From Bryobacteraceae bacterium (GTDB lineage Bacteria > Acidobacteriota > Terriglobia > Bryobacterales > Bryobacteraceae): DNA of 41,919 nt. The position numbers were made by a program, and so were the translations under genes. The stretch lies in assembly GCA_023511855.1 (NCBI GenBank), contig JAIMAR010000008.1, forward strand, positions 1 to 41,919, read 5' to 3'. Below, one piece after another: positions 1 to 41,919 of the stretch. How positions within the stretch are numbered: the first letter of the stretch is position 1; each line of letters opens with the position of its first letter. The notes under the pieces are model-generated. The model had not been told where the DNA came from. It did no database searches and worked only from the letters and a program-made list of their open reading frames with translations.

Positions 1-2074
1 GCTGGAAATTGTTCCAGTCCTTGTTGTGCAGTTTCGCCGGGTGGGTGATGACGCCCTTGGCGCCTTGCACCACGTTGTCCGGCGCGTTCGGGTCGAAGCT
101 GGACTGCTGCCCGTACTTGTTGTTCATCACGCTCTGCACCTGCCAGCGGACCCCCAGGTTCAGGGTGAGGCTGGGCAGGACCTTCCAGTCATCCTGGAAA
201 TAGAGAGCGTGCATCCAGTTTCGCGGCAAGTTGCTCAGCAGGTTGGTCGTGAACGTAGCGGTGGAAACCGATCCCGACATGAGCCGGGTCAAGTCGTGCC
301 CGCCGGTGTTCGGAATGCTCGAACCGTTCGGTTGAAGCCCGTTGGTCGTCGTGAGCGTGAACGTGCCCGCATTGTTGGTGATGCTGTAGCTGTTGCCGCG
401 GAACCGCATCAGGTCGTAGCCCATCTTGAAGGCGTGCTTGCCCACCAGCTTGCTGACGTCTTCCTTGAAATTGATGGTTTCCTGAACATTGAGACTCGGG
501 TTGGAGACAAAAGGAATCCCGGTGATGTTCGGCATGCTGCCCTTGCCGATGTTGGGAATCCCCAGAAGAGCGCCGTAGTCGGTCCCGAAGGCCGGCCACC
601 GCCCTTCGTTCCGGTAGCGGTAATAGCTGAGGCGGGTCTCGCTGATCATGGTCGGACTCAAGGTCCAGATGGTCCCCAGTCCGGCGGTCTTCTGCGCCTC
701 CAGTGTGGTCCGCGTCGAACTGTCAAACAGCGGATCCTTGATGCTCATATCCGGAGTCCAGCTCTCGCGAGTGTTCCAGCTATAGGTGAAGAAGGTCTTG
801 ATGGCATTCGTCAACTGGTGATCAAAGCGCGTCGAATAGGTGAAGAAATCAACGGTCTTCTGACGAGTCGCCAGCAGGTAGTTGCTGAAGCCGGTTCCGG
901 TGAAACTCCCCGTCAGGTTCGGCTCGGTCCAGACCTTCCGGCCCAAGAACTTGGTGGCCACCGGATCCCAGCTTGCCTTCGGGATGATGTTGCCCACATA
1001 GGGATCCCGCACCCACTGCCCGTTCACTTGCCGTGTGGTGCGCGGATCGTAGATGGCGTAAACGCCGGAGCGGCCGCCGAAGCTGAAATCGCCGTTCAGC
1101 ATTTCCGGCGTCGGCACGCTGTAGTTGACCGCTTCTCCCTGGCGCTCGATCAGCCACTGCCCGGCGACCATGAAGAACGTCCGGTTGCGGCCGTCATAGA
1201 GCTTAGGTATGTAAACCGGACCACTCACGTTGGTATCCGGCATGTGGAAATGCAGCGAGTTTCCTAATTGTTCGAAGCGCTCGCGCTGGAAGAAACGGCG
1301 GTGCTGCATGGGCCGTTCCCGGAAAAGCTCCGAAACCAGTCCGTGCAGCTCGTTCGTTCCGCTCTTCTTCACGATGACGATGGCGCCGCCGGCCGAGTGT
1401 CCATACTCAGCGGGCATCGCCGTGGTGATCACTTTGATTTCGTCAATGGTGTTCTGAATGGTGTCCGTGGTGTTGCTACCGCCCGGTTGCACACCGTAAA
1501 TGCCGTCCTCGAAGTAGCCGATCTGGTCCGAAGAGTTGCCGTTGATTTGGAAACCTCCCAAAGCGCCGCCCCAACCAAAGCCGTTGACGTTGACGCCCGG
1601 CGTCAGGTAGAGGATGGAGCGCGACCAGCGCTGGTAGAGCGGCATCCGGTAGAAGTACTCGCCCTTGACCAGCGTGCCGGTCGAAGAAGTCTCCGTCTCG
1701 AGCAGCGGAATCGCGGCCCTGACTTCGACCGTGTCCGCAACTGCGCCGATCTCCAATGCGGCGTTCACTGGCACCGTGGATCCGACGCTCAACGTTACAT
1801 TCTCGCGAACGAAACGCTTGAAACCGGTGGCCGTGATGACCACCCGGTAGGTGCCGGGCCGCAGGGCCGGAATGCGGTAGATGCCCTCGGCGTTGGTCAC
1901 TGTCGTGTTTTCAATGTTGGTTGCGAGGTTGGTCACCGTCACTTGAGCGCCCACCACCACCGCGCCCGTAGGATCCGTGACTGTGCCCGTAAGGTTTGCC
2001 GTGTCCTGAGCGAGCAGGGGCACGGTGAGCAATAGCAAAAGGGTCAATAACAGACCCAGTCTCTTTTGGTTCAT
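1..2074 (-). CDS. TonB-dependent receptor, Oar-like, with N-terminal carboxypeptidase-regulatory domain (C-terminus cut by window edge)
   Basis: Partial gene: the open frame runs from ATG at 2074 to the window edge, giving 691 codons without a stop. The start is preceded by GGAGAGG. Residues 1-24 form a leucine-rich signal peptide ending near LLAQ. Residues about 25-110 match a carboxypeptidase-regulatory-like beta-sandwich (DPTGAVV, GTYRVVITATGF). A plug domain follows (GVNVNGFGWGG, NGNSSDQIGYFEDG, EYGHSAGGAIVIVKKSGTN), then beta-barrel sequence (FFTYSTRFDHQLT, LYFQDDWKVLPSLTLNLGVRW). This is the outer-membrane receptor/Oar architecture abundant in Acidobacteriota, usually tied to uptake of large or scarce substrates. 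The substrate cannot be inferred. The distal barrel lies outside the window. Confidence 0.9.
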   Translation of the reverse strand, partial: MNQKRLGLLLTLLLLLTVPLLAQDTANLTGTVTDPTGAVVVGAQVTVTNLATNIENTTVTNAEGIYRIPALRPGTYRVVITATGFKRFVRENVTLSVGSTVPVNAALEIGAVADTVEVRAAIPLLETETSSTGTLVKGEYFYRMPLYQRWSRSILYLTPGVNVNGFGWGGALGGFQINGNSSDQIGYFEDGIYGVQPGGSNTTDTIQNTIDEIKVITTAMPAEYGHSAGGAIVIVKKSGTNELHGLVSELFRERPMQHRRFFQRERFEQLGNSLHFHMPDTNVSGPVYIPKLYDGRNRTFFMVAGQWLIERQGEAVNYSVPTPEMLNGDFSFGGRSGVYAIYDPRTTRQVNGQWVRDPYVGNIIPKASWDPVATKFLGRKVWTEPNLTGSFTGTGFSNYLLATRQKTVDFFTYSTRFDHQLTNAIKTFFTYSWNTRESWTPDMSIKDPLFDSSTRTTLEAQKTAGLGTIWTLSPTMISETRLSYYRYRNEGRWPAFGTDYGALLGIPNIGKGSMPNITGIPFVSNPSLNVQETINFKEDVSKLVGKHAFKMGYDLMRFRGNSYSITNNAGTFTLTTTNGLQPNGSSIPNTGGHDLTRLMSGSVSTATFTTNLLSNLPRNWMHALYFQDDWKVLPSLTLNLGVRWQVQSVMNNKYGQQSSFDPNAPDNVVQGAKGVITHPAKLHNKDWNNFQ

Positions 2075-2188
2075 GTTCCTCTCCATTTTTGTGTAGCCTC
2101 TTCGACCCCTTCTCACGGCCGGCGGAAACGGGATTCGTCCCGTGGGGACGCGAATTCCCTGAAGCAAGGGATCTGGCTCTCCTGGCCG

Positions 2189-2218
2189 ATTATAGCCCCG
2201 AGAATCGATTCAAAGCAA
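2189..2218 (-). promoter_or_regulatory. putative sigma-70-type promoter of the TonB receptor gene
   Basis: On the minus strand an exact TATAAT lies at 2194-2189. It is preceded by TTGCTT at 2218-2213 with an 18-base spacer. The -35 box is weak (TTG matches only) and overlaps the stop codon of the thioesterase gene upstream. It would leave a leader of roughly 110 bases before the receptor ATG at 2074. The call rests on the consensus match alone. Confidence 0.45.
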
Positions 2219-2704
2219 ACCGGCACAATGGACGGCGGCCGGAAGCGAGGCCTGCCTGGGACCCGCCTTGGCGCCAGCGCCCCCGGCTGCATCCGCGGCT
2301 GCCTCAGCCAAAACGCGCGCATATTTCGCTTCCAGCCGCTTCGGACGCAGCTCCCGGTCGCAGATCACGTGTTTGGTGTAGCCTGTCGCTAATATCGCCC
2401 CGTCGCCGACCCGCCGGATCTTGTATTCAAACTGGACCAACCGGGCCGTGGCTATCGATACCCGGGTTTCGACCTCAACCTCCTCGTCGTATCGCGCCGG
2501 TTGCACATAGCGGCAGTGCGCCTCGGCCACCGCCAGCAGGTAACCTTCCCGCTCCAGATCCCGGTATCGCACCCCGAGCTGCTTCAGCAATTCGACACGC
2601 CCAACTTCCATCCACACCAGGTAGTTCGCATAGTAGGCCACGCCCATCTGGTCCGTTTCCGCATAGCGTACCGTCAGGCGTGCCGGCTGTCGGCTTTGTT
2701 CCAT
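2210..2704 (-). CDS. ybgC: YbgC/4-hydroxybenzoyl-CoA thioesterase family acyl-CoA thioesterase
   Basis: A 164-residue hotdog-fold thioesterase. The N-terminal active-site helix motif is clear at residues 14-31 (YAETDQMGVAYYANYLVW), with the likely catalytic Asp at position 18. LEREGYLLAVAEAHCRY and VQFEYKIRR are typical of the 4HBT/YbgC group, which hydrolyses short acyl-CoA or acyl-ACP thioesters in the cytoplasm. The family core ends near residue 135. The last 30 residues are an Ala-rich tail not expected in the family and probably disordered. The gene is divergent from the VWA gene with only about 40 bases between the starts. The physiological substrate cannot be read from sequence. Confidence 0.88.
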   Translation of the reverse strand: MEQSRQPARLTVRYAETDQMGVAYYANYLVWMEVGRVELLKQLGVRYRDLEREGYLLAVAEAHCRYVQPARYDEEVEVETRVSIATARLVQFEYKIRRVGDGAILATGYTKHVICDRELRPKRLEAKYARVLAEAAADAAGGAGAKAGPRQASLPAAVHCAGLL

Positions 2705-2744
2705 GGGCCTATTGTCGCATCCGCTTGCTAATATGGAGGCAGCA

Positions 2745-3716
2745 GTGCGAAGCAGAGTTCAGCTCATCCGGGGGGCGGCGGTCGCATCGATTCTGCTCCT
2801 GGGAGCGTCTCTCGCCCAGGAGCCGGTCTTCAAGGCCGATGTGAAACTGGTGCGCGTGCTAACCACTGTGCGGAACCCCGCGGGCGAGCTGGTCGGAACG
2901 CTTTCCAAGGAAGATTTCCGGATTTTCGACAACGGCGTCGAACAGGAGATCGCCGTTTTCGAGCGGCAGACCGTGCAGCCTCTCTCGGTAATGCTGCTGA
3001 TCGACACAAGCTTGTCCACCGCCAAAGATCTGCGCTATGAGACCGAGGCCGTTTCCCGCTTCGCCCGCGCTGTCTTCGCCGAAGGCAATCCCGAAGATGC
3101 GGTGGCGCTGATCAGCTTCAATTATGAAGTGCGGCTGCTGGCGAATTTCACCCGCCGGCTGGACCGCATTGAACGAGAGATGCGCACCTTGAAGCCGGCC
3201 AGCGGCACCTCCCTGTATGACGCGATTTATTTGGCCAGCCGGGAGCTGGCGGACCGCGAGGGGCGCCGCGTGTTGATCGTCGTCACCGACGGCGGCGACA
3301 CCACCAGTTCCAGGCGGTACCACGACGCCCTGGAAGCCATCCAGCGCGCCGACGCCGTGATGTACGCCATCCTGGTCATGCCTATCACCAACGAGGCCGG
3401 CCGCAACGTAGGGGGCGAAAACGCCATGGCCGGGCTGGCTGCGGGCTCCGCGGGCCGGGTCTTCCGCCCCGAATCCATGGGCGCAGCCGTCGACGAAGCT
3501 TTCCGCGACATTTTGCGGGAGCTCCGCACCCAGTATTTGCTCGCTTTCTATCCCCGGGGCGCGCCTCCCGGCCCGGGCGGGTTCCACCGCCTGGAGGTCC
3601 GTCTCCGCAATCCCGATTTGCGGGTGAACGCCCGCAGCGGGTATTATGAGGGAGTCAGCGCCGGTTCCGCCCCTGGGTCAGGGGGCTGGAGGAGCGCGCC
3701 GCCCAGGCCTCGCTAG
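2745..3716 (+). CDS. VWFA-related domain protein (acidobacterial type), exported
   Basis: A secreted or periplasmic protein of 323 residues with one von Willebrand factor A domain. The N-terminus is a signal peptide (VASILLLGASLAQ). A beta-rich segment follows (TVRNPAGELVGTLSKEDF, IFDNG), then the MIDAS motif DTSLS at about residue 87, SGTSLYDA and VTDGGDT. This is the layout of the VWFA-related family very common in Acidobacteriota; the function is unknown. Start choice: GTG at 2745 has GGAGG five bases upstream. The ATG at 2733 lies immediately before that Shine-Dalgarno and has none of its own. A longer frame from 2703 would overlap the divergent thioesterase start. Confidence 0.85.
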   Translation: MRSRVQLIRGAAVASILLLGASLAQEPVFKADVKLVRVLTTVRNPAGELVGTLSKEDFRIFDNGVEQEIAVFERQTVQPLSVMLLIDTSLSTAKDLRYETEAVSRFARAVFAEGNPEDAVALISFNYEVRLLANFTRRLDRIEREMRTLKPASGTSLYDAIYLASRELADREGRRVLIVVTDGGDTTSSRRYHDALEAIQRADAVMYAILVMPITNEAGRNVGGENAMAGLAAGSAGRVFRPESMGAAVDEAFRDILRELRTQYLLAFYPRGAPPGPGGFHRLEVRLRNPDLRVNARSGYYEGVSAGSAPGSGGWRSAPPRPR

Positions 3717-3747
3717 AGGCAGCTGCGGAACGTTGAGACTTCCCCGG

Positions 3748-3990
3748 ATGAAAAAGAGCAAAACCAAACCGAAAGCCAAACCGCCGGAGCAAACGTTCGA
3801 AGAGGTGAAGTACTTGCGCTACCTCATCGATAACGATGTCCCGATCTGCGTCCGGCTCACCAACAACGAGGAATACAAGGGAACCATCGAGTTCTACGAT
3901 GCGAGCTTCATCCGACTGACCCGGGAAGACGGGCCCAATCTGTTCATCTTCAAACACGACATCAAATACATTTACGAACTCGAGGCTTAG
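3748..3990 (+). CDS. hfq: Hfq-like Sm-fold RNA-binding protein
   Basis: An 80-residue protein beginning with a Lys-rich tail (residues 2-13). A single Sm domain follows: helix EEVKYLRYLIDN, Sm1-like VPICVRLTNNEEYKGTIEFYD and Sm2-like LFIFKHDIKYI. The FKH triplet matches the YKH signature of Hfq, a hexameric chaperone that pairs small RNAs with mRNAs. The proximal-face Gln and the arginine rim patch of enterobacterial Hfq are not recognisable, so this is a divergent Hfq. The ATG at 3748 is chosen because the upstream in-frame extension overlaps the VWA gene and is low-complexity. It lies 31 bases downstream of the VWA stop and 18 bases before the next gene. Confidence 0.8.
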   Translation: MKKSKTKPKAKPPEQTFEEVKYLRYLIDNDVPICVRLTNNEEYKGTIEFYDASFIRLTREDGPNLFIFKHDIKYIYELEA

Positions 3991-4008
3991 CCTCCACCCC
4001 GCCGCACA

Positions 4009-4830
4009 ATGGAATCCTATCTAGAGGCCGCACAGCAAATCGCCCGCGAAGCCGGCGCGCTGCTGGTAACGTTTTTTCACCGGCGGATCGGCTATAACTT
4101 GAAGGGCGACTTTGACCTGGTGACGGAAGCCGATTTGGCCAGCGAGAAGCTGGTCATGGAGCGCCTCCAGGCGCGATTCCCCTCCCACGCCATCGTGGCT
4201 GAGGAAAGCGGGGGGCGCGAGTCGGTTTCCGAATACCGCTGGTACATCGATCCGCTGGATGGCACCACGAACTTTGCTCACGGATTTCCGGTCTTCTGCG
4301 TCTCGATGGGGCTGGAGCGGTCCGGCCAGATGATCGCAGGTGTAATCTACGACCCCCTGCGCGAGGAAATGTTCAGCGCAGAGAGGGGAGCGGGCGCCTG
4401 GCTGAACAACCGCCGCCTGCACGTGTCCAGAGCCGCCTGCCTTAAAGATGCGCTGGCCGCCACCGGTTTTCCCAACCGCAAGCGCCACAAAAGCATCAAC
4501 GTGCACTTCTATCATCAAATGGCCATGGCCACCCACGGCGTCCGCCGGGCTGGCTCCGCGGCTCTGGATCTGGCTTATGTCGCCGCCGGCCGTCTGGACC
4601 TTTTCTGGGAGTTCGGCCTCCGGCCTTGGGATATGGCGGCGGGCCTGCTCATGGTGGAGGAGGCGGGCGGGCGCTGCACCGACATGTTGGGCGCTCCCCA
4701 CTCGTTGCTGACTGCTCCTCATTTACTGGCCGACAACAGCCTGGTGCATGAAGAGACCCTCCGGCTTTTCCGGGACATCTTCGAAGGCCGCTACGCGGTC
4801 CCTCTGCCGGAAGTGAAAACGGCGGTTTGA
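4009..4830 (+). CDS. suhB: inositol monophosphatase family protein
   Basis: A 273-residue Mg-dependent, Li-sensitive phosphatase family member. All three family signatures are present: EES at residues 65-67, DPLDGTTNFAHGFP at 81-94 (metal ligands Asp81, Asp84) and WDMAAG at 207-212. Length matches the family. It would dephosphorylate myo-inositol-1-phosphate or a related sugar phosphate or nucleotide in the cytoplasm; family members also include fructose-1,6-bisphosphatase and PAP phosphatase activities that sequence alone does not separate. It follows the hfq-like gene by 18 bases and may be cotranscribed with it. No clear Shine-Dalgarno precedes the start. Confidence 0.92.
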   Translation: MESYLEAAQQIAREAGALLVTFFHRRIGYNLKGDFDLVTEADLASEKLVMERLQARFPSHAIVAEESGGRESVSEYRWYIDPLDGTTNFAHGFPVFCVSMGLERSGQMIAGVIYDPLREEMFSAERGAGAWLNNRRLHVSRAACLKDALAATGFPNRKRHKSINVHFYHQMAMATHGVRRAGSAALDLAYVAAGRLDLFWEFGLRPWDMAAGLLMVEEAGGRCTDMLGAPHSLLTAPHLLADNSLVHEETLRLFRDIFEGRYAVPLPEVKTAV

Positions 4831-4965
4831 CTTCCGTCTCCCCCGCCCTTCCCTTACTCTCAGGCGATGGTTGGTTCCTACCTCGCCCCGGCGCGGGGGC
4901 AGGCGCGCGGATCATATACAATATGGTGGACCCAGGGAAGAATCTGGAGAAAGGTAATCCGGACT

Positions 4966-6324
4966 ATGAATAAGCCATTGAATTCTGATCCCCTCAGCAG
5001 GCGGTCCTTCCTGCGCGCGGGGGCCGCCGGCGCCTCCGCCTTCACCATCATCCGGCCCGAACTCGTCCGCGGAGCGGGCGCCGAGCGGCTGCGCGCCGGC
5101 CTGGTCGGCTGCGGCGGCCGTGGCACGCAGGCTGTCGTTAATCTTCTCAGCGGCGACCCCAACGTCGAATTAGTAGCTGTGAGCGACGTTTTTGAGGACC
5201 GCATGAATACCTGTCTGGCGCAGCTAGGCGATCCCAAGTACTTGCAGAGCAATACCCAGCGGGTGGCCAAGTTCACCGGCAAGCCCGTCGAAGAGCTGAT
5301 GGACTCGGTGCGGCGCCGCGTGCGCGTCGACCCCGATCACCGTTTCGTCGGCTTCGACGGCTACAAGCGCCTGGTCGCCTCCGAGGTCGATGTCGTCCTG
5401 TTGTGCGCCCCTCCCGGCTACCGGCCGATGCATTTCGAAGCCTGCGTCGAGGCGAAAAAGCACGTCTTCGCTGAAAAGCCCTTCGGGACCGACCCGGTCA
5501 ACACGCGCCGGTTTATGGCTGCGGCCAAGAAGTCCGAGGAGTTGAAGCTCACCGTGGTGTCGGGCGCCCAGCGCCGTTTCCAGAAGGAGTATATCGAGAC
5601 CATCGCCAAGATCAAAGACGGAGCGATCGGCGACGTCGTGGCGGCTTACGCCAACTGGATCGGCAGCCCGGTGCTTCAATTTAACAGCCCCACCTGGCCC
5701 GGACCCAAGGGACAGCGCGACCCCAAATGGTCCGACATGGTTTGGCAGAACCGCAACTGGTACTCCTTCGTGTGGATCTGCGGCGACCAGGTGGTTGAAC
5801 AGCACCTGCATAACATCGACGTCATCAACTGGATCATGGGGACGCACCCGGTTCGCGCCGTCGCCTCCGGCGGCGCGGCCTGGCGCCCCCGCGAAGAGGC
5901 GTATGGCAATATCTACGATCACCTGGTGACCGACTTCGTTTACCCCAACGGGGTGCACATGACCAGCCACTGCCGCCAGTACCCCAGCGGAAGCTACCAG
6001 GATGTCAGCGAGCTGGTGGTCGGCACAAAGGGACGGAGCAATTGCCGCGACCTGGGCACGCCCGGCCTGGACCCTTACGTCCAGGAGCACATCGATATGT
6101 GCAAGAGCATCCGCGGCGACGGCCCCTACATCAATCAAGCCATGGCGGTGGCCGAAAGCACCATGACGTGCATCATGGCCCGCGAGGCCGGCTACTCCGG
6201 ACGGGAAATCACCTGGGACATGATCATGGCCTCCCAGCAGGACTTGCTGCCGAAGAACTTCGACTACGACGCCAGCATTCCGGTCCCGCCCCTGCCGGTG
6301 CCAGGCCAATATAAGTTCGTTTGA
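4966..6324 (+). CDS. Gfo/Idh/MocA family oxidoreductase with Tat signal
   Basis: A 452-residue NAD(P)-dependent oxidoreductase. The N-terminus carries a twin-arginine signal (SRRSFLRAG, residues 11-19) followed by a hydrophobic Ala/Gly segment, so it is probably exported folded with its cofactor. The Rossmann nucleotide-binding motif GLVGCGGRG lies at residues 45-53 and the family EKP motif at 170-172. The C-terminal domain contains VWICGDQVVEQHLHNIDVINW, typical of the exported Gfo/Idh/MocA group in Acidobacteriota and Planctomycetota. The substrate is probably a sugar or cyclitol. ATG 4966 is preferred because the Tat motif follows it and AAAGG lies 11 bases upstream; the in-frame ATG at 4867 precedes a non-signal-like stretch. 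Confidence 0.9.
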   Translation: MNKPLNSDPLSRRSFLRAGAAGASAFTIIRPELVRGAGAERLRAGLVGCGGRGTQAVVNLLSGDPNVELVAVSDVFEDRMNTCLAQLGDPKYLQSNTQRVAKFTGKPVEELMDSVRRRVRVDPDHRFVGFDGYKRLVASEVDVVLLCAPPGYRPMHFEACVEAKKHVFAEKPFGTDPVNTRRFMAAAKKSEELKLTVVSGAQRRFQKEYIETIAKIKDGAIGDVVAAYANWIGSPVLQFNSPTWPGPKGQRDPKWSDMVWQNRNWYSFVWICGDQVVEQHLHNIDVINWIMGTHPVRAVASGGAAWRPREEAYGNIYDHLVTDFVYPNGVHMTSHCRQYPSGSYQDVSELVVGTKGRSNCRDLGTPGLDPYVQEHIDMCKSIRGDGPYINQAMAVAESTMTCIMAREAGYSGREITWDMIMASQQDLLPKNFDYDASIPVPPLPVPGQYKFV

Positions 6325-6423
6325 GGATCGTAGCGGCGCGCCGGCGAACCGGGGCGGCGCGCGCCTTCGCATGTTAAACTTGCGTCTTGACCGGCAGGGC
6401 AAGGACGGCCGGGACGCGCGGCG

Positions 6424-7812
6424 ATGATTCGCATTCTTCGAGAGATTCTTCCCTCCAACGTCATCCTTTTAGCGATCACGGAGGCGGTGATCGTACTGGC
6501 CTGCTTCCTGCTGGCTGCCTTCCTGTTGCTGCCGGTGGACCCGGTGGTTTATCTGCTTTACGACGGCGGGCTCGCCCGGATTCTGATCGCCGTCGCCAGT
6601 ATCATCGTCGCCCTGTATTTTCACGACTTGTATACCCAGATCACGGTCCGCTCCCGCGTTCTGGTATTGCAGCAGGTTCTCCAGGTCATCGGTATCACCT
6701 TCCTTTTTCAAGCGCTGCTGTTCTACGCCAACTCCGATCTGATTCTGCCGCGCTGGATGATGATGCTCGGCGGCGGAATGACGCTGGCGGCCGTGACCGG
6801 CTGGCGTATCTTTTACAGCTCGGTCGTCCTCCAGGCCCTGGGCGCGGAGCGCATCCTATTTCTTGGCTGCAACCCCCTGGTCGAACAGATCGTCCGGCAC
6901 ATCGCGGCCAACCCGGACCTGGGGCTTTCCGCGGTGGGCTACTTGGACGCTCAACCCAATCCCGGCGTGGAAGGCCTCATCCCATACCTCGGCCGAGTGG
7001 AAAAGCTCCGCGAGCTGGCTGAACAGCACAAGCCCGACCGGATCATCGTCGGGCTCACGGAGCGCCGCGGCCAGGTTCCTGTGGCCGAGTTGCTGGAATT
7101 CCGTTTCTCGGGCATCCGCATTCAGGAAGCCGCCGTGGCTTATGAAGAGGCATCTAAGACGATTTCGCTCAAAGAGCTGCGGCCTTCTCAATTGATCTAC
7201 ACCGGCGGCCTGGGGCCGCGGCCAGGCATGGTCGCTTTGCAAGTGGCCTACTCGAGGCTCATCGCCCTGGTGGGTCTCGTGGTGGCCTCGCCGCTCATGC
7301 TTCTAATCGCGGCGGCGGTCAAGCTCACCTCCCCGGGACCGGTGTTCTACCGTCAGACCCGCGTCGGCTGGCGCGGCCGGAACTTCACGCTTTACAAGTT
7401 CCGTTCGATGCGCGCCGATGCCGAGGCCGCCACAGGAGCAGTTTGGGCGTCTAAAGACGATCCGCGGGTCACCCCCGTCGGCCGATGGCTGCGCCGCCTG
7501 CGGCTGGATGAGCTTCCGCAGTTCTTCAATATCCTTCGCGGCGAGATGTCGCTGGTGGGACCGCGCCCGGAACGCCCGGAGTTCGTCGCCTCTCTGGCTC
7601 AGCAGATCCCTTACTACCGCCAGAGGCTCGCGGTCCGCCCCGGCATCACCGGCTGGGCGCAAATCAACCACGAGTACGGCGACAGCGTGGAGGACGCGGC
7701 GCGCAAGCTGGAATACGATCTTTACTACATCAAGAACCTCTCGCCGGCGCTCGACGCCTACATCATTCTCCAGACCCTGAAGACCGTCCTACTTCAGCGC
7801 GGGGCGCAATAG
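6424..7812 (+). CDS. polyprenyl-phosphate sugar-1-phosphate transferase (exopolysaccharide initiation, TIGR03013-like)
   Basis: A 462-residue integral membrane protein. Four hydrophobic segments fill residues 10-150, followed by a CoA-binding-like domain (ILFLGCNPLVEQIVRHIA). A fifth membrane segment near residue 285 leads into the bacterial sugar transferase catalytic domain: FYRQTRVGWRGRNFTLYKFRSM, LRLDELPQFFNILRGEMSLVGPRPERPEF and RPGITGWAQIN. It would transfer a sugar phosphate from a UDP-sugar to undecaprenyl phosphate at the inner membrane, the first step of exopolysaccharide synthesis. ELRPSQLIYTGGL resembles the variant associated with exosortase/PEP-CTERM systems. No other EPS genes are adjacent, though manC lies 25 kb away. 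Confidence 0.92.
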   Translation: MIRILREILPSNVILLAITEAVIVLACFLLAAFLLLPVDPVVYLLYDGGLARILIAVASIIVALYFHDLYTQITVRSRVLVLQQVLQVIGITFLFQALLFYANSDLILPRWMMMLGGGMTLAAVTGWRIFYSSVVLQALGAERILFLGCNPLVEQIVRHIAANPDLGLSAVGYLDAQPNPGVEGLIPYLGRVEKLRELAEQHKPDRIIVGLTERRGQVPVAELLEFRFSGIRIQEAAVAYEEASKTISLKELRPSQLIYTGGLGPRPGMVALQVAYSRLIALVGLVVASPLMLLIAAAVKLTSPGPVFYRQTRVGWRGRNFTLYKFRSMRADAEAATGAVWASKDDPRVTPVGRWLRRLRLDELPQFFNILRGEMSLVGPRPERPEFVASLAQQIPYYRQRLAVRPGITGWAQINHEYGDSVEDAARKLEYDLYYIKNLSPALDAYIILQTLKTVLLQRGAQ

Positions 7813-7821
7813 AGCCGCCGC

Positions 7822-7899
7822 TCCTGTTTCTACCGGCAAACCTGATAGCATCAGAGGGGGGTGAACTGGAGGCCCCGGGGCAACCGGCCCGAAACAGGA
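7822..7899 (+). repeat. 9-bp inverted repeat spanning the leader of the UxuA-like gene
   Basis: TCCTGTTTC at 7822-7830 is perfectly complementary to GAAACAGGA at 7891-7899, separated by 60 bases. It lies in the untranslated stretch before the UxuA-like gene. It could close a structured RNA leader or be coincidence; no known riboswitch class is recognisable. Confidence 0.3.
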
Positions 7900-7939
7900 A
7901 TCAAAATACTCCAGGACAAGCAAACTTCAGGAGGCAACC

Positions 7940-9034
7940 ATGGCAGAAATCACCCGCCGGTCTGTAATGCAAGGGACCCTGGCCGGGCTGGCCGGCACTG
8001 GACTCAGCGCCAGCCTGCCCGTGTTGGCCGTGCCGCGGCAACCGGCTAAGGTTGGCTTTAAGCTCTGTGAACTTTTCGGCAGCCCCACCAGCAACGACGT
8101 CGTCATCGCCAAGCAACTCGGCGTGAACCACGTCATCACGGGTATGGGCTTTGGCCGCGTGCGGAAAGAACAGTACTTGGAGGTCGCCCAGAAGACCAAA
8201 GAAGCCTGGGAGGCGGCCGGAATGACCATCGCCGGAGTCGAGGGCCATCCGGTGCCGTTCGAAAATCTGAAAGCCGGCACGCCCGGCGCCGACGAAGAGA
8301 TCGAGAACACCAAGTGGGCCATTGAAGCTCTCAGCAAAGTCGGCATCGATATGATCTGCTACAACTTCATGGCCGGCCTGGGCTGGACACGCACCAACAC
8401 CCGCGTGCCGCTGCGCGGCGGCGCGCTTACCAGCGAGTTTGACGCCACGGCGCCCCAGATGCAGCAGCCCACGCGCTTCGGCGAGATCAGCGAAGAGAAG
8501 ATGTGGGCCAACATCACCAAGTTCCTCAAGGAGGTCATCCCGGTCGCGGAAAAGTTCAAGGTCAAAATGGCCCTGCATCCCGACGATCCGCCACTGAGCC
8601 CGCTGCGCGGCGTGGCCCGCATTATCACCAGCGCCCGCAACTACCGGCGGATCTTCGAGATCGCTCCCAGTCCGTACAACGGAGTGACCTTCTGCCAAGC
8701 CAACTTTAAGTTAATGGGCGAGGACATCTTCGCGCTGGCCAAGGAGTGGCTCCAGAAAAAGAAGATCTTCTTCGTTCATTTCCGCGACGTGGAAGGGACT
8801 AAGACCAAATTCCACGAGACCTTCCATGACGACGGCCCCACGGATATGGCCAAGATGCTGGAGGTGTACAGCAAGAACGGCTTCGACGGCCCGATCCGCC
8901 CGGACCATGCGCCCGCGCTGGCCGTAGACAACGTGGGCGAGCGCGGCTCGACCGGCTATACCATCGGCGGGAAAATCTTCGCCTTCGGCTACATGAAGGG
9001 CATCATGGACGCGCTCCATCTGCCCTATGCCTGA
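7940..9034 (+). CDS. mannonate dehydratase (UxuA) family protein with Tat-like signal
   Basis: A 364-residue TIM-barrel enzyme. It shows UxuA hallmarks: [21 protein letters not shown] (His213), TFCQAN (Cys252, likely metal ligand), VHFRDVEG (His280), FHETFHDDG (His296) and GPIRPDHAP. UxuA dehydrates D-mannonate to 2-keto-3-deoxygluconate with Mn/Fe. The first 30 residues are unusual for Uxu[18 protein letters not shown] looks like a Tat signal, implying a periplasmic enzyme or a non-canonical substrate. The start is fixed by AGGAGG six bases before the ATG. A paralogue with the same architecture lies at 17047-18123. A sugar-phosphate isomerase/epimerase-like activity is the alternative. Confidence 0.82.
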
Positions 9035-9077
9035 TGGCACGCCTCGGCTGGACGGCCTTCCGCGCATGCGATATCCA

Positions 9078-9110
9078 ACGGGCGGCTGGCCAGGGCCGCC
9101 GCCCGTTTTG
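9078..9110 (+). terminator. Rho-independent terminator after the UxuA-like gene
   Basis: A perfect 9-bp stem, ACGGGCGGC at 9078-9086 and GCCGCCCGT at 9098-9106, encloses an 11-base loop and runs into TTT. It sits 44 bases after the UxuA-like stop and 30 bases before metX. It would separate the two transcripts unless metX is read through; an attenuator role for metX is possible but unsupported. Confidence 0.65.
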
Positions 9111-9135
9111 TTACGATGGAATTCTCCCGCGATCC

Positions 9136-10248
9136 ATGATTGTCGCCACGCAGTTTGTCCGGTTTGACTCCTTGCCGCTCGACTGCGGTGCTACACTCGC
9201 GCCGGTGGACGTCGCCTACGAGACCTACGGCACGCTCAACGAGAGCCGCTCCAACGCCATCCTCATCCTCCACGCGCTCACAGGTGACGCCCATGCGGCC
9301 GGCATCAGCCGGGAAACGGGCAAGCCCGGCTGGTGGGACAACTCGATCGGCCCCGGCAAGGCTTTTGATACCGACAAGTACTTCATCATTTGTTCCAACG
9401 TGCTGGGCGGCTGCCGCGGCACCACCGGTCCGCCTTCGATCAATCCGGCCACCGGCCGCCCGTATGCCATGTCGTTCCCGGTGATCACCATCGCAGACAT
9501 GGTCCGGCTTCAGAAGAAGCTGATCGATCATCTCGGCATCCCGCGTTTGCTGGCGGTGGCCGGCGGTTCGATGGGCGGAATGCAGGCTCTTCAATGGGCG
9601 GCCGACTATCCCGATTCGGTTGCCGCGGCGATCCCGATTGCCACCACATGGCGTCACAGCGCCCAGCAGATCGCCTTCAACGAGGTCGGCCGCCAAGCCA
9701 TCATGGCCGACCCGGACTGGAATCAGGGCGACTATTACGACTCGAAGCCCCCCGCGCGCGGCCTGGCGATTGCGCGCATGATCGGCCACATCACGTACAT
9801 GAGCGACGAGTCCATGCGCGAGAAGTTCGGCCGCCGCCTGCGGGATAAAGACAAGTACGGTTTCGATTTCTCCATCGATTTCGAAGTCGAGAGCTACCTG
9901 CGCTACCGCGGCGCGCAGTTCGTCGACCGCTTCGACGCCAACTCCTATCTGTACATCACCAAGGCTCTGGACTATTTCGACTTGACCAACGGAGGCGGAT
10001 CGCTGGCCGACGTGCTCGGACAGACCACCGCCCGCTTCCTGGTGATCAGCTTCACCTCCGACTGGCTCTATCCGAGCTACCAGTCTTTAGAGATCGTGCG
10101 CGCCCTGCGCAGTCGCAACCGCGACGTCACCTACTGCGAGCTCTCCTCCAACTACGGCCACGACGCCTTCCTGGTCGACATCAGCGAGCAGACGGAAGTC
10201 ATCCGGAGCTTCTTGGCCAGCACCTACCGGGAGAAAGCCGCCGCATGA
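9136..10248 (+). CDS. metX: homoserine O-acetyltransferase MetX
   Basis: A 370-residue alpha/beta-hydrolase that acetylates L-homoserine with acetyl-CoA, committing it to methionine synthesis. The nucleophile elbow GGSMGG places Ser145. TSDWLYP supplies the probable catalytic Asp309, and YGHDAFL the catalytic His342. [12 protein letters not shown] and [12 protein letters not shown] are characteristic MetX segments. ATG 9136 is chosen because conserved sequence ([11 protein letters not shown]) begins right after it; a longer frame from 9034 would run through the terminator hairpin and overlap the preceding stop codon. Its stop overlaps the metW start as ATGA, indicating translational coupling. 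MetX and succinyl-specific paralogues are hard to separate by eye. Confidence 0.95.
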
Positions 10249-10874
10249 GTTCGGTTCTGGAAGAGCGCAAGAAGACCTCCGTCCGCGAGATTCTGGGCCG
10301 GAGCGATTACGCCATCATCAGCAGCCTGGTGGAGCCCGGGACCAAGGTCCTCGACCTGGGTTGCGGCGACGGCGAACTGCTGGCCTGGCTGGTGGAAAAC
10401 AAGGGCGTGGAGGCCCGCGGCATCGAGATCAACCGCGCCCGGGTTCAGAAGGCCATCGCCCGCGGCGTCACCGTTTTTCAAGGCGACATCGACGAGGGCC
10501 TGGCCGACATTCCGGACCAGTCGTTCGACTATGTCATCTTGAGCCAGACGCTCCAGGAAACCCGGCACCCGCTGAGGGTCCTTCAGGAAATGCTGCGGGT
10601 GGGACGGCACGCCATCGTGACCTTCCCCAATTTTGGGCACTGGTCGGTGCGCCTCTCGCACCTGTTCAGCGGGCGCGCGCCCCGCACGCGCCTGTTCCCT
10701 TACGAGTGGTACGACTCGCCCAACATTCACTTCCTGACGGTCAAGGACTTTGAGGACCTGGCGCGGGCGCAGGGCTGGACCATCGAGCGGCGCATCTTTT
10801 TGGCCGGCCATCACATGGGCCGCTTCCTGGCGAACCTCATGGCCGAGACCGCGGTGTTCATGCTGAGGCGCTGA
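10245..10874 (+). CDS. metW: methionine biosynthesis protein MetW
   Basis: A 209-residue class I SAM-dependent methyltransferase-fold protein. Motif I is [12 protein letters not shown] near residue 37. The MetW-specific segments [22 protein letters not shown] and [12 protein letters not shown] are all present. MetW is nearly always paired with MetX and is reported to support its acyltransferase activity. Here the two overlap by four bases (ATGA), so they form one operon. Length matches the family. Confidence 0.95.
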
Positions 10875-10908
10875 GGCCGGGCGCGAGGCTGCCTCCGGTG
10901 GGAGCTAT

Positions 10909-10924
10909 GCGGGAGGCTTCCCGC
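10909..10924. terminator. possible bidirectional hairpin between convergent metW and dgoD-like genes
   Basis: GCGGGA at 10909-10914 pairs with TCCCGC at 10919-10924 around a GGCT loop. The hairpin is in the 56-base gap between convergent genes, where a shared terminator would be expected. There is no T-tract on either strand, so termination is not assured. Confidence 0.3.
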
Positions 10925-10930
10925 TGACGG

Positions 10931-12127
10931 CTACCAATTCGCCCGGGTTCCGTCCGGCAGGGACATGCACTCGTCCCGCCACACGACCCCTCGCTTTGCG
11001 GCCTTCTCCACTTCCTTCCAATCGATGCGCACGCCCAGGCCCGGCAGCTCGGGGACTTGCAGGTGCCCGCCTTCATCCAGAGTGAACCGGCCCCAGTCCC
11101 GCTCGTCGATATAGCGCAGCCAGGGATCTACGTCTCCCTCGGCGCCGCTGACGTTGTAATGAATCCCCTTGGACCACTCCAGGATCCAGCCGGCCCGGCT
11201 CTGCACCACCACTTGCAGGCAGGCCATGAAGGCGATGGGCGAAAGCGGGCAGTGCGGGGCGATGGCGATCCCGTTGGCCTCCGCCATGGCCGCGATCTCC
11301 GCCGTATTCGCAATCCCGCCCACATGCACCACGTCCGGTTGAAGGATGTGCGCCGAACGGGCGGCGATCACGTCGGAGAACTCGGCCGGCGTCGTCATGC
11401 GCTCGCCGGTCGCGATGGGCACATGGGTGATCCGTGTGACCTCCCCTAGCCACCGGTTATAGTCCGGCCGCACCGGCTCCTCATAGAACAGCGGCCGCGA
11501 GAACTCCAGCTCCTTGGCCAGCCGGCGGGCCATGGGAACGTTGCAGCGTCCGTGAAAATCGAAACCGATTTCCACCTCCGGCCCCACCGCCTCCCGTACC
11601 GCACGGGCGCGCGCCACGGCCAGTTGGATTCCCCCGTAGGTGTCGATCGCCGCCAGCGGCGGGCAGGCGTTCATCTTGATGGCCCGCGCGCCTTCGGCCA
11701 CCACGCGCGCGGCTTCTTCAGCTGCCGCCTCAGGCGGGTTGTTATTTCCCCCCGCCCAGCGGTACACCTTCACCCGGTCCCGCACCTTGCCGCCGAGCAG
11801 GTTGTAGACCGGCTGGTTCCGTGCTTTGCCCAGCAAGTCCCACAGCGCGATTTCGATGCCGCCGAGGGCGCTCATGAAGTGCGCTCCGCCGTGGTAGAAG
11901 GCCTGATCGTACCAGCCCCGCACCAGCCGCTTCAGGTCCCGCGCGTCCTGCCCCACGAAGCGCGGCGCCATCTCCCGCACCAGCGCCTCAGCCGAGTCCA
12001 ACTGCCCTTCCACGGTGTACTCGCCGAAGCCCTCCAGACCGCCTTCCACCAGAACCCGCAGCAGGCCCCAACGCGGGGGCACTTGCACGGTCTCAATCCG
12101 TTCGATTGTCAGCTTGATCTCGCTCAT
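10931..12127 (-). CDS. mandelate racemase/muconate lactonizing enzyme family dehydratase, D-galactonate dehydratase-like
   Basis: A 398-residue enolase-superfamily enzyme. The N-terminal capping domain (ERIETVQVPPRWGLLRVLVEGG, FYHGGAHFMSALGGIEIALWDLLGK) precedes a barrel with metal and catalytic motifs FDFHGR, FYEEPVRP, IATGER, LQPDVVHVGGI and APHCPLSPIA. The FDFHGR and APHCPLSP pair is typical of the DgoD/GlcD-like acid-sugar dehydratases that act on galactonate-type sugar acids. ATG 12127 is preferred because AGGTGGAG lies nine bases upstream; the frame could also open at a GTG at 12142, which lacks one. No other galactonate-pathway gene is adjacent, so the exact substrate is open. Confidence 0.85.
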   Translation of the reverse strand: MSEIKLTIERIETVQVPPRWGLLRVLVEGGLEGFGEYTVEGQLDSAEALVREMAPRFVGQDARDLKRLVRGWYDQAFYHGGAHFMSALGGIEIALWDLLGKARNQPVYNLLGGKVRDRVKVYRWAGGNNNPPEAAAEEAARVVAEGARAIKMNACPPLAAIDTYGGIQLAVARARAVREAVGPEVEIGFDFHGRCNVPMARRLAKELEFSRPLFYEEPVRPDYNRWLGEVTRITHVPIATGERMTTPAEFSDVIAARSAHILQPDVVHVGGIANTAEIAAMAEANGIAIAPHCPLSPIAFMACLQVVVQSRAGWILEWSKGIHYNVSGAEGDVDPWLRYIDERDWGRFTLDEGGHLQVPELPGLGVRIDWKEVEKAAKRGVVWRDECMSLPDGTRANW

Positions 12128-12240
12128 CAGAGCACGCTCCACCTAAGAAGATTAGCAGCCGCGCCGGCGCCGGCGCACTCCCGCCTGCGGAATCACCGAG
12201 TGCGGGGCGGCTGTTACCGCGCCGCAGGATCGGCCCGCAC

Positions 12241-12399
12241 TCAGCGTTTGAAGAGCGCGAAATACAGGACGTAGATCCAGCCCAGCAGGCCGTGGATGAT
12301 CGCCCAAAGAATGGACTTATTCGCCGACCAGGAAATCGCGATCGCCAGCGCGCTGCCAAAGGTGATACCGCTGCGCGCTGCTTCGTGTTGAACCGCCAT
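12241..12399 (-). CDS. small conserved-looking membrane protein (52 residues)
   Basis: A short open frame in the gap between thiC and the dgoD-like gene. It encodes MAVQHEAARSGITFGSALAI, a serine/asparagine hinge (SWSANKS), then a second hydrophobic segment (ILWAIIHGLLGWIYVLYFAL) ending in FKR. Two membrane passes are possible, the second being clear. GGGGAGGAG stands eight bases before the ATG, a strong ribosome-binding site. The segment around NKSILWAIIHG-LGW-YV resembles small hypothetical proteins I associate with several bacterial phyla, but I cannot verify this here. Function unknown. It lies 45 bases downstream of the thiC stop on the same strand, so it may be cotranscribed. Confidence 0.72.
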   Translation of the reverse strand: MAVQHEAARSGITFGSALAIAISWSANKSILWAIIHGLLGWIYVLYFALFKR

Positions 12400-12444
12400 G
12401 ACACACTCCTCCCCGGCCAGTGTGTCAGGTTTTCCGGCGGGACG

Positions 12445-13830
<1,386 letters not shown>

Positions 13831-13883
13831 TTATGGCACAGAAAGCCTGAGAACAGCTTGACTCCGAAATTGCCGGGGGCGGC

Positions 13884-14765
13884 CTATTTCCCCAAATCCC
13901 GGTGCGAGATCTTCACGCGGAAGCCTTGGCGGGACAGACGCCGTCCCATCTCGCCGGCGATCATCACCGAGCGGTGGCGTCCGCCGGTGCAGCCGAAGGC
14001 GATCGTCAGATAGCTCTTCCCCTCGCGGATGTAATGCGGCAGCAGGTAAGTCAAAATCTGCGTGATCTTGTCCAGAAACTCCTGGGTCTGCGGGAAGCTG
14101 CGGATGTAGCGCGCCACGCTGGGATGGCGTCCGCTCAAGTTCTTGAATTGCGGGATGTAGTTCGGGTTCGGCAGGAAGCGCACGTCGAAGACCAGGTCGC
14201 TGTCGGGCGGGATTCCGTAGCGGTAGCCGAAGCTGGTCACATAGACCACCAGCGCCTGGCCGCTGTCGCCTCCGAACTTTTCGGCGACCAGCTCGCGCAG
14301 TTCATGCACGTTGAATTTGGAGGTATTGATGATGTGCTCGGCCAGAGCCCGGATGGGAGCCAGTTGGCGCCGCTCCCGCCGGACGCTGCGGAGCACCGAC
14401 TGGCTGGTTCCGAGCGGATGCGGCCGGCGCGTCTCGCTGAAGCGACGCACGATGGTGTTGTCATCGGCCTCTAAGAAGACCAGCGTGCTGGAAAGCGTGC
14501 GCCGCAACCTGGCGTAGACTTCCGGGAAACGCTCCAGAGCCGCGCCTTCGCGCACGTCCACAACGAGCGCCGCCCGGCGGATGTGCGGGCTATCCCGGAC
14601 CAGCTCGGCGAACTTGGGAATGAGGTCGACGGGGAGATTGTCGACGGCATAGTAGCCGAGGTCCTCGAGGCACTTCAGCACCGTGCCTTTGCCGGAGCCG
14701 CTCAGGCCGGTCAGGATGACAAATTCGGCCTGCGCCGCCGCTCCGCCTGAAGCCCGCCTGGCCAT
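13884..14765 (-). CDS. rapZ: RNase adapter RapZ family, P-loop nucleotide-binding protein
   Basis: A 293-residue YvcJ/RapZ family protein. The Walker A loop GLSGSGKGT is at residues 20-28. Conserved segments include LEDLGYYAVDNLPV, LVFLEADD, RRFSETRRPHPL, VTSFGYRYGIPPDSDLVFDVRFLPNPNYIP and the C-terminal IAFGCTGGRHRSV. In enterobacteria RapZ directs RNase E to the GlmZ small RNA in response to glucosamine-6-phosphate; elsewhere the role is less defined. It is the last gene of the rpoN-hpf-rapZ run. The usual ptsN of the proteobacterial cluster is missing here. Its start is 10 bases after the hpf stop. Confidence 0.95.
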   Translation of the reverse strand: MARRASGGAAAQAEFVILTGLSGSGKGTVLKCLEDLGYYAVDNLPVDLIPKFAELVRDSPHIRRAALVVDVREGAALERFPEVYARLRRTLSSTLVFLEADDNTIVRRFSETRRPHPLGTSQSVLRSVRRERRQLAPIRALAEHIINTSKFNVHELRELVAEKFGGDSGQALVVYVTSFGYRYGIPPDSDLVFDVRFLPNPNYIPQFKNLSGRHPSVARYIRSFPQTQEFLDKITQILTYLLPHYIREGKSYLTIAFGCTGGRHRSVMIAGEMGRRLSRQGFRVKISHRDLGK

Positions 14766-14775
14766 GCCGCCGCCG

Positions 14776-15318
14776 TCAGGCTTCCACCAAGTCGAAATGG
14801 CCGTCCCGCCGCCGCACCAGCACGCTGATGCGGTCCCGTTGAGCGTCGCGGAAGACCAGATAGTCCCGCTCCGGGCCCATCTCCAGCAGGGCTTCCTCCA
14901 GGGTCATGGGCTTGCGGGAATCGTGCTCGTCGACGTGGAACACCAAGCGGCCGCTCACCTCCTCCGAAGAGGCCTCCGCCAGCGCGGGCGCTTCCTGGGG
15001 CCAGGCTTCTTTGGGCCCGCGCTTGGTGTCCCGTTTCTTAGCGCGCAGTTTAAGGACCTGCTTTTCCAGCCGCTCGATGGCGGCCAGCAGCGCCGCGTAC
15101 TGGTCCGCGCCCGTGCCTACGCCCACCACGGGGTGGTCCAGCATTCGCACCGTGATCTCCGCCTTCCGCAGGTGGCGTTCGGTGGTCAGGATCACGTGCG
15201 CCTCCCGTTCCCCTCCGCGCAAATCCAGGAGCTTGGCCAGCTTGGAGAACTTCGCTTCCAGCTTCTTCTTCTGCGCCGCCGTGAGCTCTTCCTGGCGTCC
15301 GGTATAGTGCACCTTCAT
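14776..15318 (-). CDS. hpf: ribosome hibernation-promoting factor, long form
   Basis: A 180-residue HPF/YfiA protein. Residues 1-100 are the ribosome-binding S30AE domain (MKVHYTGRQEELT, HVILTTERHLRKAEITVRM, YAALLAAIERLEKQVLKLRAKK). A charged linker leads to the C-terminal dimerisation domain at about 120-178 (KPMTLEEALLEM, DYLVFRDAQRDRISVLVRRRDG), so it belongs to the long type that makes 100S ribosome dimers alone. GGGAGGA lies six bases before the ATG. It lies between rpoN and rapZ in the conserved order. Confidence 0.95.
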   Translation of the reverse strand: MKVHYTGRQEELTAAQKKKLEAKFSKLAKLLDLRGGEREAHVILTTERHLRKAEITVRMLDHPVVGVGTGADQYAALLAAIERLEKQVLKLRAKKRDTKRGPKEAWPQEAPALAEASSEEVSGRLVFHVDEHDSRKPMTLEEALLEMGPERDYLVFRDAQRDRISVLVRRRDGHFDLVEA

Positions 15319-15342
15319 GGGATCCTCCCTACGGGCATGGGT

Positions 15343-16941
15343 TCATGGGCGTCTCCGCCGGTGATGCGTGGACGGAATCTTCATATCCTCGCGGTACTTG
15401 GCCACCGTGCGGCGGGTCACATGAATCCCCTCCTGCTGCAAACGGGCGGTGATCTGCTCGTCGGTCAGCGGGTGGGCCGGGTCTTCTTCCTCGATCATCT
15501 TCTTGACCCGGCGCTTCAGCAGCAGCAAGGGGACTTCGCCACCCTGCGGGCCCTGCACCGCCTCCGAGAAAAAGTAGCGCAGCTCAAAGACCCCCTGCGG
15601 CGTGTGGGCAAACTTGTTGGCCACCGCCCGGCTCACCGTCGAGGGATGCACGCCGATTTCCTCGGCGACGTCCTTGATCATCATGGGCTTCAGATGATCA
15701 ATTCCGTGGTCCAGAAATTCCCGCTGCCGCCGGACGATCGCCTGGCAGACCTTGAGGATCGTCTGCTTGCGCTGCTCGATATTCTTCATCAGTTGGATCG
15801 CCGAGGCGTAGCGCTCCTTGACGTAATTGCGCACGTCTTTGTCCGGCTCTTGATTGCGATCCAACATCCGCCGGTAGTCGCGATTCAGCCGGAGCTGCGG
15901 CAAGTCCTCATCGTTCAGCTCGATGAGGTACTCATCCCCTTCCTTGAAGATCATGACGTCCGGCTCGACCGCCCGGGCCCCCGGACCCGAGTATTTTAGG
16001 CCCGGCCGCGGGTCCAGCGTGCGGATGACGTGCTCGGCAATTTGAACATGCTCCAGCGGGCGCCCCAATAGCCGAGCCAGTTCTTTCAACTGGTGGGTTT
16101 CCAGCAGCTTCAGGTGCTTGTCGACGATCTGCCAGGCCACGCCGCCCCGCCCATTGCGGCTCTCCAACTGGAGCAGCAGGCACTCCCGCACGTCGCGAGC
16201 TCCGACTCCTGCCGGGTCGAGCGACTGCACTACCTTCAGCGCCCCTTGCAGCTCCGGCAGCCCGGCCTCTCCCGGCTGGACCAGCTCCTCGAGCGGAACC
16301 GTCAAGTAGCCATTCTCGTCCAGGTTTCCGATGATCAGATCCGCCGCCTGGCGCACCGCTTCGGGAAGGACCATCACGCTGAGCTGGGAATAAAGATGGT
16401 CCGCGAGGGTCACCGGCGAGGAAAGGAAGGTCTCAAAGGAGGGCTTTTCGACAACCTCGGAAGAGGGACTCCGATAGCCGGGATCGAGATACTCCTCAAA
16501 GTAGGTGCCGAAATCGATCTCCTCGAAAGGATCCGCCACCGGCTTGGCCTCGGCCGCCTCCGGCGCCTCTCCAGGCTCGGCCACCTCAGGGGAGCCGGCA
16601 GCCGGCGTCTCCGCTTCCAAGGGTTCCTCGGCGCCCTCGTACATCTCCTCGGCCTGGACCACGGCTTCCTGCACGGTCTCCAGGATAGGCTGGTCGGCGG
16701 GCGCCGGTTCGGCCGGATCCCGCTCCGCCTCCAGCAGCGCCTGGACCTCTTCCGGGGTCAACTCCTCGCCGCCGTTCTCGGCCGCCTCCTCCAATACCGG
16801 ATTTTGTGCCAGTTCCTGGTCGATCAGCTCCTTCAACTCCAGCCGGTTGAGCTGGAGCACGGTGACCATCTGCACCAAGCTCGGGGTGAGGATCGGCTTT
16901 TGCTGGACCTTAAGTTGGAGTCTGGGCGAAAGCGAGCTCAT
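15343..16941 (-). CDS. rpoN: RNA polymerase sigma-54 factor RpoN
   Basis: A 532-residue sigma-54. Region I is Gln/Leu-rich (LSPRLQLKVQQKPILTPSLVQMV, LEELIDQELAQNPVLEE-like), where enhancer-binding ATPases contact. Region II, about residues 52-155, is a long, very acidic Glu/Ala/Pro insert. The core-binding and DNA-binding domains follow, with the helix-turn-helix VAEEIGVHPSTVSRAVANK and the RpoN box RRTVAKYRE near residues 510-518; the consensus first Ala is Thr here. It directs transcription from -24/-12 promoters with an activator ATPase. No such activator is encoded in this window. It is part of the lpt-rpoN-hpf-rapZ arrangement. Confidence 0.97.
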   Translation of the reverse strand: MSSLSPRLQLKVQQKPILTPSLVQMVTVLQLNRLELKELIDQELAQNPVLEEAAENGGEELTPEEVQALLEAERDPAEPAPADQPILETVQEAVVQAEEMYEGAEEPLEAETPAAGSPEVAEPGEAPEAAEAKPVADPFEEIDFGTYFEEYLDPGYRSPSSEVVEKPSFETFLSSPVTLADHLYSQLSVMVLPEAVRQAADLIIGNLDENGYLTVPLEELVQPGEAGLPELQGALKVVQSLDPAGVGARDVRECLLLQLESRNGRGGVAWQIVDKHLKLLETHQLKELARLLGRPLEHVQIAEHVIRTLDPRPGLKYSGPGARAVEPDVMIFKEGDEYLIELNDEDLPQLRLNRDYRRMLDRNQEPDKDVRNYVKERYASAIQLMKNIEQRKQTILKVCQAIVRRQREFLDHGIDHLKPMMIKDVAEEIGVHPSTVSRAVANKFAHTPQGVFELRYFFSEAVQGPQGGEVPLLLLKRRVKKMIEEEDPAHPLTDEQITARLQQEGIHVTRRTVAKYREDMKIPSTHHRRRRP

Positions 16942-17046
16942 CCGCCCCCATTTTAACAGACTGCCGCTCGCATCCAGCCCCCAATCCGCCCTAGAACCGG
17001 GGACCCGTTCCCCTAGCCGTGCTGGGGGAGAGTCCTCCGATGGCTG

Positions 17047-18123
17047 TCAGACGGAGGCGATCGCCGCCTGCAACATCGCCCGGGCATAGGCCACGTTGAA
17101 CACCCACCCGGCGTACTGCCCCGAATTGGGCTGCTCCCGGTCGGCGTCCAGCCCACGCGGGTGCTCCGGATAGATCAGCCGGGGGTACTTCTGCCGCACC
17201 AGCTCTTTCATCACGCCGAACATGTCGACCTCGCCTTCGTCCGGAAACACCTCGGTGTATTTCTGCCGGGGGATTTTCATGCGGACATTGCGGAAGTGGA
17301 CATGGTTGATGCAGTCGCGTTTTCCGAAGTAGCGGCAAACCTCCACCGGGTCCTCTCCCAGCTCGCGGGTCACCCCGCAATCGAAAGTGATGCCGTTGTA
17401 AGGACTTGGCACGATGTCCACGAGACGCTTCCAGCCTTCCAGGCTTGCCATAATCTGGCCCGAGCCCCGGCTGACCGGCGCCGGGGGATCGTTGGGGTGC
17501 AGCGCCAGGCGCACGTTTGCCTCTTTGGCCACCGGGACCACGGCTTTCAAGAAATAAGTGATATTTGCCCACATCTCCTCTAGCGAGTGGGCGCCCTCCT
17601 CCGGCAACGGCGGCAGGTCCTTGATCTTCTCGTAATCGAACGACAACATGCCCGCGCCCGCCCGTCCCGGCTCTTCGTAATACCCCTCGGTGGCGCGATG
17701 CGCGTAAAAATTGTACTCGACGACGGGCAGTCCCACTTTGCCCGCCGCACGGATCGACTTCCGAACGTTTTCGATCTCCTGGTCCCGCCCCGGCCTCCCG
17801 TAGAGCGTGTTCGGAAAGCCGCTGATCATCATGTTCCAGACCGTGAGGCCCCCTTCCTTATGGCGGTCCAGGATGGCGCGCAGTTGGGCCTCCTCCCAAG
17901 GGATTCTCGGACCGCTCATAAGGACGTAATCCACGCCGAGCTGTTTGATCCGGCGCATGCCGCGTTCGTTAGGGTTCGGGGAGGAGATCATGCAAAGTTT
18001 CGGCGTGTTGGGGCCTTCTGTGATGGGCCAGCGACGGGCGGCGGCGGCCCCTGCACTGTGCGTGGCGATCATCGCGGCGCCGACAGCCCGCGCCAAGTCT
18101 CTTCTCGAGAGTTCCGTGCTCAT
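17047..18123 (-). CDS. second UxuA-like TIM-barrel protein with Tat-like signal, inserted between lptB and rpoN
   Basis: A 358-residue protein related to the gene at 7940-9034. SRRDLARAVGAAMIATHSAGAAAA at the N-terminus is Tat-like. Family motifs are YNFYAHRATEGYY, MWANITYFLKAVVPVAKEANVRLALHPNDPP, TFDCGVT, NHVHFRNV and YPEHPRGL. The UxuA HDDG segment is replaced by FPDEGEVDM, and RPDH by PEH, so the substrate or chemistry may differ from mannonate dehydration. GGAGG lies six bases before the ATG. It interrupts the conserved lptB-rpoN junction on the same strand, with about 100-base gaps on both sides, so it may have its own promoter. Confidence 0.8.
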   Translation of the reverse strand: MSTELSRRDLARAVGAAMIATHSAGAAAARRWPITEGPNTPKLCMISSPNPNERGMRRIKQLGVDYVLMSGPRIPWEEAQLRAILDRHKEGGLTVWNMMISGFPNTLYGRPGRDQEIENVRKSIRAAGKVGLPVVEYNFYAHRATEGYYEEPGRAGAGMLSFDYEKIKDLPPLPEEGAHSLEEMWANITYFLKAVVPVAKEANVRLALHPNDPPAPVSRGSGQIMASLEGWKRLVDIVPSPYNGITFDCGVTRELGEDPVEVCRYFGKRDCINHVHFRNVRMKIPRQKYTEVFPDEGEVDMFGVMKELVRQKYPRLIYPEHPRGLDADREQPNSGQYAGWVFNVAYARAMLQAAIASV

Positions 18124-18225
18124 TGTCGTCCTCCAGGCGGCGTTTGGCCACCTGGCAGTATACTCCAGGCGGCAGGCGGCTTACCCGCAATCAAGTAAGG
18201 ACGAGGTCCTGCCCTGTCGCGAGGC

Positions 18226-18966
18226 CTACGGGAGCACAGGAGCCCCGAGCTGGAAACCTTCTCCAAGGTAGATGCGGCGGACCTCCGGATCCTGCCCGAG
18301 CGCCTCCGGCGTGCCCGCCCGGAAAATGGCTCCGTTGTGGATGATGTAGGCGCGGTCGGTCACGGCGAGGGTCTCCCGCACGTTGTGATCCGTGACCAGC
18401 ACTCCGATGCCGCTCCGTTTGAGATCCGCAATGATGCGCTGAAGCTCCAGCACCTGGATGGGGTCGATTCCGCTGAACGGCTCGTCCAGCAGCAGGAAGG
18501 ACGGCTCGATGACCAGCGAGCGGGCGACTTCCACCCGCCGCCGCTCCCCGCCGGACAAGGCATAGCCCTTGTTGTGCCGGACCTTGTCCAGGCCCATCTG
18601 CTCGATGAGCTCCTCCATGCGTTCCCGGCGCTGACGCCCGTCGAGCGGGAGAGACTCCAGGATGGCCAGCAGGTTCTCCTCGACGGTCAACTTTCGGAAC
18701 ACGGAGGGTTCCTGCGACAGGTAGCTGATCCCTTTGCGCGCCCGCACATACATGGGCAGCGAGGTGATGTCCTCGTCATCCAGGAGGATGCGGCCCGAGT
18801 CGGGCCGGATCAGGCCCACCACCATGTGGAAAAACGTGGTCTTGCCGGCCCCGTTCACCCCCAGCAGCCCGACGACTTCCCCCTGCTCTACAAGGATGGA
18901 TACGCTATCGACCACCTTGCGGCCGCTGTATGTCTTGGATACCTCGCAGGCTTGCAGTCGTCTCAT
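18226..18966 (-). CDS. lptB: LPS export ABC transporter ATP-binding protein LptB
   Basis: A 246-residue cytoplasmic ATPase of the Lpt complex that powers LPS extraction from the inner membrane. Walker A is GVNGAGKTT (residues 36-44). Q-loop context is [20 protein letters not shown], the signature is [15 protein letters not shown], Walker B is [13 protein letters not shown], and the H-loop is [12 protein letters not shown]; all are LptB-like. ATG 18966 follows the lptCA stop by eight bases; the longer frame (to 19050) would overlap lptCA and has no conserved sequence. The permease subunits LptF/G are not in the window. Confidence 0.95.
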
Positions 18967-18974
18967 GGGCGCTT

Positions 18975-21206
18975 CTAGCGGCGCAGGCGGCTGGCGGCCG
19001 GTTCTTGCGCGCCGCCTTCCACCAACAGCCCGTCTTTCTCTTGATACCACGTAATGCGCGTTCCGCGGGTGGCGCCCCGCAAGCTGTCTTCGAATTGCGG
19101 CGCGCCGCCGTACAGCACCGCCCGCCCCTCGGCGGCGTAATACTCGGCGTGCTCGCCCGTGCCCAGACGGGTCCGCCCCGCCTTGGTCTCCACGATCCGC
19201 GCCCGGCCGTCGGCGTAAACCTTGTCCAACTCCGTTTTCCCGTCCTTTAGAAGGAACAAGGCGCGTACGGTCTGGGCCGTGACCTTCAGGGCCCCGCGCT
19301 CCAGCTCGGCTCCCCCACTGTAGACCGCGGTGCGGTCCTCATCTCGGTACTCCAACAGCGTGGCCCGGACCACCGTCAGCACTCCCGGGCCTTTGCGGCC
19401 GGCCGGCGGTTCTTCCAGGAAGCGCGAGACCACGTTGCCTTTGGCCAACAGGGTCCGCTTGTCGCGGTCGATTTCCACCCAGTCGGCCTCGATCCGGTTC
19501 GCCCCCTGCCAGAGCACCACGGTGCCTTCGTAGCGGATTAGGCGGCGCGCGCCGGGGGCATACATTCGCTCGGCGCGCACTTGGTAAGGCTCCGCTTCCG
19601 ACAAGACCGCCGTGGGCTTCTTGGAAGCTTCCGGCATCCGCGTGGCCGCTACGTTGCCCGTAGCCGTCACGTCTCCCGCGGCCTCATCAAGAAAGATGCG
19701 GTCCGCGGCCAGCGAGCCGCCGGCGTCGATGGTCCGCGCGCGGCCTTCCAGGGTGATCCAGTTCTTGCTGGAGTCCAGCAGGGCCTTTTCAGACCAGCCC
19801 TTGCGCTCACCCTGCTCGAAGCGGAAGTCCCCGCTTTGATACACCCGCAGCAGTTCGCTCTGGGCGGGATCGAATTCCGCCCGCAGCTCGCGGCTCCAGG
19901 TCCGCATGGGCGGAGTTGGCGGTCCTTTGGGCGGCTTGGGGTAGTCGGTACGCGTCGCGACGGTTCGTGCTTCCAGCACCTCTATCTCATTGCGAGAGCC
20001 GTAGACGGCCCGGATATGCTCGGCCTCCATGCGGCGGCTGCGCTGGGACGGCGCGTTGGGCAGGAATTCGATGACTCCGGGGGCCTGCGTTTCGGCGCTC
20101 TCGATCTCGCGCCCGTCCGGCCGCATCCGCATTTCGATGCGCTCGCTGCGGAGAATGCGTGTCTCGCGTGTGCTGTTGGGCCCTACGGGGCGGCTTTCGA
20201 CCACGCACTGCCCTACGGTCCAGACCGAGCGTAGCCGCGCTTCGCCGCCGGCGGCGTCAAACTGCATCTCGGTGCGTTCGGCGGAAACGGCCGTCCTTAC
20301 GCCGGAGTCCTCCGATACCAGGCGCGTCTTGCCGGTACCTTCGATCTTCTCCACTTCCCCGCCGGCGGTGAGGTGCACGAACAACGCCTGGGCCTGGAAT
20401 TCGGCGGGGCGGCCTTTAGCGGGGCGATGAAGTCCTTTCGCCTCAAAGGCTTCGATCCTCTGGATGGCCGACTCCTTCAGGTACACTCCGGCCCGCGCGC
20501 CCTCAACGGTTAGGGCCCCACGCTTCAATCTGCACCAGGGCCAGAGCAGGATGACCGAATCCAGCTCCTTATACATCGCTTCGCCGGCTTCGATCTGCAT
20601 TGGCTCGGAGCGGCCGTCTTTACCGCGCCAAATGACGGCCACGTCGCTGCGCATATCGAGCTCACGGGTGTTGGGATCGTACCAGGCGCCCACCGACCGG
20701 CCTTCCCCTTGCTCGAAGACGAACGACGAAGGCCGGTCCGTGGTGGCCCGGCCGGTGCGGCTTTCGAAGGTCAGGCCGGAGGTCTGGATTTGAACCCGGC
20801 GGCCTGCGGGGGCTCCTGGCTTGGCCGGCTCGCCGGTCGCGATCTGGACATCGCCGTCCGCAAACAGGATTCCGGTCGCGGGGTCGTATTCGGCCCGTTC
20901 CGTGCGGAAACGGTCCAGCGTCATCTGGTCCTTGCGGTGGATTTCCACCTCGACCTTCGCCAGGTACAATCGTGGGGGCTCCTTGACCTCCCGCAGTTCT
21001 CCTGCGCGCACCCGCACCACCACGCCCTGCTCGTTTTCCTGGACCCACTCCCAGGGCCCGGCCGTGGCGACCGTATCGGGGGGAAGCGGCTTGGGGCGGG
21101 CAGGGGATTGGTGCTGCTCGATCTCCCGCTGGACGTAGTACATCCATCCAACCAGAGCGACGAGCAGCAGGATTGCGACGGGGAGGAGAGGGCGGAGTCG
21201 CCGCAT
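18975..21206 (-). CDS. LptC-LptA fusion, LPS transport periplasmic bridge protein
   Basis: A 743-residue protein with one N-terminal membrane anchor (residues about 7-24, [19 protein letters not shown]). An LptC-like beta-jellyroll follows (about 60-190, [42 protein letters not shown]). A long middle of repeated OstA/LptA-type strands leads to a C-terminal LptA-like domain ([62 protein letters not shown]). LptC and LptA are separate proteins of about 190 residues each in E. coli. Here they appear fused and extended, which would lengthen the periplasmic bridge. It lies directly upstream of lptB in one operon. Confidence 0.85.
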
Positions 21207-21329
21207 CGAAATTCCACTCTAACAAAAAGCGGCGCGGGGGCGGACGGAAGGGCGGTTTCTTGAAATCATGGAAATCTCCATCGCATTCGGCGTCAAGCTA
21301 GCGATTGTGTTACAGTGTTAAAGCGCATT

Positions 21330-21366
21330 AAGGAGTATTGCCGTGTCTTTACCCCCATCCACCTGA
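21330..21366 (+). promoter_or_regulatory. strong ribosome-binding site and GTG start followed by a 7-codon frame ending in TGA
   Basis: AAGGAG at 21330-21335 stands seven bases before GTG at 21343. That GTG is in frame with the HD-GYP response regulator. After seven codons the frame meets TGA at 21364-21366 and then continues open as KLEGQRPEDGKVLIVDDE. This is the best initiation signal upstream of the gene, so the TGA looks like a lesion, a leader peptide for coupled reinitiation, or a sequencing error. Confidence 0.55.
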
Positions 21367-21402
21367 AAACTGGAAGGTCAGCGCCCTGAAGACGGTAAGG
21401 TC

Positions 21403-22419
21403 TTGATCGTGGACGATGAGGCGGCAGCCGCCACGCTTCTTTCCCGGACGCTCCAGTCCGATGGGTTTCCGCCTCCGGTCATCGTGAATGATCCAAGGCT
21501 GGCGCTCTCAGCCTTCCTTGAGCACAAACCGGATCTGGTGGTGCTCGACCTAATCATGCCCCATCTCGACGGCTATACCCTGGCGCGCCAACTCCGTAGC
21601 CGGATCCCGGCAGGAACGTTCCTTCCGATTTTAGTCTTGACCGGTGACGGCTCCCGGGAAGCGAAGCGCAAACTGCTGGCCGCCGGAGCGGACGATTTTT
21701 TGACTAAGCCTTACGACTCTTTGGAGATTCTGCTGCGCATCCGGCGCTTGTTGGAGACTCGCACTCTTTACCTGCGCCTGGAGGCCCACAACCAGGCGCT
21801 GGACGAGATGGTGCGGCAAAGAACCCGGGAGCTGGAAGAGGCCCGCGACGAAATCCTGGAGCGCCTGGCTTTGGCCGCCGAGCACCGCGACGACAACACG
21901 GCACGCCACAACCAACGCGTTGGCCGGTTGAGCGAGAAACTGGCGCTGGCCTGTGGGCTTCCCGCGGAGGAGGCCACGCTGATCGGCAAGGCGGCGATCC
22001 TACACGACCTGGGCAAGGTGGGCGTGGCCGACGCGGTCCTTCGCAAGCCGGGCCAGCTACGGCCCGAGGAGTTCGAAGCGATCAAGCCTCACACGGTGAT
22101 TGGAGCTGGGATCTTGGCGGGCAGCCGCAGCCGCCTACTCCAACTGGCGGAAGTGATTGCTCTTTACCATCACGAGCGGTGGGATGGCAAAGGGTATGCC
22201 GGTCTGACAGGCGAGGCGGTTCCCCTCGCGGCCCGGATTGTGGTCCTGGCGGACGTTTTTGACGCTATGACGCATCCGCGGCCCTACCGGCCGGCCGGCA
22301 CTTTGGAGGACGCCGTCCAAGAATGCAAAGCGCAGAGCGGGAAGCAGTTCGACCCTGGCGTAGTTGAGGCTCTTCTCGAGCTGCACGCGAAAGGGGAGCT
22401 TGCTGGCTTGGACGAGTAG
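21403..22419 (+). CDS. response regulator with HD-GYP phosphodiesterase domain (start compromised)
   Basis: A receiver domain (residues 1-120; phosphoacceptor Asp49 in VVLDLIMPHLDG, switch Lys in TKPYDS) is joined by a coiled coil (VRQRTRELEEARDEILERLALAAEHRD) to an HD-GYP domain. HD-GYP proteins hydrolyse cyclic-di-GMP. The HD pair is in AAILHDLGKVGV and the signature region is HHERWDGKGYAGLTGE, where the GYP proline is replaced by Ala. Only a TTG at 21403 opens the annotated frame. A conventional GTG at 21343 with an ideal Shine-Dalgarno is separated from it by an in-frame TGA at 21364; read through, the protein would be 358 residues. It converges on the kinase gene downstream and may belong to the same signalling unit. 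Confidence 0.8.
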   Translation: MIVDDEAAAATLLSRTLQSDGFPPPVIVNDPRLALSAFLEHKPDLVVLDLIMPHLDGYTLARQLRSRIPAGTFLPILVLTGDGSREAKRKLLAAGADDFLTKPYDSLEILLRIRRLLETRTLYLRLEAHNQALDEMVRQRTRELEEARDEILERLALAAEHRDDNTARHNQRVGRLSEKLALACGLPAEEATLIGKAAILHDLGKVGVADAVLRKPGQLRPEEFEAIKPHTVIGAGILAGSRSRLLQLAEVIALYHHERWDGKGYAGLTGEAVPLAARIVVLADVFDAMTHPRPYRPAGTLEDAVQECKAQSGKQFDPGVVEALLELHAKGELAGLDE

Positions 22420-22464
22420 CGCACGCATCCAAAATGAGCCAAGGGCCGGGCTTTGAGCGACGGC

Positions 22465-23337
22465 CTACTCCGGCTTGCGTGAGGGTGGCTGGAGGACTTC
22501 TCTCAGCATGGCCGCCAGGTCCGCCACCCGGAAGGGCTTCTGGAGAAATGGAGTATCGGGGGCCAGCACGCCGTGATGCGCGATGATGTTTTCGGCATAG
22601 CCGGACATGAAGATGGCCTTCAACCCCGGTTTGGCCTTCCGCATCGCCTCCACCATTGCCTTACCATTCATTCCGGGCATCACCACGTCGGTAAGGACGA
22701 GATCCGGGACCAGCTTTCCACTTTCGACGAGCGCCAGTGCTTCGGCGGGGCTGCCCGCGGATTCCGCCCGGTAGCCGAGCCGGCGCAGCATCTCGCAGGC
22801 CAGCTTGCGCAGCGCTGGTTCGTCCTCCACCACCAGAATCGCCTCGCCCATTCCTCCCGGGGCAGCTTCCTCTCTTATCGGACTCGAGGGCTTCTCCTGT
22901 TCCGTGGTGCGGGGCAAGTAGACCTTGAACGTGGTCCCTTTGGCGGGTTCGGAATACACGCTAATGTGCCCGCCGGATTGCTTCACGATCCCGTGCACGG
23001 TCGCCAGGCCCAAACCGCTGCCTTGGCCCTTCGTCGTGAAAAACGGCTCGAAAATCTTCGCAAGCGTCTCCGCGCTCATGCCACAGCCGTTGTCGCTCAC
23101 CGTGAATTGCACGTACTCGCCCGGCGTTACGTCTTCCCGGCTCCTTGCGTAAAACTCGTCCAACGTGACGTTGGCCGTCTCGATCACCAGCTTGCCCCCC
23201 TGGGGCATGGCCTCCCTCGCATTGACCACCAGATTCAAAACCACTTGCTGGATTTGTCCCGGATCCACATGAACGCGCCACAAATCGTGCGCCAGGCGCA
23301 ACTCCAGTTCGACATCCTCCCCAATCAGCCGCCTCAA
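22465..23337 (-). pseudogene. C-terminal fragment of frameshifted hybrid histidine kinase (HATPase + receiver)
   Basis: This reading frame carries the ATP-binding half of a histidine kinase: N-box QIQQVVLNLVVNAREAMPQGG, G1 VSDNGCGM, F-box KIFEPFFTTK, G2 GSGLGLATVHGIVKQSGGH. A C-terminal receiver follows, with phosphoacceptor in VLTDVVMPGMNG, and MSGYAENI and LQKPFRVADLA. It lacks the PAS and HisKA parts, which lie in another frame directly upstream. Conserved sequence (LFADQENLLRRLIGEDVELEL) extends in this frame upstream of the nominal TTG at 23337 to about 23361, where the frame breaks. A kinase fragment without its dimerisation/His domain is unlikely to act alone. Confidence 0.85.
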
Positions 23338-25447
23338 CAGATTCTCCTGATCGGCGAACAGGCCGGTTCAGGTCCAAGACCTGTGGTTGGAGCACCTGTT
23401 TGCGGCCAACAGCCAGGAGTTGCTGCACGAGGTCCGAGGAATGCCGGCTGGCTTTGAGGATGCTCTCCATGTATTCGCGAAGCGGGTTCGGCGGAGGGAG
23501 CATTTCCAGCGTCATCTCCGCGTATCCGCGGATGACCGCCAACATGTTGTTGAAGTCGTGCGCCACTCCGCCAGCCAGGCGTCCGACTGCCTCCATCTTT
23601 TGGGCTTGAAGATATTGCGCTTCCAGCCGCTTGTACTCGGTCCGGTCTTCGGCAACCTCGACCACACTCACCACGCGGCCGGCCTCCTTCACCGGAAACG
23701 TACGGACTTCCACCAGCCCGCCGCCTGCCAGAGAAAACGTCTCGCGTTGAGAGTCTCCCGTCTGAAACGTCCTCAGGGTCGGGCAGGAATCGCAAGGTTG
23801 TTCCAAGCGGTGCAGGACACGGTAACAGTGTTGGCCCACCATGCCGGCTTGCTCCTGGCCCGCCCATTCGGCTGCCGCACGGTTCGCCCACAAAATCCGC
23901 AAGTCTTCCGCTAGTAGAATCACGCCATCCTGGATCGCGTCCACGAGCGCCGAAAACTGCATGGAGAGCTTCCGGTGCGCCTCCTCGGCGCGGCGGGCTT
24001 CGGTGACATCCTGATAGAGGATCTGGAACCGCTGTTCGCCATCCCAGAGGATCGGCCGGCGGTAAACCTTAAGCGTGCGGAGCTGGCCGTCCCTGCGGTG
24101 GATTTCGATCTCATACTGGGAGGGACCGGGGTCTCCCTGTAGCCTCCGTTGTTGCCGGGCCGAGTATTCTTCGCGGGTCTTCGGGGTGTAAAGGTTCACG
24201 GGGGGAAGCGTGGCCAGCTCCTCCAGGCTGCTGTACCCAAACAGTTCCAGGTAACGCGCGTTCGCATAAAACGTACGGTCATCGAGCGAGACGACGCGAA
24301 CGCCGATGGGGGATTCGTCCAAGGAACGCCGGAAGTTCTCTTCGGCCTGGCTCAGCTCAAGATGAAGGTTCACAAATTCTGTGATGTCGTTCATCCTGTG
24401 CACTAAGCCGCTTAGCTGTCCGGAAGGTTCTACAATGGGATCCACGCTTACTTCGAAAAACCGGCCCTTGACATAGAGCTGGCAAGTTTCCGTCTGGAGG
24501 GTCTGCTTGGCCCGCAACACCGCCTCCTTGAGAATGACTCCCGCCGAGCCTTGTACGATCTCCCAGCAGGGCCATCCGGCCAACTCCGCACCAGAACGGC
24601 CACAGAATTCCTCAGTGGCCGCGTTCGCCTCGACAATTCTGAATTCCGAGTCCGAGATCCAAACCGGGTTGCGGATCGAATCAAACGTCTGCTTCCAACG
24701 CTGCCCGAGGCGGATGATGGTCTCTTCACGCCAGCGGAGTTCCGTGACGTCGACCAGCGTTACGACGCTCTCCCTAGTGCCTGGAATCAAGCGGGCGTGG
24801 ACCATGACGTCGCGGGCTTGCCCGGCTTTGTTGAACATTCTCGCCAGGTAGCGGGAAGGCGCTTTTTCCGGGTCTTCCCGCCGGAGCTTGTGGTAGGCGA
24901 GCATCATGTCAAGGCTTTCCGGAGCGACGTAACAAGTCCACCTGGTGCCCAGAAGTTCCGCCGGGCTGTACCCCGTTACGGGCAGGCATTCCTGGTTGGC
25001 CCGGAGAATCGTGCCGTCCTCCCCAACGAGAATGGTGGCGGTTCCCGTGGTTTCAAACAGGACCTGGTGCTTGGTTTCGCACTCACGGGCGAACTGTTCA
25101 CTTCGGCGCCGGATGCGCAACAGCGTCTTGAGCTTCGTGTTCAGTTCTGACTCGCTGATTGGGGCACGCAAACAATCGTCGTAGCCGCTCTCCAGCCAAG
25201 GGTCGATCTGGTCCTCCCGGTTGAGAAGCACGACAACAGGGAGGAACCGGTCCGATTGGGACTTTTGAGCCAGAACCCGCATGCCTACCCGAGCGGCGGA
25301 AGCAGCGTCGAGCAGAAAGAGATCCGGCTGCGGCTCCGTTCCCTCATCGGCCGATACCGTTTCATATCCCAAACCGGTGAGAATGCCCGAAATGCGGTTC
25401 CGCAAATGGACGTCAAGCAGGCACAGGCCTACCGTTGCGTTCGGCAT
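22961..25447 (-). pseudogene. N-terminal fragment of frameshifted hybrid histidine kinase (receiver-like, PAS repeats, HisKA)
   Basis: From ATG 25447 the frame encodes an N-terminal receiver-like domain (residues about 1-115) that lacks the paired acidic residues and has Arg where the switch Lys is expected. About four PAS domains follow, one with a Cys pair (QPCDSCP), then the HisKA domain with AGGVAHDFNNMLAVIRGYAEM. After VLDLNR (near 23363) the frame turns into non-homologous, Gly/Arg-rich sequence and stops at 22961. The HATPase and receiver continue in another frame. Removing one G of the pair at 23361-23362 (plus strand) restores VLDLNRLFADQENLL and a 993-residue protein ending at 22465. 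The intact paralogue at 25628 supports this reading. Confidence 0.85.
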
Positions 25448-25627
25448 GTTCGCACTCGCTACGAATGTGGGTTTTGAATAATGCCTCCAGCATTTTACCC
25501 TAATCGGAGGGCGCAAGGATCCGGTGAGGACATAGCCAAAGGCGCGCTGATTTTAGGCCATTCACTTTCTTTAGCTTGTATGGTAAAAAATCTTCTGCTC
25601 TAACCTGGTTTTATTAGTACTAGAACC
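25448..25627. promoter_or_regulatory. AT-rich divergent intergenic region between two sensor kinase genes
   Basis: This 180-base gap separates the divergent kinase genes and should contain both promoters. Bases 25555-25627 are much more AT-rich than the surroundings (for example GGTAAAAAATCTT and GGTTTTATTAG). They contain an 8-bp palindrome TAGTACTA near 25615-25622, close to the plus-strand start. No convincing paired -35/-10 boxes or Shine-Dalgarno were found for the plus-strand gene. Confidence 0.4.
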
Positions 25628-28600
25628 ATGCAAAGTACTACGAAAGGGGAGATTCACCGGGAGCAAGGCGACTCGGAGAGCGCATCCACAAAGACCGCCG
25701 CGGGCATGCTCCCGGTCTCCCCTTTTGCCGCGGGGCTGTTGGCGATCACCGCGTTTATCTCGTTGGGCATCAGTATCTCCCTCCTGTTGTTTGCCCACTC
25801 GGGAGGATTGGCGGAGAGCGGTTGGCGCGCGGCCATGTCGGCAATGTGCAACGGCAAGGCGGGGGGCATCGCGGCCTGGTACAAAGAGCGGGAAGCGGAT
25901 CTGTACGAAATCCGGGCCTCGTTTGAAAGTCTGAAGGATTTGCTCGATGGCCCGGCAGGCGGCAGCCGTCAAGAGCGCGGCCGGAGAGTGCTTAAGGCCA
26001 TGCGCGAAGTGCGGCGAGGGTTCGATTGCAAGGCCCTGGCCATTCTGGACCGTGATGGCAATGTGCTGCTGTCGGAGCCAAGGGGCGGCATTCCGGCGCC
26101 GGAGACGCTGCGCCCCTATGCCGAGGAGGCGCTGCGGCGGCGCTCCGTGATTCTTCAACAGGGGCATCTGGATCCATCCGGGATGCTCCTGCTGGGATTT
26201 TTCCTGCCGTTCTCGCAGGAACCCCGGCGGACGAATGACGTGGTGCTGGCGATGTGGGCGGACGCGGGGCCACTGTTGAGGGTCATGCTGCAACCTCCGG
26301 AAGGCACGATTCCCGGCTTCGAGAACGTGTTGTCGTTCGCGCAGGGCGGCGAGCTACATCTTGTGAGGAGCTCTGGAGTAGGACCAGGAGCAGTGCGTCT
26401 GGAGGTGCGCAACCCGCCCAAGACCCGAAGGCTGGTGGCAACCGGAACAGGCCGGATTGTCCGGGTCCGTACCCCGGGTGGGTTGGAAGTGGGGGCTCGT
26501 GTCGAGGGAACGCCCTGGACGCTGAAAGTGCGGGCCGAGCCCGCCGCGGTCCTGGGGGAAGTTTGGTTTCACTCTCTCTATATCGGGTGGATGGCGGCGG
26601 CACTACTAGTTCTTTCGGGATTCGGAGGGTATGCGGCCTGGCGGCACAGGGAGCTTCGACTGAGTCTGCGGTTGGCGAAGGCGGAGTTGGAACGCCGGAA
26701 ACTCCAGGAGCATTACGAATCGATCGTCCGGCAGACGCACGACATCCTCTGGTGGGCAGACACGCAGGGAAGAATCCTGGATTGCAACGACCGGGCCCTC
26801 GAGGTGTACGGCTACAGCCGCGAGGAGCTCCGTGGCATGCGGCTGCCGGATCTCCGCCCTCCGGAAGAGCGCGAGGCATCGGAGGAAACCGTCCGGCGCG
26901 TCAGGGACGCCGGACAACTGGTGTTCACGGCGACCCATAAGAAAAAGAACGGCGAGACGTTTCCCGTCGAGGTCTGTGCGCGGCTGGTCGTCCTGGAAGG
27001 CGAAGAGTTGATTATCGGCGCGGTGCGCGACCTGAGCGAAAAGGCGAGGGTCGAACGTTCCCTCAAGGAAAGCGAGGACCGGCTGCGGACCGCTTTGCGG
27101 CACGCCGCGGTAATCCTGGCGCGCCAGGATGCCGACCTGCGCTACACCTGGTGCTACGGCAAGCATCCGCCGGATTGCTCCGGGGAGGTGGCCGGCCGGA
27201 GCGATGAGGATTTGTTCGGCCCTGGGGAGGCGGCGCGGCTGAAAGAAATCAAGATTGGCGTACTGGCGACCGGCAATGGCGCCCGGACAGAAGTCTTGCG
27301 GCGCGGGCATTCCGGCGATGCCTGGTTCGACCTGATTATTGAGCCCGAACGGGACGCCTCCGGCCGAATTACCGGCCTGATCAACATCCTGCTCGACATC
27401 ACCGAACGCAAGCTCGCCCAAGAGCTTCTGGACAGCTCGGAACGCAAGTACCGCCGCCTCGTGGAGCAGATCCCGGGGGCGGTTTACGCCCGATCCTTAC
27501 GCCAGGGATTTCCTTGGACATACATCAGCCCGCAAGCCGAGAAGTTGCTCGGCTTCACGCCTTTTGAATGGACGCGCACGCCGGGATTGCCGGAGCGGCA
27601 AATCCATTCCGAGGATCTGGCCTCGGTTCAGAGGGCCTTGCAATCGTGTCTGGAAGAGAACCAGCCAGTCACTTTGGAGTACCGGATTTGGCACCGCGAC
27701 GGGCGGCTTCTGTGGTTCCGGGACCATCTGCTGCTGGCCACGCGCGAAGATGGAGCGCCGTCGCATCTTCAGGGCTTGCTCGTGGACATCACCGACATGC
27801 GGCGGGCCGAGGAGCAGGTGCAGAAGCTATCGAGTGTGATCGAGAACAGCCCGCTGTCGGTTGTCATCACGGATGCCGCCGGCCTGGTTGAGTACGCCAA
27901 TGCGGAGTTCTACCGCGCCAACGGCCTGTCTGGCGCGCAGGTCTTGGGCCGTCCGATTCTGGAGCTGAAGCCCGAGTATGCTTACTTAATCGGGGGAGGG
28001 GGCTTTCCGCAGCAGGTGCTGGCCGGCGGCGTCGTGCAAGGCGAGGTCCCTGTGCAGAAGAATGGGCGGGCCGCCCGCTGGGAGCGGGTGACGATTGCCG
28101 GAACACGCGGGGGCGGTCCGGGCGCGCCGAGCCTGGTAGTGGTCAGCCAGGACGTGACGGAAATCCGCCAGTATCTTGAGGAAGTCCGTCAGCTTCAGAA
28201 AATGGAGGCCGTGGGCCGTCTGGCCGGCGGAGTTGCGCACGATTTCAACAACCTGCTGACCATTGTGCGAGGATACAGCGATCTGCTGCTCGAGGAGATT
28301 CCTGTAAGCAGTCCGCATCGCGGCTCTGTGGACGAGATTCATCAGGCCGCAAGCCGCGCCAGCCAGTTGGTCCGCCAGCTTTTGACCTTCAGCCGGCGGC
28401 AGGTCTCCAACCGTGAGGTCCTGGATCTGAACAAGGTGATCCGTTCGGCGACCTCGATGCTGGCTCGCCTGCTGGGCGAAGAGATTCAAATCGAGACCGC
28501 ATTGGATCCAGAGCTGCGCCCGGTGCAGGCGGACCAAGGGCAACTCGAGCAAGTCCTGATGAATCTCGCCGTGAACGCGCGTGACGCCATGCCCGAGGGA

Positions 28601-28963
28601 GGCAGGCTGTGGATCCGGACCCGGAACGTGCGGGTTCCAGCGGATTTTGAGGGCCCCGTCCCGCCCGTCTTGGCGCCGGGGGGAGACTATGTCCAAATGG
28701 TGATTGAGGACAGCGGCTCTGGAATCCCGCCGGAAGTCCTGCCTCACATCTTCGAGCCATTCTTCACCACCAAAGAAGTTGGGAAGGGAACCGGTCTGGG
28801 CTTGTCGGTGGTCTACGGCATCGTCCAGCAGAGCGGAGGACACATTCGCGCGGAGAGTCCTCCTGGCCGGGGCGCGGTGTTTACGATCTGGTTGCCGGCC
28901 GCGGAGCCGGATGGGACGTCCGGCACCCGGCCGACGGACACGGTTACGGCCGCGGTCCTTTAG
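25628..28963 (+). CDS. membrane-bound multi-PAS sensor histidine kinase
   Basis: An 1111-residue kinase. Two membrane segments (residues about 35-60, AGLLAITAFISLGISISLLLF; about 318-340, WMAAALLVLSGFGGYAAW) flank a 260-residue extracytoplasmic sensor with Cache-like features (CKALAILDRDGNVLLSE). Four PAS/PAC units follow between about 360 and 850. The HisKA motif GGVAHDFNNLLTIVRGYSDL places the phospho-His at 871. HATPase boxes are EQVLMNLAVNARDAMPEGG, IEDSGSGIP, HIFEPFFTTKEVGKGTGLGL and the G3-like RGAVFTIWLP. There is no C-terminal receiver. It is the intact relative of the broken kinase to its left and has no dedicated adjacent response regulator on its own strand. The signal sensed is unknown. 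Confidence 0.92.
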   Translation: MQSTTKGEIHREQGDSESASTKTAAGMLPVSPFAAGLLAITAFISLGISISLLLFAHSGGLAESGWRAAMSAMCNGKAGGIAAWYKEREADLYEIRASFESLKDLLDGPAGGSRQERGRRVLKAMREVRRGFDCKALAILDRDGNVLLSEPRGGIPAPETLRPYAEEALRRRSVILQQGHLDPSGMLLLGFFLPFSQEPRRTNDVVLAMWADAGPLLRVMLQPPEGTIPGFENVLSFAQGGELHLVRSSGVGPGAVRLEVRNPPKTRRLVATGTGRIVRVRTPGGLEVGARVEGTPWTLKVRAEPAAVLGEVWFHSLYIGWMAAALLVLSGFGGYAAWRHRELRLSLRLAKAELERRKLQEHYESIVRQTHDILWWADTQGRILDCNDRALEVYGYSREELRGMRLPDLRPPEEREASEETVRRVRDAGQLVFTATHKKKNGETFPVEVCARLVVLEGEELIIGAVRDLSEKARVERSLKESEDRLRTALRHAAVILARQDADLRYTWCYGKHPPDCSGEVAGRSDEDLFGPGEAARLKEIKIGVLATGNGARTEVLRRGHSGDAWFDLIIEPERDASGRITGLINILLDITERKLAQELLDSSERKYRRLVEQIPGAVYARSLRQGFPWTYISPQAEKLLGFTPFEWTRTPGLPERQIHSEDLASVQRALQSCLEENQPVTLEYRIWHRDGRLLWFRDHLLLATREDGAPSHLQGLLVDITDMRRAEEQVQKLSSVIENSPLSVVITDAAGLVEYANAEFYRANGLSGAQVLGRPILELKPEYAYLIGGGGFPQQVLAGGVVQGEVPVQKNGRAARWERVTIAGTRGGGPGAPSLVVVSQDVTEIRQYLEEVRQLQKMEAVGRLAGGVAHDFNNLLTIVRGYSDLLLEEIPVSSPHRGSVDEIHQAASRASQLVRQLLTFSRRQVSNREVLDLNKVIRSATSMLARLLGEEIQIETALDPELRPVQADQGQLEQVLMNLAVNARDAMPEGGRLWIRTRNVRVPADFEGPVPPVLAPGGDYVQMVIEDSGSGIPPEVLPHIFEPFFTTKEVGKGTGLGLSVVYGIVQQSGGHIRAESPPGRGAVFTIWLPAAEPDGTSGTRPTDTVTAAVL

Positions 28964-28987
28964 GTCGTCCGGTAACTCATTTGTAAT

Positions 28988-29038
28988 CTGTACTTTACAG
29001 TCAGCTCTTGTCACTCCTCGCTTGAGTGTGCTAATAAT
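28988..29038 (+). promoter_or_regulatory. putative groESL promoter with CIRCE-like imperfect repeat
   Basis: TTGTCA at 29008-29013 and TAATAA at 29032-29037 are spaced 18 bases apart, about 75 bases before groES. Overlapping them is CACTC (29012-29016), seven bases, then GAGTG (29024-29028) followed by TGCTAA. This resembles half-sites of the HrcA operator CIRCE (TTAGCACTC-N9-GAGTGCTAA) but with wrong spacing and an extra TG. A 5-bp dyad, CTGTA-CTT-TACAG, lies at 28988-29000. Heat-shock control is plausible; the operator identity is uncertain. Confidence 0.4.
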
Positions 29039-29109
29039 AGCAGGTGGAGTCCGGCGCGCGGCCGGGTCCCATTGTCATTCACCTAAATCGGAAATGGAGG
29101 TTGTGGTCG

Positions 29110-29409
29110 ATGAAGATTCGTCCGCTGCATGACCGTGTGGTGGTCAAGCGCATTGAAGAGCAGGAGACCGTACAGGGGGGCATCATCATCCCCGACACCG
29201 CGAAGGAGAAACCGCAGGAAGGCGAAGTTCTCGCCGTCGGCCAAGGCAAGCGAACCGAGGATGGGAAGCTGATCCCGCTGGACGTGAAGGTGGGCGACCG
29301 GGTTCTGTTTGGGAAGTATGCCGGCAGCGAGATCAAGCTGGAAGGAGAAGAGGTGTTGATCATGCGTGAGGACGAGATCCTCGGCGTGATCGAGAACTCC
29401 AAGAAGTAG
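29110..29409 (+). CDS. groES: co-chaperonin GroES
   Basis: A 99-residue GroES. It starts [16 protein letters not shown] and has the mobile loop [22 protein letters not shown] that binds GroEL, then [15 protein letters not shown] and [13 protein letters not shown]. It forms the heptameric lid of the chaperonin in the cytoplasm. ATG 29110 is chosen because the family begins at [14 protein letters not shown] lies 11 bases upstream. A longer frame from 29044 runs through the leader. It is 30 bases upstream of groEL in the same operon. Confidence 0.98.
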
Positions 29410-29436
29410 GCGAAAGGTTTTCAACGAGGAGGATAG

Positions 29437-31065
<1,629 letters not shown>

Positions 31066-31085
31066 TCTCCGCAACTCTCTCCTGT

Positions 31086-31119
31086 GGGGCCGGCTTTTGC
31101 CCGGCCCCTTTTTCTTTTT
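31086..31119 (+). terminator. Rho-independent terminator of groESL
   Basis: A perfect 8-bp GC stem, GGGGCCGG at 31086-31093 and CCGGCCCC at 31101-31108, surrounds the loop CTTTTGC. It is followed by TTTTTCTTTTT. It begins 20 bases after the groEL stop codon. Confidence 0.92.
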
Positions 31120-31482
31120 GTCTGCTCCGGGCCGGCGGTGACCGGGGGATGGCGTTTTGGAGCAGGTACAGCTGAGGCGTGTGTTGCCATGCCGGCGCGA
31201 CCGCCGGCATGGCAAGCCTGGCGGCTTGCTCCACGGACCAGAGGTGCGATTGGGCAGAGGAGAGGCAGCGGGTAAAGGGCGCCCAGGCCGACAGGCATGT
31301 CGGCCGTAGGCTCGGAGGCCTGCCCCACATCAGAATGCTTGGCCCAGAACAGAAGACTCGGTCCTCGAGGCTGTTCGAGTCTTTTCGAGATACGGTCTCC
31401 ATAGGCGCGTTTGCGGTGACGCTGAGAACGGCCAGCGGAGGCTCCCTCCGGCCCTGCGGCCCGTGCGGTATACTCGCACGCG
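31120..31482. repeat. non-coding hairpin-rich intergenic stretch
   Basis: No supported gene lies between the groEL terminator and the MFS gene. The stretch holds four perfect inverted repeats. They are 13 bp at 31184-31196/31203-31215 (six-base loop), 7 bp at 31212-31218/31223-31229 (overlapping the first, so mutually exclusive), 8 bp at 31286-31293/31298-31305, and 8 bp at 31353-31360/31376-31383 ending in TTTT. GGAGCA at about 31159 can also pair with TGCTCC near 31228. This density suggests an intergenic repeat family (REP/MITE-like) or a structured RNA. Confidence 0.5.
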
Positions 31483-32703
31483 ATGACCTCCAGGCTGCGG
31501 TGGACCATCGTCGGGCTGCTGTGCGCGGGCATGATGATCGCCTACTTCGACCGGGTGAACCTCTCGGTGGCGATCGCGGACCAGCAGTTCAAGAGCGACT
31601 TTGAGCTCAGCGATCGCGACCGGGGCCTGCTGAACTCGGCCTTCTTCTGGTCTTATATGCTTTTGCAAATCCCGGCCGGTTGGGTGGTGGACCGCTACGG
31701 GACCCGGATGCCTTACGCGCTCGGCTTTTTGATGTGGAGCATGGTTTCCGCGGCATCCGCTTTCGCCGGCTCGATCCGGCAACTGTTCGTGCTGCGGCTG
31801 CTGTTGGGGGTAGGCGAGTCGGTCATCACGCCGGCGGGCATGCGCTGGATGCGGTTCCACTGCGCCGAGCAGCAGCGCGGGCTGGCCGTGGGCCTGTACA
31901 TGGCGGCGGCGAAGTTTGGCCCGGCGCTGGGGACGCCGCTGGCGGCCTGGCTCATTCATCTCTACGGCTGGCGACCGATGTTTCTGATCCTTGGGCTGGG
32001 CTGTCTGATCTGGCTGATTCCGTGGCTGGGGCTGGTGAAGGAGGATGCGCCGGCGCCGAGCCGTACGCAAGCCAAGGCCGAAAAGCCGGCGGGACCGAGC
32101 CTGGGACGGCTGCTGCTCAGCCCGGTGATTTTCGGCACGGTGATCGGCACCTTCTGCTACATGTACTTCGTGTACTTCTGCATGACCTGGCTGCCGGCCT
32201 ATTTGGTAGAGGCGCGCGGCTTGTCGCTGACCTCTTCCGGGGCTTACACGGCCTTCACCTTTTCCGGCATGGCGGTGGTGGCGATTGCCGCCGGCTGGCT
32301 GGCCGACCGGATGATCCAGCGCGGCGGCAACCCTGTGCGGGTCCGCAAAGGGTTTGTGATCGCAGGCTTCCTGCTGGCGGGCACGGAGGTGATTGGGGCG
32401 GTGTCAGATAGTGCCTTGGTAGCGCTGTTCTTCGCGATCTTCTCGCTGAGCGGGCTGGGGCTGGTGACGGCCAACTACTGGGCCCTGACCCAGACGCTGA
32501 TGCCGGGGGCGGCGGTGGGGCGGATTGTCGGCGTGCAGAACTGCGCGGCGAATCTGCCGGGCATCGTGGCCCCGCTGCTGACTGGGTGGCTGAAGGAAAC
32601 CACCGGGAGCTATGAGGCGCCGATGCACGCCATCTGGATCTTTCTGCTCCTGGGCGTGGCGGCGTACCTGTTCCTGGTGCGCGAGAAGTACGTGCCGCGC
32701 TGA
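31483..32703 (+). CDS. MFS transporter, anion:cation symporter (hexuronate/glucarate) type
   Basis: A 406-residue permease with twelve predicted membrane segments. The N-terminus (GLLCAGMMIAYFDRVNLSVAIA), the loop motif GWVVDRYGTRMPYALG and LRLLLGVGESVITPAGMRWMRFHC are typical of the ACS family (ExuT, GudP, DgoT) that imports sugar acids with protons. A charged central loop (APAPSRTQAKAEKPAG) separates the halves. C-terminal half: TFCYMYFVYFCMTWLPAYLVEARGLS. The substrate is probably a hexuronate or aldonate, in keeping with the sugar-acid dehydratases elsewhere in the window. No clear Shine-Dalgarno is seen. It converges on manC with an eight-base gap. Confidence 0.9.
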   Translation: MTSRLRWTIVGLLCAGMMIAYFDRVNLSVAIADQQFKSDFELSDRDRGLLNSAFFWSYMLLQIPAGWVVDRYGTRMPYALGFLMWSMVSAASAFAGSIRQLFVLRLLLGVGESVITPAGMRWMRFHCAEQQRGLAVGLYMAAAKFGPALGTPLAAWLIHLYGWRPMFLILGLGCLIWLIPWLGLVKEDAPAPSRTQAKAEKPAGPSLGRLLLSPVIFGTVIGTFCYMYFVYFCMTWLPAYLVEARGLSLTSSGAYTAFTFSGMAVVAIAAGWLADRMIQRGGNPVRVRKGFVIAGFLLAGTEVIGAVSDSALVALFFAIFSLSGLGLVTANYWALTQTLMPGAAVGRIVGVQNCAANLPGIVAPLLTGWLKETTGSYEAPMHAIWIFLLLGVAAYLFLVREKYVPR

Positions 32704-32711
32704 GAGTGCGG

Positions 32712-33806
32712 TCAGATGTACTTGTCCCCGAAAGTTTTGGCTACCTTCTGCTGAAGCTGTTTGACCGATTCCGCCATCTGGCGGGGGCAGACCAGCGTGG
32801 CGTCGGCCGTGTGGACCACGATCAGATCCTGGCAGCCGAGGACAGCGATGAGGTGGGCGGGATCCTCGGACACAAGCAGGTTGCCCTCGGAGCGGTCCGC
32901 CAGATGGGTTTCGGCGGCGATGGCGTTGCCGGAGGCGTCCGTGGGGCGGGTGAGAGCGAACGTGGCCCAGGAGCCTACATCCAGCCAGCGCAGCGGCATG
33001 GGTATGGCGGCGACCTGCACTTGGGAATCGCGCGAGGCGGGCTCCATCACGGCGTAGTCCACGCTGATTTTGGGCAAGCGCGGATAGACCTCGCACAAAA
33101 CTTCGTCGCGGCTGGGCTGTTCCCAATGACCGGCCAGGCGGAGGAGGCCCTCATGGTTGGGCGGGCAATAGCGCCGAATGCAGTCGAGCAGCGTCGAGGC
33201 GCGCCAGACGAACATGCCGCTGTTCCAGAGGTAGCGCTGCGGCCCGGCTTCGAAATACTGGCGGGCGAGCTCGGCGTCCGGCTTCTCTTTGAATTGCTCG
33301 ACGCGGCGCGCGCCGGCGGCCAGCGGCTCGCCCAGTTGCAGGTAGCCGTAGCCGGTGGAGGCGAAGGTGGGCTCGATGCCAAAGGTGACCAGCGTCTGCG
33401 GCGAGTCTTCCACCAGGGCGTAGCCGCGGGAGACGATTTCGCGGAACTGGTCCGCAGGCTCGATCAAATGATCCGCGGTGAAGACGCCGATGACGGCGTC
33501 CGGATCCTGGCGGGCCAGAACCGCGGCGCAGAACCCGACCGCATTCAGCGTGTCCCGCCCTTCGGGCTCGCCGAGGAAACAGGCGGGGGTGAGTTGCGGC
33601 AGCGCGTCGAGGATGGCCTGGCGGTGACTCAGGCCGGCGCAGACGATGCGCCGCTCGGCGGGGATCAGGCCTTCCAGCCGTTCCAGGGCCAGTTCAAGCA
33701 GACTCTTGTTGCCGAACAGCGGCAGAAGTTGTTTAGGCCGGGACTTACGGCTCACCGGCCAGAGGCGGACGCCGGAGCCGCCGGCTAGGATCAGAGCATA
33801 TCGCAT
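32712..33806 (-). CDS. manC: mannose-1-phosphate guanylyltransferase
   Basis: A 364-residue nucleotidyltransferase making GDP-mannose from mannose-1-phosphate and GTP. The N-terminal signature LAGGSGVRLWPVSRKSRPKQ binds nucleotide, and FTADHLI supplies the metal-binding region. Further motifs are EPEGRDTLNAVG, TFGIEPTFASTGYGYLQ, FKEKPD, YLWNSGMFVW, ISVDYAVME and WLDVGSWATF. It lacks the C-terminal mannose-6-phosphate isomerase cupin of bifunctional ManC, so it is the short, monofunctional form. GDP-mannose would feed polysaccharide synthesis such as that started by the sugar transferase at 6424. Confidence 0.95.
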   Translation of the reverse strand: MRYALILAGGSGVRLWPVSRKSRPKQLLPLFGNKSLLELALERLEGLIPAERRIVCAGLSHRQAILDALPQLTPACFLGEPEGRDTLNAVGFCAAVLARQDPDAVIGVFTADHLIEPADQFREIVSRGYALVEDSPQTLVTFGIEPTFASTGYGYLQLGEPLAAGARRVEQFKEKPDAELARQYFEAGPQRYLWNSGMFVWRASTLLDCIRRYCPPNHEGLLRLAGHWEQPSRDEVLCEVYPRLPKISVDYAVMEPASRDSQVQVAAIPMPLRWLDVGSWATFALTRPTDASGNAIAAETHLADRSEGNLLVSEDPAHLIAVLGCQDLIVVHTADATLVCPRQMAESVKQLQQKVAKTFGDKYI

Positions 33807-34060
33807 AGCAGAATGCGCCCCGGCGCGAAGGCCGGGCGAGCAATCCCTTCTTCAAGGAATTGGATGTACCTTCAAGCGTAGGCCCTACCGGGCGGGGGGC
33901 GCAAGAGGACGGCGGCCATAAGGGGAAGGCCCAGGCGAGGGTTTCAATCCTACGGATAGCAAGAGGCCGTTAACCAAAAGCAACGTTTACAGGAACGCAG
34001 CGTGAAAGCAGAATAGAAACCGCGGGCAGTCTCCGTGGGGGCTGCCCCGAGCGGCTCGTT

Positions 34061-34570
34061 ATGAGCGAAAAGAAGAAGAGCCTATTGTCCGCCGCTGGGG
34101 TGGCGCTGGCGGTGGCGGCTGTGGCGCTGATTCCGCTGGCGGCGTTTCTCGTCTACCGGACTGTGGCGGTGAAGCCGGGAGTCCGGGAAGATCCGGCCGA
34201 AACGGTGAGCATCGAGCAAAGCGCTGCGGCGAAAGCGCCGCACGTCTTCGGCGGTGAAGAGGAGGCTGAGGAACCGCCCCGGCCCCGGCTGAGGACGCAA
34301 GCGGTCCTGCCGGCATCATCCCCACCCCAGCCACGGACCATTCCAGCTACGCCCTTGCGGAGCGCAAACCCCACGCCTGAGAGCGTCGCGCCGGGCATGG
34401 AAAAGGCGAAGCTGATCGCTTCCTATGGCAAGCCACAGATGATCACCTACGGCATCGAAAACGGCCAGCCGGTGGAGACCTACCACTATCTGAAGCGGGA
34501 TACGGGCACCGAGATGATTGTGCGTCTTCGCGGCGGCAAAGTTGTCTCCGTCGGGACGACGGTGTATTGA
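34061..34570 (+). CDS. membrane-anchored protein with C-terminal BamE/SmpA-like module
   Basis: A 169-residue protein not recognised as a known family. A Lys-rich start (MSEKKK) and one hydrophobic segment at residues about 9-32 (GVALAVAAVALIPLAAFLVY) suggest an inner-membrane anchor. A Pro/Glu/Ala-rich linker covers 40-110. The last 60 residues (MEKAKLIASYGKPQMITYGI, ETYHYLKRDTGTEMIVRLRGG, VVSVGTTVY) have the look of the small alpha/beta outer-membrane assembly fold of BamE/OmlA, whose hallmark is a helix followed by YGxP and strands. This is inference from pattern only. The preceding 254-base gap contains a GGGCAG/CTGCCC hairpin just before the start and nothing else I can name. Confidence 0.65.
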   Translation: MSEKKKSLLSAAGVALAVAAVALIPLAAFLVYRTVAVKPGVREDPAETVSIEQSAAAKAPHVFGGEEEAEEPPRPRLRTQAVLPASSPPQPRTIPATPLRSANPTPESVAPGMEKAKLIASYGKPQMITYGIENGQPVETYHYLKRDTGTEMIVRLRGGKVVSVGTTVY

Positions 34571-34680
34571 GAGTCCGCGGGAAGGGCGGCTCTGCCGGCG
34601 GAGAGAAATACCACGAATCCTTTCACGAACGGGCACAGGCCGTGGAGGCCCACAATACGACCGTGGCAAACACGCCTGAA

Positions 34681-35505
34681 CTACCGGGCAGCCCCGGCGG
34701 CGGACTCGGGAGGCGGCTCCAGTTTGCCCTCCCGGTAGGCGCGGAGGTACTCGACACAGTACTCGTCCCGGCCGAGCAGCGCCTCGGCGGCGAAAATGCA
34801 GGCCATGAGCCGGCGGTCGCAGGGATCGGCGATTGCGGCATCCAGACCCCGCGACATCAGCAACACCAGGAAGACCTCGTTGAGCAGCTTACGGCAGGGT
34901 AAGCCGAAAGAAACGTTGCTGAGGCCCACGCTGGTGTGAACTCCGGGGTAGCGGGCGCAGATTTGTCCTACGGCCTCGGCCACGAAGCGGCCGTGATCGG
35001 GTCCGGTGCTCACCGGCAGCACGCAGGGATCGACGTAGATGTCATCGAGGGCGACGCCGGCGGCGGTCAAACGGTCCACCAAACGGGCGGCGGTCTCCAG
35101 GCGGTCCTCCAGGCGGCTGGGCGGGCCGGCCGCGCCCATGCACAGGGCGATTACTTTCGTGCCGAACTCCTTGACCAGCGGAAGCACGGCGTCGAAGCGC
35201 TCCGGCTCGTCGTTGATGGAGTTGATCATCGGGCGTTGTTTGCACAAAGGAAGGGCGCGGCGCAAGGCCAGCGGGTCGGAGCTATCCAAACACAATGGAA
35301 GATCCACGGCTTGCTGCACGGTTTCGACGAGCCAGCACAAGACTTCGGGCTCGCGGCCGGGGATGCCGCCGTTGACATCGAGCATTTGGGCGCCGGCCTC
35401 GGCTTGCCGCCGGGCGACATCCTGGATATAGGCGGCATCGTGGCTTTCGACCGCGGTGCGGATCCGCTTGCGAGTGCTATTGATCAGTTCACCGATGAGA
35501 AACAT
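34681..35505 (-). CDS. pterin-binding methyltetrahydrofolate:corrinoid methyltransferase
   Basis: A 274-residue TIM barrel of the dihydropteroate synthase-like pterin-binding family, equivalent to the methyl-THF domain of MetH or to AcsE. Motifs: IGELINSTRKRIRTAVE, AGAQMLDVNGGIPGREP, LPLCLDSSDPLALRRAL, MINSINDEPERF, IALCMGAAGPP, DDIYVDPCVLPVST, GVHTSVGLSNVSFGLPCRKLLNEVFL. It would move the methyl group of methyl-THF to the corrinoid protein encoded at 37151. ATG 35505 is chosen because AGGAG lies six bases upstream and family homology begins there. It overlaps the end of the metF-metV gene by 17 bases, so the two are cotranscribed and coupled. Confidence 0.9.
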   Translation of the reverse strand: MFLIGELINSTRKRIRTAVESHDAAYIQDVARRQAEAGAQMLDVNGGIPGREPEVLCWLVETVQQAVDLPLCLDSSDPLALRRALPLCKQRPMINSINDEPERFDAVLPLVKEFGTKVIALCMGAAGPPSRLEDRLETAARLVDRLTAAGVALDDIYVDPCVLPVSTGPDHGRFVAEAVGQICARYPGVHTSVGLSNVSFGLPCRKLLNEVFLVLLMSRGLDAAIADPCDRRLMACIFAAEALLGRDEYCVEYLRAYREGKLEPPPESAAGAAR

Positions 35506-37042
35506 CTGAGTCTCCTGAGATGGGCGAGAGGGTCTGGCGGCGGCTGAGGTTATCGCGGCCGGCAAACCGGTTCACCAGCGAATTTGAGCCGTCCAGGCGC
35601 CAGTCTCTCGGGGGAATGAGAATGCGGGCGAAGCGGCGCGGGTCTTGGCCCAGCGCCAGCGAGGCCTCATAGACACGGTTCCAGAGGCAAGGGATTCCGG
35701 GGCGGGCTTCGCAAGAGCCATCGGGGCGGGAACCGCCGCAGGGGCCGTTGCGGAGCTGCTTGTAGCAGCCGCTGACCGAGCAGCCGGCGTAGCCGAGGTA
35801 GTCCTGGATGCAGTCGCCGCAGCTCATGCAGCCGAACAATGCCTTGCGGTACCAGACGGAGGGGGCCAGCGCGGCCCGGCACAGGGAAGCCATCCAGGGG
35901 GCGGCGCCGTTGGCCAGATGCTTTTGAAAAAAGCGCGCGCCGGCGGAGCCCTCGGCGATACAGAGCCGGTGGGCGAGCGCCGACAGCCGCTGCACCCAAG
36001 AGGCCTTCGGCCGCTCCAGCGCGTTCTGGAACGGTCCACTGCCGTCGCTGAGACCGTCGGGGCGTTTAGGAAACAGATAGAACTGCCCAGCGGACTCGAA
36101 GGTCAGCTCGTCCAGCCGCGACCGCCAGCCGGCGCCGATTTCCATGGAGCGATCGACAATGCCGGCGATGTCGCCGTGGGTCAGGCCGAATCCGCCGACG
36201 TGCGCTCCGGCGAACCCGAGACCCCGGGCAGCGGCCACCATCAGCGCCGCCCGCTCCAGCCGCTGCGGCTTCTTCTCCGTTTCCAGGCGGCGGAGCAGAT
36301 CCGGCGGCATGACGCAGCCGGCCAGCTCCCCGCTTTGCATCATGCGGGCGATGGCCGCCGTGGGGACATAGACGTTCGCCAGCACCGGGATGTGGTCTAG
36401 CCCCACGCGGACCATGTACTGCTTCAGCTCGTAGAGTTTCCGCAGGTCGTACCCGACCTGAGTGATGAGGAAACGCGCGCCGGCCGCGATCTTCAGCTCC
36501 ATCTTGTAGAGCTGCATCACCAGATCGGGTTCGCGGACCTTGAAGGGATTGACCACGGCGCCGGGGAAGAACTCATACGGGGCAAGACGCACGCTGCGCG
36601 TGCCGAGCTGATAGGAAATCCCTTTTTGAAACTCCCGAATGAGCCAAAGGATCTGAACTGAGTCCAGGTCGTGGACCGGTTTGCCTGGTCCCAGAAAGCC
36701 GTCCTTTTGGGCGTCGCCGGTGAGCGCCAATAAATCCCGCACGCCGAGCCGCGCCAAGTGGTGCAGGCGGCCTTCCAGATACGCGCGGTTTACGTCCTTG
36801 CCGGAAAGGTGTGCGATGGGGACCAGGCCGCGCTCGAGAACGGCGGAGGCAAAGGACTCCGGGGGCAAGGCGGGGTTGCCGCCGGGCAAATCGGTGAGGC
36901 TGAGGAAGCGGATGCCCTCGGGCTCGCGCGCCGCCTCGTCCAGAAAGGCCTGGACTTCGGCGGTGGTATGGTCGCGTCCCAGCACGAGCTCGGCGGAACA
37001 AACGAACTCGCCCGCCTCCAAAGCTGCTTGAAAGGAGTCCAT
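35489..37042 (-). CDS. metF: methylenetetrahydrofolate reductase fused to MetV-type cysteine-rich domain
   Basis: A 517-residue protein. Residues about 1-300 form the MetF flavin barrel (FVCSAELVLGRDHTTAEV, LLALTGDAQKDG, GAVVNPF, KIAAGARFLITQVGYD, IPVLANVYV, GVHVGGFG-like). The C-terminal 180 residues carry a MetV-like domain with cysteines at 405, 408, 411, 421, 426, 435, 444 and 452 (CMSCGDC, CSVSGCYKQLRNGPCGG), suited to binding Fe-S or zinc. In acetogens MetF and MetV are separate partners; here they are one chain. It would reduce methylene-THF to methyl-THF, possibly with an electron donor other than NADH. It is divergent from the corrinoid protein gene with a 108-base gap. Confidence 0.9.
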   Translation of the reverse strand: MDSFQAALEAGEFVCSAELVLGRDHTTAEVQAFLDEAAREPEGIRFLSLTDLPGGNPALPPESFASAVLERGLVPIAHLSGKDVNRAYLEGRLHHLARLGVRDLLALTGDAQKDGFLGPGKPVHDLDSVQILWLIREFQKGISYQLGTRSVRLAPYEFFPGAVVNPFKVREPDLVMQLYKMELKIAAGARFLITQVGYDLRKLYELKQYMVRVGLDHIPVLANVYVPTAAIARMMQSGELAGCVMPPDLLRRLETEKKPQRLERAALMVAAARGLGFAGAHVGGFGLTHGDIAGIVDRSMEIGAGWRSRLDELTFESAGQFYLFPKRPDGLSDGSGPFQNALERPKASWVQRLSALAHRLCIAEGSAGARFFQKHLANGAAPWMASLCRAALAPSVWYRKALFGCMSCGDCIQDYLGYAGCSVSGCYKQLRNGPCGGSRPDGSCEARPGIPCLWNRVYEASLALGQDPRRFARILIPPRDWRLDGSNSLVNRFAGRDNLSRRQTLSPISGDSDVSHR

Positions 37043-37150
37043 CTAAGCCGGCTCCAGCAAAGGAACCATGATAACTCGGGCTAAGCCCGAATGGGACCTT
37101 TTCCTCTGGTAGGATGAAAGATCCAAGCAAGCCCAGACGAGGGAAGGGTG
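37043..37150. promoter_or_regulatory. divergent control region of the one-carbon/methionine locus
   Basis: The 108 bases between the metF-metV start and the corrinoid protein start must hold both promoters. A 6-bp dyad, TCGGGC (37076-37081), TAA, GCCCGA (37085-37090), lies near the centre and could be an operator. No cobalamin or SAM riboswitch fits in so short a space, and no clear -35/-10 pair was recognised. Confidence 0.35.
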
Positions 37151-37786
37151 ATGGCGGAGCTGAACAAACTGTATGAGGCGGTATTAAACGGCGATGCAAA
37201 GACGGCCGCGGCCGTAACAAAGGAGGCGCTGGCGGAAGGCGTTCCTCCGATCGATCTGGTGAACCAGTACATGGTGCCGGCCATGGACGAAGTGGGCCGC
37301 CGCTACGAATGCGAGGAGTACTTTGTGCCGGAGCTGCTATTGGCGGCGCGGGCGATGAAGGCTTCGATGGATTTGATCCGGCCGCTGCTGGCGGCGAGCG
37401 GAGCGCAGCCGGCCGGGCGCGTGGTGATCGGCACGGTAAAGGGCGATCTGCACGACATTGGCAAGAACCTGGTGGCGGCGCTGCTGGAGGGCGGCGGCTT
37501 CGAGGTGATCGACTTGGGCGCGGACGTGCCGCCGGAGAAGTTCGTGCGGGCGGTTGAGGAACGGCAAGCCAACATCGTCTGCCTGTCGGCGCTGCTGACG
37601 GTGACGATGCCGGCGATGCGGACTACGATTGAAACGCTCAAGGAGGCGGGCGTGCGGGACAAGGTGAAAGTCTTGGTCGGAGGCGCGCCGGTGACGCAGA
37701 AGTACGCCGAGGAGATCGGGGCCGACGGCTACGGGGAGAACGCCAGCGAGGCGGTGACTTTGGCGCGGCGTCTGGTGGCGCAATGA
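37151..37786 (+). CDS. corrinoid (cobalamin-binding) methyl-carrier protein
   Basis: A 211-residue protein. Residues 1-85 are the four-helix cap domain (MDEVGRRYECEEYFVPELLLAARAMK). Residues 88-211 are the B12-binding Rossmann domain with the base-off motif DLHDIG (Asp99, His101, Gly104), then the GADVPPEKFV, LSALLTVTMPAM and GGAPVTQKYAEEIGADGY segments. This equals the cobalamin module of MetH and the MtbC/MtmC-type methyltransferase corrinoid proteins; His101 would ligate cobalt. The start is ATG 37151, with a GTG immediately before it as alternative; GAGGGAAGG precedes both. Its stop overlaps the next gene as ATGA, so the two are translationally coupled. Confidence 0.93.
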   Translation: MAELNKLYEAVLNGDAKTAAAVTKEALAEGVPPIDLVNQYMVPAMDEVGRRYECEEYFVPELLLAARAMKASMDLIRPLLAASGAQPAGRVVIGTVKGDLHDIGKNLVAALLEGGGFEVIDLGADVPPEKFVRAVEERQANIVCLSALLTVTMPAMRTTIETLKEAGVRDKVKVLVGGAPVTQKYAEEIGADGYGENASEAVTLARRLVAQ

Positions 37787-38679
37787 ACCCGGTCTTCGAA
37801 AGGCTGCTGGCGAACGGCCCGGTGGTCACCGACGGCGCCTGGGGCACGATGTTCTTGGCGATGGGCCTGCGGGCAGGCGAGATCGGCGACCTATGGAACC
37901 TGACTCACCCGGAGCGGGTGGAGGCCGTGCCCCGCGCGTATGTGGAAGCAGGCAGCCAGGTGATTCTGACCAACACGTTCTTGTCGAACCGGATCACGCT
38001 GGCGGCGCACGGACTGGCGGATCGGTTGGAGGAGCTGAACCGGACCGGAGTGGAGATTTCCCGGCGCGCCGCCGGCGGACGCGCCGCGGTGTTCGGATCG
38101 ATCGGTCCGACGGGCAAGCTGCTGGTGACGGGAGAGGTCACGGAGACCGAGCTGGAGGAGACCTACCGCGAGCAGACGCGAATTCTGGCCGAGGCCGGCG
38201 CGGAAGCCATCATCCTCGAGACGATGGGGGATCTGGGCGAGGCGGTCTGCGCGGTGCGGGCATCGCGCGAGACGGGCCTTCCGGTGGTGGCCTGCATGGC
38301 CTACTCCAGCGGTAGGAACAAAGACCGCACCATGATGGGCGTGACGCCGGAGCAAGCCGCGGAAGCGCTAACCGAAGCCGGTGCAGACGTCATCGGGGCC
38401 AACTGCGGGCAGGGCATCGACGGGTACATCGAGATCTGCCGGCGCCTGCGCGCGGCGACGGACCGCCCGTTGTGGATCAAGCCCAACGCCGGGCTGCCGG
38501 AACTGGTGGAAGGCCGGCCGGTTTATCGCACATCACCCGAGGAGTTCGCCGCCAAGACCGTGGAGCTTCTGGAGGCCGGGGCGCATTTTGTAGGCGGATG
38601 CTGCGGGACCACGCCGGAGTTTATCCGTCAGGTAGCGGCCACAGTGAAGCAGTGGAAAGCACGGAAAAACGCCGGCTGA
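37783..38679 (+). CDS. homocysteine S-methyltransferase (stand-alone MetH N-terminal domain)
   Basis: A 298-residue zinc-dependent barrel. It begins VVTDGAWGTMFLAMGL, then LTNTFLSNRITLAAHG, GSIGPTGKLL, ILETMGDLGEA. The zinc cysteines are Cys208 (GANCGQG) and Cys273/Cys274 (GGCCGTTPEF). This matches the homocysteine module of MetH, which methylates homocysteine from methylcobalamin; BHMT/MmuM-type enzymes share the fold but use betaine or S-methylmethionine. Coupling by ATGA to the corrinoid protein argues for a methylcobalamin donor. Together with 34681-37042 the locus supplies all methyl-transfer modules of methionine synthase on separate chains. Confidence 0.92.
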   Translation: MNPVFERLLANGPVVTDGAWGTMFLAMGLRAGEIGDLWNLTHPERVEAVPRAYVEAGSQVILTNTFLSNRITLAAHGLADRLEELNRTGVEISRRAAGGRAAVFGSIGPTGKLLVTGEVTETELEETYREQTRILAEAGAEAIILETMGDLGEAVCAVRASRETGLPVVACMAYSSGRNKDRTMMGVTPEQAAEALTEAGADVIGANCGQGIDGYIEICRRLRAATDRPLWIKPNAGLPELVEGRPVYRTSPEEFAAKTVELLEAGAHFVGGCCGTTPEFIRQVAATVKQWKARKNAG

Positions 38680-38719
38680 CAGATCAAGCTTTCTGAGTGA
38701 GGCCAGCTGCCGCTTACGG

Positions 38720-40066
38720 CTATTTCCGGTTCAAGGCAGCCATCTTGCGTGCGATGAGCATCGCCATTTCGAGGGCCTGCTCGCCATTGAGGCGCGGGTC
38801 CACCTCCGATTTGTAGGCGCGGTGCAGATCCTGTTCGGATAAGCCGCGGGCGCCTCCGATGCATTCGGTGACATTCTCTCCGGTGAGCTCAAAGTGCACG
38901 CCGCCGAGACGGCTGCCCAGGGCGGCGTGGATGTCAAACGCGCGCTCCAGCTCCCCGAGGATGTCTTCAAAGCGGCGAGTTTTGAGCCCTTGCTCGGTCA
39001 GACGGGTATTGCCATGCATGGGGTCGGAGCACCAGAGCACGGTCTTGCCGCTGGCGCGGACGGCCCCGATGAGCGGCGGCAAGCATTGTTCAATCCGGTT
39101 CACGCCGAAGCGGTGAATGAGGGTCAGGCGGCCGGGCTGATTGTGCGGGTGAAGGATGTCGAGCAACCGCTGGAGAGTCTCCGGCGTCATGGCCGGGCCC
39201 ACCTTCAGCGCGATGGGATTGGAGATACCGCGGAAGAACTCGACATGCGCGCCATCGGGATCCGAAGTGCGCATGCCGATCCAGGGGAAGTGGGCCGAAA
39301 GGTCGTACCAGGCCCCGGTCCGCGGATCCTGACGGGTTTGAGTCTGCTCGTACGAAAGATGCAGGGCTTCGTGAGCAGTGAAGAAATCGACGCTTTGAAG
39401 CTCCCCGGCACGGATTCCCAGCACGTTTTCCAGGAAGCTCAGGGCCTCGGAGACGGACTGAAGGATGCGGCGATAGTCGGCCGCCAGCGGCGAGTGCGCG
39501 ATCCAGTCCATTTCCCAATACTCGGGATGGTGCAGGTCGGCGAAGCCGCCTTTGACCAGCGAGCGGATGTAGTTGAGCGTAAGGGCGGCGCGGCCGTGGG
39601 CGCGGAGCAGGAGCTGCGGGTCGGGCATACGGTCCTCGGGGGTAAAGCCGGGGCGGTTGACCAAATCGCCGCGGTAGGAGGGAAGAGTGACGCCATCGCG
39701 CGTTTCAAAGTCTTCTGTGCGTGGCTTGGCGTATTGACCGGCGAAGCGGCCAACGCGGATGACGGGCTTGGATGCGCCGTGGACCAGCACGAGGCTCATC
39801 TGGAGCAGGATGCGCAGCTTGTCGGTGATGATGGTCGGGTCGCAGTCCGCGAAACGCTCTGCGCAATCGCCGCCTTCGAGCAGGAAGCGGCGACCCTCGG
39901 CGGCCTGGGCGAGCTGGGTGCGCAATTCATCGGCCTCCCAGGGAGAGACCAGGGGCGGCATGCGGGACAGCTCGGCGAGCGCCGCCTCCAGTTCTGAGGG
40001 AGACGGGTAGCTGGGCTGCTGAAGCGCAGGCTTGGAGCGCCAGGAGGCAGGGGTCCATTCCTTCAT
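38720..40066 (-). CDS. aroG: 3-deoxy-7-phosphoheptulonate synthase, class II
   Basis: A 448-residue plant/mycobacterial-type DAHP synthase that condenses PEP and erythrose-4-phosphate in the first step of the shikimate pathway. Family motifs: WTPASWRSKPALQQPSYP, LLEGGDCAERF, VIRVGRFAGQYAKPR, SYRGDLVN, EALHLSYEQ, FFRGISNPIALKVGPAMT, LIHRFGVNRIEQCLPPLI, VLWCSDPMHGNT, GGVHFELTGENVTECIGG and YKSEVDPRLNGEQALEMA. Length matches class II enzymes. The Cys in GGDCAE and the Glu and Asp of FELTGEN and KSEVDPR are the usual metal ligands. It stands alone, convergent with the homocysteine methyltransferase gene. Confidence 0.97.
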   Translation of the reverse strand: MKEWTPASWRSKPALQQPSYPSPSELEAALAELSRMPPLVSPWEADELRTQLAQAAEGRRFLLEGGDCAERFADCDPTIITDKLRILLQMSLVLVHGASKPVIRVGRFAGQYAKPRTEDFETRDGVTLPSYRGDLVNRPGFTPEDRMPDPQLLLRAHGRAALTLNYIRSLVKGGFADLHHPEYWEMDWIAHSPLAADYRRILQSVSEALSFLENVLGIRAGELQSVDFFTAHEALHLSYEQTQTRQDPRTGAWYDLSAHFPWIGMRTSDPDGAHVEFFRGISNPIALKVGPAMTPETLQRLLDILHPHNQPGRLTLIHRFGVNRIEQCLPPLIGAVRASGKTVLWCSDPMHGNTRLTEQGLKTRRFEDILGELERAFDIHAALGSRLGGVHFELTGENVTECIGGARGLSEQDLHRAYKSEVDPRLNGEQALEMAMLIARKMAALNRK

Positions 40067-40200
40067 CGTGGAACCGGGAAACAGACTATCTTCGCAGATT
40101 CCACGAGCTCAGAAAACGTACAATGAGTGGGAGTCTTCGCGATTCGTACCGGCTTTGGAGCGCGGAGCCGGGGATTCACGCGTTAGAAAGGCGCAGATTC

Positions 40201-41262
40201 ATGCGAAACCAAACCGTTCTTTACGCTGTTGCCCTGTGTCTGGCCGCGTCGGAGGCGGTGCGGGGGGACGAGGTTCAGTTGCGCAATGGAGACCGGCTGA
40301 GCGGAACCCTGGTGCGCAAAGAGGGAAAGTCTTTGGTTTTGAAAACCAGCACGGTGGGCGAGGTAACGGCGCCGTGGGAGCAGGTGGAGAGGCTGGCCAC
40401 CGAAGAGGCGGTCACCGTGACGCTGGCTAGTGGAGAGCAGGTCGAGACGCGACTGCGGATTGACGGTGGACGGGCCCTGCTGGCGGCGGCTGGGCGCGAG
40501 GTGGCGGTGGAAGAGGTCGCCACGATCCGCAACGCCGCCGAGCAGAGAGCTTACGAGAGGCTGAGGAACCCCCGGCTGATCGACCTTTGGGCCGGCACCG
40601 CCACGGTAGGGCTGGCGGGAACGCAGGGCAACGCGCAGACACGCACCTTCACGGGGACGGTGAACGCATCTCGCCGGACGAACGGCGACCGGACCAGCCT
40701 GTACCTTAACATTGTCAAGGCCTCTGCGCTGCTGGAAGGGGTGAGCACGGATACGGCGGAAGCGGTGCGCGGCGGGTGGAGCCACAGCCGGACCTTCGCC
40801 AGGCGAGTGTCGGCAGACTTCTTCAACGACTACGAATACGACCGCTTCCAGAACCTGGATTTGCGCTTCGTGGCCGGCGGCGGATTTGGCTACAGCCCTT
40901 GGCGCTCCGAACGCGGGCGGCTGGATCTTTCCGGAGGCGGCGCCTTCAACCGCGAGCAGTTAGGCCCGCCGGCGCCCGCCGAGAGCTTCACCCGGCGCTC
41001 GGCCGAAGCCTACTGGGGCGGTGATTACAACTTCCGGCTGACGGAGGCGACGTCGCTGACCCAGAAGCTCCGCGTGTTCCACAACCTCACTCGCACGGGC
41101 GAGTACCGGATGAACTTCGATCTGGCCGCCAATACGCGTCTGCTGAAGTGGCTGAGCTGGAACCTTGGGTTCAGCAACCGCTACCTCAGCAATCCGGTTC
41201 CCGGCAGCAAGAAGAACGACCTGCTCTACACGACGGGGATCGGGGTCAACTTCGCGCGTTGA
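40201..41262 (+). CDS. DUF481 family outer-membrane protein
   Basis: A 353-residue exported protein. Residues 1-22 form a signal peptide (MRNQTVLYAVALCLAASEAV). Residues about 23-130 are a small beta domain (DEVQLRNGDRLSGTLVRKEGKSL, TVGEVTAPWEQVERL), repeated weakly at VTVTLASGEQVETRL. The C-terminal 220 residues match DUF481 (YdiY-like): GTATVGLAGTQGNAQTRTF, DRTSLYLNIVKASAL, DFFNDYEYDRFQNLDLRFVAGGGFGY, YWGGDYNFRLTEATSLTQKLR, DLLYTTGIGVNF. It is probably a beta-barrel; function unknown. ATG 40201 is chosen because the signal peptide begins there and AAAGG lies nine bases upstream; a frame from 40123 lacks a signal. Confidence 0.88.
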   Translation: MRNQTVLYAVALCLAASEAVRGDEVQLRNGDRLSGTLVRKEGKSLVLKTSTVGEVTAPWEQVERLATEEAVTVTLASGEQVETRLRIDGGRALLAAAGREVAVEEVATIRNAAEQRAYERLRNPRLIDLWAGTATVGLAGTQGNAQTRTFTGTVNASRRTNGDRTSLYLNIVKASALLEGVSTDTAEAVRGGWSHSRTFARRVSADFFNDYEYDRFQNLDLRFVAGGGFGYSPWRSERGRLDLSGGGAFNREQLGPPAPAESFTRRSAEAYWGGDYNFRLTEATSLTQKLRVFHNLTRTGEYRMNFDLAANTRLLKWLSWNLGFSNRYLSNPVPGSKKNDLLYTTGIGVNFAR

Positions 41263-41272
41263 GGACGAGAAG

Positions 41273-41291
41273 AGCCGCGCCTGCTGCGGCT
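41273..41291. terminator. possible hairpin between convergent DUF481 and M48 genes
   Basis: AGCCGC at 41273-41278 pairs with GCGGCT at 41286-41291 around GCCTGCT, ten bases after the DUF481 stop and between convergent genes. No T-tract follows, so it is only a weak terminator candidate. Confidence 0.3.
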
Positions 41292-41325
41292 TGCGGGCGA
41301 GTAGGCGCTTCTTTCCACTATCCGA

Positions 41326-41919
41326 TTAAGGACGGCGCTTCAGCGTGGGGCGGTCTTCCTCGTCGGAGCCGGACTTGCCGCCTTTCTTGTCGTCGCCTTC
41401 AATGGGGCCGCCGCTGCCGGGAGCGCGCCGCAAGGTGGGCCGGCTGGTGTCCTTGTCGTCCACCTTACGATAAGCGGTGAGCGTCTGGAGGCGAGCCTTG
41501 ACGTCGTTGAACTCGGAGGTCGTGACGACGTACTCGGGCCGGGCTTTGAGTAGCTCCTGGATGTTCTTCTGAGCGTCGCGGATGCGGTCGTCGGTCAGCG
41601 GGTGCGTGGAGAAGACCTTGGACATCGCGCCGGGTTTCTTTTTCTCCAGGGCTTGTATCTTTTCAAAGAAGTCGACGTAAGCGGTGGGATCGTAGCCGGT
41701 CTTATACATGTACTGTAGTCCGAGCAGATCGGCTTCCATTTCGAAGCCCCGGGAGAAGGTGAGGAAGGTCATGGGAATGGCGAGCCCGGCGCCCTGACGA
41801 ATAGCGTAGCCGGTCCAGCCGCCCATGAAGATCAAAGGCAAGCTCAGGTAGTTGGCGAGCGTGGCGCGGCTTGCCTGGCGGGTGCCGTGGCGGGCGGCGA
41901 CGTGGGCGATCTCGTGGGC
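41326..41919 (-). CDS. M48 family zinc metalloprotease (N-terminus cut by window edge)
   Basis: Partial gene: the frame is open at the right edge and ends at 41326, giving 197 residues. The first codons at the edge read AHEIAHVAARHG, which contains the HExxH zinc motif. A hydrophobic stretch follows (LSLPLIFMGGWTGYAIRQGAGLAIP), then GFEMEADLLGLQYM with the third zinc ligand Glu, and FSTHPLTDDRIRDAQ, typical of exported M48 peptidases (BepA/YfgC, LoiP) that act on misfolded envelope proteins. The C-terminal 45 residues are charged and repetitive (RPTLRRAPG, RPTLKRRP). The signal region and upstream half lie outside the window. Confidence 0.9.
   Translation of the reverse strand, partial: AHEIAHVAARHGTRQASRATLANYLSLPLIFMGGWTGYAIRQGAGLAIPMTFLTFSRGFEMEADLLGLQYMYKTGYDPTAYVDFFEKIQALEKKKPGAMSKVFSTHPLTDDRIRDAQKNIQELLKARPEYVVTTSEFNDVKARLQTLTAYRKVDDKDTSRPTLRRAPGSGGPIEGDDKKGGKSGSDEEDRPTLKRRP

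Follow-up and report, generated by a model that had tools for sequence, protein, structure and literature searches.

What does a set of four neighbouring genes that carry the parts of B12-dependent methyl transfer do in an uncultured soil-type acidobacterium (Bryobacteraceae bacterium, assembly GCA_023511855.1): do they make up a methionine synthase in pieces, or do they serve another process? The genes lie in a window of 41,919 nucleotides (the whole stretch of DNA analysed, contig JAIMAR010000008.1). The locus is most likely not the cell's main methionine synthase, and the four genes probably encode parts of a system for corrinoid-dependent demethylation and methyl assimilation, with homocysteine and tetrahydrofolate (THF) as methyl acceptors.

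Layout and components of the locus

On the reverse strand, MeTr (34681–35505, 274 aa; Pterin_bind, PRK07535) is an MtgA/AcsE-like methyl-THF:corrinoid protein methyltransferase, and MetFV (35489–37042, 517 aa) joins a methylene-THF reductase and a MetV-like Cys-rich C-terminal domain in one chain. On the forward strand, Corr (37148–37786; B12-binding, B12-binding_2) is a stand-alone corrinoid protein, the methyl carrier, with a base-off DLHDIG motif, and it is followed by HcyS (37783–38679), a stand-alone zinc homocysteine S-methyltransferase (S-methyl_trans, 220 bits). An earlier note on this DNA had described these separate chains and the MetF with a MetV-like tail; the open reading frames and the domain calls (Pfam and NCBIfam profiles) agree with it, and its overlaps are exact, 17 bp between MeTr and MetFV (35489–35505) and 4 bp (ATGA) between Corr and HcyS (37783–37786). 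The divergent spacer of 105 bp between metFV and the corrinoid gene (37043–37147) has no Rfam match, and no cobalamin riboswitch was found by Rfam scan in the window, in contigs C35 and C233 of the same genome or in the relatives tested.

MeTr starts with the ATG at 35505, preceded by AGGAG, and reaches 321 bits with PRK07535 (methyl-THF:corrinoid/FeS methyltransferase, cut-off 259). Its catalytic residues Asp74, Asn95, Asp159 and Asn197 are kept across orthologues. The closest solved structure is 4o0q (213 bits), deposited as DHPS and which we take to be Desulfitobacterium MtgA, followed by AcsE (178–187 bits) and the MetH folate domain (about 115 bits). MetFV matches MTHFR (66.8 bits) and DUF5981, "MTHFR C-terminal" (63.9 bits), and eight cysteines of its tail are invariant across orthologues. 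Translation of Corr likely begins at the ATG at 37151, and its Asp99-X-His101 and Ser146 are kept across orthologues. Corr and MeTr both score higher against demethylase-type structures (7xcn and 1y80 for Corr, 4o0q for MeTr) than against MetH modules.

In HcyS, the zinc ligands Cys208, Cys273 and Cys274 as well as Asp17 and Glu146 are invariant in orthologues and aligned with the MetH homocysteine module, and the best PDB match is the homocysteine domain of Thermotoga maritima MetH. Both observations speak against a thiol other than homocysteine (e.g. sulfide or a low-molecular-weight thiol) as the acceptor of HcyS, in which case the cluster would be a methyl-disposal route. Zinc-thiol chemistry would permit such an acceptor, and a second UroD protein with an MtaA-like His-Cys-Cys site is often found in the cluster; even so, we regard this explanation as quite improbable.

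Methionine synthases in the genome

A complete MetH is encoded on C233 (1187 aa; TIGR02082, 1199 bits, cut-off 1011), with all five Pfam domains including the reactivation domain, while a search of the genome for MetE found none. The activation domain PF02965 is absent from the four genes, as the earlier note had seen, and occurs in this genome within the complete MetH. The locus was thus rejected as a canonical MetH, being four separate genes without PF02965 next to a true MetH on C233. A recent splitting of the local MetH can likewise be dismissed: in a quick tree with SH-aLRT support only, long and fully supported branches part Corr and HcyS from the MetH domains, so the locus is not a broken-up copy of the local MetH.

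The earlier note had read the locus as a disassembled MetH. Its separate modules and the methyl transfer to homocysteine stand, but the locus is not simply MetH in pieces, given the complete MetH, the distance in the trees and a UroD methyltransferase beside Corr-HcyS in relatives. The note had itself named a complete MetH together with an adjacent methyltransferase outside the window as evidence against its reading, and both are found, the latter adjacent in relatives and unlinked here. Its alternative, a demethylase-like C1 system with homocysteine as acceptor, is now the best supported reading.

The four genes could still encode a split enzyme devoted to methionine synthesis, working next to MetH as a second or conditional isozyme; in it, MetFV would supply methyl-THF, MeTr would load Corr and HcyS would make methionine. 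All modules of the three-part Phaeobacter enzyme and its reactivation partners (RACo/DUF4445 and DUF1638) are present in this genome. Moreover, four of the five f71 genomes without a MetH-like match (G222, G284, G350 and G306) have MeTr-MetFV-HcyS clusters, which fits a methionine-synthase role there and counts against the demethylation reading. On the other side, a complete MetH exists both here and in the Bryobacterales isolate SJ723, most relatives have Corr-HcyS with UroD or MtaB and without MeTr and MetFV, and MeTr is closer to the demethylase MtgA than to MetH. On balance, we think a dedicated split synthase unlikely.

Unlinked partners and conservation in relatives

A UroD-family methyltransferase gene (UroD1), a DUF1638 gene and a RACo gene lie together on contig C35, unlinked to the four-gene block. 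The separate reactivase that the earlier note had called for is thereby present in the genome, and relatives have RACo in one cluster with the genes of the block. The same arrangement is found in SJ723 (L137, L231), with an identical divergent four-gene block, as had been proposed for checking in Bryobacterales, and UroD-DUF1638-RACo on another contig; proteins of both pieces are 60–76% identical to those of this genome. The placement of the corrinoid and UroD genes on separate contigs of this genome might suggest decay or a fortuitous juxtaposition without joint function. Such an origin is hardly credible, as the frames are intact, the active sites are conserved, and the layout with both overlaps (17 bp and ATGA) recurs in SJ723, whose proteins are only 63–76% identical. 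The separation of UroD and RACo from the four genes does weigh against the demethylation reading, the association being drawn from relatives and SJ723.

In order to place the locus, we summarized the genes near 40 class-wide HcyS loci: a corrinoid gene is present near 30, DUF1638 near 26, RACo near 22, a second UroD protein near 20, UroD1 near 11, MeTr near 6 and MetFV near 5. MeTr and MetFV are minority components of HcyS clusters, which also weighs against the demethylation reading. Locus L104 is collinear (Corr-MetFV-MeTr-HcyS-DUF1638-RACo), L094 has the order Corr-MetFV-MeTr-HcyS-RACo, and L093 contains two UroD genes in addition. UroD is located directly upstream of Corr-HcyS in six loci (L041, L108, L110, L113, L150 and L168). 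Among 80 additional loci, taken from several phyla, 37 have Corr immediately upstream of HcyS. Relatives place the four genes in a wider conserved cluster of UroD-family methyltransferase(s), Corr, optional MetFV and MeTr, HcyS, DUF1638 and RACo, which is spread over Acidobacteriota, Planctomycetota and Verrucomicrobiota. As methyl catabolism would predict, two loci (L098, L100) carry an inserted MtaB beside HcyS, and two others (L096, L097) a formate/nitrite transporter beside MeTr. MTTB-linked versions exist in other acidobacteria. Clustering the unknown neighbour genes over 80 named loci gave no family in more than 3 loci.

The metal motif of UroD1 (His311-X-Cys313...His398) is invariant, and this His-Cys-His pattern hints against a thiol methyl donor. 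The predicted fold of an orthologue (L149:8061-9320, 70% identical) matches MtaA/HemE with Z of 22–24. Neither UroD1 alone nor a 16-row profile retrieved a sequence-level match from the PDB, and therefore the substrate class of UroD1 is not assignable by sequence. As other candidates, MTTB (PF06253) and MtaB were sought in this genome and not found, nor was an MtaA-like His-Cys-Cys UroD adjoining Corr or RACo.

Proposed pathway and comparison with known systems

In the demethylation system that we favour, the UroD-family methyltransferase would take a methyl group from a donor that is probably not a thiol and place it on the cobalt of Corr. Thus loaded, Corr would methylate homocysteine to methionine via HcyS, or alternatively THF via MeTr, and the resulting methyl-THF may be oxidised by MetFV to methylene-THF, feeding C1 metabolism. 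Run in reverse, MeTr with Corr and HcyS would act as a split methionine synthase. Cob(II)alamin formed by accidental oxidation would be reduced by RACo together with the DUF1638 protein. A wider proposal is tentative but possible: a folate-independent route that would be widespread in Acidobacteriota, Planctomycetota, Verrucomicrobiota and other phyla. In it, a UroD-family demethylase would pass environmental (perhaps methoxy) methyl groups to Corr and from there directly to homocysteine; RACo and DUF1638 would serve for reactivation, and MeTr/MetF-MetV would form an optional branch to folate.

Phaeobacter inhibens has a split methionine synthase, and genetic evidence ties DUF4445/RamA-like and DUF1638 proteins to its function (Price et al. 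2018; PMC5764234). As there, the homocysteine, pterin and corrinoid modules are separate (PF02574, PF00809, PF02607/PF02310), and an ASKHA/RACo-type (DUF4445) reactivase has a DUF1638 partner, encoded here on C35 and HcyS-clustered in relatives. However, P. inhibens has no PF02965 domain and its split enzyme is the methionine synthase, whereas MetH is complete here; the cluster described here also includes UroD methyltransferases, and its MetF continues into a MetV-like domain. MtgBCDE with metF2, RamA and DUF1638, reported from Ruegeria and other marine bacteria (roseobacters), is an MTTB-type system for glycine betaine (PNAS 2025; PMC12478193). It shares a corrinoid hub joining methyl donor, THF and homocysteine, a dedicated MetF and a RamA/RACo plus DUF1638 pair, but a UroD-family candidate takes the place of its MTTB-family donor enzyme in this genome.

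All members of a four-component UroD-type demethylase are present in the genome, namely a UroD-superfamily MT I (on C35), a corrinoid protein, a THF-specific MT II and a RACo-type activating enzyme. In UroD-fold MT I, stand-alone corrinoid protein, MtgA-like MT II and RACo-type activator, the set resembles O-demethylase/Cdm-type systems (Odm, Vdm, Mtv, CdmBCA; PMC13222342), and goes beyond them in the homocysteine methyltransferase, DUF1638, MetFV and a UroD1 that no solved structure matches at the sequence level. Multiple UroD proteins, a corrinoid protein and a RACE reactivase likewise occur in type 1 mlp gene clusters (PMC10418091), but these lack a THF methyltransferase, and their Mlps (Mlp2, Mlp3) have His-Cys-Cys sites for S/Se methyl donors, unlike UroD1. 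MetVF of acetogens also pairs MetF with a MetV-type Cys-rich domain; here both are one fused chain, encoded with corrinoid methyltransferases. From the Phaeobacter and MtgBCDE systems, this one is set apart by a UroD-type rather than MTTB-type donor enzyme, the fused MetF-MetV and the spread over three phyla.

Acidobacteriota of Stordalen Mire express demethylation genes for methanol and methoxy compounds (PMC10805028); a literature search on Bryobacter and cobalamin-dependent methyltransferases found nothing. In abundant and uncultured phyla of soil, peat and freshwater, the system would connect methionine synthesis with B12-dependent demethylation. The idea put forward for MtgBCDE in 2025, that a single corrinoid protein serves catabolism as well as methionine synthesis, would then apply to UroD-type donor enzymes in addition to those of the MTTB type. 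Routine annotation would probably label UroD1 "uroporphyrinogen decarboxylase", and HcyS either "betaine-homocysteine methyltransferase" or "methionine synthase". A handle on DUF1638 is offered by its recurrent co-occurrence with RACo and by one genome in which HcyS and DUF1638 form a single uninterrupted open frame.

A conserved divergent block and its putative reactivase

Four open reading frames match exactly, coordinates included, the genes described in the earlier note. On the minus strand lie MeTr, a methyl-THF:corrinoid protein methyltransferase (34681-35505), and MetFV, a MetF whose MetV-like tail is a C-terminal DUF5981 domain (35489-37042); on the plus strand lie Corr, a free-standing corrinoid protein (37148-37786, with ATG 37151 as the likely start), and HcyS, a stand-alone homocysteine S-methyltransferase (37783-38679), all identified by Pfam and NCBIfam. 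The overlaps claimed for them, 17 bp between MeTr and MetFV and ATGA between Corr and HcyS, are also present. Compared with orthologues, Cys208, Cys273, Cys274, Asp17 and Glu146 of HcyS, Asp74, Asn95, Asp159 and Asn197 of MeTr (positions that align with AcsE/MtgA), the DxHxxG motif and Ser146 of Corr, and eight Cys in the MetV-like tail are invariant. Roles in binding zinc, homocysteine or pterin are assigned among these residues from family knowledge, with Cys208, Cys273 and Cys274 of HcyS presumably the zinc cysteines.

The layout is conserved in a second Bryobacterales genome, the isolate SJ723, where MeTr-MetFV is divergent from Corr-HcyS (identities 73, 63, 76 and 67%) and both the 17-bp and 4-bp overlaps are kept. 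DNA similarity between the two blocks stops near the block borders, so what is conserved is the four-gene unit as such. The window's genome carries the cluster as two pieces, this block and UroD1-DUF1638-RACo on contig C35 (locus L008:9835-13443, minus strand), which encodes a UroD-family candidate donor methyltransferase, a presumed reactivation partner and a predicted cobalamin reactivase. Exactly the same two pieces, each on a different contig, exist in SJ723 (75, 63 and 60% identity for the second). A candidate for the separate enzyme proposed to rescue oxidised cobalamin is found in the same genome: RACo, with Fer2, middle and ASKHA domains, together with DUF1638. Price et al. (2018, PMC5764234) showed by genetics that the split methionine synthase of Phaeobacter depends on a RACo-type protein and DUF1638.

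The larger cluster in relatives

HcyS orthologues were taken from 399 genomes of the class and a named genome collection, and the DNA around them was read with reference proteins. The recurring set consists of one or two UroD1 (420-residue UroD-family protein), Corr, optional MetFV and MeTr, HcyS, DUF1638, UroD2 (340-residue MtaA-like UroD protein) and a RACo/RamA-type reactivase. Within reach of HcyS in 40 class-wide loci, we found a corrinoid gene in 30, DUF1638 in 26 and RACo in 22. For example, locus L104 reads Corr-MetFV-MeTr-HcyS-DUF1638-RACo on a single strand, L094 reads Corr-MetFV-MeTr-HcyS-RACo, L093 reads MetFV-MeTr-HcyS-DUF1638-RACo-Corr-UroD1-UroD1, and three loci of the window's own family (L108, L110, L113) read UroD1-Corr-HcyS-DUF1638-UroD2-RACo. 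The window's four genes belong to this larger system.

At one locus, HcyS and DUF1638 lie in a single uninterrupted 540-aa open frame (L100:8907-10526, minus strand), a possible fusion that would tie DUF1638 to the homocysteine step. MtaB, a methanol:corrinoid methyltransferase (Pfam score about 550 bits), adjoins HcyS in two related acidobacterial clusters (L098:10605-12002; L100:10557-12068), which suggests methanol as their donor. A formate/nitrite-family transporter lies beside MeTr inside two clusters (L096:3448-4305; L097:10409-11281), a hint at possible export of the oxidised C1 unit as formate. Since a donor-specific methyltransferase stands beside Corr and HcyS, with MtaB by HcyS and the transporter by MeTr, gene content points to methyl-group catabolism and assimilation.

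Relation to MetH

The first check set by the earlier note goes against its main reading, a disassembled MetH: a complete MetH lies on contig C233 (L009:3027-6590, plus strand), with 1187 residues, all five Pfam domains including the activation domain PF02965, and 1199 bits against TIGR02082 (cut-off 1011). This MetH most likely belongs to the genome and was not misbinned, because SJ723 carries a full-length orthologue (77% identity) and a MetH relative occurs in 22 of 27 cluster-bearing genomes. Contig C331 encodes a further homocysteine methyltransferase fused to MTHFR (PRK08645, 766 bits; L010:7260-9296, minus strand), and no MetE was found in a search of the window's genome. Three homocysteine S-methyltransferase domains are present: full MetH, the PRK08645-type fusion and the split HcyS. 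About 24 kb from the block, metX-like (homoserine O-acetyltransferase) and metW-like genes, recognised by eye, overlap by 4 bp (9034-10874, plus strand).

Judged by module scores and trees, the four genes are not the local MetH split into pieces. Among solved structures, MeTr matches 4o0q best (213 bits), then AcsE (178-187), and MetH folate domains only at about 115. The entry 4o0q is titled DHPS in the PDB, and we take it to be Desulfitobacterium MtgA; in a 2026 paper (PMC13222342), its companions 4O1E and 4O1F serve for the folate complexes of an MT II. Corr has its highest scores with methylotrophic corrinoid proteins, and HcyS is the only module closest to a MetH module. In quick trees, the Corr and HcyS of the window fall in the UroD-cluster group, split from MetH domains with full support, which argues against descent from the local MetH.

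Among draft genomes of the related family f71, G222, G284, G350 and G306 (loci L094, L093, L097, L092) have clusters that include MeTr and MetFV, and show no MetH match at E 1e-100. Exceptions in these drafts, which are too few for a statistical test, are G322 (MetH match) and G330 (partial match), which carry MeTr and MetFV, and G272, which is without both and also without MetH. In the MetH-less f71 genomes, the split modules may be the methionine synthase, possibly the sole one.

Donor enzyme and known systems

UroD1 has no sequence-level relative in PDB. The predicted model of a 70%-identical orthologue (L149:8061-9320; pLDDT 87.5) can be matched along its entire length to MtaA and to uroporphyrinogen decarboxylases. 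In MtaA-type thiol methyltransferases, zinc is bound by His-Cys-Cys. In a by-eye alignment anchored on the following T-P-x-x-N motif, UroD1 retains His311-X-Cys313 and has His398 in place of the last Cys, and planctomycete homologues have His-X-Asp...His. Because Cys ligands are replaced, and such replacement is typical of O-methyl, not S-methyl, enzymes (rule quoted in PMC10418091), UroD1 probably does not act on thiols, and methoxylated compounds would be its most likely donors. UroD2, where present, retains His-Cys-Cys, and a search of the window's genome turned up no MtaA-like UroD copy next to Corr or RACo. A single in-frame TAG interrupts a UroD-family gene on contig C79 (L132:1501-2508; 158 bits to URO-D), which points to either a pseudogene or a sequencing error. 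A fragment of a second UroD1-like paralogue, with HTCG and HNIQ motifs, stands at the start of contig C166 (L133:3-602), and the genome may encode more than one donor enzyme.

In Ruegeria MtgBCDE, a single corrinoid protein serves demethylase, THF and homocysteine, with dedicated metF2, RamA and DUF1638 (PMC12478193), and the window's arrangement would work alike. It falls outside that system, since the MTTB donor enzyme is absent from its genome. An MTTB-type counterpart cluster, MTTB-Corr-HcyS-RACo, occurs in other acidobacterial families (L045, L046, L054, L056). Four components are common to the window's system and to UroD-type O-demethylases and CdmBCA (PMC13222342), but the former adds HcyS, DUF1638 and MetFV. 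No description of UroD-Corr-HcyS-DUF1638-RACo clusters was found in the literature searched, which mostly lay outside subscription journals. As environmental support, Acidobacteriota of Stordalen Mire express genes for the demethylation of methanol and methoxy compounds (PMC10805028), and the isolate bog_367 is one of the cluster-bearing genomes (L206, by length and content the same contig as L097).
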